A stretch of DNA of 64,000 nucleotides from Buttiauxella warmboldiae. GTDB taxonomy: Bacteria; Pseudomonadota; Gammaproteobacteria; Enterobacterales; Enterobacteriaceae. Numbering within the stretch: the stretch's first letter is position 1; the number at the start of each line of letters is the position of its first letter. Under the pieces are notes generated by a model that was not told where the DNA came from, made no database searches, and worked only from the letters and a program-made list of their open reading frames with translations. Positions 1 through 64,000 of this stretch are shown one piece after another. The stretch spans positions 1 to 64,000 of the forward strand of contig NZ_RPOH01000019.1 in NCBI RefSeq assembly GCF_003818135.1. Direction: 5' to 3'. The position numbers were made by a program, and so were the translations under genes.

Positions 1-23
1 GGCAAAAGCGCGGGCGGCTTCAT
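1..23 (-). CDS. possible 5' end of a gene leaving the window to the left
   Basis: On the minus strand an ATG at position 23 is preceded at good distance by a GAGG ribosome-binding motif (complement of 31-34) and stays open to the edge, reading MKPPALL. Only seven codons are visible, so the product cannot be named. It may equally be chance, since the motif is short and the next 40 bases are boundary DNA beside a truncated gene. Confidence 0.25.
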
Positions 24-62
24 CAATCTACCTCAATTTATATCATTATTGAGATAGTTTAG

Positions 63-449
63 CCGCTGGGGCGGTGTTTTGCTATTACCCTGGTGCGCTA
101 TCTCAGCGGGCAGGAGGTGAAATCGGTCTACGCCGTCGGGCAGAAGCGCCTGCTGGCCGCCCGGGGTATCGACACCCGGGACAGCGTGCAGAGCACCCTG
201 CTGATGGAAGACGGCAGCTCATGGGTGGTGGAAAACGGCTGGGTGCTGCCGGACGGCTTCCCGAAAGATAATGGCGGGAGTATCGCGATCATCTGCAACA
301 ACGCTTATATACGCTCCGACTCGCAGAATCGCGGGCTGGAGATCATCGGCCCGGATGGCGTGAAAGCACCCAACAGCTACTTCATTACCTACCGGGATAA
401 CGTGGCCAGCGGCTTCGGCATCGACCCAATTAACGACTTTATCAGCTAG
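63..449 (+). pseudogene. C-terminal remnant of a Gfo/Idh/MocA-family oxidoreductase
   Basis: The frame runs from a stop at 60-62 to TAG at 447-449 and has no credible start; the first usable codon is GTG at 93 with no ribosome-binding site. From about residue 9 the protein (VRYLSGQEVKSVYAVGQKR...) resembles the C-terminal third of Gfo/Idh/MocA NAD(P)-dependent sugar oxidoreductases, recalled from memory and not searched. The N-terminal Rossmann fold and its glycine-rich NAD motif are absent. The break near position 80 suggests that insertion or deletion cut the gene at the edge of the flagellar block. It is unlikely to encode an active enzyme. Confidence 0.6.
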
Positions 450-498
450 TTTTTAATCGCTGCAATATCTTTCCCGGCGGGTAACGCCCACCAGAACA

Positions 499-516
499 AC
501 TCAATAATTATTGAGT
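499..516. repeat. 18-bp perfect palindrome
   Basis: ACTCAATAATTATTGAGT reads the same on both strands. Its half ATTATTGAG also occurs at 46-54, left of the truncated oxidoreductase. It lies in AT-rich non-coding DNA at the cluster boundary. It could be an operator-like site or a footprint of recombination; nothing further in the sequence decides. Confidence 0.5.
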
Positions 517-595
517 AATTTATCGCATTATTTAATTTAAACAAAAGCAATCCAGCCGCAATTTAATGTTGCCCGCTCGCAATAAAATAAAAAAT

Positions 596-622
596 AAAGC
601 CCCGATAATTGTTCGAGGCCTT
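596..622 (-). terminator. rho-independent terminator after the 91-residue ORF
   Basis: Read on the minus strand, AAGGCCTCGA and TCGGGGCTTT pair over ten positions (two G-U pairs) around a 7-base loop and are followed by ATTTTTTATTTT. It lies 29 bases past the stop of the 651-926 ORF. It probably ends the whole minus-strand flagellar operon from fliD onward. Confidence 0.7.
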
Positions 623-650
623 ATTAATATAAATAAAGAAGAGTTGGAGG

Positions 651-926
651 CTAAATATTCGGCGAGGGTTTTATAATATTTTCGTTAACGCTGTAATCCA
701 TTAATTGCCAGTTAATCGTCTGGCCGGCGTGATAAGGCATGATGTTTCCTTTCTCAACGGTCACGACTTGGGTCGCCGCATTCACTGCCGCACCCCACAC
801 CCCGCTTTGCTGGCAAAGCGTTCCGCTATATTGGGTATAGCCTAATGGTTTGCGGCCCGTAGCCTCCTGTGAACCGTCAACATTGAAGCCAGAGCCGTAA
901 TGATAGGGCGTCGAGTCTATCTTCAT
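651..926 (-). CDS. small hypothetical protein (91 aa) at the end of the flagellar operon
   Basis: I do not recognise this protein with confidence. It has 91 residues, no signal peptide and no membrane segment. It is rich in Gly, Tyr and Asn and has one Cys in the string GTLCQQSGVWGAA, which recalls the C-terminal tip segments of type IV pilin/PilV-like and tail-fibre proteins. It follows the lytic-enzyme-like gene by 81 bases in the same orientation, and a good terminator follows it, so it is probably expressed with the motor genes. Its ribosome-binding site is weak. A surface or binding role is a guess from composition only. Confidence 0.5.
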   Translation of the reverse strand: MKIDSTPYHYGSGFNVDGSQEATGRKPLGYTQYSGTLCQQSGVWGAAVNAATQVVTVEKGNIMPYHAGQTINWQLMDYSVNENIIKPSPNI

Positions 927-1007
927 GATGTAATATCCAGATTATTTATGGGTACAATCCAGTACTACGACACAATCAGCAGGCAAATTAAGCGCAATCG
1001 TGGTGGT

Positions 1008-2153
1008 TTAAACGCCTGCTTTACGAGAATGTGATAGAGATACCATTTTTACCTCTTCAAAGCGTCGGGAACCTTCGGTATATCCCCATGCCGCAACTAA
1101 TTCAGCCTTGCTGGGAATGTTTGTCGCCTCGCCACCCGACTGGAGAACAATTTTTGCCGCCTGTAGCTGCTTGCTCAGGGTCTGGCGCAAGGCTTTTAAT
1201 TCCAGCGGGTTCATGGCGCTGGCCTGGAGAGAAAATACCGACTGGCCTGATATCGGCTGCGCTATACGCTGTGCCGTTTGCCTGACGCCCGGCAAATTCT
1301 GTAACCCGAGGGCAGAAAATACCCCGCTGCTGATAACGCTTTCTGCAAACGGAATGGTGCCATTTTCATGGCGGATAATCGCTTTGCTCAGGGCGCTTAA
1401 TACTGACGGCGCGGTGAGGTCGAGGCGTTCATGCGGCGATACGCCCAACGCCTGGCTGACTTTATTGATATAAGCAGAAGTGTCATTGTTATCCTGAGCG
1501 GGCGCCCAGCGGGAGATCACTTTGCTGATGGTATCCAGCCCGCGCCGATGATAAGAGAGCAGATTCATCCCTAAGGCACGAATACCGTGTTCCGGGGAGG
1601 AGAAAGTGGCAAAACGGCCATCGTTACCGGTTTGCCCTTGCCACTCGAATAACTCGCTGGCCTCGATATTGCCTGGGTTGTTATTACGTATACCGCGAAT
1701 ATTCCCTGCGTCACCTTTTCCTGCCACCAGTCCCTGCTCGCGGACCTGACGGCTGGCGGTAGATAAAACGGGCTGCCCGCTTTCACTCCAGGGTTTGCCG
1801 GTACGGCTATTTTTGCGCAGCGATAAACGCTTCATTAAAGCGATCTGCTTTTCACTCCAGCCCTGGCTTCTGGCAAATTTAACCAGCTGTTCGAGGGTGG
1901 GCGTGGTGCTGGCGGCAGGTTTTGGCCGCGCGGGTTCGCTGCGAACCGTGGTCCCGGCAGCGTTGATACTTTCTGCCTGCTGCTTTTGCGAAGCCGAAAG
2001 CGCCTGCTGAAACGAAGCGCCAGCGGTAGAGTGAGTGCTTGCAGCTTTCGCCGCGGGTGCCGGGTTCGCAGCAGCAGAAACAGCCGGTTTATCCGCAGCC
2101 GGCGGGGTTACTTTAGCTTGCTGACGGTAATAATACTGGGCGATAACCGACAT
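1008..2153 (-). CDS. putative peptidoglycan-cleaving protein of the lateral flagellum (phage P5-like lytic domain)
   Basis: The 381-residue product starts at ATG 2153 behind AGAGGA. Residues 1-90 are an Ala/Pro/Gln/Ser-rich, disordered-looking stretch with no Sec signal. Residues about 150-270 carry RGIRNNNPGNI (153-163), an FATFSS stretch near 181 and RHENG near 261, typical of the phage structural protein P5/lysozyme-like domain. It lies 63 bases after lafU in the same orientation. The FlgJ encoded here lacks the usual C-terminal muramidase, so this protein may open the cell wall for the rod, exported by the flagellar apparatus itself. Domain membership is from motif memory; the flagellar role is inference. 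Confidence 0.65.
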   Translation of the reverse strand: MSVIAQYYYRQQAKVTPPAADKPAVSAAANPAPAAKAASTHSTAGASFQQALSASQKQQAESINAAGTTVRSEPARPKPAASTTPTLEQLVKFARSQGWSEKQIALMKRLSLRKNSRTGKPWSESGQPVLSTASRQVREQGLVAGKGDAGNIRGIRNNNPGNIEASELFEWQGQTGNDGRFATFSSPEHGIRALGMNLLSYHRRGLDTISKVISRWAPAQDNNDTSAYINKVSQALGVSPHERLDLTAPSVLSALSKAIIRHENGTIPFAESVISSGVFSALGLQNLPGVRQTAQRIAQPISGQSVFSLQASAMNPLELKALRQTLSKQLQAAKIVLQSGGEATNIPSKAELVAAWGYTEGSRRFEEVKMVSLSHSRKAGV

Positions 2154-2216
2154 GAGTTCCTCTCAAAGACAGCGGCGGAATCCTTGATGCCGCCGGGAAA
2201 GCAAATTACGTAATCG

Positions 2217-3143
2217 TTACTGAGCGGATTGAGCGCTGTCCGCAGGCCGCGCCACATCAATTCCATGCGTACCAAAGAATTGATACAGAGAATCTGCGGC
2301 AGCATGGGTCAGCACCATAATTTCAATGCGCCGGTTGGCGGCGCTTAAAGGCTGATCGGGTTTGAGCAGCATTCTGTCCGCCATCGCATTCACCTGAATC
2401 ACTTTATCTTTCACCATACCGCCCTGCTCTAACGAGATTCGCGCCGCCAGCGCACGGTCGCCGGATAAGTTCCAGTTGTTGTAACGTGTCTGATCCCGGT
2501 ACATAGAAGAGTCCGTATGCCCGGTGATAATCACTTTGTTATCAATTTTGTTGAATACCGGCGCCAGCTGAGTCAGTAAACGCTGGAAGAATGGCGTCAG
2601 AATAGCGCTGCTGCGCTGGAACATCTCCCGCTTCTGATCGTCCTGCACCAGAATACGCAGCCCCTGCGGCACAATTTCCATATCCAGGTTAGATTGCGCA
2701 TCGAAAGCCTTAGTGATTTCCATAATCACCCGCGCCAGTTCGATCATCTCCTGCTGCGAACGTTTATTCACATCTTCGAGCGACTCAGTGGCCTTGCTTG
2801 CCAGATCCAGCTTTTCGAGCTGCTGGGCGATCTCTTCCGTGGTTGGCGCGCCGCCCTGTTTGCCGGGAATAATCATATTCGGGCCGTTCATCGCCTGCCC
2901 GCCGGACGAAAGCGGAGACATCACCATGCCGTCAAAAATCGATTCCCCGGTCAGATGGGCAACCACCTCTTTGCGCTCTTCTTCGGTGACCGAACTCATG
3001 ATCCACAGCACCATAAACAGCGCCATCATGGCGAGGGTAAAGTCGGCAAAGGCCACTTTCCACGCGCCGCCGTGCGGAGCATGGTGCTCACGACGGGCAG
3101 AGCGCTTAATAATGGTGGTATGCGCTTGTTTCTTGCTACGCAT
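2217..3143 (-). CDS. lafU: lateral flagellar stator protein LafU (MotB-like)
   Basis: The product is a MotB-type stator subunit of about 308 residues that anchors the motor to peptidoglycan and carries the proton- or sodium-binding aspartate. The single membrane helix begins near residue 30, with the key Asp about residue 34 in FADFTLAMMALFMVLWI. The C-terminal OmpA-like domain contains TGHTDS and NWNLSGDRA, the peptidoglycan-binding signature. The start is ATG at 3143, overlapping the lafT stop by one base (TGATG), so translation is coupled. E. coli K-12 keeps only a broken lafU (mbhA); this copy looks whole. Confidence 0.9.
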   Translation of the reverse strand: MRSKKQAHTTIIKRSARREHHAPHGGAWKVAFADFTLAMMALFMVLWIMSSVTEEERKEVVAHLTGESIFDGMVMSPLSSGGQAMNGPNMIIPGKQGGAPTTEEIAQQLEKLDLASKATESLEDVNKRSQQEMIELARVIMEITKAFDAQSNLDMEIVPQGLRILVQDDQKREMFQRSSAILTPFFQRLLTQLAPVFNKIDNKVIITGHTDSSMYRDQTRYNNWNLSGDRALAARISLEQGGMVKDKVIQVNAMADRMLLKPDQPLSAANRRIEIMVLTHAAADSLYQFFGTHGIDVARPADSAQSAQ

Positions 3144-4006
3144 CAACCTTCACCAATCAGTTCATTGACCCAGCCATCCAGGGTGGCAAAGGTCGGTTTG
3201 GTATCCATTGGCAGCATTTTACGCCCGGCATCAACGGCCAGCAGCGTCGGTTTTCCCGCCACCTGATTAACTAATACGGTACGTACGCACTCAAGGGCCG
3301 CCATCTGTTTTTTGGTCTGTTGCTCCATGGCGTTCGCCAGGGGGTCAAGCAGGCAGTAGCAGATAAATACGCCGAGGAAGGTTCCCACCAGCGCCGCCGC
3401 CACTTTCACCCCAATGATGGCGATAGAACCGTCAATGGACTGCATGGTGATAATAATCCCCAGTACCGCCGCGCAGATGCCGAAGCCCGGCATCGCTTCA
3501 GCGGTACGCTGCATTGAGCGCGATGGCCTGAGCAGCTCCTCTTCCATCGCCCCCAGCTCCTGCTCGAGGATACCTTCCAGCTCGTGTTCGTTGATTTTAC
3601 CCATCGCCATCAGGCGGAAGTTATCGGAGATAAAGGTAATCAGAGCATGATCTTCGAGCACTAGCGGGTATTTGAGGAATAGCTCGCTCTTTTCCGGCAC
3701 TTCGATATGCGCATCAAGCACCTTCAGCCCGCCGTCCTGCACCAGCTCCAGCAGCTCATAGAGCAGCATCAGCAGCTGGCGCTGGTAATCAGCGGTATAG
3801 CTGTTTTTGCGTATCGCACTTTTGACCTGGCGCCACATTTCAATCAGCACCGGTTTCGGGTTGGCCAGCACCATGGCCCCCACCCCGGCACCGATGATAA
3901 TCATTAATTCCCCCGGCACCCAAAACGCGGCCAGTCGCCCGCCTGATTCAATAAAGCCGCCGACTACGCAGCCAAAAATGATCGCTAATCCTAATAATTT
4001 TTGCAT
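3143..4006 (-). CDS. lafT: lateral flagellar stator protein LafT (MotA-like)
   Basis: This MotA-family protein (287 aa) is the ion-channel partner of LafU and drives the rotor through FliG. Four hydrophobic segments are visible: two at the N-terminus (from LLGLAIIFGCVVGGFIESGG and the following GELMIIIGAGVGAMVLA) and two around residues 165-225. A charged cytoplasmic loop lies between. The length matches the MotA norm (about 285-295). It starts 7 bases after the lafS stop and overlaps lafU, placing the stator genes last in the fliD-lafU operon, as in Flag-2 clusters. Which ion is used cannot be read from the sequence by eye. Confidence 0.92.
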   Translation of the reverse strand: MQKLLGLAIIFGCVVGGFIESGGRLAAFWVPGELMIIIGAGVGAMVLANPKPVLIEMWRQVKSAIRKNSYTADYQRQLLMLLYELLELVQDGGLKVLDAHIEVPEKSELFLKYPLVLEDHALITFISDNFRLMAMGKINEHELEGILEQELGAMEEELLRPSRSMQRTAEAMPGFGICAAVLGIIITMQSIDGSIAIIGVKVAAALVGTFLGVFICYCLLDPLANAMEQQTKKQMAALECVRTVLVNQVAGKPTLLAVDAGRKMLPMDTKPTFATLDGWVNELIGEG

Positions 4007-4013
4007 GCTTGTC

Positions 4014-4712
4014 TCACTGCTCGATGGCGTCTTTAATTTTTTGGGTAATTTTCTTATTCAGCTGGCAAATTCTGGCCTCGGTGAGATCGAGCACTAGCGC
4101 GATCTCTTTCAGGCTCATTTCATGCTGATAATAAAGGCTCAGGATCAGCTGTTCCCGCTCATCCAGGCCGGCAAGCGCCGCGCGCAGCGAGTCGCTAATA
4201 ATAATTTCATCTTCCAGATTGCGGCTGTTGAAACTGAAATCAGTGTCGGTTGTCAGCAGCTCATCCAGGCTATGCAGCGCGCTGGCGCTGTCGAGTAATA
4301 AATACTCCTGGTACTCTTCCGAGGTGATCGCCAGATGCTGCTTTATCTCCTCGAAATCCACCTCTTTGCCCAGCCTGCGGCTCAGCTCCCTGATGGCATC
4401 ATTAAGCTTGTGTACTTTCTGGCGCAGGCGACGCGGGCGCCAGTCCAGCACCCGTAATTCGTCGAGTATCGCACCGCGAATTCTGTGCGCCGCAAAGGCA
4501 CCGAACTGCTCGTCTGGCCTGCCGTAACGGCGTAACGAACTAAGCAGACCCATTAGTGCGATCTGCTGCATATCTTCGCTGTCGATAACGCTTTGCGCCT
4601 GCCAGGCCAGTTGTTTCACCACCCGCTTTACCAGCGGGAGGTATTGTGAAACGTAACGCGACTCTTCCGCGGCTGTTAGCGTTTCACTGGAGATAAAGGT
4701 GCTGCATTCCAT
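4014..4712 (-). CDS. lafS: lateral flagellar sigma-28 factor LafS (FliA-like)
   Basis: This FliA-type alternative sigma factor (232 aa) is expected to transcribe late lateral-flagellar genes such as flagellin. Region 2 contains YLPLVKRVVKQLAW and the core-binding and -10-reading stretch AAHRIRGAILDELRVLDWRPR, characteristic of sigma-28. Region 4 ends with an HTH (MSLKEIALVLDLTEARICQLN). It lies between fliL/lafF and lafT with gaps of 20 and 7 bases. Its antagonist FlgM is encoded at 22051-22326, and candidate target promoters lie before flgM and lafA. Confidence 0.93.
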   Translation of the reverse strand: MECSTFISSETLTAAEESRYVSQYLPLVKRVVKQLAWQAQSVIDSEDMQQIALMGLLSSLRRYGRPDEQFGAFAAHRIRGAILDELRVLDWRPRRLRQKVHKLNDAIRELSRRLGKEVDFEEIKQHLAITSEEYQEYLLLDSASALHSLDELLTTDTDFSFNSRNLEDEIIISDSLRAALAGLDEREQLILSLYYQHEMSLKEIALVLDLTEARICQLNKKITQKIKDAIEQ

Positions 4713-4732
4713 TGTGCTTTCCTTCTTCTGCC

Positions 4733-5236
4733 TTACTGCAACAGCATTTTGCTGATGATCACATCATCAAAGGGTATCCGGGAATTAAGCTGCTTAAAGC
4801 GTGCCTGATAGGCCCCCATTAGCTCGTCGTGCAGGTCATTCACGCTTAAAGTGCGCACCAGGCTGTAATCCTTTTCGGTTAACAGCGCGACGGTCGCCCC
4901 GCGGATCGCCGGGATCATCATTTCAGTTTGCTTCACGGCTTCCTCTGTTTTCGCGGTTAATGCCAGTTCCAGCAGCATATAGCGCGCCTGGCCACCGTCG
5001 TTTTTCAGGGAGACCATGATGTTGTTAATTTCCACAAACAGCACCTGAGTCTCTTCTTCTGCCGAAGAAAACATATGGGTGAATTTTTGCCATGCCGACT
5101 GAGTTTGCGGCGTGGTGGCAGCATTAGCACTGGCCGCTTGCGCGAAGTGTTGTGCTCCCACCACCGCCATCACCGCTGCCAGAACAGCAGAAACCATGGC
5201 GATGGCCAGACCCATTGAAAAAGTTTTAATCGTCAT
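4733..5236 (-). CDS. lafF: flagellar basal-body protein FliL (LafF)
   Basis: This FliL-family protein (167 aa) is a single-pass inner-membrane protein that surrounds the stator and affects torque. An N-terminal membrane helix (about residues 8-28, rich in Ala, Val and Met) is followed by a periplasmic domain containing VSLKNDGGQARYMLLELAL, typical of FliL. The gene lies 16 bases after fliK/lafE and just before lafS. Length is normal for the family. Confidence 0.85.
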   Translation of the reverse strand: MTIKTFSMGLAIAMVSAVLAAVMAVVGAQHFAQAASANAATTPQTQSAWQKFTHMFSSAEEETQVLFVEINNIMVSLKNDGGQARYMLLELALTAKTEEAVKQTEMMIPAIRGATVALLTEKDYSLVRTLSVNDLHDELMGAYQARFKQLNSRIPFDDVIISKMLLQ

Positions 5237-5252
5237 AAAGTTATTGCTTCTC

Positions 5253-6305
5253 TTACACCGTCATCAAAATAGATTTATCGTCCCGGGAGCGGGTATCGTG
5301 CGTGGAGTCAGGCCGATCGTTAGCCAGAATCAGCTGATTTTCAGCACCGGGTTTAGGCTGGCGCTGATCCGAGTGTTGCTGATGGGCCTGGTTGGATAAG
5401 CGAACGTCAACCTCAACAAAATGTTGTTCCGTCAGCGCCTGGCGCAGCTCGTTACTCACCTGCGACAAAGCGCGATAAACGTCGCTTTGTCCGGCATTGA
5501 TTTGCACCTGGATTTTTCCCGCTTCAATCTGCACCACAATTTCGATCCGCCCCATATCCGGCGGATCAAGGCGAATAGTCGCATGCTGAATCTGGTTGTT
5601 AATTTGCAAATTCAGGCGCTCGCCTAAAGCGTGCTGTAGCTGGGTTGATAATGCCTGGCCGGTGCCATCCACGCGCACAGGCGCATTAACCTGAGCCTGC
5701 GGTTGCCCGGCTGAAATAACAGACATATTTCCAGCAACGGCGGTGTTTAGCCCGGCAATACGCAGGCTCTCGACACTTACAGGCGTGTGTACCTTTTTAG
5801 GCAGCACCATTTCGGTGGGTTCAGCCGAAGCTGCCCGGTCATGCCGCTGCCCGGCCACAAGCGCCGGTTTGACATCCTGTGCTTCCAGCGCAACCTGCTC
5901 CGCGTTATCAGTAACGGATTGCGCATCAGGCGTAAGGGAAACAGGCTGTGGCACCGTACCTGCTGCCACCACCAATGGCGATGTCATCAGCATCGGCACA
6001 TCCCGGTTGATTAAAGATGCCAGGAATTGCTGGGCCATCTGTTCAACCTGCTCTTCGGGCAGATCCGGCAACATCGCCTCAAGCGTACTGTCTTCTTCAA
6101 CGCCTGCCAGGCTAGCTTCCGTGGCGATAGCTTCAGAACCGGTGGCTAACAGCAGTTCTTCAAAAATCATGCCGTCCGTATTAACGCCCTGCAACTCTTC
6201 GGCTTCCGGCAGCGTCATTGTCGCCTGAGGCAAAAGGGTGTGCGGGTGTGCAGCCTGGGGTAAGTTTCCTGTATCGGTTGGCGTGTAGGCGAGGAAATCA
6301 CTCAT
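5253..6305 (-). CDS. lafE: lateral flagellar hook-length control protein FliK (LafE)
   Basis: FliK-type secreted molecular ruler that sets hook length and switches export specificity. The chosen start, ATG at 6305, overlaps the lafD stop by 8 bases and gives 350 residues; the frame is open further upstream only inside lafD. Residues 1-240 are low-complexity and rich in Ala, Thr, Gln and Val. The C-terminal Flg_hook domain is clear from NNQIQHATIRLDPPDMGRIE to the end of the RLSNQAHQQ region. The N-terminal ruler part diverges fast in this family, so identity rests on the C-terminal domain and the position in the operon. Confidence 0.9.
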   Translation of the reverse strand: MSDFLAYTPTDTGNLPQAAHPHTLLPQATMTLPEAEELQGVNTDGMIFEELLLATGSEAIATEASLAGVEEDSTLEAMLPDLPEEQVEQMAQQFLASLINRDVPMLMTSPLVVAAGTVPQPVSLTPDAQSVTDNAEQVALEAQDVKPALVAGQRHDRAASAEPTEMVLPKKVHTPVSVESLRIAGLNTAVAGNMSVISAGQPQAQVNAPVRVDGTGQALSTQLQHALGERLNLQINNQIQHATIRLDPPDMGRIEIVVQIEAGKIQVQINAGQSDVYRALSQVSNELRQALTEQHFVEVDVRLSNQAHQQHSDQRQPKPGAENQLILANDRPDSTHDTRSRDDKSILMTV

Positions 6306-6621
6306 TGCTGGCCAGCCCTTCAGCCATCTCTTGCCCGGCAAACATGGCGTAGGAAAGCGCCCCTTCGCGCTGGTTACGCTGCTGGAGCATATCCTGGCTT
6401 AGCTCATCGCGCTGCTGGCGCACCTGTTGATGCACCTTACGATGGGCCTGCTGAAGTTTATTTAGCGCTTCACGCTTTTGCTCCCCCACCTCACGGCCGT
6501 ACAGGCTGCACAGCATGGCGGCGATATCGCTATCGAGCTGCTGAATTTTTTCCCACTCCTGCTGCTGACCCGCCGCCAGCAGCGCGCGGGTTTGCCAGTC
6601 AATTAACTGCAAATCATCCAT
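6298..6621 (-). CDS. lafD: FliT-like flagellar chaperone (LafD)
   Basis: A small, Gln/Glu-rich, helical protein (107 aa) beginning MDDLQLIDWQTRALLAAG. Its position directly after fliS and before fliK is that of LafD/FliT, the chaperone of the cap protein FliD. The start at 6621 is inside the end of fliS (8-base overlap), and the stop overlaps lafE by 8 bases, so the three genes are translationally coupled. Sequence similarity in this family is low; the call leans on size, coiled-coil composition and gene order. Confidence 0.75.
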   Translation of the reverse strand: MDDLQLIDWQTRALLAAGQQQEWEKIQQLDSDIAAMLCSLYGREVGEQKREALNKLQQAHRKVHQQVRQQRDELSQDMLQQRNQREGALSYAMFAGQEMAEGLASNE

Positions 6622-7009
6622 GGCGTTTGCCCATTTCATCCCACCCTTCGCGCAGCTCGCCGAGGATGGTTTCAACTTCTTCAATCGCGGAGACGGAGAG
6701 GTTGTTGCTGCCGTCGTACAGGCGATAAACGCAGTAGTCGTATAAATTGGCGAGGTTTTTCGCCAGCTCGCCGCCTTTTTCATAGTCCAGCGCGCTGGTT
6801 AAGGCGTTGAGGATATCGATGCATTTATTGATACTCTGGGCCTTGCGCTCATAGCGTTTTGCCTCGATATGGCTTTTCGCCCGTACCAGCTCATCGGTTA
6901 AACCGGTGAACAGCATTAGCACCAGCTGATGGGGGGTGGCCGCAGCCACCTGTGCCGCCATATCAGACTGATAGTATTCGCCGTACCCTTCCTGGGTGTT
7001 TCCATACAT
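6614..7009 (-). CDS. fliS: flagellin export chaperone FliS (LafC)
   Basis: FliS (131 aa) binds flagellin in the cytoplasm and keeps it unfolded for export. The N-terminus MYGNTQEGYGEYYQSDMAAQ and the following QLVLMLFTGLTDELVRAKSH are family hallmarks, as is the helix-rich body with YDYCVYRL. It lies 13 bases after fliD. The Tyr-rich N-terminal cap is intact, and length matches the family. Confidence 0.93.
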   Translation of the reverse strand: MYGNTQEGYGEYYQSDMAAQVAAATPHQLVLMLFTGLTDELVRAKSHIEAKRYERKAQSINKCIDILNALTSALDYEKGGELAKNLANLYDYCVYRLYDGSNNLSVSAIEEVETILGELREGWDEMGKRHG

Positions 7010-7022
7010 AGCTATTTCTTCC

Positions 7023-8327
7023 TTAGACTAAACCAAACATGCTGGCGGTGTTGTTCATCTGCTGTAGTACGCTCTGCATACGGGTGAACTGCTGTAAATA
7101 GCGGTTATAGGCCGTATCATAGCGGGTGCTAATTTTGTCGCTGCGGTCGCTTAATTCGTTTTCACGGCGGCGGTTAGTTTCTTCGCGACTTTTGATGTCG
7201 CCGCTTGAAATACTCAGCAGCCTGTCGAGAGATTTGTCCATTTTTTTCAGTAAGCCATCACTACCGTTAAACAGCGCATTAAGCTTACCGGGGTCGTCAG
7301 TCAGCTTTTCTTTAAGCTTGTCGCTATCGAGCGTAAGCTTGCCGTCTTTATCCGCAGACAGACCAAACTGGGTAATATCCAGCCCGTCAATAGAGGTGCG
7401 CAACATGTCATTTAATTCGCGTCGCAACCCGCTGATGCTGGCATCTCCAGCAAAGGCGCCGCGATCGGTACTGCTGGAACCAGAAGCGGTTAACGAACCG
7501 AGCGTCCCAATAAGTTTGTTATAAGCCTCAACGAAGCTATTAACCTGGTTCTGGGTTTCGGTGGTATCAACACCCACATTAATACGCAGTGGCGCGTCGC
7601 CTGCTTTATGGGTCTGATTTAATTCGAGGGTGACGCCATCGATCAGGTCAGTCAGCGTATTGGTGCTATTGGTGATTAGCATCCCGTTGTTCTGATCACC
7701 GAGCCAGACGTTTGCATCCTGAGCTGCCGATATGGTTCTCACATTGCTGGTCATTGCGGAGGGGCCACCACTTAACGTAATCGCATTTTCCTCACCGCTT
7801 TTATCGCTGCTGAGCATTAAGCGCACTTCGCCGCCGGTACGCACCAGCGAGGCCGTTACGCCCGGGTTGCCATCCATGCCGTTAATCGCTTTTGCCAGGC
7901 CAGCCAGGCTATCCACGCCATCCATATCAATCGCAATGGAATTACCGTTGATCTCGATGGTCATACTGCCAGTCGCATTTTTAACGTCATCATCTTTCAG
8001 GTCGTTATAGGCCAATTGATGTGAAGAGGCCAACTGCTCGATAAACAGGCTATAGGTGCCTTTACGCGCATCGGAGGTAGTGGTCGCTTTGGCCATATTC
8101 TCAACGCTCATGCTGGCGCTGGTTTTCAGCATCCCACTGGTGGTTTTATTGAGATTAGTCAGCGAGGTACGGAAATCCGTCAGACCACTTTTCAGGGATT
8201 TGAGCGCGTTTTGCTGCGCGGTTAAGCGCGCTTTTTGCGTTTTCAGCTGGCTTTGCAGCGTCTGCACGTCAAAGCCGGCAAGCTGTTTTGCCATTGACTG
8301 CGGGTCAATACTGCTAAAATCGGTCAT
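7023..8327 (-). CDS. fliD: lateral flagellar filament cap protein FliD (LafB)
   Basis: FliD (434 aa) caps the filament tip and helps flagellin subunits fold into place. The N-terminus has the SSIDPQSMAKQLAGFD pattern and a coiled coil through about residue 60 with KTQKARLTAQQNALKSLKSG. The C-terminal coiled coil ends RMQSVLQQMNNTASMFGLV. The gene is first of the minus-strand block fliD-fliS-lafD-lafE-lafF-lafS-lafT-lafU and is preceded by a sigma-54 promoter at 8369-8384, which makes it a LafK-dependent operon by inference. Confidence 0.94.
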   Translation of the reverse strand: MTDFSSIDPQSMAKQLAGFDVQTLQSQLKTQKARLTAQQNALKSLKSGLTDFRTSLTNLNKTTSGMLKTSASMSVENMAKATTTSDARKGTYSLFIEQLASSHQLAYNDLKDDDVKNATGSMTIEINGNSIAIDMDGVDSLAGLAKAINGMDGNPGVTASLVRTGGEVRLMLSSDKSGEENAITLSGGPSAMTSNVRTISAAQDANVWLGDQNNGMLITNSTNTLTDLIDGVTLELNQTHKAGDAPLRINVGVDTTETQNQVNSFVEAYNKLIGTLGSLTASGSSSTDRGAFAGDASISGLRRELNDMLRTSIDGLDITQFGLSADKDGKLTLDSDKLKEKLTDDPGKLNALFNGSDGLLKKMDKSLDRLLSISSGDIKSREETNRRRENELSDRSDKISTRYDTAYNRYLQQFTRMQSVLQQMNNTASMFGLV

Positions 8328-8368
8328 CCTTCCTCCCTGGCATACTGCTATGTCCTGAGGCTGTTAAT

Positions 8369-8384
8369 AGCAATAGTTATGCCA
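8369..8384 (-). promoter_or_regulatory. sigma-54 (RpoN) promoter of the fliD operon
   Basis: Minus-strand TGGCAT-AACTA-TTGCT matches the -24/-12 consensus TGGCAC-N5-TTGCW with the obligatory GG and GC ten bases apart. It sits 42 bases upstream of the fliD start and shares the longer core TTGCTATTAA with the flgB promoter. LafK is the likely activator. Confidence 0.85.
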
Positions 8385-8455
8385 ACTTTTATATTGATTA
8401 AATTCAGCGGGTTATAAACAGGCGGGAAAATTATCTTCCGCACTAGCGGAAGCGG

Positions 8456-8482
8456 AAAAAACACCGCCGAAGCGGTGTTTTT
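8456..8482 (-). terminator. rho-independent terminator of lafA
   Basis: The stem ACACCGC/GCGGTGT with a four-base loop (8461-8478) is flanked by A5 and T4 runs, so it can work in both directions. It lies 14 bases beyond the flagellin stop codon and separates lafA from the fliD promoter. Confidence 0.9.
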
Positions 8483-8495
8483 ACATCAGGAGAGA

Positions 8496-9356
8496 TTAGC
8501 CCAGCAGGGACATTACCATGCCGGACATGCTGTTCGCCTGCTTCAGCATCGACATACTGGTCTGCGCCAGCATCTGGTTGCGGGTCATATTAGTGGCTTC
8601 GCTTGCAAAGTCTGCATCCCGGATGTTGCCCAATGCAAGCGTGGTATTGTCTTGCATATTTGACAAGTTAGCGGCGGTATGGCCAAGACGATTGATCATT
8701 GCACCCATATTGGAGCGAACACCAGCTACTTGATCGATAGCGCCTTGTAACGAGGTAATCGCCGAAGTAGCACTTGCTCCAGCGTTCAAACTCAGCTTAC
8801 TAAGCCCGCTTACGCCCCCCTTACTAAGTACCTTACTAAGGTCAGCAATTGAAGAGGTCATACCAGAGGTGGTCATCGTTTCTTTTGCGGAAGAACCAAT
8901 CTGGAAGCTTAATCCGTTCGTTTTAGCAAGCCCCGATGCGCTAAAGAGTTTGGTTCCAGCAAAATCAGTATTGGCCCAGATATTATTCAGCTCATCCGTC
9001 AATGCAGTGAATTCTGCCTGCATAGCACCACGATCGTTTTTATTGTTTGTATCGTTCGCCGCCTGTGTCGCCAGGTCTTTCATGCGGTACATAATATTGG
9101 TGACTTCTTCGAACGCGCCTTCACCCGTCTGCAGCATCGCAGTTGCATCAGAGATGTTACGCTGAGCAACGCTCATACCGTTAACCTGGCCCTGCAGGCG
9201 GGTGGCAATTTGCAGACCAGCCGCATCATCAGCCGCAGAGTTAATGCGTTTACCGGTGCCCAGGCGCTCCATCGCGGTGGACAGGATGCTGTTGGATTTG
9301 TTCAGGGCGTTAGTGGAAGACATTGCCGCGCCGCTGGTGAAAATTGAAAGTGCCAT
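8496..9356 (-). CDS. lafA: lateral flagellin LafA
   Basis: The filament subunit (286 aa) has conserved D0/D1 ends: N-terminal LSTAMERLGTGKRINSAADDAAGLQIA and the amphipathic C-terminal helix ending MLKQANSMSGMVMSLLG. The central part (about residues 130-200) is short and rich in Ser, Thr, Gly and Lys, so D2/D3 are largely absent, as in other lateral flagellins. Those Ser/Thr and Lys residues are candidate sites for the glycosyl- and methyltransferases encoded at 23-32 kb. It is a monocistronic gene with its own terminator and a candidate sigma-28 promoter. Confidence 0.95.
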   Translation of the reverse strand: MALSIFTSGAAMSSTNALNKSNSILSTAMERLGTGKRINSAADDAAGLQIATRLQGQVNGMSVAQRNISDATAMLQTGEGAFEEVTNIMYRMKDLATQAANDTNNKNDRGAMQAEFTALTDELNNIWANTDFAGTKLFSASGLAKTNGLSFQIGSSAKETMTTSGMTSSIADLSKVLSKGGVSGLSKLSLNAGASATSAITSLQGAIDQVAGVRSNMGAMINRLGHTAANLSNMQDNTTLALGNIRDADFASEATNMTRNQMLAQTSMSMLKQANSMSGMVMSLLG

Positions 9357-9411
9357 TGGTTCTCTCCTTGAGGATTATGCTGTCAGGCTCTGTTTGCCTG
9401 TGTACTCTGAG

Positions 9412-9439
9412 AAAACGACACCACCCGGTAAGAAATTAA
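9412..9439 (-). promoter_or_regulatory. candidate sigma-28 promoter of lafA
   Basis: Minus-strand TTAATTTC-N12-GTCGTTTT loosely matches the sigma-28 pattern and has the same 12-base spacing as the better flgM promoter (TAAAGTTT-N12-GCCGCTTT). It lies 56 bases before the lafA start. Match quality is modest. Confidence 0.35.
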
Positions 9440-9887
9440 ACCTGAATGAAAAAAATATTCATATGAAGACAAAATTTTTTCACCTGAGAGCAAAACAGCG
9501 GAAAATGGAAACAAGCCGGGTCAAAAAAGTGAATGTTGTTAATTGAAGGTATATTTTAAATAACATTGCGACCCATTAAACAACAAACTTAAACCCTGAA
9601 AAATAAAAACCTCCCCGCCGAATTTCAAAGCTTATCTTTAAGTTAACAACAGGCTCTACCGCATACGGAGAATAATCATAACAAACTGTATTTAAAGGCT
9701 TTTTATTTTAATGCATATTTTCTGCGCATCCAATATAATATGCAGGCAAAAACGCCCCTATTCTTAGCGATTGAAATTTTCTTCTGATTAAAATTTAAAA
9801 TAGTTAACCGCGACAAAGCGCTTAAAAAGCATAACAACCCGATTTTCCACCTCTTAATGATATAGCACGCCTGATATTTTGAAACTT
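9440..9887. other. AT-rich intergenic region between lafA and lafZ
   Basis: About 450 bases between the divergent flagellin and regulator genes hold no credible ORF. The stretch is AT-rich with several A- and T-tracts, consistent with a regulatory, possibly curved region. Binding sites for LafZ would be expected here if it controls lafA, but I see no obvious repeated motif. Confidence 0.6.
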
Positions 9888-10817
9888 ATGAGCAAACCCC
9901 TCTATTTTGTTAATAACTGGTTGCTGGATTACGCGTCCGGTACCCTTGTCCATCGCCACTCCGGTGAAGTGCGGCGCCTGGGTGAATACCAGCTCAAGCT
10001 GCTGGACTGTCTGATGCAGCATGCCGGGCAAACGCTATCACGCAATGAGCTTACCAGCCTGGTCTGGGAACGCAGGGTGATTGGGGATAACAGTCTGTCG
10101 AATGCGATTCACGCGCTGCGTTCCGCGCTGGAAGATGACGGTAAACACCAGCGGGTGATCAAAACCATCCCGAAAAAAGGCTACCTGCTGGACCTGGATT
10201 TTTGTCAGCTGCTGGAGCCAGAAAGCCAGAGCGCTTCACAACCTGCGCCCTCTTCTGACGATCCGCAATGGCCTGAGGCTGAAATTACGCCACCGGCAGA
10301 ACTCAGCCATGCGCTACCCGCTGCGCCAGCTAAGCCTAATCACCCTGTGGCACCCTCTGTCATCCAGCGCTTGCGCAACAGCAAACGCACATTATCGGTC
10401 ATGCTTAGTTTGTTATTGATTGCGCTGATAATAGCCAGCAGCTGGTTTGCTTTTTTTTATACCAGCGCCGATGAGATGGTCGCCCGGGAGCATGAAAAAA
10501 ATCAGTACAGCAATATTCGCGTGTTCCGTATTGCCGCCGCCGTAGATGAAATGGGCGATGAAGACGTGCTGAAATTTAAAACCGCCCTGAAAAATCTGAA
10601 TCAAAAACTGATCGCCAGAGACGCCTGGATGTCGGTTTATTACCGCGCCGATGAGCAGATGCTGAACTACACCTTTTCCATTGAATCGGCCTGCGCAAGC
10701 CAGCAGCTGGCGATGTCGATTTACCACTGGCGAACAGATAACCTGAAATTAACGAATACTCTTTATGATGAGACCGTGAGAAAAATAGATGAACTGGCTC
10801 CGTGTAAAAAACCTTAA
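9888..10817 (+). CDS. lafZ: membrane-anchored ToxR/CadC-like transcription regulator (LafZ)
   Basis: A 309-residue regulator. Residues 1-105 form an OmpR-type winged helix (SGEVRRLGEYQLKLLDCLMQ, SRNELTSLVW, RSALEDDGKHQRVIKTIPKKG). A Pro/Ala/Ser-rich linker follows, then one membrane helix around residues 168-192. The periplasmic domain is about 115 residues with two cysteines (SACAS and APCKK near the C-terminus), which could form a disulfide as in ToxR. The ATG at 9888 is preferred over a TTG three codons earlier; no good ribosome-binding site is visible. It overlaps the next gene by 29 bases and diverges from flagellin. Its position matches lafZ of Flag-2 clusters. Confidence 0.8.
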   Translation: MSKPLYFVNNWLLDYASGTLVHRHSGEVRRLGEYQLKLLDCLMQHAGQTLSRNELTSLVWERRVIGDNSLSNAIHALRSALEDDGKHQRVIKTIPKKGYLLDLDFCQLLEPESQSASQPAPSSDDPQWPEAEITPPAELSHALPAAPAKPNHPVAPSVIQRLRNSKRTLSVMLSLLLIALIIASSWFAFFYTSADEMVAREHEKNQYSNIRVFRIAAAVDEMGDEDVLKFKTALKNLNQKLIARDAWMSVYYRADEQMLNYTFSIESACASQQLAMSIYHWRTDNLKLTNTLYDETVRKIDELAPCKKP

Positions 10818-11253
10818 TCTCAGCCTGGCTGCCATTCTTATTGCCATCCTGTTTTGCGTGCTGCACCTGCACGCCGGTGCGGTGAATGCAAAAAGCGCCC
10901 CGATTAAAGGCCGAATGCAGTTTGGCTTTTACGATTTAATGTCCGATCGGCAAGAAGTTTACGATGCGCAAATTCTGGATATGGATGAGGCGCTGCTGGT
11001 CACGCTGACGCGTGAAGATGATGAAATGTTTATGCTGCGGGGCAGACTTAATGAAATCCGGCGCAAAAACGGCCGTGTGTTCTACGATTATGTGCCGATT
11101 CGCTATAGCAACCCGAACAATTATCAGCTGATTTACAGTTTTATCGACTTTCTGAACCATAACATGGTCTGGGTCTACCCAATGACCATTAACAAAAAAC
11201 CGCTGGTCATTGGGCAAAGCGGGATCATGTATTTATTTCCGCTGGATAGCTAA
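10789..11253 (+). CDS. small membrane-anchored partner of LafZ (ToxS-like arrangement)
   Basis: This 154-residue product starts inside the end of lafZ (29-base overlap). It has an N-terminal membrane anchor (about residues 9-30, LNLSLAAILIAILFCVLHLH) and a periplasmic domain with MQFGFYDLMSDRQEVYDAQ and PNNYQLIYSFIDFLNHN. No known family is recognised by eye. The order winged-helix membrane regulator then small single-pass periplasmic protein matches ToxR-ToxS, TcpP-TcpH and PsaE-PsaF, where the second protein stabilises the first. That role is inferred from architecture only. It converges on lafW with 7 bases between the stops. Confidence 0.7.
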   Translation: MNWLRVKNLNLSLAAILIAILFCVLHLHAGAVNAKSAPIKGRMQFGFYDLMSDRQEVYDAQILDMDEALLVTLTREDDEMFMLRGRLNEIRRKNGRVFYDYVPIRYSNPNNYQLIYSFIDFLNHNMVWVYPMTINKKPLVIGQSGIMYLFPLDS

Positions 11254-11260
11254 AGAGCTA

Positions 11261-12283
11261 TTAGCGCAGCAAATTACTGACCGTCCCCTGCTGTAAATTC
11301 GCCTGCGCACCCAGCGCTCTGGCCGTGGCCGCATAATCCTGCTGGCTATGTTGCAAGTGCGCGCGCAGCGCCCTGGCGTGTTCCAGCGCCTGGGTGGGCT
11401 GATATTGCGTCGCCATCTCGTTGATGCGTCGGCGCACATTATCCTGATGATTGTACAGCTGCCCCCGCTGCTGGGTGAGCTGTTCGAGCGCGTGCTGTAC
11501 TTCCCCCTGATACTCACGCATCAGCGTGGGCTGCTGCGCCAGTTGGCTAAGGGTATCGGTAACCGCGGGTTCCGGGCGCGCCAGCAGCGCCGTAAACTCG
11601 TTGGCGGAAAATCGCTTTCCTTCCCCACGCACGCTTAGCTGGCTGCTGACCTGCGGCCACACTTTTTCATCCACGCTAAATACCAGCGCCTGCTGCTTAT
11701 CCACAGCGGCATGGATGCCAAAACACCCCAGTCCCTGATTGAGACGCATCACGTGCTGGCGCGGCGTAGCGCTGGCTTCCAGCGCTACCGCCACCATTTC
11801 ACGGCGCGTGCCGGCAAGGGAAAAAATCAGCGTTTCGCTTTCATCACTTTGCAGCAGGCGCTGGGCGGCGGGAAGCGTAAAATTCACCTGCGCGGTCTGT
11901 TCCGGGTCCACGGCCAGATGCCGGTTCACGGTACCCGCGCTGATAGCCGAACGGTTGCTCAGCAATGTGGAGAGTGAACGCGCGGCTTCATGAGTCGTAT
12001 CTCCACGCAATGAACCGTGATTTACCGCATAGCGTAGCTGCAGCAGCTGGTTTTCCACCTGCGACAGATAATTATCCGCCTGCTGGACGGAAGTCAGCTG
12101 CTGGTTAAGCTGAACGTTATAGCGCAGCGGGCGCGTGGAGATGAGCGGCGATTCCGGGAAGCGGTTTTCGCTAAAGCGATCGCGCAGCGCCGGCGGCTGC
12201 TTCACCGCAGCCGTGCTCTTCACTCCTCCACTGTTAAGAGGAGTGCTTAAAGGTAGTCCTGACGGGTTTAATCCAACCTGCAT
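11261..12283 (-). CDS. lafW: lateral flagellar hook-associated protein LafW
   Basis: A 340-residue protein that begins 5 bases after flgL and is the last gene of the flgB-lafW operon. No Sec signal is seen, as expected for a flagellar export substrate. The N- and C-terminal parts are helical and Gln-rich (YNVQLNQQLTSVQQADNYLS; ATARALGAQANLQQGTVSNL), resembling HAP/axial proteins. The call LafW follows from its place between flgL and the lafZ/lafA segment in Flag-2 clusters. Its exact function is not established. Confidence 0.75.
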   Translation of the reverse strand: MQVGLNPSGLPLSTPLNSGGVKSTAAVKQPPALRDRFSENRFPESPLISTRPLRYNVQLNQQLTSVQQADNYLSQVENQLLQLRYAVNHGSLRGDTTHEAARSLSTLLSNRSAISAGTVNRHLAVDPEQTAQVNFTLPAAQRLLQSDESETLIFSLAGTRREMVAVALEASATPRQHVMRLNQGLGCFGIHAAVDKQQALVFSVDEKVWPQVSSQLSVRGEGKRFSANEFTALLARPEPAVTDTLSQLAQQPTLMREYQGEVQHALEQLTQQRGQLYNHQDNVRRRINEMATQYQPTQALEHARALRAHLQHSQQDYAATARALGAQANLQQGTVSNLLR

Positions 12284-12288
12284 AATGG

Positions 12289-13197
12289 TTACATCTGATT
12301 AAAGAGGGAAAGTTGGCTTATCATCATGAACGATTTGTTCGACGCCTGAACCGCCTGCGTATACATCTGGATATTAACGTAGCTGGTGGCAGCATCCAAC
12401 GCTGAAAGCTCCTGGATAACCTGTTCGTGGGAAATTTTAACATCTGAATGGGCATCGCCGATAAGCGTCAGGCGATTTTGTTTGCCGCCCAGCTCGGTAT
12501 ACACCGAGGCGATACTATCGCTGGATTTTTTAGCCTCGCCCAACAGCAGCTTTAAATCGTCGCGGTAATCCGCACCTGGCGTGGCCATTTTGTCACTGAC
12601 GGTTTTCAGCAAATTGAGCATGCTGAGATCGTTATTGCTGCCGGAAAAGGCCTGGCTAATATTAGTGTTTTCCGCAATCTCAATACCGTTTGCCACCGTC
12701 GTGGCACGGCTGGCATCATTTCCGGCATAGAGATAAGTTTTTGAGGCTTCATCAAAAACCACCGGTTGGGTATTGGTTTTGGTGCCAGAAAAGATGTAGT
12801 GCCCGTCTTCATTTTTGGCATTCATCGTCGACACCAGCGACTCCAGCATTTGTGACATCTCATTGGCGAATCCCCCCATATCTTTCTCGCTATAGGTGTC
12901 GTTGCTGGCCGCCAGCAGTTTGTCATTCAGCGCCAGCAGCTGCTCGCTTAACGCCGTCACGTGGGATTCCTGAATCGACAGGTTGCCGGACAGGCGCGTG
13001 ATGTTGCTCTGGTACTGGTCGATTGCCGACTGCTCGCGGTTTAACTGCACCAGACGGCTGCTGGCCACCGGGTCGTCAGAGGGCACATTGACGCGTTTTT
13101 GCGTCGCCATCTGCTCCATCAGTTTGCTCAGGCGCGCGCCGTTGTTGTTCATCTGGTGCAGCATTGCGGAAGAGTGGTAAAGACTGCTGATACGCAT
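12289..13197 (-). CDS. flgL: lateral flagellar hook-filament junction protein FlgL
   Basis: FlgL/HAP3 (302 aa) joins the hook zone to the filament. The flagellin-like N-terminus MRISSLYHSSAMLHQMNNNG and the SDDPVASSRLVQLNREQ segment are diagnostic; the C-terminus (SALDAATSYVNIQMYTQAVQ...) matches the D0/D1 coil. It lies 22 bases after flgK. Normal length. Confidence 0.93.
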   Translation of the reverse strand: MRISSLYHSSAMLHQMNNNGARLSKLMEQMATQKRVNVPSDDPVASSRLVQLNREQSAIDQYQSNITRLSGNLSIQESHVTALSEQLLALNDKLLAASNDTYSEKDMGGFANEMSQMLESLVSTMNAKNEDGHYIFSGTKTNTQPVVFDEASKTYLYAGNDASRATTVANGIEIAENTNISQAFSGSNNDLSMLNLLKTVSDKMATPGADYRDDLKLLLGEAKKSSDSIASVYTELGGKQNRLTLIGDAHSDVKISHEQVIQELSALDAATSYVNIQMYTQAVQASNKSFMMISQLSLFNQM

Positions 13198-13219
13198 GGT
13201 AAATTCCTTTTTTCCGTTA

Positions 13220-14587
13220 TCAGAACAGCATCAGCAAATCGCTGAAAATCTGGTTGCCGGTGGCGATAACCTTCAGGTTGGACTGGTAAGCCTGCATATA
13301 AACCTGGAGGTTCATCGCCTCTTCATCCTGGTTAACCGCACTCAGATTATCGCGCTGGGTTTGCGCCTGGTATGAAACGGCGGTTGCGGCATCCAGCTCG
13401 GTTTTATTCTGGCGGCTGGCAATCCCCACGGTGCTGATAATGGCGGCGGCCGCTTCATTCACGCTCATATTGCCCATATTGCCAATGGGCAGATCTTTGT
13501 TTTTCAGATCAATTAGCGCCTTCAGATTATTGCCGTTGCCGCTTTCGTCGGCTTTATCAGAGAGCGCCAGCTCGTCTGGTTTCAGATCGCTTACCTGCAA
13601 CATTCCTTTGCCGCTGCTGAGATCAAAGACAAACAGTGGCTTACCTTGCTGACCGTTCAGATCAAAGCCATTGGCCAGCTGCGCGTTAAATTCTTTAGCA
13701 AACTGCTCGGCCATATCGCGAACCGAACTTTGCATGGTTTTTAGCGTGCCTTGCTCATAATCGTTAAGCGCGCCCAGCTGCCCGCCAATCGCCGCTGAGA
13801 CGCCAAAAGTGGTATTGAGGAACTCCAGCGAAACTTCCTGCTCGCCCTGCTGATTCATGGTGGACTTGAGCTGCCCGAAATGGCGGCCATTTACCAGCGG
13901 CTGGCCATCGTTAAGCGAAACGTTGTAGCGCCCGGATGCATCTTCAGAAACTTTTACGCTCACCATACTGCTGAGCTCTTTCACCAGCTCGTCGCGCTGG
14001 TCGCGCAGCACGCTGGCGTTGCCGCCTGTGGCTTCCTGGTCGGCAATTTGCTGGTTGTAGCTGGCAATATTTTTACTGAGCACATTGACGTTGCCCACCA
14101 GCGCATCACGCTGGGTATTGATAGAAACTTTCTGGCTGCTGATAAAGCTGTCAACGTTGTTAAAACGGGTCGCCAGAGACTGCCCTTCATTGAGCAGCTG
14201 CTGGCGCAGAGCCGGTGAATCCGGCTGGGTGGTCAGCGCATTGAGGGCGGCGAAAAATTTGTCCAGGCCGCCGCCGAGGCTGGTGCTGTCGGTGCCGATC
14301 ACGCTTTCCAGCGCCCCGAGATATTTTTGCCCGGCGGAATAGTACTCGGCGCGGGTATTGCTGTGCCAGACCTGGTTGACCAGGTACTGGTCGGAAATAC
14401 GGCGAATGCTGTCGACCCGCACGCCATTGCCGGCGGAAAAACTGTCACCGTTGGCGCCAATCGCGCTCTGAATGATCCCCTGGCGGCTATAACCCGGCGT
14501 CAGGTAGTTCGCCACGTTCATCGACGTGGTGCTCATTCCCTGCCGCGCAGCCTGCGCACCGCTAAAAGCAATATTGATGATATTCAT
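13220..14587 (-). CDS. flgK: lateral flagellar hook-associated protein FlgK
   Basis: FlgK/HAP1 (455 aa) forms the first junction ring above the hook. The N-terminus NIAFSGAQAARQGMSTTSMNVAN...GYSRQ is the axial-protein rod motif, and the C-terminus ends in AYQSNLKVIATGNQIFSDLL, the matching coil. It is about 90 residues shorter than E. coli FlgK (547), mostly in the central exposed part, as usual for lateral systems. It follows flgJ by 13 bases. Confidence 0.93.
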   Translation of the reverse strand: MNIINIAFSGAQAARQGMSTTSMNVANYLTPGYSRQGIIQSAIGANGDSFSAGNGVRVDSIRRISDQYLVNQVWHSNTRAEYYSAGQKYLGALESVIGTDSTSLGGGLDKFFAALNALTTQPDSPALRQQLLNEGQSLATRFNNVDSFISSQKVSINTQRDALVGNVNVLSKNIASYNQQIADQEATGGNASVLRDQRDELVKELSSMVSVKVSEDASGRYNVSLNDGQPLVNGRHFGQLKSTMNQQGEQEVSLEFLNTTFGVSAAIGGQLGALNDYEQGTLKTMQSSVRDMAEQFAKEFNAQLANGFDLNGQQGKPLFVFDLSSGKGMLQVSDLKPDELALSDKADESGNGNNLKALIDLKNKDLPIGNMGNMSVNEAAAAIISTVGIASRQNKTELDAATAVSYQAQTQRDNLSAVNQDEEAMNLQVYMQAYQSNLKVIATGNQIFSDLLMLF

Positions 14588-14600
14588 GTTTTCCTTGCAC

Positions 14601-14993
14601 TTATCGCGTCACGGGGAGAATAGATGGAGCAAGCTCCTGCTCTTTAGCAGGTAAAGCGACCCCTTCCCCTGTTAACTTAAGGGCGCGTTCCATGCCCTCA
14701 ACCTGCGGCCCCAGCTGTTTAATAATCAGCGCGGCAATTCCGCTGCTGCGCTGGGAGGCTAACATTGATGCGAGCTTGTCATCATAAAAATCACGCATCA
14801 TATTTTGCTGCTTGCTGGAAAAGGGATTGCTCCCTTCCGCCAGCACATCCGAAGCTTTGCGCATCTGGCTTAGCATCGATCGTAAAAAGAGCGCCTCGAA
14901 CTGTTCCGCCGCTTGCCCAAGATTCTGGGCTTTCTGCGTGCCGGTAAAGTCACCCGGAATGGCGCTGGTGCGTGCCGTCAGCGAATCGATCAT
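14601..14993 (-). CDS. flgJ: lateral flagellar rod-assembly protein FlgJ, single domain (no muramidase)
   Basis: Only the N-terminal rod-binding domain is present (130 aa): EQFEALFLRSMLSQMRKA and MRDFYDDKLASMLASQRSSG. E. coli FlgJ has about 313 residues with a C-terminal glucosaminidase; that half is absent here, and the reading frame ends cleanly before flgK. The protein should cap the growing rod but cannot cut peptidoglycan. A separate lytic-type gene lies at 1008-2153. Its start is 9 bases after the flgI stop. Confidence 0.9.
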   Translation of the reverse strand: MIDSLTARTSAIPGDFTGTQKAQNLGQAAEQFEALFLRSMLSQMRKASDVLAEGSNPFSSKQQNMMRDFYDDKLASMLASQRSSGIAALIIKQLGPQVEGMERALKLTGEGVALPAKEQELAPSILPVTR

Positions 14994-15002
14994 CTTATCT
15001 CC

Positions 15003-16097
15003 TTAAATGACTACCAGTTCGGCATCCATTGCCCCGGCTTCGCTTAACGCCTGCAAAATCGCCATGGTGTCATCCGGCGAGGCCCCGAGGCTGTTAAGCG
15101 TATTGACGATACTACGCAGGCTGGTGCCAGCCGGCATCAACACCATCTGTCCACGTTCGCGGTCAACATTAATATTCGAGTTTGGCGTCACTACGGTGTT
15201 GCCCTGGCCGAACGGCGCGGGCTGGCTAACCTGCGGCGTTTCCTGAATCGTGACCGTCAGGTTGCCGTGAGAAACCGCAGCGGCACGCACCACCACACCA
15301 TCACCAATAACAATGGTGCCGGTGCGCGCGTTAAAGACCACGCGCGGCTGTTGCCTGCCGCTGGTGATTTGCAAATCTTCAAGCGTGGACATAAAGGCTA
15401 CGCGCGCCCCCGGCTGTTCCGGTGCCCGCACCATCACGTTGGTGGCACTTTGCGCCGTGGCAATCGCGCCAAATGCCTGGTTAATGGCCATCGCCACGTT
15501 GTTGGCGGTTTTAAAACTAGGCCGCTTCAGGTTGAGCACCACCTGGCTATTGGCCTGAAAGTCGGTCGGAATTTCGCGCTCAACGCTGGCACCATTGGGC
15601 ACCCTTCCCACCGTTGGGGTATTCATAGTGATACTGGAGCCGCTGTCACCTTCGGCTTTAAAACCGCCCACCACCACGTTGCCCTGCGCCAGGGCGTACA
15701 CTTCCCCATCGGCACCGCGTAGCTGGGTCAGCAGCAGCGTGCCGCCGCGCAGGCTTTTGGCATCGCCAATAGAAGAGACTGTGATATCAATGGATTGCCC
15801 ACGGGCATACATCGGCGGCAACGTGGCGCTGATCGCCACCGCGGCAACGTTTTTCACCTTAGGGTCAATTTTGGCCGGCATCTGCACGCCGAACTGGCGC
15901 AGCATGTTGGTAACGGACTGGCTGGTAAACTTCACCTGGTTTTTATCCCCGGTGCCGTCCAGCCCGACCACCAGGCTGTATCCCACCAGCTGGTTGCCAC
16001 GCACACCCTGAATATCCACAATATTGCCTAAGCGTTCGGCATAAGCCTGACCGATAAAGGCCACCAGGAGCAAAAAACCTGACATTACGATACGCAT
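15003..16097 (-). CDS. flgI: flagellar P-ring protein FlgI
   Basis: FlgI (364 aa) forms the periplasmic P ring around the rod in the peptidoglycan layer. An N-terminal signal peptide ([19 protein letters not shown]) is followed by the family start [20 protein letters not shown] and [18 protein letters not shown]. The C-terminus has [18 protein letters not shown], typical of FlgI. It lies 13 bases after flgH. Length matches the family. Confidence 0.96.
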
Positions 16098-16110
16098 GGG
16101 TTTCTCCTGA

Positions 16111-16776
16111 TTAAAGCGGGAACAGTGGATGATTAAAGAAGCGCGTCAGCCATCCCGCCGCGTTGGCGTCGCTTAAAGCTCCGCGCCCGGCATAAGAGAT
16201 GCGGGCGTTGGCGATACGCTGGGAAGAAATGGTATTCGCGGGCGAAATATCTTCCGGCCTCACCAGCCCCGACACGCGCATATATTCGTCGCCCTGGTTG
16301 AGGGTCAGCCATTTTTCACCGCGCACTTCCATGACGCCGTTGGGCAGCACCTTATGCACCGCAACGGTGATAGCTCCGCGCAGCATGTTCTGCTGTGCGG
16401 AATTAGCCGCCCCCTTGAAGTTACGATCGCCACTGATAGAGCCGCTGGCTTTATCCAGCGTTTTGCCGAACACCTCCGGCACCCCTATCGTCACGTCGTT
16501 TTCCTTACCAAAATTGGTGGTGGCCTGCTTGCTAGACTGGGTCGATTCGTCCAGGTTAACGGTCAGAATATCCCCCACGCGGTAGGCACGACGATCCTGA
16601 ACCAAAGACCAGCTGTAGCCGCTGTTATACAGCCCCCCGCCCGCAACGGCAGGCGTCACCGCCGCGGCCTCTTCCGGCGGCGCGTAGGCCGCATCATCTT
16701 TCTGCACGAACAGCGCAGGGCTTTCACAACCCGTTAAAACCAGGGCGAACAGCCCAATCAGCATTTTATTTTTCAT
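16111..16776 (-). CDS. flgH: flagellar L-ring lipoprotein FlgH
   Basis: FlgH (221 aa) forms the outer-membrane L ring. The N-terminus has a lipobox ([11 protein letters not shown]), so it is a lipoprotein processed at Cys16-17. The core has [21 protein letters not shown] and the C-terminus [20 protein letters not shown], both signature stretches of FlgH. It follows flgG by 33 bases. Confidence 0.96.
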
Positions 16777-16809
16777 TTCCCTTCACTTATTCCGCGCAAT
16801 CCCTGCGTT

Positions 16810-17595
16810 TTATAGCGTCTGCGTGATGAACTTCAGCATGTCATCGGCAGCGGAGACCATTTTGGCGTTCATTTCATAGGCTCGCTGCACGGTGATCATA
16901 TCCACCATCTCTTCCACAACCTGCACGTTGGAGCCTTCCAGCGTGCCCTGCTCCAGCTGCCCTAATGCCTCTTCCCCGGGAACGCCTTCCACTGGCGCGC
17001 CGCTGGCAACGGTTTCACGATACAGATTGCCGCCGATTGCCGAGAGACCGGCCGGATTAACAAAATTCACCAGCGTGATTTGCCCCAGTTCGACCGGGTC
17101 GACCTCATCGGCCACCAGCACAGAAACGGTGCCGTCTTTGGCGATGTTGACCTCTTTGGTATTCACCGGCAGTTCGATCTGAGGGATCAAAGGTTGCCCC
17201 TGTGCGGTGGTGACCACACCTTCGCTGTTGACCTGCAGGTTGCCCGAGCGGGTATAGCCCACGGTGCCATCCGGCATTTCAATCTGGAAAAAGCCTTGCC
17301 CGGTGATAGCCACATCCATTTTCTGGTTAGTGACCTGCATACTGCCCACGGTGAAGGCTTTCTGCGTGCCGACAACCTTTACCCCGCTGCCGTACTGCAT
17401 ACCGCCAGGGGTGGCGGTATCCTGGTTGGCCTGCACGCCTGGCGCACGCATGTTCTGATAGAACAGATCTTCAAACACCACGCGATCGCGCTTAAAGCCG
17501 GTGGTGTTGACGTTGGCGAGGTTATTGGAAACCGCATTCATTTTGGCGTCCTGCGCCGCAAGGCCGGTCTTACTGATCCATAATGCTGGATTCAT
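16810..17595 (-). CDS. flgG: flagellar distal rod protein FlgG
   Basis: FlgG (261 aa) builds the distal rod. It starts with ALWISKTGLAAQDAKMNAVS followed by NNLANVNTTGFKR, the rod-protein motif, and ends with VVEEMVDMITVQRAYEMNAK plus a C-terminal coil. Length equals E. coli FlgG (260). It lies 23 bases after flgF. Confidence 0.96.
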   Translation of the reverse strand: MNPALWISKTGLAAQDAKMNAVSNNLANVNTTGFKRDRVVFEDLFYQNMRAPGVQANQDTATPGGMQYGSGVKVVGTQKAFTVGSMQVTNQKMDVAITGQGFFQIEMPDGTVGYTRSGNLQVNSEGVVTTAQGQPLIPQIELPVNTKEVNIAKDGTVSVLVADEVDPVELGQITLVNFVNPAGLSAIGGNLYRETVASGAPVEGVPGEEALGQLEQGTLEGSNVQVVEEMVDMITVQRAYEMNAKMVSAADDMLKFITQTL

Positions 17596-17618
17596 ACTTT
17601 ATTCCCTTAAGAGTCAAA

Positions 17619-18350
17619 TCAGGTATTGCGGATCACGCGATTACCGGCCTGGGCCAGATCTTCTGCCACTTTCATCATCTTTACCTGCGCCTCAAAACTG
17701 CGGTTCAGGGCGAGGCTTGAGATCATTTCGCTGATGGCAGAAACGTTGCTGTTTTCCAGATGTTTATTGGCCAGCGTTATCTCTTCGCTGCGTGGCTCAA
17801 TACGGTTGTTGCTTACCAGAAAACCGTTTTTATCTTTGCTGAGCTGGTCTGTCGCCACGTCCACCAGTTTGATACGGTCAACATCCATTAATGCGTTGAT
17901 GTCCCCGTCCTGCGGGACGATGGAGATGGTGCCGTCACCGGCTATGGAAACCTGCGCGAAAGGCGGCAGCACAATCGGCCCGCCTTCGCCCATCACCGGC
18001 TGGCCGTTAATGGTGAGATCGCCATCCGGGCTGACATTGATATGCCCGTTGCGCGTATAGACTTCCCGGCCGCCCAACTGGAGCGCAATCAGGCCATTGC
18101 CAACGATGCCAACATCCAGGTCGCGCCCGGTTTCCTCAAGCGAGCCGGAAGCCATATTCACGCCGCCATTGGCGTTTTGCACCACGTAGCGGGAGTCGTA
18201 GCCGCTGCCCTGTACCTGCGAGGACATGGCTTTATCCAAATCGCCACGAAAGCCGCTGGTGTTCACGTTTGACAGATTATTTGCGTGCACCTGCTGCTGC
18301 ATCAGGCTGCGGCTGGCGCCGCTCATCGCGGTATAAATAAGATGGTCCAT
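17619..18350 (-). CDS. flgF: flagellar proximal rod protein FlgF
   Basis: FlgF (243 aa) is a proximal rod component. The N-terminal DHLIYTAMSGASRSLMQQQV and HANNLSNVNTSGFRGDL, and the C-terminal coil with NSNVSAISEMISSLALNRSF, are family features. Its start shares one base with the flgE stop (both at 18350), so translation is coupled. Confidence 0.94.
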   Translation of the reverse strand: MDHLIYTAMSGASRSLMQQQVHANNLSNVNTSGFRGDLDKAMSSQVQGSGYDSRYVVQNANGGVNMASGSLEETGRDLDVGIVGNGLIALQLGGREVYTRNGHINVSPDGDLTINGQPVMGEGGPIVLPPFAQVSIAGDGTISIVPQDGDINALMDVDRIKLVDVATDQLSKDKNGFLVSNNRIEPRSEEITLANKHLENSNVSAISEMISSLALNRSFEAQVKMMKVAEDLAQAGNRVIRNT

Positions 18351-19570
18351 TACACCGCCTGCATCAACGCGTTCATCATATTGTCGTTGGTGCTGATCAC
18401 CTTGGTATTGGCCTGGTAGTTGCGCTGCGCGCTCATCAACCCCACCAGCTCAGAGGTCAAATCGACGTTTGACTCTTCCAGCGCGTTAGATTTGATATAG
18501 CCCAGCAGGCCGCTGCCCGGTGCGCCAATCAGCGGCGCGCCGGAAGTCCCGGTTTGCGCCCAGGTGGTGCCGTCCTGCGATTGCAGACCGTTCGGGTTGG
18601 CAAAGTTGGCGATAATCAGCTGCCCCTGCAACATGCGCTCGCCGTTGGAGAAGGTGGCATAGACGTTGCCCTTTTCATCCACCTGCTGCCCGGTACGCTC
18701 ACCCGATGCGTAACCGTCGCCCTGGTTGCGGCTGACGGAGAAGTCGGAGCCATACTGGGTGGTGCCGGCATAGCTCATCTCAATAGCTAATGGACTTGCT
18801 CCATTAATCGCAACATTGAGATCGGTCATACCAGCAGGTTTCAGAAGAAGCCCAGAATCACTAAACTCCACCGCTATTTTTGAATCTGCCGGTGCAGTTA
18901 ACTTCTGCCCATCAAGACGCAGGTGAGCCGTCCATTGGTTATCACTATCTTTAACAAAATACTGAGTAAGCGTGTGCTCACGGCCAAGAGAATCGAAGAC
19001 CTGTGTGGTGTAAGTATTGTTGTAAGTTGTTTCGTCTTTCTCATTAAAGTCGATGGCATTACCTTGAGCATCCGTCTTTGGGATCGCTTTTGCGTTGGCA
19101 TCAAAGTTAGCAGTAAAATTAATCTGTTCTGTTGCTCTTGCCGGAATTGAACCGCTTCTGATACTCAGATTGCTGACCGTACCCACCTGCAAATTACCGT
19201 TAGCATCAACCGGGTAACCTTGCATATTCATTCCCAGGTTATTCACCAGGTTGCCGTCTTTATCGGTACCGAAATACCCGGCGCGGGTATAAGAGGTGGT
19301 GCCGGTACTGTCGCGCACCACAAAAAATCCATTCCCTGAAATCGCCAGATCCAGCGAGTTGCTGGAGGAAATAATATTGCCGCCGCGGGTAATACTTTGT
19401 GTTATGCCGGTGACGCCCACGCCCAGAGGCTGGGACTGCGCATAGAGCGCGGAAAACTCGGCGCGCCCGGATTTGTATCCCACCGTACCGGTATTGGCAA
19501 TATTGTTACTGATGGCCCCCAGCTGCTGGCTGATAGCGTTAAGACCTGACGTTGCGATGCTAAAACTCAT
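18350..19570 (-). CDS. flgE: lateral flagellar hook protein FlgE
   Basis: FlgE (406 aa) is the hook subunit. The start ATG at 19570 (MSFSIATSGLNAISQQLGAI) is chosen over an upstream Met inside flgD because it gives the canonical hook N-terminus SNNIANTGTVGYKSGRAEF. The C-terminus has ALEESNVDLTSELVGLMSAQ and the closing coil. The central stretch (about 18780-19160) is more AT-rich than the ends, corresponding to the exposed D2 domain, which varies fast in hooks. It lies 25 bases after flgD. Confidence 0.95.
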   Translation of the reverse strand: MSFSIATSGLNAISQQLGAISNNIANTGTVGYKSGRAEFSALYAQSQPLGVGVTGITQSITRGGNIISSSNSLDLAISGNGFFVVRDSTGTTSYTRAGYFGTDKDGNLVNNLGMNMQGYPVDANGNLQVGTVSNLSIRSGSIPARATEQINFTANFDANAKAIPKTDAQGNAIDFNEKDETTYNNTYTTQVFDSLGREHTLTQYFVKDSDNQWTAHLRLDGQKLTAPADSKIAVEFSDSGLLLKPAGMTDLNVAINGASPLAIEMSYAGTTQYGSDFSVSRNQGDGYASGERTGQQVDEKGNVYATFSNGERMLQGQLIIANFANPNGLQSQDGTTWAQTGTSGAPLIGAPGSGLLGYIKSNALEESNVDLTSELVGLMSAQRNYQANTKVISTNDNMMNALMQAV

Positions 19571-19595
19571 GATTTCATCCTGATGACAAAAGTTG

Positions 19596-20276
19596 TTACG
19601 CCCGGCGGCTGCCGGAAGCCTGTCCACCAAACTGACTGATGCTGCTGTACGGGACTTCTCCAAGTCCGGCAATTTTCAGCATCGTGACGCCGCCTTTTAG
19701 CGGAATACGCACGTTGCTTACCGTGCCGCCAATTTCCAGTGGAATTGACTGCTCGGCAGTATCGGTCACGGCACTTAATGTGTACTTCCCTTCCGGTAAA
19801 CCCAGCTTTTTGGCATCCAGCGTGAAGTCTACCAGGCCTGCCTGCTGGCGGCCGAGTTCAATCTTATGTTCGGTTCCGGTGGCGTCTTTCACCTGCACCG
19901 TAACCGATGCAGCGGGGTGCTCAAGCGTTAAACGGCCGTTGAGCACTGAATCGCCCTGCAGCTCCACGCGATCGGTTTGCACCATCACGTTCTGCCCCAC
20001 CAGGTTGGCCGTGGTCAGCGTCTGCAGGTTATCCATCATGATGCTGCTGTTTTGCATCAGGCTGGCGACCTTCTCCATCGATTGCACCTGGGAGAGCTGC
20101 GCCAACTGCCCGACATACTCCGTGCCGTCGGTTGGATTGAGCGGGTCCTGGTTTTGTACCTGGGCTACCAGCAGCTTCAGGAACATATCGTTCATACCCG
20201 AGGCGGACTGCGCGTTAGGGGAAACAGAACTTCCGGCGCTTTGCTGGGAGTAAGTTGACGTATCCATCACATTCAT
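19596..20276 (-). CDS. flgD: flagellar hook-assembly scaffold FlgD
   Basis: FlgD (226 aa) caps the growing hook. The N-terminal half has NDMFLKLLVAQVQNQDPLNP and the TEYVGQLAQLSQVQSMEKV stretch, both diagnostic. The C-terminal part is a tudor/FnIII-like domain. It starts 3 bases after the flgC stop. The start could also be the Met four codons in. Confidence 0.94.
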   Translation of the reverse strand: MNVMDTSTYSQQSAGSSVSPNAQSASGMNDMFLKLLVAQVQNQDPLNPTDGTEYVGQLAQLSQVQSMEKVASLMQNSSIMMDNLQTLTTANLVGQNVMVQTDRVELQGDSVLNGRLTLEHPAASVTVQVKDATGTEHKIELGRQQAGLVDFTLDAKKLGLPEGKYTLSAVTDTAEQSIPLEIGGTVSNVRIPLKGGVTMLKIAGLGEVPYSSISQFGGQASGSRRA

Positions 20277-20279
20277 AAA

Positions 20280-20705
20280 TTACCCCTCACCGAGACGCAG
20301 CAAACTTTGCTGCATACTTTTAACGCTGCTAAGCACTTCAGCACTGGTTTCAAAGCCGCGAGAGGCGGACATCATGTCGGCCATCTCCTCCACCACATTA
20401 ATGTCCGGGTAATAAACGTAGCCCTGGCCGTTGGCCATCGGGTGATGCGGCTCATAGCGGGAAACCGCCTGGCCGGTTTCCACCACGTCCATAATCTGCA
20501 CGCGGGCGCCGGCAAAGGCGTTATTCCCGGCAAGCTGGCTATTCTGGTAGATGGATGCAAAGACCGGGCGACGTGCTTTGTACACCGTCTCTTCGCTGGC
20601 CGATGCGGCATCGGCGTTGGCCATATTACTGGCGATGGTGTTCAGCCGGACGGTTTGCGCCGTCATCGCTGAGCTGGAAATTCGATAAATGTCCGTAAAA
20701 GCCAT
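20280..20705 (-). CDS. flgC: flagellar proximal rod protein FlgC
   Basis: FlgC (141 aa) is a proximal rod subunit. The N-terminus FTDIYRISSSAMTAQTVRLN followed by TIASNMANADAASA is the rod motif, and NVVEEMADMMSASRGFETSA closes the C-terminal helix. Length is normal. It lies 18 bases after the flgB stop. Confidence 0.95.
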   Translation of the reverse strand: MAFTDIYRISSSAMTAQTVRLNTIASNMANADAASASEETVYKARRPVFASIYQNSQLAGNNAFAGARVQIMDVVETGQAVSRYEPHHPMANGQGYVYYPDINVVEEMADMMSASRGFETSAEVLSSVKSMQQSLLRLGEG

Positions 20706-20723
20706 ACTTTCTTCCTGAACGAA

Positions 20724-21074
20724 TTATTTGCCTTCGATGGCAGCCCGCAATCCCGAAAACTTCAGCTTCAGGAATGTCAGGCTCATTTGGTAATCCATGC
20801 TGTTTTTGGCGAATGCAGCCTGCTCCACATCCAGCGCCACCGTATTACCGTCCGCAGACGGTTGATAAGGCAGGCGATATTTCACCTCTGTGCCGCTCCC
20901 CGGAAACAACGACTGCTTTGCACGTTGCATCTGCGCGGCAAAATCAATATCTTTAGCCTTAAAATTCGGGGTATCCACATTGGCAAGGTTGGTGGATAAC
21001 AGCTCGGCCCTGGTCAGTCGGAGCTGTAATGCCTGGGGATGAACGCCCAACGCCTTGTCAAAACTAATGCTCAC
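20724..21074 (-). CDS. flgB: flagellar proximal rod protein FlgB
   Basis: FlgB (116 aa) is the first rod gene. I place the start at GTG 21074 (VSISFDKALGVHPQALQLRL) because AAAGGAG stands five bases upstream; an upstream in-frame Met would run into the promoter region. NLANVDTPNFKAKDIDF is the family motif and the C-terminus ends LTFLKLKFSGLRAAIEGK. It heads the flgBCDEFGHIJKL-lafW operon behind a sigma-54 promoter. Confidence 0.92.
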   Translation of the reverse strand: MSISFDKALGVHPQALQLRLTRAELLSTNLANVDTPNFKAKDIDFAAQMQRAKQSLFPGSGTEVKYRLPYQPSADGNTVALDVEQAAFAKNSMDYQMSLTFLKLKFSGLRAAIEGK

Positions 21075-21145
21075 TGTCACTCCTTTACAGTCTTGCTTCC
21101 TCTCTGTACGCCCGGCACAGATTTCTCGAAGAGGAATCATTTAAT

Positions 21146-21161
21146 AGCAATTTTCATGCCA
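21146..21161 (-). promoter_or_regulatory. sigma-54 (RpoN) promoter of the flgB operon
   Basis: Minus-strand TGGCAT-GAAAA-TTGCT fits the -24/-12 consensus with GG and GC ten bases apart, 72 bases before the flgB start. The ten-base core TTGCTATTAA recurs at the fliD promoter (8369-8384), so both operons probably respond to LafK. Confidence 0.87.
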
Positions 21162-21210
21162 TGTTTATAACAACATGATTTTCCAACATATAGCACACAG
21201 AGACACACCT

Positions 21211-21945
21211 ATGAGGAAGAACCACTTCCCCCTGCTGGTTATCGGGCTAAGCATCGTCAGCGGCACGGCACACGGCGCCGTACCCAGCGCCGCCGCTCAG
21301 ATTGAGCAAGCCGCCAGCAAAGCCGCACAAGCGGAAATCCGCACCATGGCGCGCGGCCAGGGCTGGGGCAAATATGGCGTACAGCCTGAAACCGTTCTGC
21401 CGCCGGAAGCCACCGCGCTGCCGCAGTGCCCGAAAACCCCGGTTGCCACTCCAACGCCTGGCAGCAAGCGTATGTTGTACCGCCTGCGCTATGACATCAT
21501 ATGCCCGGGCGAACAGGGCTGGGCGCTGACCGTTGCGGTCAAAACGGCGGTGAATCTGCCGGTGGTGGTTGCCATGCATACGCTGGAACGGGGGCGCGTG
21601 ATTGACAGCCAGGATGTGGTGCTCAAGGTTCAGGATATCGCACCGTTAAACGGCCTGTTCCTGACCAACCCGCAGGATGCGGCCGGGCAGACGGTGAAGC
21701 GGCGTATTAACGCCTCACAAATTGTCACTCCGGCCCTGCTGGAGCAGCCTGTAATGGTGGAGCGCGGGCAGAATGTTTTAATCACCGCGCGGCTGGAAGG
21801 CATTGAGGCCAGCACCAGCGGGGAAGCGATAAAGCAGGGGCGAAAAGGGGAAGTTATTCGGGTGCGCAATACCAGCAGCCAGCGTATTGTCGATGCGGTC
21901 GTTGTCTCTCCGGGAGTGGTGCGCATCATCGCCCCGGCAAGATAA
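21211..21945 (+). CDS. flgA: flagellar P-ring assembly chaperone FlgA
   Basis: FlgA (244 aa from ATG 21211) is a periplasmic chaperone for FlgI. The chosen start gives a clean signal peptide (RKNHFPLLVIGLSIVSGTAHGA). The SAF-like C-terminal domain shows VMVERGQNVLITARLEGIEA, GEAIKQGRKGEVIRVRN and the QRIVDAVVVSPGVVR end, all typical. It is divergent from flgB, with 136 bases between them. Confidence 0.92.
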   Translation: MRKNHFPLLVIGLSIVSGTAHGAVPSAAAQIEQAASKAAQAEIRTMARGQGWGKYGVQPETVLPPEATALPQCPKTPVATPTPGSKRMLYRLRYDIICPGEQGWALTVAVKTAVNLPVVVAMHTLERGRVIDSQDVVLKVQDIAPLNGLFLTNPQDAAGQTVKRRINASQIVTPALLEQPVMVERGQNVLITARLEGIEASTSGEAIKQGRKGEVIRVRNTSSQRIVDAVVVSPGVVRIIAPAR

Positions 21946-21967
21946 ACGCTATTTTTCTCACGGCGAT

Positions 21968-21995
21968 TAAAGTTTGCTGCCCTTGACGCCGCTTT
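21968..21995 (+). promoter_or_regulatory. sigma-28-like promoter of flgM
   Basis: TAAAGTTT is identical to the sigma-28 -35 consensus and is followed after 12 bases by GCCGCTTT, which keeps the GCCG core of the -10 element (GCCGATAA). It lies 55 bases before the flgM start. It would place flgMN under LafS control, the usual feedback. Confidence 0.7.
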
Positions 21996-22050
21996 ACAGT
22001 GATACAAGCAAATGCTTACAGACGATTTCTGGTTTAACTCGGGAGAGAAT

Positions 22051-22326
22051 ATGAAAATTAATCAACACCACTACTCGCCAATCCAGCCGACGCAGACCAG
22101 CAGCGCGACCAAAGAGATCGGCGAAACAAAATCCACGGCGCCTTTGCGCAGCAGCCCTGTTGCCGCCATTGACCCGGTGTTGGGCGATGCGCAGAAAGCA
22201 TTACAAAACCTGCCAGAGATCGATATGGCGCGGGTAGCGGAAATGAAGCAGGCGCTTAGCAACGGTCAGCTGCACGTCAATCTTGATGACCTGACGCTCT
22301 CAATTCAGAAATACTTTCAGCGGTAA
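22051..22326 (+). CDS. flgM: anti-sigma-28 factor FlgM
   Basis: FlgM (91 aa) binds sigma-28 until it is exported through the finished hook. ATG 22051 is preceded by GGGAGAG; an upstream Met in frame has no such site. The disordered N-terminus (Thr/Ser/Gln-rich) and C-terminal helices with IDMARVAEMKQALSNGQLHV and the ending LTLSIQKYFQR match the family. Its presumed partner is LafS. It overlaps flgN by one base. Confidence 0.9.
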   Translation: MKINQHHYSPIQPTQTSSATKEIGETKSTAPLRSSPVAAIDPVLGDAQKALQNLPEIDMARVAEMKQALSNGQLHVNLDDLTLSIQKYFQR

Positions 22327-22766
22327 TGATTATGCAAACAGCAGGCCAACGGATGACCGCTTTGTTGCAGGATATGGTGCAGGACAGGCAGCGCTATATC
22401 TCGCTTAAAAATTTGCTCGAAGAACAGCGCACGCTATTGCTGGAGCGCGATAGTGAACAGCTGGAAAAAATGAGTAAGCAATTGCTTGAAATTTATAACT
22501 TATTATCAGAAAGCGCAGAACGCAGAACATCAACGTTATTATCTCTGGGTGTAACAGCAAGTGTTGAAGGGCTTAATAAATTATTTAGTCATCTGGATGA
22601 AGATAAAAAAGATAAAATATCTGTTCTGCTGCAAGATATTCAGCACCAGGCCAAAACATGTCAGCTCCTGAATGAAAGAAATGGTATGGTGCTACAAATG
22701 CAAGCAGATATCATCGCTAATCTAGTCAATAATAGTGAAGCAGGCAGCGGAATTTATCATCCATAA
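22326..22766 (+). CDS. flgN: FlgK/FlgL export chaperone FlgN
   Basis: A helical 146-residue protein that follows flgM with a one-base overlap, the standard place of FlgN, the chaperone of FlgK and FlgL. It is rich in Leu, Gln and Glu (SLKNLLEEQRTLLLERDSEQ) and has no membrane segment. The base composition becomes AT-rich in the last third, near the junction with the modification island. Confidence 0.85.
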   Translation: MIMQTAGQRMTALLQDMVQDRQRYISLKNLLEEQRTLLLERDSEQLEKMSKQLLEIYNLLSESAERRTSTLLSLGVTASVEGLNKLFSHLDEDKKDKISVLLQDIQHQAKTCQLLNERNGMVLQMQADIIANLVNNSEAGSGIYHP

Positions 22767-23251
22767 AAATAAAACACATCTCCTCCTATAAATAATTTTA
22801 TTTAACTGCCACTATCAGAACGTAATCGCTCAGATGTTCACCGAACCCGATAATAAATCAGACATTAGCCAGAGAGAGATTGAATTAGGGATTCAGTATG
22901 ATGATACATAAATTTCATACTAAAAAACACCGATGATAATATTGCATATTTTTAATATCTAAGCATCTTATTTTTCAGTGTATTACGGATATCAGGACTT
23001 CCAAGATTAATAGATTATGTGTAAAACGTAAAAAGGCATAGAGTTGATCTGACGATAACCATATTTAATATATGGCCGAGTATTACCTCCCTGGAACGCT
23101 AAATTAAATTAGGGAAGTCACAGAGCGCTTATTTAATAAAACAGAAGCTGCTCATTAATTTTTGAACGATCTGCCGTTGGAAGAATGCCGAGTAATGACT
23201 AAGGACTCGGCATTTAAAATTACAAATCCGTTAATTAATTGCAAAGAAAAC
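22767..23251. other. gene-free AT-rich junction between flgN and the modification island
   Basis: About 485 bases between convergent genes. It holds no ORF above 30 codons that I would trust; one 25-codon ORF starts at 22833. The only clear structure is the inverted repeat at 23184-23214. It may be the scar of successive insertions. Confidence 0.6.
23184..23214. repeat. 9-bp inverted repeat with 13-base spacer
   Basis: AATGCCGAG and CTCGGCATT are perfect complements. Neither strand has a proper T run after it, so it is a poor intrinsic terminator. It lies 38 bases beyond the stop of the first methyltransferase gene and may still act as an mRNA 3' stabiliser. Confidence 0.5.
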
Positions 23252-23917
23252 TCAACGATAGACTACAGGAACAACATCCATGAGCCTCTCGGCATCAACG
23301 CGCAGCGGGTGATCTTTCACTGATGAACCATAGACATACGGTTGATAAATATCAGAAATATTCTTTGAGCTATAATACTCCCATATTGAGAAACACGCTT
23401 CATAGCGGTCATAATAATCCATGCCAGGCGCCCTAACATGAAAATCCTCAGCAGGGTCTGGAGCAGCGTATTCAACTGTTTTATCACATACAATAGGTAC
23501 CGGTAAGATAGCAATTCCACCAGGCTTTAGTATTCGGTGTATTTCTGAAATTGCTTTCATATCATCCTGAATATGTTCTAAAACATGTGAAGCAAAAATA
23601 AAGTCAAACTGCTGATCAGCAAATGGCAAATCCTGAATGTCAACCTTAAAGTCCACCCCTTCCATCTCTATATCAGCCGTTTTGTATTCCCCGAAAATAT
23701 TGGAGAACCATGTCCGAAATGCGGACTCTGGAGCAAAATGCAGTGCTTTCATTTCAGAAGTTTTTTTATCTGCCAGAACGTGTTGTAAAATCATAAATTG
23801 TAATCGGTGCCTTTCCAGACTAGAACACCGAGGACAAAGCGCATACTGGCGATTACGGAATGTTAGAAATGAACCTTTAAAACTGCACAATGGGCAGTGA
23901 TACTGATTAATACTCAT
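23252..23917 (-). CDS. class I SAM-dependent methyltransferase with N-terminal zinc ribbon
   Basis: This 221-residue product has two CxxC pairs at the N-terminus (YHCPLCSFKG and YALCPRCSSLERHR), a likely zinc ribbon. A Methyltransf_11-type domain follows. The late motifs are clear (FDFIFASHVLEHIQDDM; EIHRILKPGGIAILPVP), while the glycine-rich motif I is replaced by ALHFAPESAF, a pattern seen in this subgroup. It is the last gene of the minus-strand island downstream of fliJ. The substrate is probably a sugar or an amino acid on flagellin; that is inferred from position. Confidence 0.75.
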   Translation of the reverse strand: MSINQYHCPLCSFKGSFLTFRNRQYALCPRCSSLERHRLQFMILQHVLADKKTSEMKALHFAPESAFRTWFSNIFGEYKTADIEMEGVDFKVDIQDLPFADQQFDFIFASHVLEHIQDDMKAISEIHRILKPGGIAILPVPIVCDKTVEYAAPDPAEDFHVRAPGMDYYDRYEACFSIWEYYSSKNISDIYQPYVYGSSVKDHPLRVDAERLMDVVPVVYR

Positions 23918-24134
23918 GAATATTCACTCTCCGTTCTTATAATCATTAATATTAAACATTTCATAATATAAAATTTATCATTTACACAGTTATGTTTAAG
24001 ATCGAAAAAAATTAAATCAATATCAACAAAGCAACATTTATCATCAAAAGATGCAAACAATAAAATTAAGAATTAATTTTCATTCAGCAACTGGACATAT
24101 AATCATGATTTCGACTCCGTACTGAATACTTTTT

Positions 24135-24803
24135 CTATGAAATTTTTCTGATGGCAAAACTTTGATTTTCGATTGTCTCTGCTGTTATGAAAATCAATTC
24201 CCAGCCAAAAGTAACGCAAAACTGATGAACGGCTTCGATGACACCGTAACGATACCATTTTATAAAATTACCCATAGTGTAATCATGTCCAGAAATTATC
24301 CCCCCCACTTTCAGTTTTGGAGCATACAAGCAAAGTTCCCGAATGGTAGTTTCATAAGAATGGTCAGTGTCAATATAAATCCAGTCTAGAGATTGATCGG
24401 CAAAATCGCTGGCCATCTCAATGGATAGACCCCGTTTTATTTCCACACAGCCTGAGTCAAGTTGCTCTCTGAATTTATCGGTAACCTGGTTAAAAAGACC
24501 ATCATGATAACGTTGGGTATGCCATGCATCGACCAGATAAAGTTTACTCGGCGTACAAATACGAAGTATTTTATCGCTAAACGCTCCCGAATCGACACCT
24601 ATTTCGGCAACGACTGCATTTTTAGGCATATTTTCAAGCAACGTTTCACGATCTAACAGAAGCTGGCAATTTGCAATATTGCTCTGCTCTAGCTTTATTT
24701 TTGGCATCAATTTCTCATATTGCTCTTTTTGCTTATGAGCCATTTCCATATACTGTTCAATAATGGAATTAATTAATCGCTGGTTGTCTATGGTCAAAGT
24801 CAT
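24135..24803 (-). CDS. class I SAM-dependent methyltransferase (Methyltransf_24-like)
   Basis: A 222-residue protein. Motif I is AEIGVDSGAFSDKIL, followed by LYLVDAW and WIYIDTDHSYETTIREL, with a later GGIISGHDY. This set is typical of Methyltransf_24/TylF-like sugar O-methyltransferases, which bind a metal through His/Asp residues. The gene stands apart from its neighbours by 138-217 bases of AT-rich DNA. A role in methylating a flagellin glycan is inferred from the island context. Confidence 0.75.
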   Translation of the reverse strand: MTLTIDNQRLINSIIEQYMEMAHKQKEQYEKLMPKIKLEQSNIANCQLLLDRETLLENMPKNAVVAEIGVDSGAFSDKILRICTPSKLYLVDAWHTQRYHDGLFNQVTDKFREQLDSGCVEIKRGLSIEMASDFADQSLDWIYIDTDHSYETTIRELCLYAPKLKVGGIISGHDYTMGNFIKWYRYGVIEAVHQFCVTFGWELIFITAETIENQSFAIRKIS

Positions 24804-24942
24804 TATTTCCTATTTAGAAATCAAGAATACATAATGGATAGTAACTGGCTTCATTGAAAACTGATATTTATCAATGAAAACTGCATGCTAAATAAACTCC
24901 AGAGCTAGGCAGGGTTAGTTTTTTAATTACCATTTTATCTGC

Positions 24943-25581
24943 CTATTCATGCATCCGACTAAAAATATAAAAATCTGCAAATGATGTATTACTTTGATCA
25001 TTAATGTCAAAGGGATACTTGTTAGGGATTAGATTATGAAAACCCCACTTATCGGCCATATTGCTGATTATCCAATCAGTAAATTTACGGTGACGAACAT
25101 GTTTAACATGTCCTCCGAGCAACAGGTTCAGTTGTTCGTCGTTGGAACTGTAAATAATAACAAATCGTTTTGCTGCACAGAATAATGTTTCCATATATCT
25201 TTCGAAGACATTTTCTTCAATAAGATGATAAAGAACATCAAGTGAAAGAGTTAATTCAGCTTGTTGTCCATTCCACTGATTGACCGAATAGAAGCTTTTT
25301 GTCGAATCGCTAGCGAATCGGTTGTTACACCGCTGCAAAGCATGTTCGGAAACGTCAAAACCTGTATAACAAGGATAGCGAGAGAGCGACAATTGGTTAC
25401 CATCACCACAGCCAAATTCCATTACTGATTGAATATTCTCTTCAGCAACAAAATGATTAATTATTTCTGCTTTAAAATCAGCAAGGCAACCGTATGAACC
25501 TGCACCTGAGTTTCCTTGTAACCGATAACGATCGTCCCAATACTGTGCCGAGTGTTCAAAAGTTAATGTAGCATTTGTCAT
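24943..25581 (-). CDS. class I SAM-dependent methyltransferase
   Basis: A 212-residue methyltransferase with motif I VMEFGCGDGNQLSLSRY, an acidic residue in YTGFDVSEHA, and LTLSLDVLYHLIEENVFERY, in line with methylases acting on sugars or small molecules. It is 16 bases downstream of the GT4-GT2 gene in the same orientation, so the two are probably co-transcribed and may act on the same glycan. Confidence 0.75.
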   Translation of the reverse strand: MTNATLTFEHSAQYWDDRYRLQGNSGAGSYGCLADFKAEIINHFVAEENIQSVMEFGCGDGNQLSLSRYPCYTGFDVSEHALQRCNNRFASDSTKSFYSVNQWNGQQAELTLSLDVLYHLIEENVFERYMETLFCAAKRFVIIYSSNDEQLNLLLGGHVKHVRHRKFTDWIISNMADKWGFHNLIPNKYPFDINDQSNTSFADFYIFSRMHE

Positions 25582-25597
25582 TGCTTATTCCAATAAT

Positions 25598-27874
25598 TTA
25601 AAAGGGGATATGGCGGAAAGATTCCGCGATTTGAACACCATGAAGAATCGTGTGTTTTAGCTCAGAAATCAGTGTCGGGCTGTTATGGATATTGGGTTGT
25701 AGCGCGAATACGCGGTGATAAAGATTCGGTAACTTTTCGCCCAAATAATGTTTAATACGTTGAGAATCAAAGGATTGCATAAACAAAACCGGGAGGCTTG
25801 TGAGTGGCAGTTCTTTATCCGTAACAACTAAGATATTAAATTTTTTATCCTCCTGAATACCCAACAGCTGAATATGATCAAGCAAAGTATCAAGCGGTGT
25901 ATTAATCGCATCCAGAATAATAGTCACATTATCTACCCCAGTTTCAGCATAAAGCATCTTCCGACGCTCCTGAATAAAACTATCTATTTCTTTCCATGCT
26001 TTCCCTGGGAATAATGCTTCCAGGCGGTAACGTTTCAGGATATTTTCAAAGATGCGATATTCATATGTCGTATCTGTCGATTTACCCATACCAGTAAGAT
26101 TACCGTCGTGCAGGCGATAAGAGATATTACAATGAGCGGTAAAAGCCACGCTGGCACGCCCCACAACACGAGACCAGAATTCATAGTCATGGGCTCGTAA
26201 ATATGTGGTGTCATAGCCTCCCACATCGCCATAAAGTGAACGAAGAACGCAACTCCCAGGGTTAGTAATAAAGTTGCCGTTTGGCAATTGTGATAGCCAG
26301 TTCGCCGGCGCGTAATTATAAAGGGAGTAATACTTTTTCTCGCCAACAAGCGATTCCATTGCACACGAAATAACATCTACTCGTGACCAGCGTTGTAAGA
26401 GTGTGCGGTAGTGAGAAAGTGCATTTTCATGAAGAATATCGTCACTGTCTAACCAAACCAGATATTCCCCTTTGGCTTCGGCTATACAACGGTTACGTGT
26501 GTCCGGGGCATTGGTATGCGGTTTAGCAACAATACGTAATCGAGGATCATTAATCTTAGCCAGTAAGTCCAAACTGGCATCCGAAGAACCATCGTCCACA
26601 ACTACGACTTCAAAATTGTGGTCACGCTGATTCAGCGCTGAGCTGACAGCCGAAAGAACATATCGCTCTCTGTTATAGCAGGGGATAACAATTGAAAATA
26701 ACGGCGATAGCGTCGTTACCGGTTGCCAGATTTTAAGATATTCATCAGGCAATTCTTGTTGGCGTAACAGTGTCTGGGCCTCTTGCGCATAGTTTTTTGG
26801 AGCCTGGTTGCCCTCGCTGATATGCGTGACCGCTTCATCAATCGATGTGAACAGATAGTTCGCGGGTAAATATTCACTCAGGCCACCGGGCGCGTGGAAT
26901 GCGACTGGTTTTAACCCAGCCAGCATAGCCTCGAATATCCCCATACCCTGAGATTCATTATAACTTACTGACAACAAAAACGACTTGTCTGAATACCATG
27001 CTGCCATCTCTGACGCCGCAAGATTGCCACAAATGACGATATTGTGCTTTAGGCCATAAATATCAATGAGTTGACAAAAACTGTCGTACAGACACTGATC
27101 TTCAATCCGTCCGGCAATAAAAAGCTTATAACGTGGGTCTTTCTTGGCGAGTGTTTGCAAAATAGGTAGAAGCATCACCAGGTTTTTTTGCGGCGCAAAA
27201 CGGGCCACACAGGCGATGTAATATGGATTACGTCTTTTTGATATATGTGTAACAGGCTGATGACCTGTCAGATTGGCGAGTACAGTCACTTTAAGATATT
27301 GGGGTAATTTAGAACCCAACAGCGATATAAAGCGTTTCTTCATTGCCTGACTAACTAAAATAACTTCGTCGACGTTTTCCCAATTTATTTGCGCAATCGC
27401 ATCACCATAAAGTTCATATCTATGAATTCGGCAAACAATTCGGCAATATTTAGGTAGTTGACTGGCAGCGATGATTGCCGAGTCACCCCACTCAAACCAT
27501 GCGACATCACAATGGCGCAGCGCATTAAGCAACGCTTGCTGAGTAAGATTGGCACTAGAGAGTTCACTGACGGAATGCCCTTGTTCACGCATAAGCCGCA
27601 TCACTGGCTGCATAAAATGGAAATTATCATTGGTAGCATTAACAACAATGCGTTGTTTACCTTCACCTAATGCAACGAAATGATAAGTACTGGGCTGATC
27701 GGTTTGCCCGATACAAGCATAACCCTTTTGATTCAGGTGCCATGAAACTATGGAAAATTTGTCTAAATTTGCACCTTCGAGTCGCAGTGGTGCTCTAATT
27801 TTCACACTTTCATCGACGAGGGCGAGTAAGGACTCTATCGGCATATCAGCCGCAATAACGCTTTGTAAACTCAT
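25598..27874 (-). CDS. two-domain glycosyltransferase (GT4-type plus GT2-type)
   Basis: This 758-residue protein fuses two sugar transferases. Residues about 70-355 form a GT-B, GT4-like unit (YYIACVARFAPQKNLVMLLP; ESQGMGIFEAMLAGLKPVAF). Residues about 392-600 form a GT-A, GT2 unit starting FSIVIPCYNRERYVLSAVSS with a metal-binding DSDD near 476. The last 130 residues have no family I recognise. Such proteins build short glycans. Being inside the flagellar cluster, it probably glycosylates LafA or extends its glycan, by inference. Confidence 0.8.
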   Translation of the reverse strand: MSLQSVIAADMPIESLLALVDESVKIRAPLRLEGANLDKFSIVSWHLNQKGYACIGQTDQPSTYHFVALGEGKQRIVVNATNDNFHFMQPVMRLMREQGHSVSELSSANLTQQALLNALRHCDVAWFEWGDSAIIAASQLPKYCRIVCRIHRYELYGDAIAQINWENVDEVILVSQAMKKRFISLLGSKLPQYLKVTVLANLTGHQPVTHISKRRNPYYIACVARFAPQKNLVMLLPILQTLAKKDPRYKLFIAGRIEDQCLYDSFCQLIDIYGLKHNIVICGNLAASEMAAWYSDKSFLLSVSYNESQGMGIFEAMLAGLKPVAFHAPGGLSEYLPANYLFTSIDEAVTHISEGNQAPKNYAQEAQTLLRQQELPDEYLKIWQPVTTLSPLFSIVIPCYNRERYVLSAVSSALNQRDHNFEVVVVDDGSSDASLDLLAKINDPRLRIVAKPHTNAPDTRNRCIAEAKGEYLVWLDSDDILHENALSHYRTLLQRWSRVDVISCAMESLVGEKKYYSLYNYAPANWLSQLPNGNFITNPGSCVLRSLYGDVGGYDTTYLRAHDYEFWSRVVGRASVAFTAHCNISYRLHDGNLTGMGKSTDTTYEYRIFENILKRYRLEALFPGKAWKEIDSFIQERRKMLYAETGVDNVTIILDAINTPLDTLLDHIQLLGIQEDKKFNILVVTDKELPLTSLPVLFMQSFDSQRIKHYLGEKLPNLYHRVFALQPNIHNSPTLISELKHTILHGVQIAESFRHIPF

Positions 27875-28536
27875 TTATCAGACCACATTTTAATTTTCTA
27901 AGAGGTATTGAGTAAACCGCAGAAAGCTAGCGGATATGAGACATACCTATTACCGGCGACACAGAGAGAAAAAAACTTAAACCTTTTTTTCTCTTTTTCT
28001 TTTGTTGTCAAAAAAATAGATGAGTATACGCTGAGACAACAAAACCTATAATTATTACAACATATTATCTTTATAAAAACTCTAATGACATTTTCATGCA
28101 ATTCAATATGAGAAGCTAATTTTATACGTCACGCACATATTCTAAGAGAAAATTAATTCCCATCAAACAATTTAATCGCAACACCTTCATAGCTTATTAC
28201 CTCCATATAAAAAGGTATAAAACACCATCCCAATAGGATTTTATTCCAGACAATAGCGCCGCAGGAAAAAAGCAGCATCGCTTCATAATTTTCGACTTTC
28301 TTATTTGTGCTCAGGAATAAGAACATCCATTTTTTCCCGGATTTATCGCTGATTTCCACTTACTGTCTACCATAGTTTACTCTCAAAAACTGCCTTTTAT
28401 TCAGTAACTAAAAATTCCTTTTGGGATAGTTTCTCACATGCTATTCAGCATAAATGATGATTACCGAAAAATATTAGACCCACCAATTACTTACCATTAT
28501 TAACTGAATATTATAAATATCACCTTATATATAGGG
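27875..28536. other. AT-rich region with little coding content
   Basis: About 660 bases between two island genes. It includes a weak 68-codon ORF (28153-28359) and otherwise no convincing gene. The composition is much more AT-rich than the flagellar genes, suggesting decayed foreign DNA. Confidence 0.6.
28153..28359 (-). CDS. doubtful small ORF or gene remnant (68 aa)
   Basis: GTG-initiated ORF with hydrophobic stretches (LLFSCGAIVWNKILLGWCFI). An ATG just upstream in another frame (28372) reads MVDSKWKSAINPG before hitting a stop, so a frameshift between the two may have broken a longer gene. No family recognised and no good ribosome-binding site. Confidence 0.2.
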   Translation of the reverse strand: MEISDKSGKKWMFLFLSTNKKVENYEAMLLFSCGAIVWNKILLGWCFIPFYMEVISYEGVAIKLFDGN

Positions 28537-29382
28537 TTAGAACATTTTATATTCTTGTATTTTTCGCTGCTCAGTATACATTGTGAGATACTCAGAAACT
28601 TTTTCCATATGTATGTTATTATATTTATTGAGGCAAATGAACGTAGCGGTAGCATTAAGTACCTCTACTGGAAAATATCCGAGTGGTGAAAGTAAATTCA
28701 TTATATCAGTATAATCTTTATGCGTGATACATTCAAAAGCCAAGGCTGGCTTATGTTTTTTTAGCGTATTAACACTTCCTTGCAAAACATCATATTCCAT
28801 ACCTTCAACATCTATTTTAATCAATCCTATAGAACGCTCACTATTTTTTATCTGAGAAATATCATCAAGTACCATAATCGAAACTTTTATGGTACTGTTA
28901 TTTTTATTAGCATCACGGCTAAACGTCCCATTATTATCACCAATACTTTTAGACAATAAAACAGAACCTTCACATTTTCCCAGTGCAGTTTCCAATAAAG
29001 TTACTTTTTCTGAAACATTATTCAAATCTGCATTTATAGAAAAGCAAAGTGCATTTTTCCGCACAGGCTCAAAAGCGATAACATCCCAATTTTTTACCAA
29101 GCTAAAGTATATACTATGATTTCCAATATTAGCTCCAACATCTATAACCAAATGATCATCTGCATTGAAAAAGCTAAAAAAATTCAAAAAGTCACACTCA
29201 TAAAATTTTTTATCAGCAATTATGCGTGATGGGAGATAGTCATCATCAAGATGAAATAGTTTTACCTTTTTGTAATTGTGAGTAAATTCCAAAATGTTAA
29301 ATACATCATTGCTAAATTCATCTTTTATAACTTTAATTTTATCATCAATTGCAAGATTTTTTAAATTGGGGTCAACGTTCAT
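28537..29382 (-). CDS. FkbM-family SAM-dependent methyltransferase
   Basis: The start ATG 29382 (MNVDPNLKNLAIDD) has AAGG nine bases upstream; the longer frame has no such site. The 281-residue product has motif I HLVIDVGANIGNHSIYFS, followed by DVIAFEPVRKNALCFSIN and IGLIKIDVEGMEYDVLQGS, the FkbM signature. FkbM enzymes O-methylate sugars and often occur in glycosylation islands. The gene is markedly AT-rich with rare-codon-like usage, a sign of acquisition. Confidence 0.85.
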   Translation of the reverse strand: MNVDPNLKNLAIDDKIKVIKDEFSNDVFNILEFTHNYKKVKLFHLDDDYLPSRIIADKKFYECDFLNFFSFFNADDHLVIDVGANIGNHSIYFSLVKNWDVIAFEPVRKNALCFSINADLNNVSEKVTLLETALGKCEGSVLLSKSIGDNNGTFSRDANKNNSTIKVSIMVLDDISQIKNSERSIGLIKIDVEGMEYDVLQGSVNTLKKHKPALAFECITHKDYTDIMNLLSPLGYFPVEVLNATATFICLNKYNNIHMEKVSEYLTMYTEQRKIQEYKMF

Positions 29383-29627
29383 GTAACATAGCCTTATTAA
29401 TAAATGGGAAATGTATAATAAAGACAAACAACAAAAATCATTCATAATCTGATGCTGCTTAAAGCGATCCAATATTTAACAAAAATTTTAATTGGATACA
29501 TTAGCATATTGTGTTTATCTGATGCTTACCTAACAAAAAATTACATTCGCATAACATTAATTATTCTGATAGCAGAGATCATCCTACGCTATTATTCAAT
29601 AGCGGGCATATTGTGCCCGCATGATAA

Positions 29628-30575
29628 TCATAATAAAGCGAAACCACTGAGTAAAAGATTTTCAGAATCCTGATTTATATTAACTTCAATAGTTTTCACT
29701 CTCTCATTCCATTCAAAATAAGCACTAATTAAAGCAACAACTTGCTCCTTTTCAAAACATGCTATTTCTTCACAGTAAATAGCAATAATCATTTTTAAGC
29801 GAAAAATATGTTCTGCCAAATAAAAAAAAGAGGCCCCATAGCTCTCATTAGAATCAGGAAATGTAGTATTGTATATCATATAAATCAATAGGTTATTGAA
29901 AATCTCTTGATTTGATTTAAAAAATTCATCACCGTGTTCCCACGCAACCTGGATCTGATGTAGTCGTTCAGTGAGACGTTCATCATTTAAGATCGTTAGC
30001 TCACTTAGCTTCAACATAAATGCCATTTTATGTTCAAAAGGAAGATTAATATCTAATTTTATCTTACCAATTTCCTTTAGCGCTTGTAATCTAATTTGAA
30101 TGATTTCTGGCAATTGATTCATCTGCTGTTGAATTTGGTTATTATCTGCCAATGAATATAAATTGCGAGAAAGTTCATCAAGCATACTTATATCGGAAGT
30201 AATTTTACTATTGTCTTTATGTACTTTACTCAACAAAACACCGATTAGATAAATCTTATGTTCTAATGAGATTCCGGGATAGATAGCAAAATTTATACAC
30301 AACTGATTAATCATCTCTAAACTAGTATTTAATAATAAAGATGACTCACTGGAAATTTTACTTTCATGTAAAATAAATGATTGGGGGTTTAGCAAAATTT
30401 CTTTTGCTGCCTTTAAACATGATATAGAAAGACTTTGCCGATGCTGATTTTTCCAACGCAAATTTACAATTGGGAAATTTTCCTTTCCACTTTTGCAAGC
30501 TTGACATCTGCATTTCTCATGATCGGCGTTAAACCTTTTAACATATTCAGGCTGATAATTATCAATAAGCTCCAT
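29628..30575 (-). CDS. FliB-like flagellin lysine-methylase homologue, cysteine-poor and shortened
   Basis: I assign this 315-residue protein to the FliB family from two matches recalled from memory: the N-terminus YQPEYVKRFNADHEKC, and QSLSISCLKAAKEILLNPQ, which resembles the FliB segment around SLxCPExxRxxLLDP. FliB N-methylates surface lysines of flagellin and has about 400 residues with an N-terminal cysteine cluster. Here only Cys22, 24, 27 and 53 remain near the N-terminus, and about 50 residues that hold the other cysteines are missing between them. RBS AGGAGAG is good and the gene lies 32 bases after a glycosyltransferase gene. It may be inactive or have a changed role. Confidence 0.55.
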   Translation of the reverse strand: MELIDNYQPEYVKRFNADHEKCRCQACKSGKENFPIVNLRWKNQHRQSLSISCLKAAKEILLNPQSFILHESKISSESSLLLNTSLEMINQLCINFAIYPGISLEHKIYLIGVLLSKVHKDNSKITSDISMLDELSRNLYSLADNNQIQQQMNQLPEIIQIRLQALKEIGKIKLDINLPFEHKMAFMLKLSELTILNDERLTERLHQIQVAWEHGDEFFKSNQEIFNNLLIYMIYNTTFPDSNESYGASFFYLAEHIFRLKMIIAIYCEEIACFEKEQVVALISAYFEWNERVKTIEVNINQDSENLLLSGFALL

Positions 30576-30607
30576 TTATATACTCTCCTATATAACGTGT
30601 AAATTAG

Positions 30608-31999
30608 TTATGTTTTTTCTGAAAAAGTATGGGTTATGTCCGCACCGACAACGTCGGTACAATTCCCCTGATGTGACAAATACGCAAAGCTTGGATAGAA
30701 ACCTAACCACAGATCTTCTTTCATTTTTATCTGCCAGGCGGCATTTAAGGATGCCTTTTCGTCTTTAGCCATGGTGTAGAGTTCTATCAGAGCCTGGTAA
30801 TAGCTTGAATTAACGGCATACGCACAAGCACAATCAGCCCCCGTAATACGAGCGACGCCCGGCAGGGATTGCATTGGTCGTAATGAATCATGCTGCGCGC
30901 CCAGCAGTATGACTTTCCAGTCAATTGATTCAATATTATTGAGTAAGCCATTTACATTTTTAACGAAATTTTCTTTTTTCACAAATTGAATAGCGCCATC
31001 AATAATAAGAATATTTTTCCACTCTTGTTCTTTAGCCCATTTCAATACCACGAGATGAGTCTCTAACTCATCCGGGCTCTTTTGCTGGAAAATTAACTGT
31101 TGCGGTTTGATACCAAAATCTACCAGACTATGCCTGATCGTTTCGGTATTCGTGTCACCGCTATTTTGCAGAACAATTATCTGCTCAAATACCTGCCAGT
31201 TAACCGGTTGTGTAACAGGAGCATGGCTCAAACGACGGTAATGCGTGAGCAAATTTGCATCAGTAACAAAATCCTCAAGCGTTAAATCTACGGCTTCACA
31301 GGTTCCTAAAACAAAGTCTTTATCGTAAGTATTGGCACTATGAGATACGCAAAGAATCGCGTTCCGTGGCTCCACTTGCAGCACAGGTGCAGTAAAACCA
31401 TTCAGGAACGGCCCTTCCTCGGCCAGCATATCTGCGTCCCGGTAACGATGTTTTTTCAGGTAATTGCGGTGGTAACCAAAAGTGCCGTTTAAAGCATGAT
31501 TCTTGCCTAAAGAGGTGGTGCGATAAATTTTATCGAGGTGGCTATACCATATATAAATTTGATCACAGCCAGAAAACACCGCTTTATGGTGCATCATTTG
31601 TTCGACCTGGTAGCTAACCTTATTCGCAGGATAATAATCGTCATCATCGAAACAAATTATATACTCACCCGTGGCCAGTTCGTTGAGCATGTTTCTTTTT
31701 TCACCCAACTGCAAACGACGCGGACTATGAATATAACGCACATTGTCGCTATTGTTCATCGTCAGCATATTGACCAAGTCTTCATTACTTTCAGCAGAGT
31801 CATCCAGAATGATCAGCTCACGACGATCCGCTGGATAGTCCTGGTAATAAAATTGATAAATCAAATATGGCAAAAAATCTCTCCGGTTGTAGCTTGGAGA
31901 AATAACGCTCACAAATGGTTTCCGTTCCTGAGCCTGCTTTGATAGCTGTTTATTTAGTAGCGACCCCATCAAATTAGGTCTATTTTTTGTCGACTTCAT
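30608..31999 (-). CDS. fused glycosyltransferase (GT2-type plus GT25-like domain)
   Basis: This 463-residue protein starts 3 bases after the fliJ stop. Residues 28-250 are a GT-A, GT2-type unit (FVSVISPSYNRRDFLPYLIY; metal-binding FDDDDYY near 117-123). Residues about 270-430 resemble GT25/LPS glycosyltransferases (NILIIDGAIQFVKKENFVKN; DWKVILLGAQHD; ACAYAVNSSYYQALIELYTM), but the usual EDD is replaced by DGA, so this half may be non-catalytic. The junction with fliJ means it belongs to the lafK-fliEFGHIJ transcript, tying glycosylation to basal-body expression. Confidence 0.75.
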   Translation of the reverse strand: MKSTKNRPNLMGSLLNKQLSKQAQERKPFVSVISPSYNRRDFLPYLIYQFYYQDYPADRRELIILDDSAESNEDLVNMLTMNNSDNVRYIHSPRRLQLGEKRNMLNELATGEYIICFDDDDYYPANKVSYQVEQMMHHKAVFSGCDQIYIWYSHLDKIYRTTSLGKNHALNGTFGYHRNYLKKHRYRDADMLAEEGPFLNGFTAPVLQVEPRNAILCVSHSANTYDKDFVLGTCEAVDLTLEDFVTDANLLTHYRRLSHAPVTQPVNWQVFEQIIVLQNSGDTNTETIRHSLVDFGIKPQQLIFQQKSPDELETHLVVLKWAKEQEWKNILIIDGAIQFVKKENFVKNVNGLLNNIESIDWKVILLGAQHDSLRPMQSLPGVARITGADCACAYAVNSSYYQALIELYTMAKDEKASLNAAWQIKMKEDLWLGFYPSFAYLSHQGNCTDVVGADITHTFSEKT

Positions 32000-32002
32000 G
32001 AG

Positions 32003-32437
32003 TTATCTCTGACGCTGGCGACGCATCCAGCTCTGCGTAGACATTGCGTCCGTGGTTTTTTGCTCTTTACGCGTTGCCTCATCGGCAAACTTATCCCGCC
32101 GCTGCTCAAGCACCAGTTGATAACCGCGCTCACGGCGCGCCTCATGCAGTAAGTTCTGCTGGATCTCCTGCATTTTCATATCCGCCAGCGCCTGCTCCTG
32201 CTTTTGCCAGTTGATAATGCGCTGAATATTTTTCTTGTACTGCGCCTGATTGGTCATCATTGCGGCATGGGTATTTCCGGGGCTTGCAGGCGTGACCGCC
32301 AGATTATTCAGCGCCTGGATATTGTTTTCATAGCGCTGGCACATCTGCTTCTGGGAAGATAATTTGCCGCTCAGATCTTTCACCGTGCGGGCACGAATTT
32401 GTACCAGCTGTTCGAGCGTGCTGATGGTTTTTGGCAT
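32003..32437 (-). CDS. fliJ: flagellar export chaperone FliJ
   Basis: FliJ (144 aa) is a coiled-coil component of the export ATPase complex. It is almost entirely helical and rich in Gln, Arg and Lys (LEQRRDKFADEATRKEQ). It follows fliI by 23 bases, the standard order. Length fits E. coli FliJ (147). Confidence 0.9.
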   Translation of the reverse strand: MPKTISTLEQLVQIRARTVKDLSGKLSSQKQMCQRYENNIQALNNLAVTPASPGNTHAAMMTNQAQYKKNIQRIINWQKQEQALADMKMQEIQQNLLHEARRERGYQLVLEQRRDKFADEATRKEQKTTDAMSTQSWMRRQRQR

Positions 32438-32460
32438 CCTTTACCTCATCTTCTCCGGGC

Positions 32461-33780
32461 TTATGAACGCTGCACCAGCGACTGCAAATCTTCGATGGTA
32501 TTTTCCAGCGTCGCCCCAAAGCCAACTTCCTGTTGTAAATAGTGGTGAATGGCGGGCGCTATGCCAACCGCTCGATCCACTAACGGATCGCTTCCCGCGA
32601 CGTAGCCCCCCAGGGGTAACATCGGCTTGATATTCATATATTCGCCGTACAGCTGTTTGACGGTACGCGCCGCGCGCTGGTGATCGTTCGTCACGATCTG
32701 CGACATACAGCGGCTGATCGACTGGGAAATATCGATGGCCGGATAATGGCCCGCTTCCGCCAGCTGGCGCGACAGCACAATATGGCCATCAAGCACCGCA
32801 CGGGCGCAGTCGACGATCGGATCTTGCTGATCGTCGCCTTCCGCCAGCACGGTATAGATCGCCGTCATCGTCCCCTGCCCTTCGCTGTTGCCCGCGCTTT
32901 CGACCAGCTTTGGGATCAGGCCAAACGCAGAGGGTGGATAGCCTTTGGTGGCCGGAGGCTCGCCAAGGGAGAGCGCAATTTCACGCTGCGCCATCGCATA
33001 GCGCGTCAGAGAATCCACCAGCAGCAAAACATCTAACCCACGGTCGCGGTAATAGCTGGCAATCGCATGGCATAATTCGGTGGCTTTCAGGCGCATCAGC
33101 GGCGATTCATCAGCCGGAGCGGCAACAATCACCGATTTCGCCAGCCCGCTTTCCCCAAGCGAGTGTTCGATAAACTCTTTCACTTCGCGGCCACGTTCGC
33201 CGATAAGCCCCACTACTACCACATCGGCACGGGTATAGCGGGTGATCATGCCTAACAAGACGCTTTTCCCCACGCCGCTGCCCGCCATCAGGCCAACGCG
33301 CTGGCCTTTGCCAATCGTGAGCAGGCCATTAATGGCGCGCACGCCGACATCCAGCGGTTCATCAACCGAGCGGCGGGTAAGGGGATGAATTTGTGCGATA
33401 TGCCGGGGAAGCGGGGTTTCACCCTGCAGCTTTCCCTTTTGATCCAGCGGCTCGCCCAGGCCGTTAACCACCCGACCGAGCCACTGCATGCCCACCAGCA
33501 CCGACTCTTCTTTTTCCGCCGGGTAGACTTTCGCCCCGGCAATCAGCCCCACCGGATGCTTAAACGGCATCAGATGGGTGATTTCGTGGTCAAACCCCAC
33601 CACCTGCGCATCCATCATGCTGCCGTCGTGGCTCTCTATGCGGCACAGCTGCCCCACCGCCAGCACGCAGCCTACGCACTCCAGCAGCAGACCGTTGACT
33701 CGAACAAGGCGCCCCGCTACACGGGCGAGGTTAATATTCTCGATCGATTTGAGCGCCTGTTCGAAATCCAGTTTATGCAT
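32461..33780 (-). CDS. fliI: flagellum-specific ATPase FliI
   Basis: FliI (439 aa) powers unfolding and export of flagellar subunits. The Walker A motif GLMAGSGVGKSVLLGM and the DVLLLVDSLTRYAMAQREIA stretch are characteristic of this F1-beta-like ATPase, and LPRHIAQIHPLTRRSVDEPL matches the family. The start overlaps the fliH end by 8 bases. Confidence 0.96.
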   Translation of the reverse strand: MHKLDFEQALKSIENINLARVAGRLVRVNGLLLECVGCVLAVGQLCRIESHDGSMMDAQVVGFDHEITHLMPFKHPVGLIAGAKVYPAEKEESVLVGMQWLGRVVNGLGEPLDQKGKLQGETPLPRHIAQIHPLTRRSVDEPLDVGVRAINGLLTIGKGQRVGLMAGSGVGKSVLLGMITRYTRADVVVVGLIGERGREVKEFIEHSLGESGLAKSVIVAAPADESPLMRLKATELCHAIASYYRDRGLDVLLLVDSLTRYAMAQREIALSLGEPPATKGYPPSAFGLIPKLVESAGNSEGQGTMTAIYTVLAEGDDQQDPIVDCARAVLDGHIVLSRQLAEAGHYPAIDISQSISRCMSQIVTNDHQRAARTVKQLYGEYMNIKPMLPLGGYVAGSDPLVDRAVGIAPAIHHYLQQEVGFGATLENTIEDLQSLVQRS

Positions 33781-34528
33781 CCTGCGTCTCCGGCAGGAGG
33801 GTTTCTTTCAGCACATCCATGCACTGCTGCATACGATGTTCACAGCCAATATCCATTTCTGTGGTTTCAGTCACCACCCGGCATTCCCCCGGTAGCATTT
33901 GCGGATCGGCGCACAGGCCCCACTCTTTTGCACGCTCTGGCTCCGCTTCGCTGATACGGCGGAACTCTTCCGGATTCAGGCTCACTTTCAGCTGTGATGG
34001 CGTTTTAGCAAGGCTGGTCAGCGCTTCTTCCACCAGCGTCAGCAACTGCGTAGGATGCAGCGTCAGCTCACAGCGGATCACCTGGCGAGTGACTTTTTCT
34101 ACCAGCTGCAGCAGCTCATTACGCCGGCGTGATTCATAATCGGCCAGGTACTCTTTGATCTGTTCAGTGATGGAGTCGAGCGGCTGCGCGGCATCCATAA
34201 ACAGCTGATGCCCTGCGAGTTTGCCTTCGTCATGGCCTTTACGCATGCCTTCATCAAAGCCTAAACGTACGCCTTCCTGATAGCCTTCGCCGCGCCCCTC
34301 TTCCAGCCCCTGCTCGAATCCTTGCTTCATCCCCTCCTGAAAGCCGTCGGCAAGCTGCTGTTGCAGGCTGGCGTTATCCAGGAAAGGGGCGGCAAAGCCA
34401 TTCTCACCCGCCGTGGCATCAAGCAGATGGCGGCTGCGGTGCAGCGGCGGAAATTTATGTACTCTCGGCCTTGGGGTGGCGGCTGAGGTCAGCGGTTTGG
34501 CAAAGCGTGATTTGGTCTGCTGGCTCAT
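33773..34528 (-). CDS. fliH: flagellar assembly protein FliH
   Basis: FliH (251 aa) regulates FliI and docks it at the export gate. The centre has the Gly-rich heptads (QGLEEGRGEGYQEGVRLGFD) that define the family, then a helical C-terminus (VIRCELTLHPTQLLTLVEEA). Gap to fliG is 3 bases; overlap with fliI is 8. Confidence 0.92.
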   Translation of the reverse strand: MSQQTKSRFAKPLTSAATPRPRVHKFPPLHRSRHLLDATAGENGFAAPFLDNASLQQQLADGFQEGMKQGFEQGLEEGRGEGYQEGVRLGFDEGMRKGHDEGKLAGHQLFMDAAQPLDSITEQIKEYLADYESRRRNELLQLVEKVTRQVIRCELTLHPTQLLTLVEEALTSLAKTPSQLKVSLNPEEFRRISEAEPERAKEWGLCADPQMLPGECRVVTETTEMDIGCEHRMQQCMDVLKETLLPETQDA

Positions 34529-34531
34529 GCC

Positions 34532-35590
34532 TTACTCCATCGTCAGTTCAGAGAAGAGGCGCACCTCAATTTCGCCTTCTTCCGCCAGTTCACGCACCGT
34601 GGCCATAATCTCTTTGCGCACTTGCTCAACACGGCTTGCCGGAACCGGGCCTAAACGCGTTCCGGTGCTCTGTAACAGCTGTACCTGGCGTTTTGGCATC
34701 GCGCTATAGATGGCCTGGCGCAGAACCGGCTCGGTGCCTTTCAGCGCCACCGCCCACTCTTCAAGCGGAATTTCGTCCATCAGGCGTTGCAGAACCGCAG
34801 GGGTCTGACGGCTGAGGATAAAGAACTCATACATCTGATCTTTAAGTTCGTTAACCACATCTTCATCGCGAATACGTAGCTGCTCCAGCAGCTCCTGCTG
34901 GTTGGAGGGAATACGGTTAACAATGTCCGCGGCGTGTTTAATGCCCACCAGTTTTGAACCATGTTCCGACAGCACCGCTACGCCGCGTTCGATAATGCGG
35001 TCCAGCTCGTCGATCACATCGCGGTTAACGTCGTCCAGGCGCGCGATGCGGTAGATGATTTCGTCGCGGCGCGACTCTTCAAGGCAGCCCAGCACGCTGG
35101 CGGCCACATCCGGCGGCAAGAAGGCGAGGAACACGGCCTGTAGCTGTAAATGCTCCTGGTCAATCAGGCTGGCGAGCTGCGGCGTATCAACCCATTGCAG
35201 ACGCGCCATGCGGTAACGCACTTCATCGCCATAAATACCGTTAATCACGCTGCGCGAAATCTCGCTGCCCAGAGCCTTATCGAGAATATTCTTCAGATAG
35301 GTGCGGGACGCGCCGTTAATCCCGCTCTGCTCGCGGTAATCCTGAAAGAAATTATTCATCGCATTGCGGGCATGGGTGACTTTGATACCGTGCAGACGCG
35401 CCATGGTTTCACTCACGCGCACCACTTCTTCACGGCTTAATTTCGCCATTACCGTTGCGGCGGCCTCTTCGCCAACGCTGAGGAGTAAAATAGCCGCCTG
35501 CTCCAGCCGACTGCGCCCGTTATTGGCACCGTTGGCCGGGGTGCGATTACTCTTGCTTGCTTGTGGTTGCGGCTGCGCTATTTCGCTCAT
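34532..35590 (-). CDS. fliG: flagellar motor switch protein FliG
   Basis: FliG (352 aa) is the rotor protein that contacts the stator. The N-terminal helix bundle (SRLEQAAILLLSVGEEAAAT) and the C-terminal charged helix with PASRVEQVRKEIMATVRELA are present. ATG 35590 lies inside the end of fliF, giving a 44-base overlap that is longer than usual; no strong ribosome-binding site is visible, so it may be translated by coupling. Confidence 0.95.
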   Translation of the reverse strand: MSEIAQPQPQASKSNRTPANGANNGRSRLEQAAILLLSVGEEAAATVMAKLSREEVVRVSETMARLHGIKVTHARNAMNNFFQDYREQSGINGASRTYLKNILDKALGSEISRSVINGIYGDEVRYRMARLQWVDTPQLASLIDQEHLQLQAVFLAFLPPDVAASVLGCLEESRRDEIIYRIARLDDVNRDVIDELDRIIERGVAVLSEHGSKLVGIKHAADIVNRIPSNQQELLEQLRIRDEDVVNELKDQMYEFFILSRQTPAVLQRLMDEIPLEEWAVALKGTEPVLRQAIYSAMPKRQVQLLQSTGTRLGPVPASRVEQVRKEIMATVRELAEEGEIEVRLFSELTME

Positions 35591-37232
35591 TGCTATTTAT
35601 CCATTGTTTTAACACTTCAGCTACGCGCTCGGTTTCGCTCTGCGCCAGCGTCTGTAAGAATTCCACTTTCGTCTCAAGCCCTGAACTTTGTGGCGGCAGA
35701 TTGTCCTCAACCTGGAAGGAGGACTTCGGCAACGCCTGTACCAGGGAGTCATCTTCGCTGGAAGTATCGCCTTCGAGCAGCACGCCGCTGGTTTCATCCG
35801 CTAAGGCAGCAATCTGTTGCCCGGAGGTTGTTGAATAACGCCGTGCCAGCGGGCGAACCCCAAGCAGCAGCAGGAGCAGGGCGAGGAAGCCAATGCCCCC
35901 CATCTGTCCCCAATCGCGGATATCCGGGTCCTGCCACCATTTGAGCAACGGCGAGTCGATGGTGCCAGTTGGCGTAAAGACCAGGCGATCGAGGGTCAGT
36001 GAGTCTCCCCGCTGCTTGTCGATGCCAGCCGCATCTTCAATGAGCTTATTCAGGGCCGTGAACTGTTCCGGCGTCCATTTCGCCAGCGCAGGGGCATCCT
36101 GGTTGAGCACTACGGCAATGGACAGTTTTTCAAGTTTATAGACCGGGTGTTTAATGTGGCGCACGTCGCGGTCATAAGCATATTTACGCTGGGTCTGGCT
36201 GCGGCTCGACAGCGCCTGCGGAGTGGTAGTCGCGGCCGTTGCCGCTCCAGGCTGAGCCGGAGTCGCAGCGGGAGCTGCCGTTGGCGCGCGGTTGCTCAGA
36301 GAGCCAGGGATCCCCATCGCCAGTTCATCGGTGGAGTTTTCCTGATTAATATTTTCATCGCTAATGCGTGGGTCGCCGGCATAACGCTCCTGAGTCTCCT
36401 CCACGGCGCTAAAGTCGACCTTAGGCACGACGCTGGTACGGAAGTTACCCTGCCCAACCAGCGAGTTAAGCAGATTGGCAATATTCTTCTCGGTTTCGCC
36501 TTTGATCTGCTGGCTGATGTCCCGAACCCGGCTAATACCCGCCATCTGGCCGCTTTCGGTTTCAATACCTTCAGAAAGCAGATTGCCACTCTGATCGACG
36601 ACCCGCACCTGGCCCGCATTCAGGCCCGGCACGCTACCGGCAACCAGCTGCACCACGGAGGAAACCTGCTGCTGGTTAAGCTGCTTTCCGGGCCGTAAAC
36701 GCACCATTACCGAGGCGCTGCTCTCCGGCTGGTTAGTCAGTACAAACGAGCTGGACTCCATCAGCCCAAGATGCACCCTTGCCGACTCAACCGGGTCAAG
36801 CCCCATGATGCTCTGCGCCAGCTCGCCTTCGATGCTGCGTTTGTAACGCACGTTCTGGATAAACTGGCTGCTGCCCAGTAATTCATCTTTATCCATCAGC
36901 TCATAGCCGCCGGGCATAATCGCGGTGACGCCCTGCTCCGCCAGCGCCATACGCGCTTTTGCCAGCTTGCTGCTATCGACCATAATAATGCCGCTGGCAG
37001 GATCGATGCGGTAATCAATGGCCTGGCTCCCCAGCACGTCAACCACCTGTTTTACCGGCACGTTTTCCTGGGAACCGAACAGCGCCACGTAGTTATGATT
37101 GGTCATCCATAGCGATGTGACAATGGCGCTGGCGAGGATCAGCCCCGCAGCGCCCAGCAGCATATTTTTCTTGTTTCCCGTAAGTCCGCTCTCGAAGCTC
37201 ATCGGGAATTTTTGTTTTAATTTATCAATCAC
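35547..37232 (-). CDS. fliF: flagellar MS-ring protein FliF
   Basis: FliF (561 aa) forms the MS ring. It starts with GTG 37232 behind AAGG. Two membrane helices are seen (KNMLLGAAGLILASAIVTSL near residue 23; GQMGGIGFLALLLLLLGVRP near 443). The PASGIIMVDSSKLAKARMAL stretch and the family VARVRLQ-like SARVHLG segment support it. Its C-terminus, which docks to FliG, overlaps the fliG gene. Confidence 0.95.
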   Translation of the reverse strand: MIDKLKQKFPMSFESGLTGNKKNMLLGAAGLILASAIVTSLWMTNHNYVALFGSQENVPVKQVVDVLGSQAIDYRIDPASGIIMVDSSKLAKARMALAEQGVTAIMPGGYELMDKDELLGSSQFIQNVRYKRSIEGELAQSIMGLDPVESARVHLGLMESSSFVLTNQPESSASVMVRLRPGKQLNQQQVSSVVQLVAGSVPGLNAGQVRVVDQSGNLLSEGIETESGQMAGISRVRDISQQIKGETEKNIANLLNSLVGQGNFRTSVVPKVDFSAVEETQERYAGDPRISDENINQENSTDELAMGIPGSLSNRAPTAAPAATPAQPGAATAATTTPQALSSRSQTQRKYAYDRDVRHIKHPVYKLEKLSIAVVLNQDAPALAKWTPEQFTALNKLIEDAAGIDKQRGDSLTLDRLVFTPTGTIDSPLLKWWQDPDIRDWGQMGGIGFLALLLLLLGVRPLARRYSTTSGQQIAALADETSGVLLEGDTSSEDDSLVQALPKSSFQVEDNLPPQSSGLETKVEFLQTLAQSETERVAEVLKQWINSNERNSAAATTSKQE

Positions 37233-37241
37233 ATCGTAACC

Positions 37242-37613
37242 TTACACGGCCATATTCATGACTTCGTCGAGGGCGGAGGTGAGCTTGTTACGCACCTGCA
37301 CCATCGCCGAAAAAGCGACGCTGGCTTTCTGGCTTTCAACCATCGCCCCCGTTAAATCATCACTGATGCCCGTTTCCACCGCCGTCTGCTTCGCTGAAGC
37401 CGTATGCTGCATCATATCTACGCGATTCACGGCTTCATTCATCATTTGGCTAAATGAACCCGAAGAGGAGGAGGCCGGTGATGCAAGCAGCTCACCGCCG
37501 ATCTGTTGTGCAGGGGCAATAAAACCCTGAGAGGCGCTCAGCGCGTTTTGCTGCATTTTTTGCAGCATCGAGAGTTGGGCGGGAGAGATAGCAACCGACT
37601 GAATTTTATCCAT
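37242..37613 (-). CDS. fliE: flagellar hook-basal body adaptor FliE
   Basis: FliE (123 aa) links the MS ring to the rod. The C-terminal helix SQKASVAFSAMVQVRNKLTS ending in ALDEVMNMAV is diagnostic. It lies between lafK (31 bases) and fliF (9 bases), so no separate promoter space is available and it is likely read from the lafK promoter. Confidence 0.93.
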   Translation of the reverse strand: MDKIQSVAISPAQLSMLQKMQQNALSASQGFIAPAQQIGGELLASPASSSSGSFSQMMNEAVNRVDMMQHTASAKQTAVETGISDDLTGAMVESQKASVAFSAMVQVRNKLTSALDEVMNMAV

Positions 37614-37644
37614 TTAATAATTCTTCCTGTGAAACTTATCGCGT

Positions 37645-38685
37645 TCAGGCGTAGCAGCTCATGTCGATACCATCGCCACGCATTGTCGCCAGACGGTAGC
37701 GCAACGCTCGCGGCGTGATGCCCAGTGATTGCGCCGTCCGCGATTTATTTCCATTGTGTTGTTTAAGTAAATCAATGATGTACTGATACTCAGCCAGCCG
37801 CCCGTGGACTTTAACGCCGCGAATCGCATCGGCAACAGGAGCCACAGCGGCGCGATTTTCGCTCCACTGATGGTGCACCGATGCGCTGGCATGCTGAACC
37901 GGTAGCGACAAATCCGCAGCGTGAATAATCTCGCTGCTGCTCAGAATCAGCCCGCGCTGAATGACGTTTTCCAGCTCACGGATGTTGCCAGGCCATGAAT
38001 ATTTCAATAAAGCAAAGCGTGCGTCTTCACTGAGTTTTTTATTTTGCTGGTGTCTTGTCTGATATTTTTTGATGAAGCTCAGCGCCAGCGGAATAATATC
38101 TTCTGGCCGTTCCCGCAGCGGGGAAACATGAATAGGCACTACCGCCAGACGATAGTATAAGTCCTGGCGAAAACGCCCTTCGGAAATTTCGTTAAGCAGG
38201 TCTTTATTGGTCGAGGCGATAACACGAATATCGAGAGGAATTTTTTTATGGCTCCCCAGGCGCTCAACTTCCTGCTCCTGTAAAACCCGTAATAGCTTAG
38301 CCTGCAGATTCAGCGGCATATCGCCAATTTCATCAAGCAACAATACGCCATTATTTGCCAGCTCAAATTTGCCCGGCATGCTGCTCAGCGCCCCGGTAAA
38401 TGCGCCTTTGACGTGGCCGAATAAAATAGATTCCAGCATGGTTTCAGGAATTGCCGCGCAGTTGACGGCGACATAAGGCGCATTCTGACCCACGCTATAA
38501 TGATGAATGGTACGTGCAATACACTCTTTACCGGTTCCAGTTTCACCAGTAATAATTGTTGCAACATTAAATTCGGCGACTCTTTTTGCCAAATTAAAAG
38601 CATTCACACTGGCAGCGGCATGAGCAATAAAGCTATGACTGTTAGCAATGCTATCCTGAGTGAAACCATTCATATCTGAGCCCAC
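37645..38685 (-). CDS. lafK: sigma-54-dependent activator LafK of the lateral flagellum
   Basis: LafK (346 aa) is an NtrC-type enhancer-binding activator. Residues 14-240 form the AAA+ domain with Walker A GETGTGKE (near 47), the sigma-54 contact GAFTGA, and Walker B LLLDEIGDMP. The C-terminal Fis-like HTH is SRTAQSLGITPRALRYRL. GTG 38685 has AAGGG upstream; an ATG four codons later is the alternative. No receiver domain precedes the AAA+ part, so it is not controlled by phosphorylation in the usual way. It is the only activator in the cluster and heads the fliEFGHIJ genes. Confidence 0.93.
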   Translation of the reverse strand: MGSDMNGFTQDSIANSHSFIAHAAASVNAFNLAKRVAEFNVATIITGETGTGKECIARTIHHYSVGQNAPYVAVNCAAIPETMLESILFGHVKGAFTGALSSMPGKFELANNGVLLLDEIGDMPLNLQAKLLRVLQEQEVERLGSHKKIPLDIRVIASTNKDLLNEISEGRFRQDLYYRLAVVPIHVSPLRERPEDIIPLALSFIKKYQTRHQQNKKLSEDARFALLKYSWPGNIRELENVIQRGLILSSSEIIHAADLSLPVQHASASVHHQWSENRAAVAPVADAIRGVKVHGRLAEYQYIIDLLKQHNGNKSRTAQSLGITPRALRYRLATMRGDGIDMSCYA

Positions 38686-39134
38686 AAATTTCCCTTCGCG
38701 TTAAAAAAGCCGCAGTGGCTAACCGACCATCCTGGTCAACAGCACATAAAAAATGTATAGAAGTGTTGAACTGGAAAACCCAATAGGAATTTTCCCAACC
38801 ACGGTACACTTGCCGCTAGCCGCTTGTCTCCTCATTAATATTCATTAAACAACAATTAACAACACCGACAACATAATACATAAAAATCAATCACTTAAAA
38901 ATTAACCAACAGTCGTTAATTAACCAATAACTTAAATAATTAATTTTTTAATGATCGCCAGCACCTTGAACTAAACATTAGCTGCAGACATACTCTACGG
39001 CCGTAATATTATGCTGCACAGGTCAATTGCAATGGCGAATTATGGTGATAAATGGATATTTACTCACACGCCACAGCGGAGCCAAAAGGTAAAAAAACCT
39101 TTACGTCAGCACCCTGAATGATAATGGACAAATC
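38686..39134. other. regulatory region between divergent lafK and fliM
   Basis: About 450 bases, AT-rich, with no gene, serving both the lafK-fliE-J and fliM-flhA operons. I found no spacing-correct sigma-54 site. The stretch near fliM has an AAAGG/CCTTT inverted repeat around a run of A. Early control of the system must enter here. Confidence 0.65.
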
Positions 39135-40010
39135 ATGCAGAACGCATCGCCAAGAATTCGTGTTTATCAGGCCGCTGATTGTCCTGAACTCACTCGACTG
39201 GATGTCAGCAAGCTCGGCCGGGCCTATCATAAGATACCCAAAATAATCAGTGCCAAATTCGACAACCTCGAAGCCAGGGTAGGTATTTTCTTTTTAAAAA
39301 AATACCGCCTCAATGCGTTATTGAATAACATGACATTTGATATTGATTGTCATTACAAGAATGCACAAATTTTTTCCACCCCCCATGGAAATATTGGCTT
39401 CGAAATTAACCGCAAGTTTTTGTTGAGTATTTTGCACACCTATTACGGGCTGAGCAAAGAAGGCAACCCTGTTTCTTTAGATCTCACCCAGCCGGTGACG
39501 AAAACCGAAGACCGTTTAAAAACAAAACTGGGTCATGAGCTACTGCAGCTGATTATGGTTCAGGAAGTCTTAAATGAAACCCTGGAATTAAAAAACGATT
39601 ACACTGCGGTGATTCATCAATGGTCCTATTCCGTTCGCTTCTGGCTGGAAGGCTATGATGAATATTGTTTTTCAATTTTGCTGGATGCGCATCACGTTGA
39701 TCTGCTACTGGCTACTTCGCGTGCCGACAATGAGAGTAGTGAGCCACAGGCTAAAAACCTCTCTCCTGAACAAGTAGAGCACATGTTTACCAATATGCCG
39801 TTAACCCTCACCGGCCGTCTGGTATCCATTAATATTACCGTCGCCCAACTGTTAAATATTGGGCCCGGCGACATTATTCCCGTTTCGTTAAATGAACCGC
39901 TACCGGTGTTTATCGAAAAAGAACAGATTTTTAGCTCAGTCGTCGCCGAAGAACGAGGACGGTTATATCTATCTGAATTTAATGATAAAAACTCCAGAGA
40001 TGAAGTATGA
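39135..40010 (+). CDS. fliM: flagellar motor switch protein FliM
   Basis: FliM (291 aa) is a C-ring component that joins FliG and FliN. It is shorter than E. coli FliM (334). The C-terminal part carries LTLTGRLVSINITVAQLLNI and the GDIIPVSLNEPLPVFIE surface-presentation motif. The N-terminal CheY-binding segment (LSQxEIDALL) is not recognisable, which fits a motor without its own chemotaxis input. It overlaps fliN by four bases. Confidence 0.85.
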   Translation: MQNASPRIRVYQAADCPELTRLDVSKLGRAYHKIPKIISAKFDNLEARVGIFFLKKYRLNALLNNMTFDIDCHYKNAQIFSTPHGNIGFEINRKFLLSILHTYYGLSKEGNPVSLDLTQPVTKTEDRLKTKLGHELLQLIMVQEVLNETLELKNDYTAVIHQWSYSVRFWLEGYDEYCFSILLDAHHVDLLLATSRADNESSEPQAKNLSPEQVEHMFTNMPLTLTGRLVSINITVAQLLNIGPGDIIPVSLNEPLPVFIEKEQIFSSVVAEERGRLYLSEFNDKNSRDEV

Positions 40011-40399
40011 GTGATCAAAATGACCTGTCCATAGATTTTAATCTGGACGAAATCGAGCTGCCGGAAAGTGCGGAACAGAATGCAGAGATGTCCGCCACCC
40101 GACCCGTTGAAAAACCGGCCACCGAAAGCCGCAGCGAGCAGCTGCGCAAAATGGCGTTGTTCAGCCGTATTCCCGTCAATCTGACTTTAGAAGTGGCGTC
40201 GGTGAGCATTTCTCTTGCCGAGCTGATGACCATTACCAACGATAGCGTGATTGAACTGGACAAAATGGCCGGCGAGCCTCTGGATCTGAAAGTCAACGGT
40301 ATCCAGTTCGGCAAGGCAGAAGTGGTGGTGCTCAATGATAAGTACGGCCTGCGTATTATTGAATTCAGCAACCATGATTTAGGCAAGCTAACGCAATGA
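40007..40399 (+). CDS. fliN: flagellar motor switch protein FliN
   Basis: FliN (130 aa) forms the lower C ring and helps deliver export cargo. The conserved SpoA domain is FSRIPVNLTLEVASVSISLA followed by VIELDKMAGEPLDLKVNGIQ and the end KYGLRIIEF. The acidic N-terminus is variable. ATGA overlaps on both sides couple it to fliM and fliP. Confidence 0.93.
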   Translation: MSDQNDLSIDFNLDEIELPESAEQNAEMSATRPVEKPATESRSEQLRKMALFSRIPVNLTLEVASVSISLAELMTITNDSVIELDKMAGEPLDLKVNGIQFGKAEVVVLNDKYGLRIIEFSNHDLGKLTQ

Positions 40400-41157
40400 G
40401 CCACACTTTACGCTCCACGAGCCTGGGGCTGCTGCTGTTCACCGGGCTGCTGATCTCGCCTCACCTGCTGGCGGCTAACGGGGATATTACCCTGTTGAGC
40501 ACGACCAGCAACGGCAGCGGCCAGGACTATAGCGTCAAGATTGAAATTCTGATCCTGATGACCCTGCTCGGCCTGTTGCCGATCATGGTGCTGATGATGA
40601 CCTGCTTTACGCGCTTTATTATTGTGCTGGCTATTTTGCGCCAGGCAATGGGCCTGCAGCAGAGCCCACCCAATAAAATCCTGACGGGTATCGCGCTGGC
40701 GCTCACCATGCTGGTTATGCGGCCGGTCTGGACCACGGTTTACGATCAGGCCATTGTTCCTTATCAGAATGATGCGATCACCCTTAAACAGGCGCTGAGT
40801 ACCGCGGAAGTGCCGCTGAAGAACTATATGCTGGCGCAAACCAGTAAGACGTCAATGGCGCAGATCATGACTATCGCCGGCGAAAAAGGCGATGCCACGC
40901 AGATGGATCTCAGTATCGTCATTCCCGCGTTTGTGCTCAGCGAGCTGAAAACGGCGTTCCAGATAGGCTTTATGATTTACATTCCGTTCCTGATTATCGA
41001 CCTGATCGTTGCCAGTATTCTGATGGCGATGGGGATGATGATGCTGTCGCCGCTGATCGTGTCATTACCCTTTAAGCTGATGCTGTTTGTGCTTTGCGAT
41101 GGCTGGAACCTGATTGTCAGTACGCTGACCACCAGCGTACAGGGAGTTTCCGGATGA
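40396..41157 (+). CDS. fliP: flagellar export gate protein FliP
   Basis: FliP (253 aa) is the core of the export gate. A signal-like N-terminus (STSLGLLLFTGLLISPHLLA) is followed by membrane helices; TCFTRFIIVLAILRQAMGLQ, then QQSPPNKILTGIALALTMLV, and GMMMLSPLIVSLPFKLMLFV are hallmarks. No fliO gene precedes it; FliO is often absent or divergent in lateral systems. Confidence 0.96.
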   Translation: MSHTLRSTSLGLLLFTGLLISPHLLAANGDITLLSTTSNGSGQDYSVKIEILILMTLLGLLPIMVLMMTCFTRFIIVLAILRQAMGLQQSPPNKILTGIALALTMLVMRPVWTTVYDQAIVPYQNDAITLKQALSTAEVPLKNYMLAQTSKTSMAQIMTIAGEKGDATQMDLSIVIPAFVLSELKTAFQIGFMIYIPFLIIDLIVASILMAMGMMMLSPLIVSLPFKLMLFVLCDGWNLIVSTLTTSVQGVSG

Positions 41158-41426
41158 TGACCATGGATACCGCCGGCGAAATCATGTCCGGCGCCATCAT
41201 GCTGGTGCTGGTGATTTCCGTGGTGGCGATCGTGCCAAGCCTGCTGGTCGGGCTGGTCGTCAGTATTTTCCAGGCAACGACGCAAATTAACGAACAAACG
41301 CTCAGTTTCTTACCGCGCCTGGTGGTGACCCTGCTGGTGCTGGTGGTGGCGGGAAAATGGATGCTGATCAAACTCTCTGATTTCACCATTGAAATTTTTC
41401 ATCAGGCCGCACGGCTGGTTGGCTAA
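41154..41426 (+). CDS. fliQ: flagellar export gate protein FliQ
   Basis: FliQ (90 aa) has two membrane helices and the family stretch SIFQATTQINEQTLSFLPRL. ATG 41154 overlaps the fliP stop by four bases; a longer frame inside fliP is ignored. Length matches E. coli FliQ (89). Confidence 0.95.
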   Translation: MMTMDTAGEIMSGAIMLVLVISVVAIVPSLLVGLVVSIFQATTQINEQTLSFLPRLVVTLLVLVVAGKWMLIKLSDFTIEIFHQAARLVG

Positions 41427-41432
41427 ATCACT

Positions 41433-42206
41433 ATGGGCTTTGACATCCAGACACTGATCGCTCCCCTGATGGCCGCCTTTCTGCCGTTTGTGCGCATTCT
41501 TTCGTTTATCCATTTTAGTCCGGTCTTCGATCAGCGATCGATTTCCCGGCGCATCAAAATTGGCCTTGCGCTTTCGCTCACGGCGGTCATCGCCCCGATG
41601 CTGCATCAGCCGGTGGTGTTAACCGAATTGCTCTCCATGCGCAGCGTTATGCTCATCGGCGAACAGATTCTGTGGGGATTTTTATTTGGTGCCATGCTGC
41701 AGCTGGTTTTTGTGGTGCTCCAGACCGCCGGGCATATTCTTTCGATGAATATGGGGCTGGGCATGGCGATGATGAACGACCCCAGCAACGGCAACTCCAC
41801 CACGGTGATTTCACAAATCATTTTTGTCTACAGCGTGCTGCTTTTTTTCACCATGGACGGGCATTTGCTGCTGGTTACCATCCTTTATAAAAGCTTCACT
41901 TACTGGCCTCCGGGGCAGGCCATCGCCGCGCTGACGCTAAAAACCTTGGTGCAAAGCCTCGGCTGGTTGATTTCCTCCTCCGTGCTTATTGCGCTGCCGA
42001 CCGGCTTTGTGATGCTGATGGTGCAGGGTTCGTTTGGCTTACTGAACCGTATCTCCCCTACCCTGAACCTGTTTTCGTTAGGTTTTCCGATTAGCATGCT
42101 GTTCGGCCTGCTCTGCCTTGCATTAATGGTGAGCAATATTCCCGAGCACTATCTCAATCTGACGAACTACATTCTCGGCAAACTTGATTCGATACGGATT
42201 TACTGA
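41433..42206 (+). CDS. fliR: flagellar export gate protein FliR
   Basis: FliR (257 aa) completes the export gate with six predicted helices. The motif FVVLQTAGHILSMNMGLGMA and the C-terminal ISPTLNLFSLGFPISMLFGL are typical. Its last base is shared with the flhB start (TGATG). Confidence 0.95.
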   Translation: MGFDIQTLIAPLMAAFLPFVRILSFIHFSPVFDQRSISRRIKIGLALSLTAVIAPMLHQPVVLTELLSMRSVMLIGEQILWGFLFGAMLQLVFVVLQTAGHILSMNMGLGMAMMNDPSNGNSTTVISQIIFVYSVLLFFTMDGHLLLVTILYKSFTYWPPGQAIAALTLKTLVQSLGWLISSSVLIALPTGFVMLMVQGSFGLLNRISPTLNLFSLGFPISMLFGLLCLALMVSNIPEHYLNLTNYILGKLDSIRIY

Positions 42207-43339
42207 TGTCGGGTTCAGGAGATAAAAGCGAAAAGGCCACCCATGGCAAGCTTCGCAAGGCGCGTGAAAAAGGGGATATTCCACGCTCAAAAGATTTAAC
42301 CATGGCGGCAGGGCTGGTCACATCGCTTATCACCTTGATGATCTTCTTCCCGTACTACCAACAGCTGGTTCAGGACTCCTTTTTTTCGGTCAGCGCGATG
42401 GCCAGCAAACTGAACGACGATGCCGCACTCGAACAATTTTTGCTGCACCATGTCTGGCTGCTGCTGAAATTTATTCTGACGCTGGTGCCGATCCCATTTG
42501 TCTGCGTGATTTCAACGCTTATCCCCGGCGGGTGGAACTTCACGCCCAATAAGCTGCTGCCGGACTTTAAAAAAATCAGCCCGATTAGCGGCCTGAAACG
42601 TATGTTTTCTTCCAGCCACTACGTCGACGTGCTGAAAATGCTGCTCAAATGCAGCGTCCTAATGGCGGTGTTATGGTCGCTGATTCAGGATAACTTACCC
42701 GAACTGTTAGGCTTGCAGCGAATATGGTTACGTCAGGGAATTGAAGAGGGATTGCTGATTCTGCGCCAGTCGTTCTGGTGGCTGCTGGGCGTGATCGTAG
42801 TCTTTGCTTTTATTGACGTGCCGCTATCCATCTTTATGTTTATGAAAAAAATGCGTATGACCAAGCAAGAAGTGCGCGATGAGCATAAAAATAACGACGG
42901 AAACCCACAGGTAAAAGGCCGGATACGCCAGCTGCAGCGGCAGATGGCGCAGGGGCAGATTAATAAAGTGGTGCCTGAGGCCGATGTGATTTTAGTTAAC
43001 CCAACGCATTACGCCGTGGCGCTGAAATATGACCCGAATAAAGCGCAGGCGCCTTTTATCCTCGCCAAAGGCACCGATGATATCGCGCTATATATCCGCG
43101 AGGTCGCCGCCCAACACCAGGTTGAAGTGGTGGAGTTTCCCCCGCTCGCCCGCGCGATTTATTACAGCACGCGCGTTAACCAACAGATTCCTTCTCAGCT
43201 ATTTCGCGCCATTGCTCACGTGCTCACCTACGTGATGCAAATTAAAGAGTGGCGACAAGGACGTAGCGCTAACAAGCCGCAGCTCAATAAGCATATGGAC
43301 ATCCCAAAAGAGGTAATGAAATTAGATGGCAAACGGTAA
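42206..43339 (+). CDS. flhB: flagellar export switch protein FlhB
   Basis: FlhB (377 aa) controls substrate switching by cutting itself at NPTH, present here as VILVNPTHYAVALKYDP. Four membrane helices precede the cytoplasmic domain; the N-terminus begins KSEKATHGKLRKAREKGDIP, as in the family. It overlaps flhA by 14 bases. Confidence 0.96.
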   Translation: MSGSGDKSEKATHGKLRKAREKGDIPRSKDLTMAAGLVTSLITLMIFFPYYQQLVQDSFFSVSAMASKLNDDAALEQFLLHHVWLLLKFILTLVPIPFVCVISTLIPGGWNFTPNKLLPDFKKISPISGLKRMFSSSHYVDVLKMLLKCSVLMAVLWSLIQDNLPELLGLQRIWLRQGIEEGLLILRQSFWWLLGVIVVFAFIDVPLSIFMFMKKMRMTKQEVRDEHKNNDGNPQVKGRIRQLQRQMAQGQINKVVPEADVILVNPTHYAVALKYDPNKAQAPFILAKGTDDIALYIREVAAQHQVEVVEFPPLARAIYYSTRVNQQIPSQLFRAIAHVLTYVMQIKEWRQGRSANKPQLNKHMDIPKEVMKLDGKR

Positions 43340-45422
43340 ATTTACCAACTACTACAATCTGATACGCAAAAGCAACCTGGGGGTTCCTCTGCTGCTGCTG
43401 TGCGTGCTGGCGATGGTCATGCTGCCGCTCTCGCCACTGATCCTCGATATTCTTTTCACCTTTAACATCGTGCTGGCCGTAATTGTTTTACTGGTTTCCG
43501 TTAACAGTAAACGCCCGCTCGACTTTGCCATTTTCCCGACCATCCTGCTGATTACCACGCTGATGCGTCTGACCCTTAACGTCGCCTCAACGCGCGTGGT
43601 GCTGCTGCACGGGCACGAGGGTGAAGGGGCCGCCGGTAAGGTGATTGAAGCCTTTGGCCAGGTGGTGATTGGCGGTAACTTCGTCGTCGGCTTCGTGGTG
43701 TTTATCATCCTGATGATCATCAACTTTGTGGTGGTCACCAAGGGTGCGGAGCGTATTTCTGAAGTTTCTGCCCGCTTCACGCTTGATGCGCTGCCAGGCA
43801 AACAGATGGCTATCGATGCGGACCTCAATGCGGGTTTGATCAACCAGGAGCAAGCGCGCATCCGTCGTAAAGATGTTTCCGGCGAAGCAGATTTTTATGG
43901 CGCGATGGACGGCGCCTCGAAATTTGTGCGCGGCGATGCGATTGCCGGGATCATGATCCTGATAATCAACATTATTGGCGGTATCTGCATCGGCGTCTTC
44001 GCCCATAACCTGGACGTCGGCCACTCCTTCCAGCAGTACGTTTTGCTGTCGATCGGTGACGGCCTGGTAGCGCAAATCCCGTCGCTGCTGCTTTCCACCG
44101 CCGCGGCGATTATCGTCACCCGCGTTGGTGACGGTAACGACATCAGCACCGAGATTAACGCCCAGCTGCTGGCGCGCCCTTCCATTCTGTATACCGCCGC
44201 GTTTGTCATGTTTGTGCTGGCAATCGTTCCGGGGATGCCGCACATTGCCTTCCTGAGCTTCAGCGCCCTGCTCATTTTCGCCGCGTGGAAACAGAGTAAG
44301 CGGGTATCGGCCCCGCAGCCGGAAGTGGAAATTGAAGCCATCAATGAGGCCATCTCTCACGACAACGCGCCGGTTATTGACTGGGACAGCATTCCGCAAG
44401 TAGAGCCTATTGGCCTGAATCTCGGCTACAAGCTGGTGACCTTAGTGGATGCCACCCGGGGCAGCCCGCTGTCGCAGCGTATTCGCGGGGTACGTCAGGT
44501 GATTTCCGAAACCTGCGGCGTGCTGCTGCCGGAAATTCGCATCCGCGAGAACTTCCGTCTTAAACCTTCGCAATATGCCATTCATATCAACGGGATTCGT
44601 ATTGCCACGGGGGAAGTTCATGCCGACAAGCTGATGGCGATCCCCGGGGCTGAACTGTATGGTGAAATTGACGGGGTGCTGGATACGGACCCGGCCTATG
44701 GCATGGCCATCACCTGGATTTTACCGGAGCAGAAAGCAAAGGCGCTGAATCTGGGCTATCAGGTGGTCGACTGCGCCAGCGTGGTGGCGACCCACGTTAA
44801 TAAAATCGCCCGCAATTACCTGCCTGAACTGTTTAATTATGATGACATCACTCATCTGCATCATCGTCTGAGCCAGCAGGCTCCTAAGCTTGCAGAGGAT
44901 CTTGTCCAGCAGCTTAACTACAGCCTGCTGCTGCGCGTTTATCGTCAGCTGCTGCTGGAGCAGATTTCGCTAAAAGACATTAATACTATTGCCGCAACGT
45001 TGCTCGAAAGCGTGGCGCTGACGAAAGACCCGGTACTGCTGACATCAGATGTGCGCTTTGCTCTACGCCGCGCCATTATTCACAATATTAACGGCGACAA
45101 ACGCAGCCTGCAGGCATATACCCTGGATAATGAGCTGGAGAATATCCTGCTCAACGCGCTCAATCACGCCCAGCAGAGTGGCAAAGTGGGGCTGGATAAT
45201 TTCCCGGTAGACCCGAATATTCTGACGCAATTACAAAATACCATGCCGATGATTCAGGAGCATATGAAGGCCCAGGGAATGGCACCATTGCTGCTGGTTA
45301 CACCGCAATTACGCCCGCTAATTTCTCGCTATGGGCGCCTGTTTGCATCCGGCCTGCACGTTTTATCCTATAACGAAGTGCCTGATGAAGCCGATCTCAA
45401 TATCATCGGCACCCTGGCGTAA
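43326..45422 (+). CDS. flhA: flagellar export gate protein FlhA
   Basis: FlhA (698 aa) forms the nonameric export channel. Eight membrane helices lie in the N-terminal half, with the FHIPEP signature region IFPTILLITTLMRLTLNVAS and GDGLVAQIPSLLLSTAAAII. The C-terminal cytoplasmic domain (from about residue 330) is complete. E. coli K-12 has only a broken lateral copy (fhiA), while this gene is intact. The operon ends at the terminator just after it. Confidence 0.96.
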   Translation: MANGKFTNYYNLIRKSNLGVPLLLLCVLAMVMLPLSPLILDILFTFNIVLAVIVLLVSVNSKRPLDFAIFPTILLITTLMRLTLNVASTRVVLLHGHEGEGAAGKVIEAFGQVVIGGNFVVGFVVFIILMIINFVVVTKGAERISEVSARFTLDALPGKQMAIDADLNAGLINQEQARIRRKDVSGEADFYGAMDGASKFVRGDAIAGIMILIINIIGGICIGVFAHNLDVGHSFQQYVLLSIGDGLVAQIPSLLLSTAAAIIVTRVGDGNDISTEINAQLLARPSILYTAAFVMFVLAIVPGMPHIAFLSFSALLIFAAWKQSKRVSAPQPEVEIEAINEAISHDNAPVIDWDSIPQVEPIGLNLGYKLVTLVDATRGSPLSQRIRGVRQVISETCGVLLPEIRIRENFRLKPSQYAIHINGIRIATGEVHADKLMAIPGAELYGEIDGVLDTDPAYGMAITWILPEQKAKALNLGYQVVDCASVVATHVNKIARNYLPELFNYDDITHLHHRLSQQAPKLAEDLVQQLNYSLLLRVYRQLLLEQISLKDINTIAATLLESVALTKDPVLLTSDVRFALRRAIIHNINGDKRSLQAYTLDNELENILLNALNHAQQSGKVGLDNFPVDPNILTQLQNTMPMIQEHMKAQGMAPLLLVTPQLRPLISRYGRLFASGLHVLSYNEVPDEADLNIIGTLA

Positions 45423-45463
45423 TCTCAGCCGGTTGTTTCACTAAACGAATCGATGCCTGCGAT

Positions 45464-45503
45464 AAAAAAGAAGGAAAATCAATTGCTTGATTTTCCTTCT
45501 TTT
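45464..45503. terminator. strong bidirectional terminator after flhA
   Basis: GAAGGAAAATCAA and TTGATTTTCCTTC (45470-45499) form a perfect 13-bp stem with a TTGC loop, flanked by A6 and T4. It separates flhA from the convergent EAL gene and marks the right edge of the flagellar block. Confidence 0.93.
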
Positions 45504-45543
45504 CAGCCGTAACAACCCAGCGTCTGAGATATGCAGCGTTGGG

Positions 45544-46302
45544 TTATTTCAGAATATAAGCCTGCAAAAACTCACCTTTTTTCACCGGACGGGAAAAGAG
45601 GAACCCCTGGGCCAGCATGACGTTATGTTTTAACAGCATGGAAGTCTGCGCCATCGTTTCCACCCCCTCAGCAATGATTGAGATGCCAATGTTATGCGCC
45701 TCGGCAATAAGCTCCCGGGTTTTCTCGCTATGCCCATTTTTCAGGCATTCGCGATCTAATTTGATAAAGTCACAGGCCGCCTGCGCCATCTTATTTTGTA
45801 CATCATCAAGGGTGCCAACATCATCCCAGGCGAAAGTAAAACCCGCATCCTGTAACTGCTGAATGTTCTTTTCACCCGTTTCAGCCAGCGCTTCTGCAGA
45901 ACGTGTGATCTCAAAAGTCACGGAGGTTGCTGGAATTTGATACTGGCTTTGCAGCTGCAAAATACTCTCAGAAAAATCCTCATCATTAAGCTGATGGGTA
46001 GCCAAATTGATATTAAAGAAAAAATCAGGCTTTATCGGCAGGATATCGCGCTGCATAAACTCAAAAGCTTTACCGACGATGTATTTTCCGACATTAATGA
46101 TGCCGTCATTTTCTTCCAGCTGTTGTAAGAACTGTGCGGGCTGAATAATATTGTGGCGATGGACGCCACGCAACAACACCTCGGCACCGACACACTGGAA
46201 GCTCGACAAATTAAAAATCGGCTGCACAAAAAAATCTACCACGCTTGAGTAATCACGATGGGTTATTTTTCTTAAAATGGTACTGGAACTAATGTCGATC
46301 AT
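45544..46302 (-). CDS. EAL-domain protein with degenerate catalytic loop
   Basis: ATG 46302 has AGGTAAG upstream, giving 252 residues, the size of a lone EAL domain. The first motif is GAEVLLRG (EVL form of EAL), and AEGVET and AQGFLFSRP are kept. The metal-site loop DDFGTG reads [10 protein letters not shown], and the EITE motif reads EITRS. Such EAL-only proteins either cut cyclic-di-GMP or, like YdiV, act as binding or anti-activator proteins on flagellar regulators. It is third in the minus-strand run after the diguanylate cyclase, 58 bases behind its paralogue. Confidence 0.85.
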
Positions 46303-46360
46303 TCGCTTACCTATATATGATGCCGGGGTAGAGGCAGGTATCCAGAGATGAATAATTACG

Positions 46361-47122
46361 CTAACTAATATAGCGCTGGGCAAAAGTCTGGAGCGCCACC
46401 GGAGGGGAGTAATAATATCCCTGGCAGGTCGTTACGCCTTGCTCAAGTAACCACTCCCGTTGCCAGGGATATTCCACCCCTTCGGCAACCAGCTGTAATT
46501 TTTTACGTTGGCAGCGTGCGATAATCTCTTGCGTCACGCTCAGGCACTCTTGATTAAGCAGGCTACGATCCAGCTTGATGACATCGCTGCAAAACTGCTG
46601 GCTGTTTTTCTTCAAATCATCCAGATTACGTATATCATCCCACGCGATCACAAAACCCTGCTGCTGTAACCAGCGGGCATTCTCCTGCCCGCAATCGCTC
46701 AGGGCAACCTCAGTTTCAGTGATTTCAATTGTAATTTTATGCCGTGGATAACCCGACCGTTCAGTAATGGCTTTGATCTTCTCAACCACCGCACGATCGT
46801 TTATCTCAATCGGTGAAAAATTGCTGCTCAGGGTGAAATCAGGCTGCTGATGCAGCTGGTTCTCAATGGCGAAATGGATCGCCATTTGCAGCACAAAAAC
46901 CCCCACTTTACGGATATCACTGTTCTGCTCAAGCAGACCGATAAAGCGGTCGGGGAAGATTAGCTTATTTTCCACCATTCCCCGAACCAGCGCCTCTGCG
47001 CCCTGACAGCGCCCGTCAACCATATTAATAATGGGCTGTAAATAGACGGTCAGAGCTTGCGCTGGCTTGCCCTCAGCAATATTAGCCAGTAGGGTTCTAA
47101 TATCCTCATTCTCAACCGTCAT
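46361..47122 (-). CDS. EAL-domain protein, partly degenerate (paralogue of the neighbour)
   Basis: A 253-residue EAL-only protein with RBS AAGGAAAG. EAL is intact ([10 protein letters not shown]), as are EITETE and VAEGVE, but the DDFGTG loop reads [10 protein letters not shown], as in the neighbour. The two are clearly related, so probably a tandem duplication. With loop 6 changed, enzyme activity is uncertain. It lies 67 bases downstream of the GGDEF gene. Confidence 0.85.
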
Positions 47123-47189
47123 GTTACTTTCCTTGCTTGATAAAGACTAAATATGAAGCGGACCCTTTCTGCATCATTCACCTCATTAT

Positions 47190-48725
47190 TTAATCAGTTG
47201 CTGTGCGAATGGCATTTTTCCCTGCGCGCTTCGCCTCATATAATGCTTTGTCTGCTTTAGTGATAATCTCCTGTGAGGTTTCACCCATTTTCCAGCGGGC
47301 GATGCCACAGCTAAAGGAGACTTTTAATGTTGTTTCGCGCCACTGGCGCTGGCAGATGGTGGCACGCCAGGTTTCGAGTAAATCGAAATAGAGGTGATAT
47401 TCACCGCCCGGGAACAACACCACCAGCTCTTCACCGCCAAAACGATAAATATCATATTCGGGTTCAATAATTGCTTTACCGGCTTTACTGACATATTTGA
47501 GCACCGAGTCGCCAACCGCGTGACCGAAAGTATCATTAATCTTTTTAAAATCATCGAGATCCAGTATCGCCAGATAGAAAGGAGTTTCGCTGTTAATTAA
47601 CTCAGCCATGCGGTCATCAAACTTGCGCCGGGTGCCGATCCCAGTCAACGCATCTTCACCAGAGATACGGCGCACTTCTTTAAGCTCTAACTGGCTACTT
47701 TTAATATTTTTATAAATTTTTTCCAAATCTTGTGACTGGCCATCATAGTTAATTCCATGCACGCCCATATACAGACGGCCAATGATCTCTCTGATGTAGA
47801 CACGACACAAGCAGATTAAGACAATATAAATTATCAAGCATAATGAAATAATAAAAATTAACGTCTGTGGCGCTTTGTTAATAAAATCATCATACTTTCC
47901 CCCATTAACAATAGTAAACGCTACCCAATCTGGATTCGAAAATGAATGATAAAAGATATAACTATTAGATTCTTCATCATAAAACTCCCCTTCAATGTTG
48001 ATAGCATTATTAACCCATTTTAATGGGACCGTATTGCGGAAAATTTTATTAATATTGTCGCTCATGATAATAGTGCCATCTTTCGCGGCGACAAGAAATT
48101 TACCGTCGAAAGGCACTACCACGTTTTTCAGCGTTGAGCTCATCGCATCCATATCAAGATCGAAAGCTATGTTGCCATATTTTTGCAATTCTTCATCAAA
48201 AAGATTCATGCTAACTGTAATCGCCCGGCCTTCTAAGTCGGTTGGCAAAGCAAGAACATCTGAGTACGGTTCAGAATAATAAATCCCCTTCTGATGTTTA
48301 ATCGTCGGGTACCAGGGGCGCTGGAGTGGGAAATAGTCATCTTTTTTAATGCCGGGATAAGTACGATAGTTTCCGTCAATATCTGAAACTATCGCCGCAT
48401 CAAAAAAGGATAATGTATTAACTATTGAGGCAATAATTGAATGAGGAGTACCGTGCTCTTCATTAATAAAAATCCTGGCTCCTTCGTGTGTCATCCGGCT
48501 ATTGAGAATCTGGAAAACAAGACCAATCTCTTCTAACTGCCGGTTAACGCTTTCCATAGCGGTATTATGGGTAAAGCGCATCAGATTGGTATCAAATGTT
48601 TCAATATTCCCCTTACGGATATGGTCAAACGACCAGATCGAGACCAGCATAAAAGGAATTAACATCACTACAAATAGCACGGTTAGCAAACGATTCACGG
48701 TGCTGGACTTCTTATTAACTTCCAT
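47190..48725 (-). CDS. membrane diguanylate cyclase (Cache-like sensor, GGDEF domain)
   Basis: A 511-residue protein that makes cyclic-di-GMP. It has helices at about 15-35 and 280-305, and between them a periplasmic dCache-type sensor (ISDIDGNYRTYPGIKKDDYF, GRAITVSMNLFDEE). The GGDEF domain starts EDALTGIGTRRKFDDRMAEL, with active-site GGEEL in YDIYRFGGEELVVLFPGG. The inhibitory I-site RxxD is absent (the equivalent is PEYD), so product feedback may be weak. It heads the GGDEF-EAL-EAL run. Confidence 0.92.
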   Translation of the reverse strand: MEVNKKSSTVNRLLTVLFVVMLIPFMLVSIWSFDHIRKGNIETFDTNLMRFTHNTAMESVNRQLEEIGLVFQILNSRMTHEGARIFINEEHGTPHSIIASIVNTLSFFDAAIVSDIDGNYRTYPGIKKDDYFPLQRPWYPTIKHQKGIYYSEPYSDVLALPTDLEGRAITVSMNLFDEELQKYGNIAFDLDMDAMSSTLKNVVVPFDGKFLVAAKDGTIIMSDNINKIFRNTVPLKWVNNAINIEGEFYDEESNSYIFYHSFSNPDWVAFTIVNGGKYDDFINKAPQTLIFIISLCLIIYIVLICLCRVYIREIIGRLYMGVHGINYDGQSQDLEKIYKNIKSSQLELKEVRRISGEDALTGIGTRRKFDDRMAELINSETPFYLAILDLDDFKKINDTFGHAVGDSVLKYVSKAGKAIIEPEYDIYRFGGEELVVLFPGGEYHLYFDLLETWRATICQRQWRETTLKVSFSCGIARWKMGETSQEIITKADKALYEAKRAGKNAIRTATD

Positions 48726-48980
48726 GTCTAACTTCCATTTTCAACACGCCATACTACGGGTCTGATGCCATTGACCCCAGAGTTTCACACTTCATCAAAG
48801 TAAAACGACCGGAATAAGGGAACACTTAAATCGCGAAGAAAATTATTTACGCCATCAATTGAGGATAAAGCTGCCGGGGCGTTCCGCACCTGTGGCTTCC
48901 AGCCTGCGGTTTAGCTAGCGGAACGCAAATGTGGAGCTTTGATAACGTTGCAGCGTAAGTGCGGCAACGCCTGTTGCAGA
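48726..48980. other. intergenic junction between the c-di-GMP module and ygaC
   Basis: Contains an inverted repeat GCGTTCCGC (48879-48887) / GCGGAACGC (48918-48926) with a 30-base spacer. No gene is apparent. This is the seam between accessory and conserved gene order. Confidence 0.55.
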
Positions 48981-49322
48981 TCAGCGCTCGCCAAACAAGC
49001 CAGACAGGTAACGCTCAAGGGCAATACGTGAACTAAAGCCGTGCGGAATACCGTAATGCTGATGGGTATCGCCTGCCAGATAGAGGGGAAATTGCTGGTA
49101 ATGATCGCAGGTTTTAATGTCCGTCGCCGGATCGGCCAGCGTCTGGCTGCGCTCTTTTAACGTCGGGTGAATAATCAGCGCCGTGCGCCCCATACGCGCT
49201 TCCCGGTTTACATACACGTAGTTTTCCCCACGGCGGTATCCGTAAGTTTTTGGCGTCACGATATCCATAGTAAAACCGGCTTTTTCAAGAACGCGGGCCA
49301 CCTCATCAGGTCGTAGATACAT
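48981..49322 (-). CDS. ygaC: conserved DUF2002 protein YgaC
   Basis: A 113-residue protein that matches E. coli YgaC in length and sequence ([40 protein letters not shown]). Its function is unknown. The gene is divergent from ygaM, as in E. coli K-12. Confidence 0.93.
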
Positions 49323-49472
49323 AATTTTTCCTCGTCATCTTCTGTTGCTGCGCAACCTTACCTTATACCCCGTTAGCAGCGCTTTCAGATTAGTCCATAA
49401 AGGCCCTGAGCTGAGCCATGACTAAAAATTATGGTCTACACTCAGTTGTACATCGCAAAAAGGGAGAAACCA

Positions 49473-49799
49473 ATGTTTAACCGCGTAAATCGAAATGATG
49501 TAGACGAAGGCGTTGATGATATTAACCGTGACGTGAACCAGCTGGCGGACACGCTGGAAGAGGTTCTTAAATCGTTCGGTAGCGATGTTAAGGAAGAAGG
49601 TGAAGCCGCCCGTAAAAAAGCGGAGTCTCTGCTGAAAGAGACGCGTGCTCGCCTTCACGGTCGCACCCGAGTCAAACAGGCAGCGTGCGATGCAATGGGC
49701 TGCGCCGACACTTATGTGCGCGACAAACCGTGGCAAAGCGTGGGGATTAGCGCCGCTGTCGGTATCTTCATCGGTGCGTTGTTAGCATCGCGTCGCTAG
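49473..49799 (+). CDS. ygaM: DUF883/ElaB-like protein YgaM
   Basis: ATG 49473 follows AAAGGGAGAAA; the longer frame lacks a site. The 108-residue product has a coiled-coil body with DDINRDVNQLADTLEEVLKS and ends in a C-terminal membrane helix (GISAAVGIFIGALLASRR), the design of ElaB/YqjD/YgaM, stationary-phase proteins that tether ribosomes to the inner membrane. The role of YgaM itself is inferred from this family. Confidence 0.92.
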   Translation: MFNRVNRNDVDEGVDDINRDVNQLADTLEEVLKSFGSDVKEEGEAARKKAESLLKETRARLHGRTRVKQAACDAMGCADTYVRDKPWQSVGISAAVGIFIGALLASRR

Positions 49800-49837
49800 A
49801 GTCGCTACAAGTGTAGTGATAACAAAGATGCGTCTGA

Positions 49838-49863
49838 CCCCGGAATTTATTCCGGGGTTTTTA
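49838..49863 (+). terminator. rho-independent terminator of ygaM
   Basis: CCCCGGAA and TTCCGGGG with a TTTA loop are followed by T6. Sits 38 bases past the ygaM stop. Confidence 0.93.
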
Positions 49864-49925
49864 TTTTCTGGCCTCCGCTAATCGCTTCACGCCCCGCTCA
49901 TCACCTTTGCTGGTCTTATCTAAAA

Positions 49926-49941
49926 ATACTATATATTGCGT
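49926..49941 (+). promoter_or_regulatory. NrdR box upstream of nrdHIEF
   Basis: ATACTATATATTGCGT contains CTATATATTG, the core of the NrdR consensus (acaCwATATATwGtgt). It lies 64 bases before nrdH. A second, poorer site near 49962-49977 is possible but its spacing is not standard. NrdR represses the operon when dATP is plentiful. Confidence 0.75.
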
Positions 49942-50004
49942 GGTTGATAATTTTTTAACCCACATCTAGTATTCGTATTCTCAACCACAGAGAGAATACG
50001 AATC

Positions 50005-50241
50005 ATGCGCATTACCATATACACTCGAAATGACTGTGTTCAGTGCCATGCTACCAGGCGTGCTATCGAAAGCCGTGGGTTCACGTTTGAGATGATTAAT
50101 CTCGATGTAAACCCGGAGGCGGCCGACGATTTGCGTGCTTTGGGTTATCGCCAGTTGCCGGTTGTGATCACCGAGCAGGAAAGCTGGAGCGGGTTTCGCC
50201 CGGATATGATTAACCGCCTGCGCCCCCGGGCCACAGCATGA
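50005..50241 (+). CDS. nrdH: glutaredoxin-like electron donor NrdH
   Basis: NrdH (78 aa) reduces the class Ib ribonucleotide reductase. The active-site CVQC is near the N-terminus ([20 protein letters not shown]) and the C-terminal [12 protein letters not shown] is characteristic. It overlaps nrdI by four bases. Confidence 0.96.
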
Positions 50242-50648
50242 GCAATCTCGTCTACTTCTCCAGCACCTCGGAAAATACTCTGCGTTTTATCGAACGCCTG
50301 GGATTGCCCGCGTTGCGCATTCCGTTGGATTTCAAACAACGGTTGGAAGTGACGGAGCCTTACATCCTGATTGTGCCGAGTTATGGCGGCGGCGGCATTG
50401 CCGGTGCCGTTCCCGCGCAAGCGATCCGATTTTTAAATAACCCTAATAATCGGGCCTTGCTGCGCGGCGTGATTGCCAGCGGTAATCGAAACTTCGGCGA
50501 AGGGTTTTGCCGGGCGGGCGATGTGATAGCCCAAAAATGCCAGGTGCCGTATCTCTATCGTTTTGAGTTACTCGGCACCGGGCAGGACCTTGAAAACGTG
50601 CGTAAGGGAGTGAACGAATTTTGGCAACGACAGAGGCTATCCGCCTGA
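50238..50648 (+). CDS. nrdI: flavodoxin-like protein NrdI
   Basis: NrdI (136 aa) is a flavoprotein that helps load the manganese-tyrosyl radical of NrdF. The FMN-binding loop is in [20 protein letters not shown], and SYGGGG and [11 protein letters not shown] are conserved. It overlaps nrdE by 28 bases, as in E. coli. Confidence 0.95.
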
Positions 50649-52774
50649 CGGCGAACGCAAACGCAAACGCGGATTATCACGCGCTTAACGCCATGCTGAA
50701 TCTGTATGATTCCGCAGGCCGCATCCAGTTTGAGAAAGACAAACTGGCGGTGGAGCAATTCCATCAGCAATATGTCCTGCCCCGCTCGCGCCAGTTTGCT
50801 ACTCCACAGGCGCGCCTGGATTGGCTGGTGGCTGAAGGCTATTACGACAGTGCGGTGCTGCAACGTTACCCGAGCCGTTTTGTGATTGAGCTGGTTGAGA
50901 AGGCGCAGCGCAGCGGCTTTCAGTTCCAGACTTTCCTCGGCGCGTGGAAGTATTACACCAGCTACGCGTTAAAATCTTACGACGGTAAAGAGCTTCTGGA
51001 ACACTTCCCCGACCGCGTGTGCATGGTGGCGCTAACCCTGGCCCGGGGGGATGAAAAGCTGGCGCTACGGTTAATGGAAGAGATGCTCAGCGGGCGCTTC
51101 CAGCCTGCGACCCCCACCTTTCTCAACTGCGGAAAGATGCAGCGCGGCGAACTGGTTTCCTGTTTCTTATTGCGTATTGAAGACAATATGGAATCCATTG
51201 GACGCGCGATAAATTCGGCATTGCAGCTGTCAAAACGCGGCGGAGGCGTAGCGTTTTTACTCTCAAATTTACGTGAAGCAGGCGCTCCGATTAAGCGCAT
51301 TGAGAACCAGTCATCCGGCGTGATCCCGGTGATGAAAATGCTCGAAGATGCGTTTTCTTATGCTAATCAACTGGGCGCGCGCCAGGGGGCGGGCGCGGTT
51401 TATCTTCATGCCCATCACCCGGATATTTTGCGTTTCCTCGACACCAAACGCGAAAACGCTGACGAAAAGATCCGCATTAAATCTCTGTCGCTTGGCGTGA
51501 CGATCCCGGATATCACGTTCCAGTTGGCGAAGGATAATCAACCGATGGCGCTGTTCTCGCCTTACGATGTCGAGCGGATTTACGGCAAGCCGTATAGCGA
51601 TATTGCAATTAGCGAATGCTATGAAGAAATGCTGGCTGATGAACGCATCCGCAAAACCTTTATTCACGCGCGTGAGTTCTTCCAGCGGCTGGCGGAAATT
51701 CAGTTTGAGTCCGGCTATCCGTACATCATGTTTGAAGACACGGTAAACCGTGCCAACCCGATTTGCGGGCGCATTAATATGAGCAACCTGTGTTCGGAAA
51801 TTCTGCAGGTTAATAGCCCCTCGACCTATGATGAAAACCTCGATTACGCGCAGGTGGGCAAAGATATCTCCTGTAATCTCGGCTCGCTGAATATTGCCCA
51901 CGCCATGGATTCGCCCGATTTTGGCAAAACCATAGAAACGGCGATTCGTGGCCTGACGGCGGTTTCCGATCTCAGCCATATTCGTTCAGTGCCGTCGATT
52001 GCGGCCGCAAACGCCGCCTCCCACTCCATTGGCCTCGGGCAGATGAATCTGCATGGCTATCTGGCGCGCGAAGGTATAGCTTACGGCTCCCCGGAAGGGC
52101 TGGATTTTACTAACATCTATTTCTACACCGTCACCTGGCACGCCGTCCGCGCCTCAAATTTGCTGGCTCGCGAACGTAAACAGCGCTTCGCAGGATTCGA
52201 GCAATCGCGTTATGCCAGCGGTGAATATTTCCGCCAATATCTGCAAGAAAACTGGCAGCCAAAAACTGAGAAAGTACGCGAACTGTTTGCGAAAGCGGGC
52301 GTGGCAATCCCCACCCGCGAGCAGTGGCAGCAGTTACGCGACGATGTCATGGAATTTGGGCTGTATAACCAGAACCTGCAGGCGATCCCGCCAACCGGTT
52401 CTATCTCTTATATCAACCACGCGACCTCAAGCATTCACCCGATTGTGTCGCGTATTGAGATCCGCAAGGAAGGCAAAACCGGACGCGTTTATTACCCGGC
52501 TCCGTTTATGACCAATGACAACCTGGCGTTTTACCAGGACGCCTACGACATCGGCCCGGAAAAAATCATTGATACTTACGCCGAGGCCACGCGCCATGTC
52601 GATCAGGGCCTGTCGCTGACGCTATTTTTCCGCGATACCGCCACCACGCGCGATATTAATCGGGCGCAGATTTACGCCTGGAAGAAAGGCATTAAAACGC
52701 TGTATTACATTCGCCTGCGTCAAATGGCGCTGGAAGGCACCGAAGTGCAGGGCTGCGTGTCCTGCGCTTTATAA
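50621..52774 (+). CDS. nrdE: class Ib ribonucleotide reductase large subunit NrdE
   Basis: NrdE (717 aa; E. coli 714) turns NDPs into dNDPs. The start is TTG 50621, inside nrdI, aligning with E. coli [23 protein letters not shown] and the C-terminal redox pair GCVSCAL are present. Residues 10-16 are a short ANANAN stretch from a hexanucleotide repeat (gcaaac, three copies) near 50653-50672, so the N-terminus may vary in length between strains. Confidence 0.96.
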
Positions 52775-53746
<972 letters not shown>

Positions 53747-54088
53747 AACCTTTATATTTGCTATTTAACGCCGCAAAATCACCCGAATATTTGACGAGAT
53801 CTCGCGGCCTTTATTTCCGGTAAATCATACAAAATAATCTCTTACATTTCCGCCGAAATCTCACGCTATGCAGGGAAATTTCTCCTGCCGTTACAAAAAA
53901 TATCACCCCTGGCTGATTTGCTCTCAGCCCTTTATTCATGGGAAATTCAGCCCACACTGGCCACGCGGATATTGCATATAGCGAAAATCGAGGGTTGTCT
54001 CAGATTCTGAGTATGTTAGGGTATATGCAGTGAATATTTCCAGCAGGAATTATGTATAAATATATAAATACAGGAATAACTTTATTGC
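53747..54088. other. proU regulatory region
   Basis: About 340 bases before proV, AT-rich towards proV, as in E. coli, where H-NS represses proU through sites upstream and inside proV. A CGAGATCTCG palindrome lies near 53797-53806. No gene seen. Confidence 0.7.
53995..54022 (+). promoter_or_regulatory. osmotically induced sigma-70 promoter of proVWX
   Basis: TTGTCT-N16-TAGGGT matches the E. coli proU P2 promoter (recalled TTGCCT / TAGGGT) at the same place, including the flanking CAGATTCTGAGTATGT. Salt shock raises its use. Confidence 0.8.
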
Positions 54089-55288
54089 ATGGCAATTAAA
54101 CTTGAAGTAAAGAATTTATATAAAGTATTTGGCGAACATCCACAGCGCGCCTTCAAATATATTGAGAAAGGTATTTCAAAAGCTGAATTACTGGAGAAAA
54201 CAGGGCTGTCGCTTGGCGTAAAAGACGCCAGTCTGGCCATTGAAGAAGGCGAGATTTTTGTCATCATGGGGTTATCGGGTTCCGGTAAATCCACCATGGT
54301 TCGCCTTCTCAATCGCCTGATTGAACCAACCCGTGGGCAGGTGCTGATTGATGGTGTCGATATTGCCAGAATATCAGAGGCAGAACTCCGTGAAGTCCGC
54401 AAAAATAAAATCTCGATGGTATTCCAGTCATTTGCTCTGATGCCCCATATGACGGTGTTAAATAACACGGCATTCGGCATGGAATTGGCCGGAGTCGGGG
54501 TTAAAGAACGGCAGGAAAAAGCGCTTGAGGCGCTGCGCCAGGTGGGGCTGGAAAATTATGCTCAGGCCTACCCGGATGAGCTTTCCGGCGGTATGCGGCA
54601 GCGCGTTGGTTTGGCCCGTGCGTTAGCAATTAATCCCGATATATTATTGATGGATGAAGCCTTCTCTGCTCTCGATCCATTAATTCGCACGGAAATGCAG
54701 GATGAACTAATTAAATTGCAGGCAAAACACCAGCGTACCATTGTCTTTATTTCTCACGACCTGGATGAAGCCATGCGTATTGGCGACCGCATTGCCATTA
54801 TGCAAGGCGGTGAAGTGGTACAGGTCGGTACGCCGGATGAAATCCTGAATAACCCGGCCAATGATTACGTGCGCACCTTCTTCCGCGGCGTGGATATTAG
54901 CCAGGTGTTTAGCGCGAAAGATATTGCGCGTCGAAGCCCTGCCGGCCTGCTGCGTAAAACCGCCGGTTTTGGCCCGCGTTCCGCGCTGAAACTGTTGCAG
55001 GATGAAGACCGTGAATACGGTTATGTTATTGAGCGTGGGCAAAAATTCCTCGGCATTGTCTCTACTGACTCGCTGAAAGCCGCACTCGCAGAAGGCGCAG
55101 GTCTGGAACGTGCTTACCTCGAATCCCCTGCCGCCGTTAGCGCAGAAACCTCACTGAGTGACTTGCTAACCCATGTCGGCCAGGCGCCGTGTGCGGTTCC
55201 GGTGATTGGGGAAGAGAGTCAGTACGTGGGCATCATCTCAAAAGGGGTGCTGCTACAGGCGTTAGATCGTGAGGGGGCAAACCAATGA
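54089..55288 (+). CDS. proV: glycine betaine/proline ABC transporter ATPase ProV
   Basis: ProV (399 aa; E. coli 400) drives uptake of osmoprotectants. Walker [11 protein letters not shown], signature [10 protein letters not shown] and Walker [13 protein letters not shown] are present. Two C-terminal CBS domains (from about residue 275) sense ionic strength. It overlaps proW by four bases. Confidence 0.97.
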
Positions 55289-56364
55289 GTGCAGCAAATC
55301 CGTGGGATACCGGTAGCGCAGCAACAGCTGACACAACAACACAACAGGCCGCATCAAGCGCCGATGCGTGGGGAAGCCAGGCGGCTTCAACGCCAGCCGC
55401 AAGCAGCGCAGACTGGCTGAATGCCGCCCCTGCGCCGCAGGCCGAGCATTTCACTCTTCTCGATCCTTTCCATAAAACGCTTATTCCGCTCGATAGCTGG
55501 GTGACAAGCGGCATCGACTGGGTCGTGATGCATTTTCGCCCGCTGTTCCAGGGCATTCGCGTGCCGGTGGATTATATCCTCAGCGGCTTCCAGCACTTCT
55601 TGCTGGGCATGCCTGCCCCGGTTGCTATCATCTTGTTCGCGCTGATTGCGTGGCAGATGTCGAGCCTCGGAATGGGTATCGCGACGCTGGTTTCACTGAT
55701 AGCGATCGGCGCGATTGGTGCCTGGTCACAGGCTATGGTGACGCTCGCTCTGGTACTGACCGCGCTGCTGTTCTGCATGGTTATCGGCCTGCCGCTAGGG
55801 ATTTGGCTTGCCCGCAGCGAACGGGCCGCGAAGATAATTCGCCCATTGCTTGATGCGATGCAAACCACGCCCGCGTTTGTTTATCTGGTGCCAATCGTCA
55901 TGCTGTTCGGGATCGGCAACGTGCCGGGCGTAGTGGTCACCATTATCTTTGCCCTGCCGCCGATTGTGCGCCTGACGATTCTGGGCATTAAACAGGTCCC
56001 GGAAGATCTGATTGAGGCCTCGCGTTCGTTTGGTGCCAGCCCTCGTCAGATGCTATTCAAAGTTCAGCTCCCGCTGGCAATGCCAACCATTATGGCGGGC
56101 GTTAACCAGACGCTGATGCTGGCGCTTTCGATGGTGGTTATCGCCTCGATGATTGCCGTGGGTGGCCTGGGTCAGATGGTGCTGCGCGGGATTGGCCGCC
56201 TCGATATGGGTCTGGCGACCGTCGGCGGCGTGGGCATTGTTATCCTTGCCATTATTCTTGACCGCTTAACGCAGTCCATTGGCCGCGATTCACGCAGCCG
56301 TGGCAACCGCCGCTGGTATAACTCCGGCCCAATCGGTTTGTTGACTCGCCCCTTCATTAAATAA
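55285..56364 (+). CDS. proW: glycine betaine/proline ABC transporter permease ProW
   Basis: ProW (359 aa; E. coli 354) is the membrane channel. A long Ala/Ser/Thr-rich N-terminal tail precedes the helices, a known trait of ProW. The EAA loop reads [20 protein letters not shown]. Confidence 0.96.
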
Positions 56365-56424
56365 GCCTGAGTGCGGCATTGATATGCCGCCTCTCGCCCC
56401 ATCACCATGACACAAGGATTAACG

Positions 56425-57417
56425 ATGCGACACACGACTATTTTAGCTACGGCGCTTGCCACACTCGTTACCACCAGCGCTTTTGCGGCTGATTTACCGG
56501 GTAAGGGCATTACCGTTCAGCCGATTCAAAGCACCATTTCTGAAGAAACGTTCCAGACAGAGCTCGTCAGCCGCGCGCTGGAAAAGCTTGGGTATAGCGT
56601 GAATAAACCAAGCGAAGTCGATTACAACGTCGGTTACACCTCCATTGCTTCTGGCGATGCGACTTTTATCGCGGTGAACTGGCAGCCGCTGCATGACGAT
56701 ATGTATGCCGCGGCGGGTGGCGATAAGAAATTCTATCGTGAAGGTGTGTATGTTACCGGGGCTGCACAGGGTTATTTGATTGATAAAAAAACCGCTGACA
56801 AGTATCACATTACCAATGTTGAGCAGCTAAAAGATCCCAAAATCGCCAAACTGTTCGACAGCAACGGCGACGGCAAAGCCGATATGATGGGCTGTACGCC
56901 GGGCTGGGGCTGTGAAGCGGTTATCAATCACCAGAACGAAGCCTATAAGCTGGCTGATACCGTCACGGTGAATCACGGAAACTATTCCGCCATGATGGCC
57001 GACACCATTGCGCGCTTTAAAGAAGGCAAGCCGGTGCTGTATTACACCTGGACGCCGTATTGGGTCAGTGACGTGCTCAAGCCGGGTAAAGATGTGGTGT
57101 GGCTGCAGGTGCCGTTCTCTTCTCTGCCAGGCGAGCAGAAAGGCATTGAGACCAAACTGCCAAACGGCGCGAACTATGGCTTCCCGGTGAACACTATGCA
57201 CATCGTGGCGAATAAGGCCTGGTCGGCGAAAAACCCGCAGGCCGCGAAACTGTTCAGCCTGATGAAGCTGCCTCTCGCGGATATCAATGCTCAGAACTCA
57301 ATGATGCACAGCGGTCACGCCTCCGAAGCGGATATTCAGGGCCACGTTGATGGCTGGATTAAAGCGCACCAGGCGGAGTTTGATGGCTGGGTGAACGAGG
57401 CTTTAGCCGTTAAGTAA
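56425..57417 (+). CDS. proX: glycine betaine-binding periplasmic protein ProX
   Basis: ProX (330 aa) starts at ATG 56425 with RBS AAGGA; an upstream Met has none. A signal peptide ends at [10 protein letters not shown]. The mature protein has the Trp residues that form the betaine cage ([28 protein letters not shown]). Closely similar to E. coli ProX. Confidence 0.97.
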
Positions 57418-57432
57418 TGGTTTAAATCAGGC

Positions 57433-57507
57433 CCGGGACGCCCTCATCCCGGCCTCTCCCCGGGAGAAGGAGAAAACCGTACCGTTTCCTCTCCTCAGGG
57501 AGAGGAT
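57433..57507. repeat. dispersed-type intergenic repeat with two hairpins
   Basis: The stretch has CCTCTCCC/GGGAGAAGG and CCTCTCC/GGGAGAGG stems close together and the string CCCTCATCCCGGCCTCTCCCC, a type common between enterobacterial genes. It probably ends proX transcription or stabilises its end. Confidence 0.5.
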
Positions 57508-57565
57508 TAAAGCATCCCTAACCAAAGCAAACGGCACAATCCGCTTCCTGCTTATATTAATATTC

Positions 57566-57763
57566 GTGATTATTCGCGTTCCATCAGCAAACGCTGAAGC
57601 ATCACAATGCCCTCACGGACTTAGCCCTGCGCTGATTGTCCTGATGTCTGTCACCACGGGCATGCCCCCTGCAGACAACTACTACGAGCCACCGCTGCTC
57701 GACACCATTGCTAACGCTTTCTTCCTTTCGATTAACCAGGCCGGATTTATTGCAGCCACGTAG
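57566..57763 (+). pseudogene. ygaY: remnant of MFS transporter gene ygaY
   Basis: The 65-residue frame reads GLSPALIVLMSVTTGMPPAD and LLDTIANAFFLSINQAGF, matching the N-terminus of E. coli YgaY, a 12-helix MFS protein that is itself a pseudogene in K-12. A stop follows after the first helix and the remaining 330 codons are missing. It lies between proX and ygaZ as in E. coli. Confidence 0.85.
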
Positions 57764-57808
57764 GCTGCATGGTGACGACCACACTCAGCCACCCGGGGTA
57801 CCCTGCTC

Positions 57809-57830
57809 GCCCTACTAAATTTAGTAGGGC
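57809..57830. repeat. 22-bp perfect palindrome
   Basis: GCCCTACTAAATTTAGTAGGGC is self-complementary over 22 bases, followed at once by another inverted repeat (GGGCGGTG / CACCGCC) up to about 57855. It lies between the ygaY remnant and ygaZ. Confidence 0.7.
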
Positions 57831-57983
57831 GGTGGCGGGGCTATCACCGCCAGCCCTGATGCTGCTAACCCTTTAGATCTGCCGGGGATAATTTGGGGTA
57901 TTAAGGGTCGTACCAGTCTGCTAAGGTTATCCCTGTTTATTCATTCGAGTGACATTAACGTCGGAAATAGATAAATAGTTACT

Positions 57984-58724
57984 ATGGATAGTCCTGCAAC
58001 CGCTCCAATAAATAACATGCCAAACGAAGCGACCTGGGCTGAAGGGCTGAAAGATAGTTTACCTATTGTTATCAGCTATATCCCGGTAGCCTTTGCGTTT
58101 GGGTTGAATGCCACAAAGCTTGGGTTCACGCCGTTCGAAAGTCTGTTTTTCTCCTGCATTATTTATGCTGGCGCCAGCCAGTTTGTGATTACGGCGTTAC
58201 TGGCCGCGGGAAGCTCGCTCTGGGTGGCAGCATTAACCGTAATGGCCATGGATGTACGCCATGTCTTATACGGCCCTTCCCTGCGTCAACGCATCACACG
58301 CCGGTTAAGTAAACCTAAAACGGCGATTTGGGCCTTTGGCCTGACCGATGAAGTCTTTGCCGCCGCCACCGCAAAACTGGTGCGCGATAACCGCCGCTGG
58401 AGCGAAAACTGGATGATAGCTATCGCATTCAGCTCCTGGTTCTCATGGGTGCTGGGCACCGCGCTGGGCGCCTGGTCCGGTAATGGTTTACTGGATAATT
58501 TCCCGGCGCTGGAAGCGGCGTTAGGTTTTATGTTACCCGCCCTTTTCCTGAGTTTTTTACTGGCGTCATTCCAGCGCAAACAGTGCTGGACCGTTAGCGC
58601 ATCGCTTACGGGTGCGCTGTTGGGCATCACGCTGGTTTCCATTCCTGCCGCCATTCTGGCAGGCATTGTCTGCGGCTGTCTGGCAGCCCTGGCGCAAGCC
58701 TCTTATCAAGCCGAGCCGGGATGA
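57984..58724 (+). CDS. ygaZ: branched-chain amino acid exporter subunit YgaZ
   Basis: YgaZ (246 aa) with YgaH exports L-valine. It is an AzlC-family protein ([37 protein letters not shown]) with several helices. The stop overlaps the ygaH start (ATGA). Confidence 0.95.
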
Positions 58725-59062
58725 GCACGCAAGTTCTGTTGCTCGGCCTGCTGGTTGGGCTGGCTAACTATCTGTTTCGCTATTTGCCGCTACGCATCAG
58801 GGCCAATTCGACGCGCCCGGCCAAACGCGGTGCTACAGGCGTACTGCTCGACAGTATTGGTATCGCATCAATTTGCGCTCTGCTGGTGGTCTCAAGCGTG
58901 CCTGAAATCATCCATGATGCGCAACGCCTGCTCCCGACGCTGGTGGGCTTTGCCATGCTCGGCCTGAGCTTTTATAAGACACGCAGCATTATTATCCCAA
59001 CGTTAATCAGCGCTCTGGGTTATGGATTAACCTGGAAACTCATGATGGTGATCGCCGTCTGA
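58721..59062 (+). CDS. ygaH: branched-chain amino acid exporter subunit YgaH
   Basis: YgaH (113 aa), an AzlD-like small membrane protein with three to four helices ([20 protein letters not shown]). It is the partner of YgaZ, read from the overlapping ATG 58721. Confidence 0.93.
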
Positions 59063-59146
59063 CGATAAAAAACGTATCAACAATACATTTACTTTATTTG
59101 TCACCATCGTTATTATATCGACCGAAACTAATGAGGTTATGCCAAA

Positions 59147-59677
59147 ATGGATAGTTCGTTTACGCCCATTGAACAAATGCTAAAATTTCGCGCCAAACGC
59201 TATGAGGAGTTCCCGTATCAGGAAGTCCTGCTGACGCGCCTGTGCATGCATATGCAGGGCAAGCTTTTGGAAAACCGCAATAAAATGCTGAAAGCTCAGG
59301 GGATTAACGAGACGCTATTTATGGCGTTGATTACGCTGGAATCCCAGGAAAACCATAGCATCCAGCCTTCTGAACTGAGCTGTGCTTTAGGCTCATCCCG
59401 CACCAACGCCACCCGCATTGCCGATGAGCTGGAAAAGCGTGGCTGGATTGAACGCCGTGAAAGCAATAACGATCGCCGCTGCCTGCATCTGCATTTGACC
59501 GAAAAGGGTCAGGAATTTTTACGTCAGGTATTACCCCCTCAGCACCACTGCCTACACGAGCTGTGGTCGGTACTGAGTGGTTCTGAAAAAGAGCAGCTGG
59601 AACAGATTACCCGCAAATTACTTACCCGCCTTGATGAAATGGATGAAAACCAGACCGTGCTTGAAGCCGTGCGCTAA
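59147..59677 (+). CDS. mprA: MarR-family repressor MprA (EmrR)
   Basis: MprA (176 aa) represses emrAB and is released by uncouplers and some drugs. The winged helix is [20 protein letters not shown] and [20 protein letters not shown]. Length equals E. coli MprA. It precedes emrA by 133 bases. Confidence 0.96.
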
Positions 59678-59810
59678 GTACCGTCATCGCGTGAAATCGT
59701 AGTATCCAGAAAAGATGAATACCGCCAGGCCAGCAACTTACCTTGCTGGCCCGTTGGATCTAACAGGTCGGCTCAGCCGATGACTATAATAAAAAAGTGT
59801 GGAGATAAGC

Positions 59811-60983
59811 ATGAGCGCACACGCGGAGACTCAGACCCCGCAGCAGCCGGGTAACAAGAAAGGCAAACGTAAAGGTGCCTTACTCGCGTTGACCCTGCTA
59901 TTTGTCATGATTGCTGTGGCATATGGGATTTACTGGTTTTTAGTATTACGTCATTACGAAAATACGGATGATGCCTATGTGGCCGGCAATCAGGTACAGA
60001 TTATGTCCCAGGTTTCCGGAAGCGTAACCAAAGTCTGGGCTGACAATACCGACTTCGTTAAACAGGGCGATGTGCTGGTCACCTTAGACCAGGCCGACGC
60101 CGAGCAAGCTTTTGAACAGGCGCAAACCGTGCTGGCTTCAAGCGTGCGCCAGACCCGCCAGTTAATGATTAACAGCCAGCAGTATCAGGCCAATATCGAG
60201 CTGCAAAAGACCTCTCTTGCCCAGGCCCAAAGCGACCTCAATCGCCGCGTGCCGTTGGGGAGCGCTAACCTGATTGGCCGTGAAGAGCTGCAACACGCCC
60301 GAGATGCGGTAGCAACGGCCCAGGCGCGGCTGGATGTCGCCATTCAGCAATATAATGCCAACCAGGCAATGATTCTCGGCAGCAAACTTGAAGATCAGCC
60401 AACCGTTAAGCAAGCGGCGGCCGAGCTGCGTAACGCGTGGATGGCGCTGCAGCGTACTAAGATTATCAGCCCAATGACCGGCTATGTTTCACGCCGTGTG
60501 GTGCAGGTTGGCGCGCAAATTAGCCCAACGACGCCGCTGATGGCCATCGTGCCTGCGAGCGGTTTGTGGGTGGATGCAAACTTTAAAGAAACACAGCTTG
60601 CGCATATGCGTATCGGTCAACCGGCGACCGTCGTCAGTGATATTTACGGCGATAACGTTGAGTACACCGGTAAAGTTGTCGGCCTGGATATGGGCACCGG
60701 CAGCGCCTTCTCTCTGCTTCCGGCACAAAATGCTACGGGTAACTGGATCAAAGTTGTTCAGCGTTTACCTGTACGTATCGAGCTGGATGCGAAGCAGCTT
60801 GAGCAGCACCCGCTGCGCATCGGCCTGTCCACGTTAGTCACCGTGGATACCAGTGACCGTAACGGCAGCATGCTGGCTACTCAGACTCGTCATTCTCCGG
60901 TGTATGAAAGCAATGCGCGCGAATTAAACCTTGCGCCTGCTAATGAGCTTATCAATCACATCATTCAGGCCAATGCGGGTTAA
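59811..60983 (+). CDS. emrA: multidrug efflux membrane-fusion protein EmrA
   Basis: EmrA (390 aa from ATG 59811) links EmrB to TolC. A membrane anchor (LLALTLLFVMIAVAYGIYWF) is followed by a HlyD-type hairpin and barrel (VWADNTDFVKQGDVLVTLDQ). An upstream GTG in frame is rejected since it overlaps the GGAG ribosome-binding site of the ATG. Confidence 0.96.
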   Translation: MSAHAETQTPQQPGNKKGKRKGALLALTLLFVMIAVAYGIYWFLVLRHYENTDDAYVAGNQVQIMSQVSGSVTKVWADNTDFVKQGDVLVTLDQADAEQAFEQAQTVLASSVRQTRQLMINSQQYQANIELQKTSLAQAQSDLNRRVPLGSANLIGREELQHARDAVATAQARLDVAIQQYNANQAMILGSKLEDQPTVKQAAAELRNAWMALQRTKIISPMTGYVSRRVVQVGAQISPTTPLMAIVPASGLWVDANFKETQLAHMRIGQPATVVSDIYGDNVEYTGKVVGLDMGTGSAFSLLPAQNATGNWIKVVQRLPVRIELDAKQLEQHPLRIGLSTLVTVDTSDRNGSMLATQTRHSPVYESNARELNLAPANELINHIIQANAG

Positions 60984-60998
60984 CGAAGCGGAGCTTGT

Positions 60999-62537
60999 AT
61001 GAAACAGCAGAAACCGCTGGAAGGCGTTCCACTGGTCATCATGACCATCGCCCTGTCACTGGCGACCTTTATGCAGGTGCTGGACTCCACCATCGCCAAC
61101 GTGGCTATTCCTACCATCGCCGGGAACCTGGGCTCTTCACTGAGCCAGGGCACCTGGGTCATTACCTCGTTTGGAGTGGCGAACGCTATCTCTATTCCGA
61201 TAACCGGGTGGCTGGCTAAACGCCTGGGTGAAGTGAAGCTGTTCATGTGGTCAACGATTCTGTTCGTCATTGCCTCATGGGCGTGCGGCGTGTCAAAAAG
61301 CCTGGAGATGCTGATTTTCTTCCGCGTGATCCAGGGGATCGTGGCCGGGCCGTTGATTCCGCTGTCGCAAAGCCTGCTGCTGAACAACTACCCACCCGCT
61401 AAGCGCAGCGTCGCGCTGGCGCTGTGGTCGATGACGGTTATCGTGGCGCCAATCTGTGGGCCGATCCTCGGCGGTTATATCAGCGATAACTATCACTGGG
61501 GCTGGATCTTCTTTATCAACGTGCCCATTGGTGCGGTGGTGGTTCTGCTGACGCTGCAAACGCTGCGCGGGCGCGAAACCAAAACCGAGCACCGTCGTAT
61601 CGATGCTATCGGCCTTGCGCTGTTGGTGGTGGGTATCGGCAGCCTGCAAATCATGCTCGATCGCGGTAAAGAGCTGGACTGGTTTAACTCAACCGAAGTG
61701 GTGGTGCTGACCGTCGTCGCGGTGGTGGCGATAAGCTTCCTGATTGTCTGGGAGCTGACGGACGATAACCCGATAGTCGACCTGTCGCTGTTTAAATCGC
61801 GCAATTTTACCATTGGCTGTCTGTGTATCAGCCTCGCCTACATGCTCTACTTCGGCGCCATTGTGTTGCTGCCGCAGCTGCTGCAGGAGGTATACGGCTA
61901 TACGGCAACCTGGGCCGGTCTGGCCTCCGCGCCGGTCGGGATCATTCCGGTACTGCTGTCGCCGATTATCGGGCGCTTTGCTCACAGGCTCGATATGCGG
62001 CGTCTGGTGACCTTCAGCTTTATTATGTACGCCGTCTGCTTCTACTGGCGCGCTTACACCTTTGAACCGGGAATGGATTTTGGCGGTTCGGCCTGGCCGC
62101 AGTTTATTCAGGGCTTTGCCGTGGCATGCTTCTTTATGCCGCTGACGACGATTACGCTCTCCGGGCTACCACCTGAGCGTATGGCGGCCGCATCAAGCCT
62201 GTCGAACTTTACCCGAACGCTTGCCGGTTCGATTGGGACTTCGATCACCACAACGATGTGGACCAACCGCGAGGCGTTACACCATTCGCAGTTAACGGAG
62301 TCGGTTTCACCGTTTAACCCAAATGCGCAGCAGATGTACTCGCAGCTGGAAAATCTGGGCATGTCGCCGCAGCAGGCCTCTGGCTATATTGCGCAGCAGA
62401 TTACCAATCAGGGGCTGATCATTTCAGCCAACGAGATTTTCTGGTTCTCAGCGGGAGTCTTTATTCTGCTGTTGGGGCTGGTTTGGTTCGCCAGACCGCC
62501 GTTCGGTGCCGGCGGCGGTGGCGGTGGCGCGCACTAG
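60999..62537 (+). CDS. emrB: multidrug efflux MFS transporter EmrB
   Basis: EmrB (512 aa; E. coli 512) is a 14-helix DHA2-family drug:proton antiporter. Motif LDSTIANVAIPTIAGNL and the WVITSFGVANAISIPITGWL stretch are family marks. The C-terminus is an unusual Gly-rich tail (GAGGGGGGAH). Fifteen bases after emrA. Confidence 0.96.
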   Translation: MKQQKPLEGVPLVIMTIALSLATFMQVLDSTIANVAIPTIAGNLGSSLSQGTWVITSFGVANAISIPITGWLAKRLGEVKLFMWSTILFVIASWACGVSKSLEMLIFFRVIQGIVAGPLIPLSQSLLLNNYPPAKRSVALALWSMTVIVAPICGPILGGYISDNYHWGWIFFINVPIGAVVVLLTLQTLRGRETKTEHRRIDAIGLALLVVGIGSLQIMLDRGKELDWFNSTEVVVLTVVAVVAISFLIVWELTDDNPIVDLSLFKSRNFTIGCLCISLAYMLYFGAIVLLPQLLQEVYGYTATWAGLASAPVGIIPVLLSPIIGRFAHRLDMRRLVTFSFIMYAVCFYWRAYTFEPGMDFGGSAWPQFIQGFAVACFFMPLTTITLSGLPPERMAAASSLSNFTRTLAGSIGTSITTTMWTNREALHHSQLTESVSPFNPNAQQMYSQLENLGMSPQQASGYIAQQITNQGLIISANEIFWFSAGVFILLLGLVWFARPPFGAGGGGGGAH

Positions 62538-62549
62538 CTCAGCAATGGA

Positions 62550-62573
62550 AAAAGGGGTCATTCGACCCCTTTT
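62550..62573. terminator. bidirectional terminator between emrB and luxS
   Basis: AAAAGGGGTC and GACCCCTTTT form a 10-bp stem with an ATTC loop between convergent genes. Confidence 0.93.
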
Positions 62574-62602
62574 CTTATGACAAGCCTTGCGCTCTCTCAG
62601 AA

Positions 62603-63118
62603 CTAGATATGTAGCTCTTTAAGTTTCTCTTTTGGCAGCGCCAGCTCTTCGTTACTGTTCACGCTCACGCCATGCTCAAGAATATGACGCGCGATATCCT
62701 GCGCTTCTTGCAGCGAGTGCATGTGGTAAGTGCCGCACTGGTAAACATTCAGCTCAGGGATCTGGTTCTGCTCTTTCACCTTCAGCACATCTTCCATCGC
62801 CGCAGTCCATGCAGCGGCAACGCGAGACTCTTCCGGTACGCCAATCAGGCTCATATAGAAACCGGTACGGCAGCCCATTGGCGAAATATCAATGATCTCT
62901 ACGCCATTCCCATTCAGGTGGTCACGCATAAAACCAGCGAACAGGTGCTCAAGCGTATGAATGCCTTTTTCTGGCATCACTTCCTTGTTGGGGATGCAAA
63001 AACGCAGATCGAATACGGTGATAGTATCGCCATGGGGCGTATGCATCGTTTTCGCTACACGCACGGCGGGTGCGCCCATGCGTGTATGGTCAACTGTGAA
63101 GCTATCCAACAGCGGCAT
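62603..63118 (-). CDS. luxS: S-ribosylhomocysteine lyase LuxS (autoinducer-2 synthesis)
   Basis: LuxS (171 aa) cuts S-ribosylhomocysteine to homocysteine and the AI-2 precursor. The metal-binding HTLEH and the GCRTGFYM and [14 protein letters not shown] motifs (Cys and His ligands) are intact. GGAGG precedes ATG 63118. Confidence 0.97.
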
Positions 63119-63157
63119 CTGACAACCTCCAATAAATGATTTTTTTAAAAATAAAAT

Positions 63158-63184
63158 GAACCATTCTTTCGCACACTACTCTGA
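63158..63184 (+). promoter_or_regulatory. sigma-E promoter of micA
   Basis: GAACCA-N16-TCTGA fits the RpoE consensus (GAACTT / TCTGA), with the expected RNA start 7 bases on at 63191. Confidence 0.8.
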
Positions 63185-63190
63185 GTATAT

Positions 63191-63264
63191 GAAAGACGCG
63201 CATTTGTTATCATCATCCCTGATTCAGAGATGTATATTTTGGCCACATTGATTGTGGCCTTTTT
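63191..63264 (+). ncRNA. micA: small RNA MicA
   Basis: The segment begins GAAAGACGCGCATTTGTTAT and continues to a GGCCACA/TGTGGCC hairpin with a T5 tail. The first 50 bases match E. coli MicA closely; only the terminator stem differs. MicA, with Hfq, blocks ompA and other porin mRNAs under envelope stress. It lies between luxS and gshA in the E. coli order, divergent from luxS. Confidence 0.93.
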
Positions 63265-63272
63265 CTTTGCTA

Positions 63273-64000
63273 CTAAGCGTGGCGCGCAAGCCAGGCATCA
63301 AAAGGTTCGCTATCACTCGCTTCGATATCGCGCTGACGCTGCCATGAAGCATCATGTTCCTGCTGCAACGCTTCCTCGGTCAAAATCTCCAGCGGCTCTG
63401 ATACCAGCATTTGACGATACTGCTCGGCCAGCGCAAGCCCGGTGCCGCCAATCCCTTTCTCAATCATAGACCGCAGAATACGTGCCGAATAGGTTAATTC
63501 CGCATCGTCGAAGCACGCCACCAGGCGATCGCAGACTTCCTGATACTCTTTATTGCCCGCAATGCCATCAAGCGTTTCGGCAACGCGACGCAAATCGGCA
63601 AACAGATCTTTGCCCACCTGCGGCAGCGGATGCTGCGCGGTTTCACAACCGATACCCAGCGTCAGGCCTGGTTTACGCCCTTCAAGGATCACACGATTCC
63701 AGTTTTTGCGGGTACAAAGCAATTCGTCGCTGCTCATTTCCGGCGCGTCAGCCAGCACGCACCAAATCATAAACAGGTCGAGGAAGCGAACCTGCTGCTC
63801 ATCCACCCCAATCGGCGAGAACGGGTTGATATCGAGCGAACGCACTTCGATATATTCAATCCCGCCGCGCATCAGCGCATCAGATGGCGATTCACCCGGC
63901 CCTGTGACGCGTTTAGGGCGAATCGGCGCGTAGAGTTCATTTTCAATTTGCAGCACGTTGGTGTTGATTTGCAGGCGCTTACCGTCTTTCTCAACGCCCA
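63273..64000 (-). CDS. gshA: glutamate-cysteine ligase GshA (partial, C-terminal part)
   Basis: About 242 codons of the C-terminus are in view; the frame stays open past the right edge and the start lies beyond it. The protein joins glutamate and cysteine, the first step to glutathione. [20 protein letters not shown] and [20 protein letters not shown] match E. coli GshA (518 aa). An internal GTG at 63956 is not a start. Confidence 0.95.

What the first reader, a model, noticed from the sequence alone, without database searches (positions are those of the whole stretch)
23252..31999. Flagellin-modification island inside the flagellar cluster, joined to fliJ
Seven genes (two fused glycosyltransferases, four methyltransferases including FkbM, one FliB-like protein) lie on the fliJ side of the cluster. 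The first begins 3 bases after fliJ, so at least that gene is on the basal-body transcript. Composition is AT-rich, pointing to lateral acquisition. The set predicts a methylated glycan and perhaps methyl-lysine on LafA.
Basis: partly seen in the sequence, partly recalled or inferred. Interest (0 to 1): 0.75.

Follow-up and report, generated by a model that had tools for sequence, protein, structure and literature searches.

The report
Flagellin-sugar genes with a defunct methylase
A gene island in a bacterium's second flagellum locus probably attaches sugars to the flagellar filament, and its supposed methylating enzyme appears to have lost its known active centre and to work instead as the companion of a sugar-attaching enzyme.

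Summary
The seven-gene AT-rich island is real and fills the published variable region VR1 (fliJ to flgN) of the Flag-2 locus; such islands with glycosyltransferases, methyltransferases and FliB-like LafV are in print (PMC6993521). The inference "methyl-lysine on LafA" fails a test: LafV lacks the CX4CX3CC [4Fe-4S] motif that FliB needs, as do 44 of 44 intact short LafVs examined, while 37 of 37 full-length FliBs examined keep it. Short LafVs form one clade under purifying selection. In 63 Flag-2 genomes, 45 have both short LafV and a homologue of the first island gene, GT2a; 2 have GT2a alone; 0 have intact LafV alone; 16 have neither. Where both lie in the fetched stretch they are neighbours on one strand (43 of 43). 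The central region of LafA holds the tripeptide ASG in 36 of 40 loci with GT2a and 1 of 15 without; FliD, FlgK and FlgL show no such bias. Best reading: GT2a O-glycosylates LafA, plausibly at ASG serines; LafV is a FliB-derived, probably non-methylating helper; the other five genes are variable cargo.

The parts
32003..32437 (-). fliJ (Flag-2), upstream neighbour; its stop is 3 bases before the GT2a start
   Evidence: PF02050, 43.9 bits; gap
30608..31999 (-). GT2a: GT2-family glycosyltransferase with an unassigned C-terminal half; core gene of the module; D118-D121 invariant in 21 aligned homologues
   Evidence: PF00535, 67 bits; alignment A3; above 380 bits in 47 of 392 family genomes
29628..30575 (-). 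short LafV: FliB homologue of 315 aa without the CX4CX3CC [4Fe-4S] motif; has C22, C24, C27 (CxCxxC) and C53; core gene of the module
   Evidence: NF038110 from profile position 98, 68 bits under cut-off 85; model pLDDT 91.2
28537..29472 (-). FkbM-family methyltransferase (in-frame ATG at 29382 is the likelier start); variable cargo
   Evidence: PF05050, 73 bits; TIGR01444, 101 bits
28227..28302 (.). 76-base piece similar to IS5-family transposase genes inside the island
   Evidence: 85-89% in the 15 rows listed of 198 E. coli records
25598..27874 (-). GT4-GT2 fused glycosyltransferase; variable cargo shared with two other VR1 loci
   Evidence: PF00534 and PF00535; L038 and L094; G072 only among 196 other relatives
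24943..25581 (-). methyltransferase-like protein (Mtf12/25 type); variable cargo, also in L094
   Evidence: Pfam hits below cut-off; TIGR03587, 30.6 bits against cut-off 112; L094
24135..24803 (-). Methyltransf_24 family protein; variable cargo
   Evidence: PF13578, 54 bits
23252..23917 (-). Methyltransf_11 family protein; variable cargo
   Evidence: PF08241, 57 bits
22326..22766 (+). flgN, far border of VR1
   Evidence: PF05130, 47.6 bits
8496..9356 (-). lafA, Flag-2 flagellin, 286 aa, the predicted acceptor
   Evidence: PF00669 and PF00700
8931..8939 (-). codons of A140-S141-G142 in LafA, candidate acceptor sequon
   Evidence: codons checked; ASG association

Best explanation
The island is a flagellin O-glycosylation locus of the Flag-2 flagellum. 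Its conserved core is a two-gene module, GT2a plus short LafV; the remaining genes are exchangeable glycan-tailoring cargo. GT2a transfers the first sugar to LafA in the cytoplasm, probably to serines in A-S-G tripeptides of its central region. LafV descends from the [4Fe-4S] flagellin lysine methyltransferase FliB, has lost the known catalytic centre, and keeps the body of the fold. It most likely binds LafA (a step inherited from FliB) and presents it to GT2a, and it does not methylate lysine by the FliB reaction. Shown by computation: absence of the motif, grouping in one clade, purifying selection, adjacency and co-occurrence with GT2a, the ASG association, and its absence from FliD, FlgK and FlgL. 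Inferred: that LafA is modified at all, that the ASG serine is the acceptor, and that LafV is the docking partner.
For: 1) CX4CX3CC in 37 of 37 full-length FliB proteins and 0 of 44 intact short LafVs that I fetched. Eight cysteines (C17, C22, C26, C27, C80, C89, C104, C126) are invariant in 31 full-length rows; no cysteine is invariant in 37 short rows. In Salmonella FliB the change of C17, C22, C26 and C27 to alanine abolished cluster and methylation (PMC8598068, passages). 2) Short LafV is not decaying: one clade at 100/99 with subclades A (23) and B (21); NG86 dN/dS 0.057-0.238 in 14 of 14 pairs that I chose, two of them with dS above 1; model pLDDT 91.2, pTM 0.90. 3) Coupling to GT2a: of 63 Flag-2 genomes, both 45, GT2a alone 2, intact LafV alone 0, neither 16. 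Neighbours on one strand, gap -221 to 261 bases, in 43 of 43 intact LafV loci with a GT2a frame in the stretch, and in 54 of 56 Enterobacterales loci of a second, overlapping collection (of the other two, one ends at a contig edge). The pair survives a change of order: GT2a then LafV in 22 of 22 clade A loci, LafV then GT2a in 21 of 21 clade B loci; in L106 it lies between two lafA copies. Where GT2a is gone in G282 (L153), LafV is a 239-aa remnant. 4) Acceptor: ASG in the LafA central region in 36 of 40 GT2a+ and 1 of 15 GT2a- loci, the largest difference of 1461 tripeptides, reached in 0 of 5000 label permutations. Per protein 1.78 (A) and 1.36 (B) against 0.26 and 0.21 in composition shuffles. 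No significant difference in FliD, FlgL, FlgK (p 0.73, 0.69, 0.15). Six phylogenetically independent GT+/GT- pairs: 5 agree, 1 tie, 0 against, one of them within the window's genus. 5) LafA central lysines per 100 residues: 5.0 (A), 1.6 (B), 6.5 (no module), against 8.1 in FliC beside full-length FliB (13 copies).
Against: Clade A keeps four cysteines without exception (C22, C24, C27, C53 in 23 of 23), which could be a remodelled metal site. Four of 40 GT2a+ loci lack central ASG and one of 15 GT2a- loci has it; other tripeptides also differ (GGT 31 against 1, YGG 28 against 1), as shared ancestry alone would give; the ancestry-aware test has six pairs only. No complex of LafV with LafA or GT2a was computed, and Foldseek found no solved relative at E <= 0.001 for either fold. 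The root of the FliB/LafV tree is a midpoint, so 'loss' is the likelier, not the proven, direction.
Confidence: 0.48

Rival explanations
1. LafV is still an enzyme: in clade A the cysteines C22, C24, C27 and C53 form a remodelled Fe-S or zinc site, and the protein methylates LafA lysines or the glycan.
For: All four cysteines in 23 of 23 clade A proteins; FliB ancestry; confident fold. I raised this rival from 0.15 to 0.18 after the count.
Against: Sister clade B (21 proteins) keeps the gene and the GT2a partnership without the CxCxxC motif; the segment carrying C80, C89 and C104 of FliB has no counterpart in the short rows; LafA of clade B has 0-4 central lysines per copy.
Confidence: 0.18
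2. The published reading (De Maayer 2020, shared by the first reader): LafV is an orthologue of FliB and LafA carries methyl-lysine besides a glycan.
For: Homology to NF038110; position in a flagellin-modification region.
Against: 0 of 44 short LafVs have the motif shown to be essential in FliB; lysines of LafA are not enriched where LafV is present.
Confidence: 0.08
3. LafV is a general Flag-2 chaperone or regulator (for example of LafA export) that sits beside GT2a for transcription only.
For: In clade B it lies between flgN, a chaperone gene, and GT2a on one strand; its dN/dS resembles that of flgN.
Against: 16 of 16 Flag-2 loci without GT2a lack intact LafV although they keep fliJ and flgN; the one clear remnant is at a GT2a-less locus (L153).
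Confidence: 0.17
4. The ASG association is a by-product of LafA ancestry or composition, not an acceptor site; GT2a acts elsewhere on LafA or on another substrate.
For: GT2a status is clustered on the tree; Ser and Thr are more frequent in LafA of GT2a+ loci; other tripeptides differ too, and 4 of 40 GT2a+ loci lack central ASG.
Against: Observed counts exceed composition shuffles six- to seven-fold; ASG sits in different contexts in different LafAs; 5 of 6 independent pairs agree and none disagrees.
Confidence: 0.3

Closest known systems
Flag-2 variable region 1 (VR1), De Maayer et al. 2020, PMC6993521
   Same: Same slot between lfiJ and lfgN; same gene kinds (GT2, GT4, FkbM, Mtf11, Mtf24, Mtf25, LafV); low GC.
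   Different: The paper counts LafV as a FliB orthologue and infers flagellin methylation. In what I saw (abstract, section 9, passages) it does not mention the missing Fe-S motif, a GT2a-LafV pairing or an ASG tripeptide; its supplement was not seen.
FliB, [4Fe-4S] flagellin lysine methyltransferase of Salmonella, PMC8598068 (passages)
   Same: Homologous from NF038110 position 98 on, with similar first residues; helical body kept.
   Different: CX4CX3CC and the segment with C80, C89, C104 absent; about 310 instead of about 400 residues; beside GT2a in VR1.
FlmG of Caulobacter, PMC7591256 (passages)
   Same: Works by a flagellin-binding part plus a glycosyltransferase part; the GT part alone did not bind flagellin or restore modification.
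   Different: There the binding part is a fused TPR domain and the GT is of the GT-B type; here the proposed binding part is a separate FliB-derived protein and the GT is of family GT2. Homology was not tested.
Flag-1 flagellin glycosylation and methylation islands, De Maayer and Cowan 2016, PMC4875605 (passages)
   Same: Cargo islands that modify enterobacterial flagellin.
   Different: There fliB islands and glycosylation islands are described as in general mutually exclusive, with two strains excepted; in Flag-2 the FliB-like gene is tied to a GT.

Membership tests
Flag-2 VR1 cargo island | Lies between Flag-2 fliJ and flgN | tested here: met
Flag-2 VR1 cargo island | GC below the flagellar genes | tested here: met
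Flag-2 VR1 cargo island | Optional: empty in some relatives | tested here: met
   L146 of the same genus, fliJ directly followed by flgN
FliB flagellin lysine methyltransferase | CX4CX3CC motif binding [4Fe-4S] | tested here: not met
   Absent from the window protein; 0 of 44 intact short LafVs have it
FliB flagellin lysine methyltransferase | NCBIfam NF038110 score above the cut-off | tested here: not met
   68.1 against 85 bits, from profile position 98. Four other short LafVs do pass it, at 92.5-94.5 bits from position 98
FliB flagellin lysine methyltransferase | SAM-dependent methylation of flagellin lysine | not testable with these tools
   Needs biochemistry
FliB flagellin lysine methyltransferase | Homology over the C-terminal body | tested here: met
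GT2 glycosyltransferase | Glycos_transf_2 domain with conserved acidic motif | tested here: met
   PF00535, 67 bits; D118-D121 invariant in 21 rows
Cytoplasmic flagellin O-glycosyltransferase | Sugar on flagellin Ser/Thr | not testable with these tools
   Only the ASG association supports it

The most novel reading that the evidence does not exclude
A branch of the [4Fe-4S] flagellin lysine methyltransferases turned into an acceptor-recognition subunit, without the Fe-S centre, of a two-component flagellin O-glycosyltransferase, and this system reads a short linear sequon, A-S-G, on the flagellin, although flagellin O-glycosylation has been described as having no sequence consensus (PMC7591256, passage).
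Probability: 0.33. Interest if true: 0.75.

Novelty: new variant of a known kind. Interest (0 to 1): 0.55.

Why it matters
LafV is counted as a FliB orthologue in 342 of 592 enterobacterial Flag-2 loci (PMC6993521). If those resemble the 44 examined here, the annotation misleads, and the Flag-2 filament should carry sugars rather than methyl-lysine. The pairing would be a concrete case of an Fe-S methyltransferase fold recruited as a partner of a glycosyltransferase. The ASG association offers a candidate sequon for flagellin O-glycosylation that one glycopeptide experiment can test, with a naturally module-free species of the same genus as control.

Tried and rejected
Considered and rejected: a wrong start codon as the cause of the short LafV (only 32 bases lie between the GT2a stop and the LafV start, and 44 intact homologues are short). 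Pseudogene (dN/dS). The epmB-side FliB homologues as the source of LafV (they group with the full-length FliBs at 100/99 on a midpoint-rooted tree). PF03692 as a finder: it gave two small proteins elsewhere in the own genome and not LafV. Promoter- and terminator-like sites in the island were near the shuffles (37 against 34.9, 8 against 7.2), so transcript ends were not judged. Foldseek against PDB gave nothing at E <= 0.001 for FliB or LafV. The PDB sequence search gave one match at E 0.096 for LafV, taken as chance. Megablast against E. coli genomes gave 198 records, all places at 80-90%; the 15 rows listed hold only the IS5 piece. Conserved S/T columns of LafA did not separate loci with and without GT2a cleanly.

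Rows dropped before counts. NF038110 matched 92 of 392 genomes; I counted 45 as short LafV and did not count fragments or broken copies (G061, G064, G114, G117, G463, parts of G263). The 37 full-length proteins are those fetched, from 35 loci (two of them of another family); the remaining full-length matches were not inspected for the motif. L098 (fragment in G064), L153 (remnant) and L099 (LafV in two frames) are left out of the tree and of the 44. L034 is a contig end, counted among the 44 but not among the 43. GT2a is itself broken or short in L088 and L110, which are among the 43. The 54 include L178 and L190, where LafV is in two frames; L220 and L221 (no GT2a) were dropped from 58 to give 56. 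In the 16 GT2a-less loci the short-LafV profile also gave a weak 15.6-bit match to a 91-aa frame between flgN and flgA in L147, not counted as LafV. ASG counts cover 40 of 47 GT2a+ genomes (G213, G235, G324, G351, G353, G399, G472 had no whole Flag-2 LafA) and 15 of 16 GT2a- genomes (not G079). L276 counts as lacking central ASG although a second lafA of that genome (L316) has it. Control proteins were read in fewer loci than LafA: FliD 27 and 15, FlgL and FlgK 21 and 14. FlgI gave 5 of 21 against 0 of 14 (p 0.069); FlgE, FlgF and FlgG had too few loci to use, and FlgG carries ASG in all 16 read, whatever the GT2a state. Of eight epmB-side FliB loci, five were inspected for neighbours.


Full report
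Observation. The seven ORFs, their minus strand, the 3-base gap after fliJ and the low GC are as described. The island fills the slot between Flag-2 fliJ and flgN. In another species of the same genus (G003, locus L146) that slot is empty: fliJ runs into flgN, with flanks 84% and 80% identical to the window. The nearest GT2a in the named collection is from Buttiauxella noackiae (89%), so the window is most likely Buttiauxella; no tool names the organism.

What is already known. De Maayer et al. 2020 (PMC6993521; abstract, section 9 and passages seen) describe this slot as VR1 of the flag-2 locus, with GT2, GT4, FkbM, Mtf11, Mtf24, Mtf25 and LafV genes, low GC, and an inferred role in flagellin glycosylation and methylation. 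The island as such is therefore a new member of a known kind.

The FliB-like protein fails the FliB test. NF038110 matches it only from position 98 and below its cut-off. In 392 family genomes the matches to that profile fall mostly into two kinds, from position 1 or from about 98 onwards, with some fragments; four of the short kind pass the cut-off. Contexts were fetched. CX4CX3CC is present in 37 of 37 full-length proteins fetched and absent from 44 of 44 intact short ones, searched over the whole frame. FliB with C17, C22, C26 and C27 changed to alanine loses its [4Fe-4S] cluster and its activity (PMC8598068, passages). Both models are confident (FliB L051 pLDDT 89.9; LafV 91.2) and share a start of strand and helix and a helical body; the segment between, with C80, C89 and C104, has no counterpart in the short rows. 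Short LafVs form one clade (100/99) with two subclades. All 23 members of A keep C22, C24, C27 and C53; none of the 21 members of B has CxCxxC. dN/dS lies at 0.057-0.238 in 14 pairs that I chose, seven of them from clade B, so even the form without the motif is maintained by selection.

The partner. Intact short LafVs lie beside a homologue of the window's GT2a on the same strand in 43 of 43 loci where a GT2a frame is in the stretch (the 44th, L034, is a contig edge), and in 54 of 56 GT2a loci of the named collection (the genomes overlap with the first set). Order follows the clade: GT2a then LafV in 22 of 22 A, LafV then GT2a in 21 of 21 B, so adjacency has survived a rearrangement. In clade B the GT is about 850 residues long; in three of four examined it has a C-terminal CDP-glycerol glycerophosphotransferase-like match, above cut-off in one. 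Among 63 Flag-2 genomes (62 by FliI, plus G235 with a broken fliI) the counts are 45 with both, 2 with GT2a alone, 0 with intact LafV alone, 16 with neither. The pair lies between two lafA genes in L106. In flag-1 loci, by contrast, fliB islands and glycosylation islands are described as in general mutually exclusive, with two strains excepted (PMC4875605, passages).

The acceptor. An open scan of tripeptides in the central region of LafA gave ASG as the strongest difference between loci with and without GT2a: 26 of 29 against 1 of 12 loci, and with more loci 36 of 40 against 1 of 15, out of 1461 tripeptides, with 0 of 5000 label permutations as large. GGT and YGG differ as well (31 and 28 of 40 against 1 of 15 each), so part of the signal is ancestry. 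FliD, FlgL and FlgK show no significant difference. In a tree of 42 genomes, six independent pairs give 5 in favour, 1 tie, 0 against. Within the genus, the two GT2a+ species have ASG and the GT2a- species has none. In the two GT2a+ genomes without LafV, LafA still has ASG, so ASG follows GT2a rather than LafV. Lysines in the same region are fewer in LafA with LafV (5.0 and 1.6 per 100) than without (6.5) or in FliC beside full-length FliB (8.1).

Mechanism proposed. GT2a O-glycosylates LafA before export, plausibly on ASG serines. LafV, a FliB derivative without the known catalytic centre, binds LafA and assists. The GT4-GT2 fusion and the four methyltransferases extend and methylate the glycan. 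A functional parallel is FlmG, where a TPR part binds flagellin and the GT part alone does not suffice (PMC7591256, passages). Not shown: any modification of LafA, any LafV contact, the order of sugars. The invariant cysteines of clade A leave a remodelled metal site open; after counting them I raised that rival from 0.15 to 0.18 and lowered the best explanation from 0.50 to 0.48.

In print or not. The listings of searches of the open PMC library showed no title or opening of an abstract on LafV lacking the Fe-S motif, on a LafV-GT pair, or on ASG as a flagellin sequon. I opened five papers in part (PMC6993521, PMC8598068, PMC7526173, PMC4875605, PMC7591256); the others were seen in listings only, and subscription papers are not covered.

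Verdict. An ordinary VR1 island in outline; its FliB-like gene is probably misread in the first-stage interpretation and in the published one. The GT2a-LafV module with an ASG-bearing flagellin is a new variant of flagellin modification worth a direct test.

Noticed in passing
L042:9562-10779 (also L043, L123, L140, L141): A full-length FliB homologue with CX4CXCXCC lies next to epmB and efp, on the strand of epmB, and in L042, L043 and L123 is followed by groEL-groES; no flagellar gene was seen nearby. A methyltransferase acting on a lysine of EF-P or GroEL is a possibility. EF-P and the radical-SAM domain were found by Pfam in L042 only; the names epmB, groEL and groES are from recall.
   Followed up: partly
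window 28227-28302: A 76-base piece similar to IS5-family transposase genes inside a 662-base stretch without a called gene in the island.
   Followed up: no
window 45544-48725: Two EAL-domain genes and one GGDEF-domain gene, c-di-GMP enzymes, directly beyond one end of the Flag-2 cluster.
   Followed up: no
L099, L178, L190: LafV is in two frames in an uncultured Buttiauxella (L099 and L178 come from contigs of equal length, probably one genome) and in Kluyvera YDC799, where GT2a is also short.
   Followed up: no
G000:C87, C63, C80, C99, C21: The own genome has further flagellin-domain genes outside the window: a 396-aa flagellin on C87 without ASG, and two equal-scoring partial frames on C63 and C80, perhaps contig-end copies.
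   Followed up: partly
L041:10258-12834, L044:10244-12793, L108:10479-13040: The clade B glycosyltransferase has a C-terminal CDP-glycerol glycerophosphotransferase-like match (PF04464, above cut-off only in L044), hinting at glycerol-phosphate in the flagellin glycan of those species.
   Followed up: no
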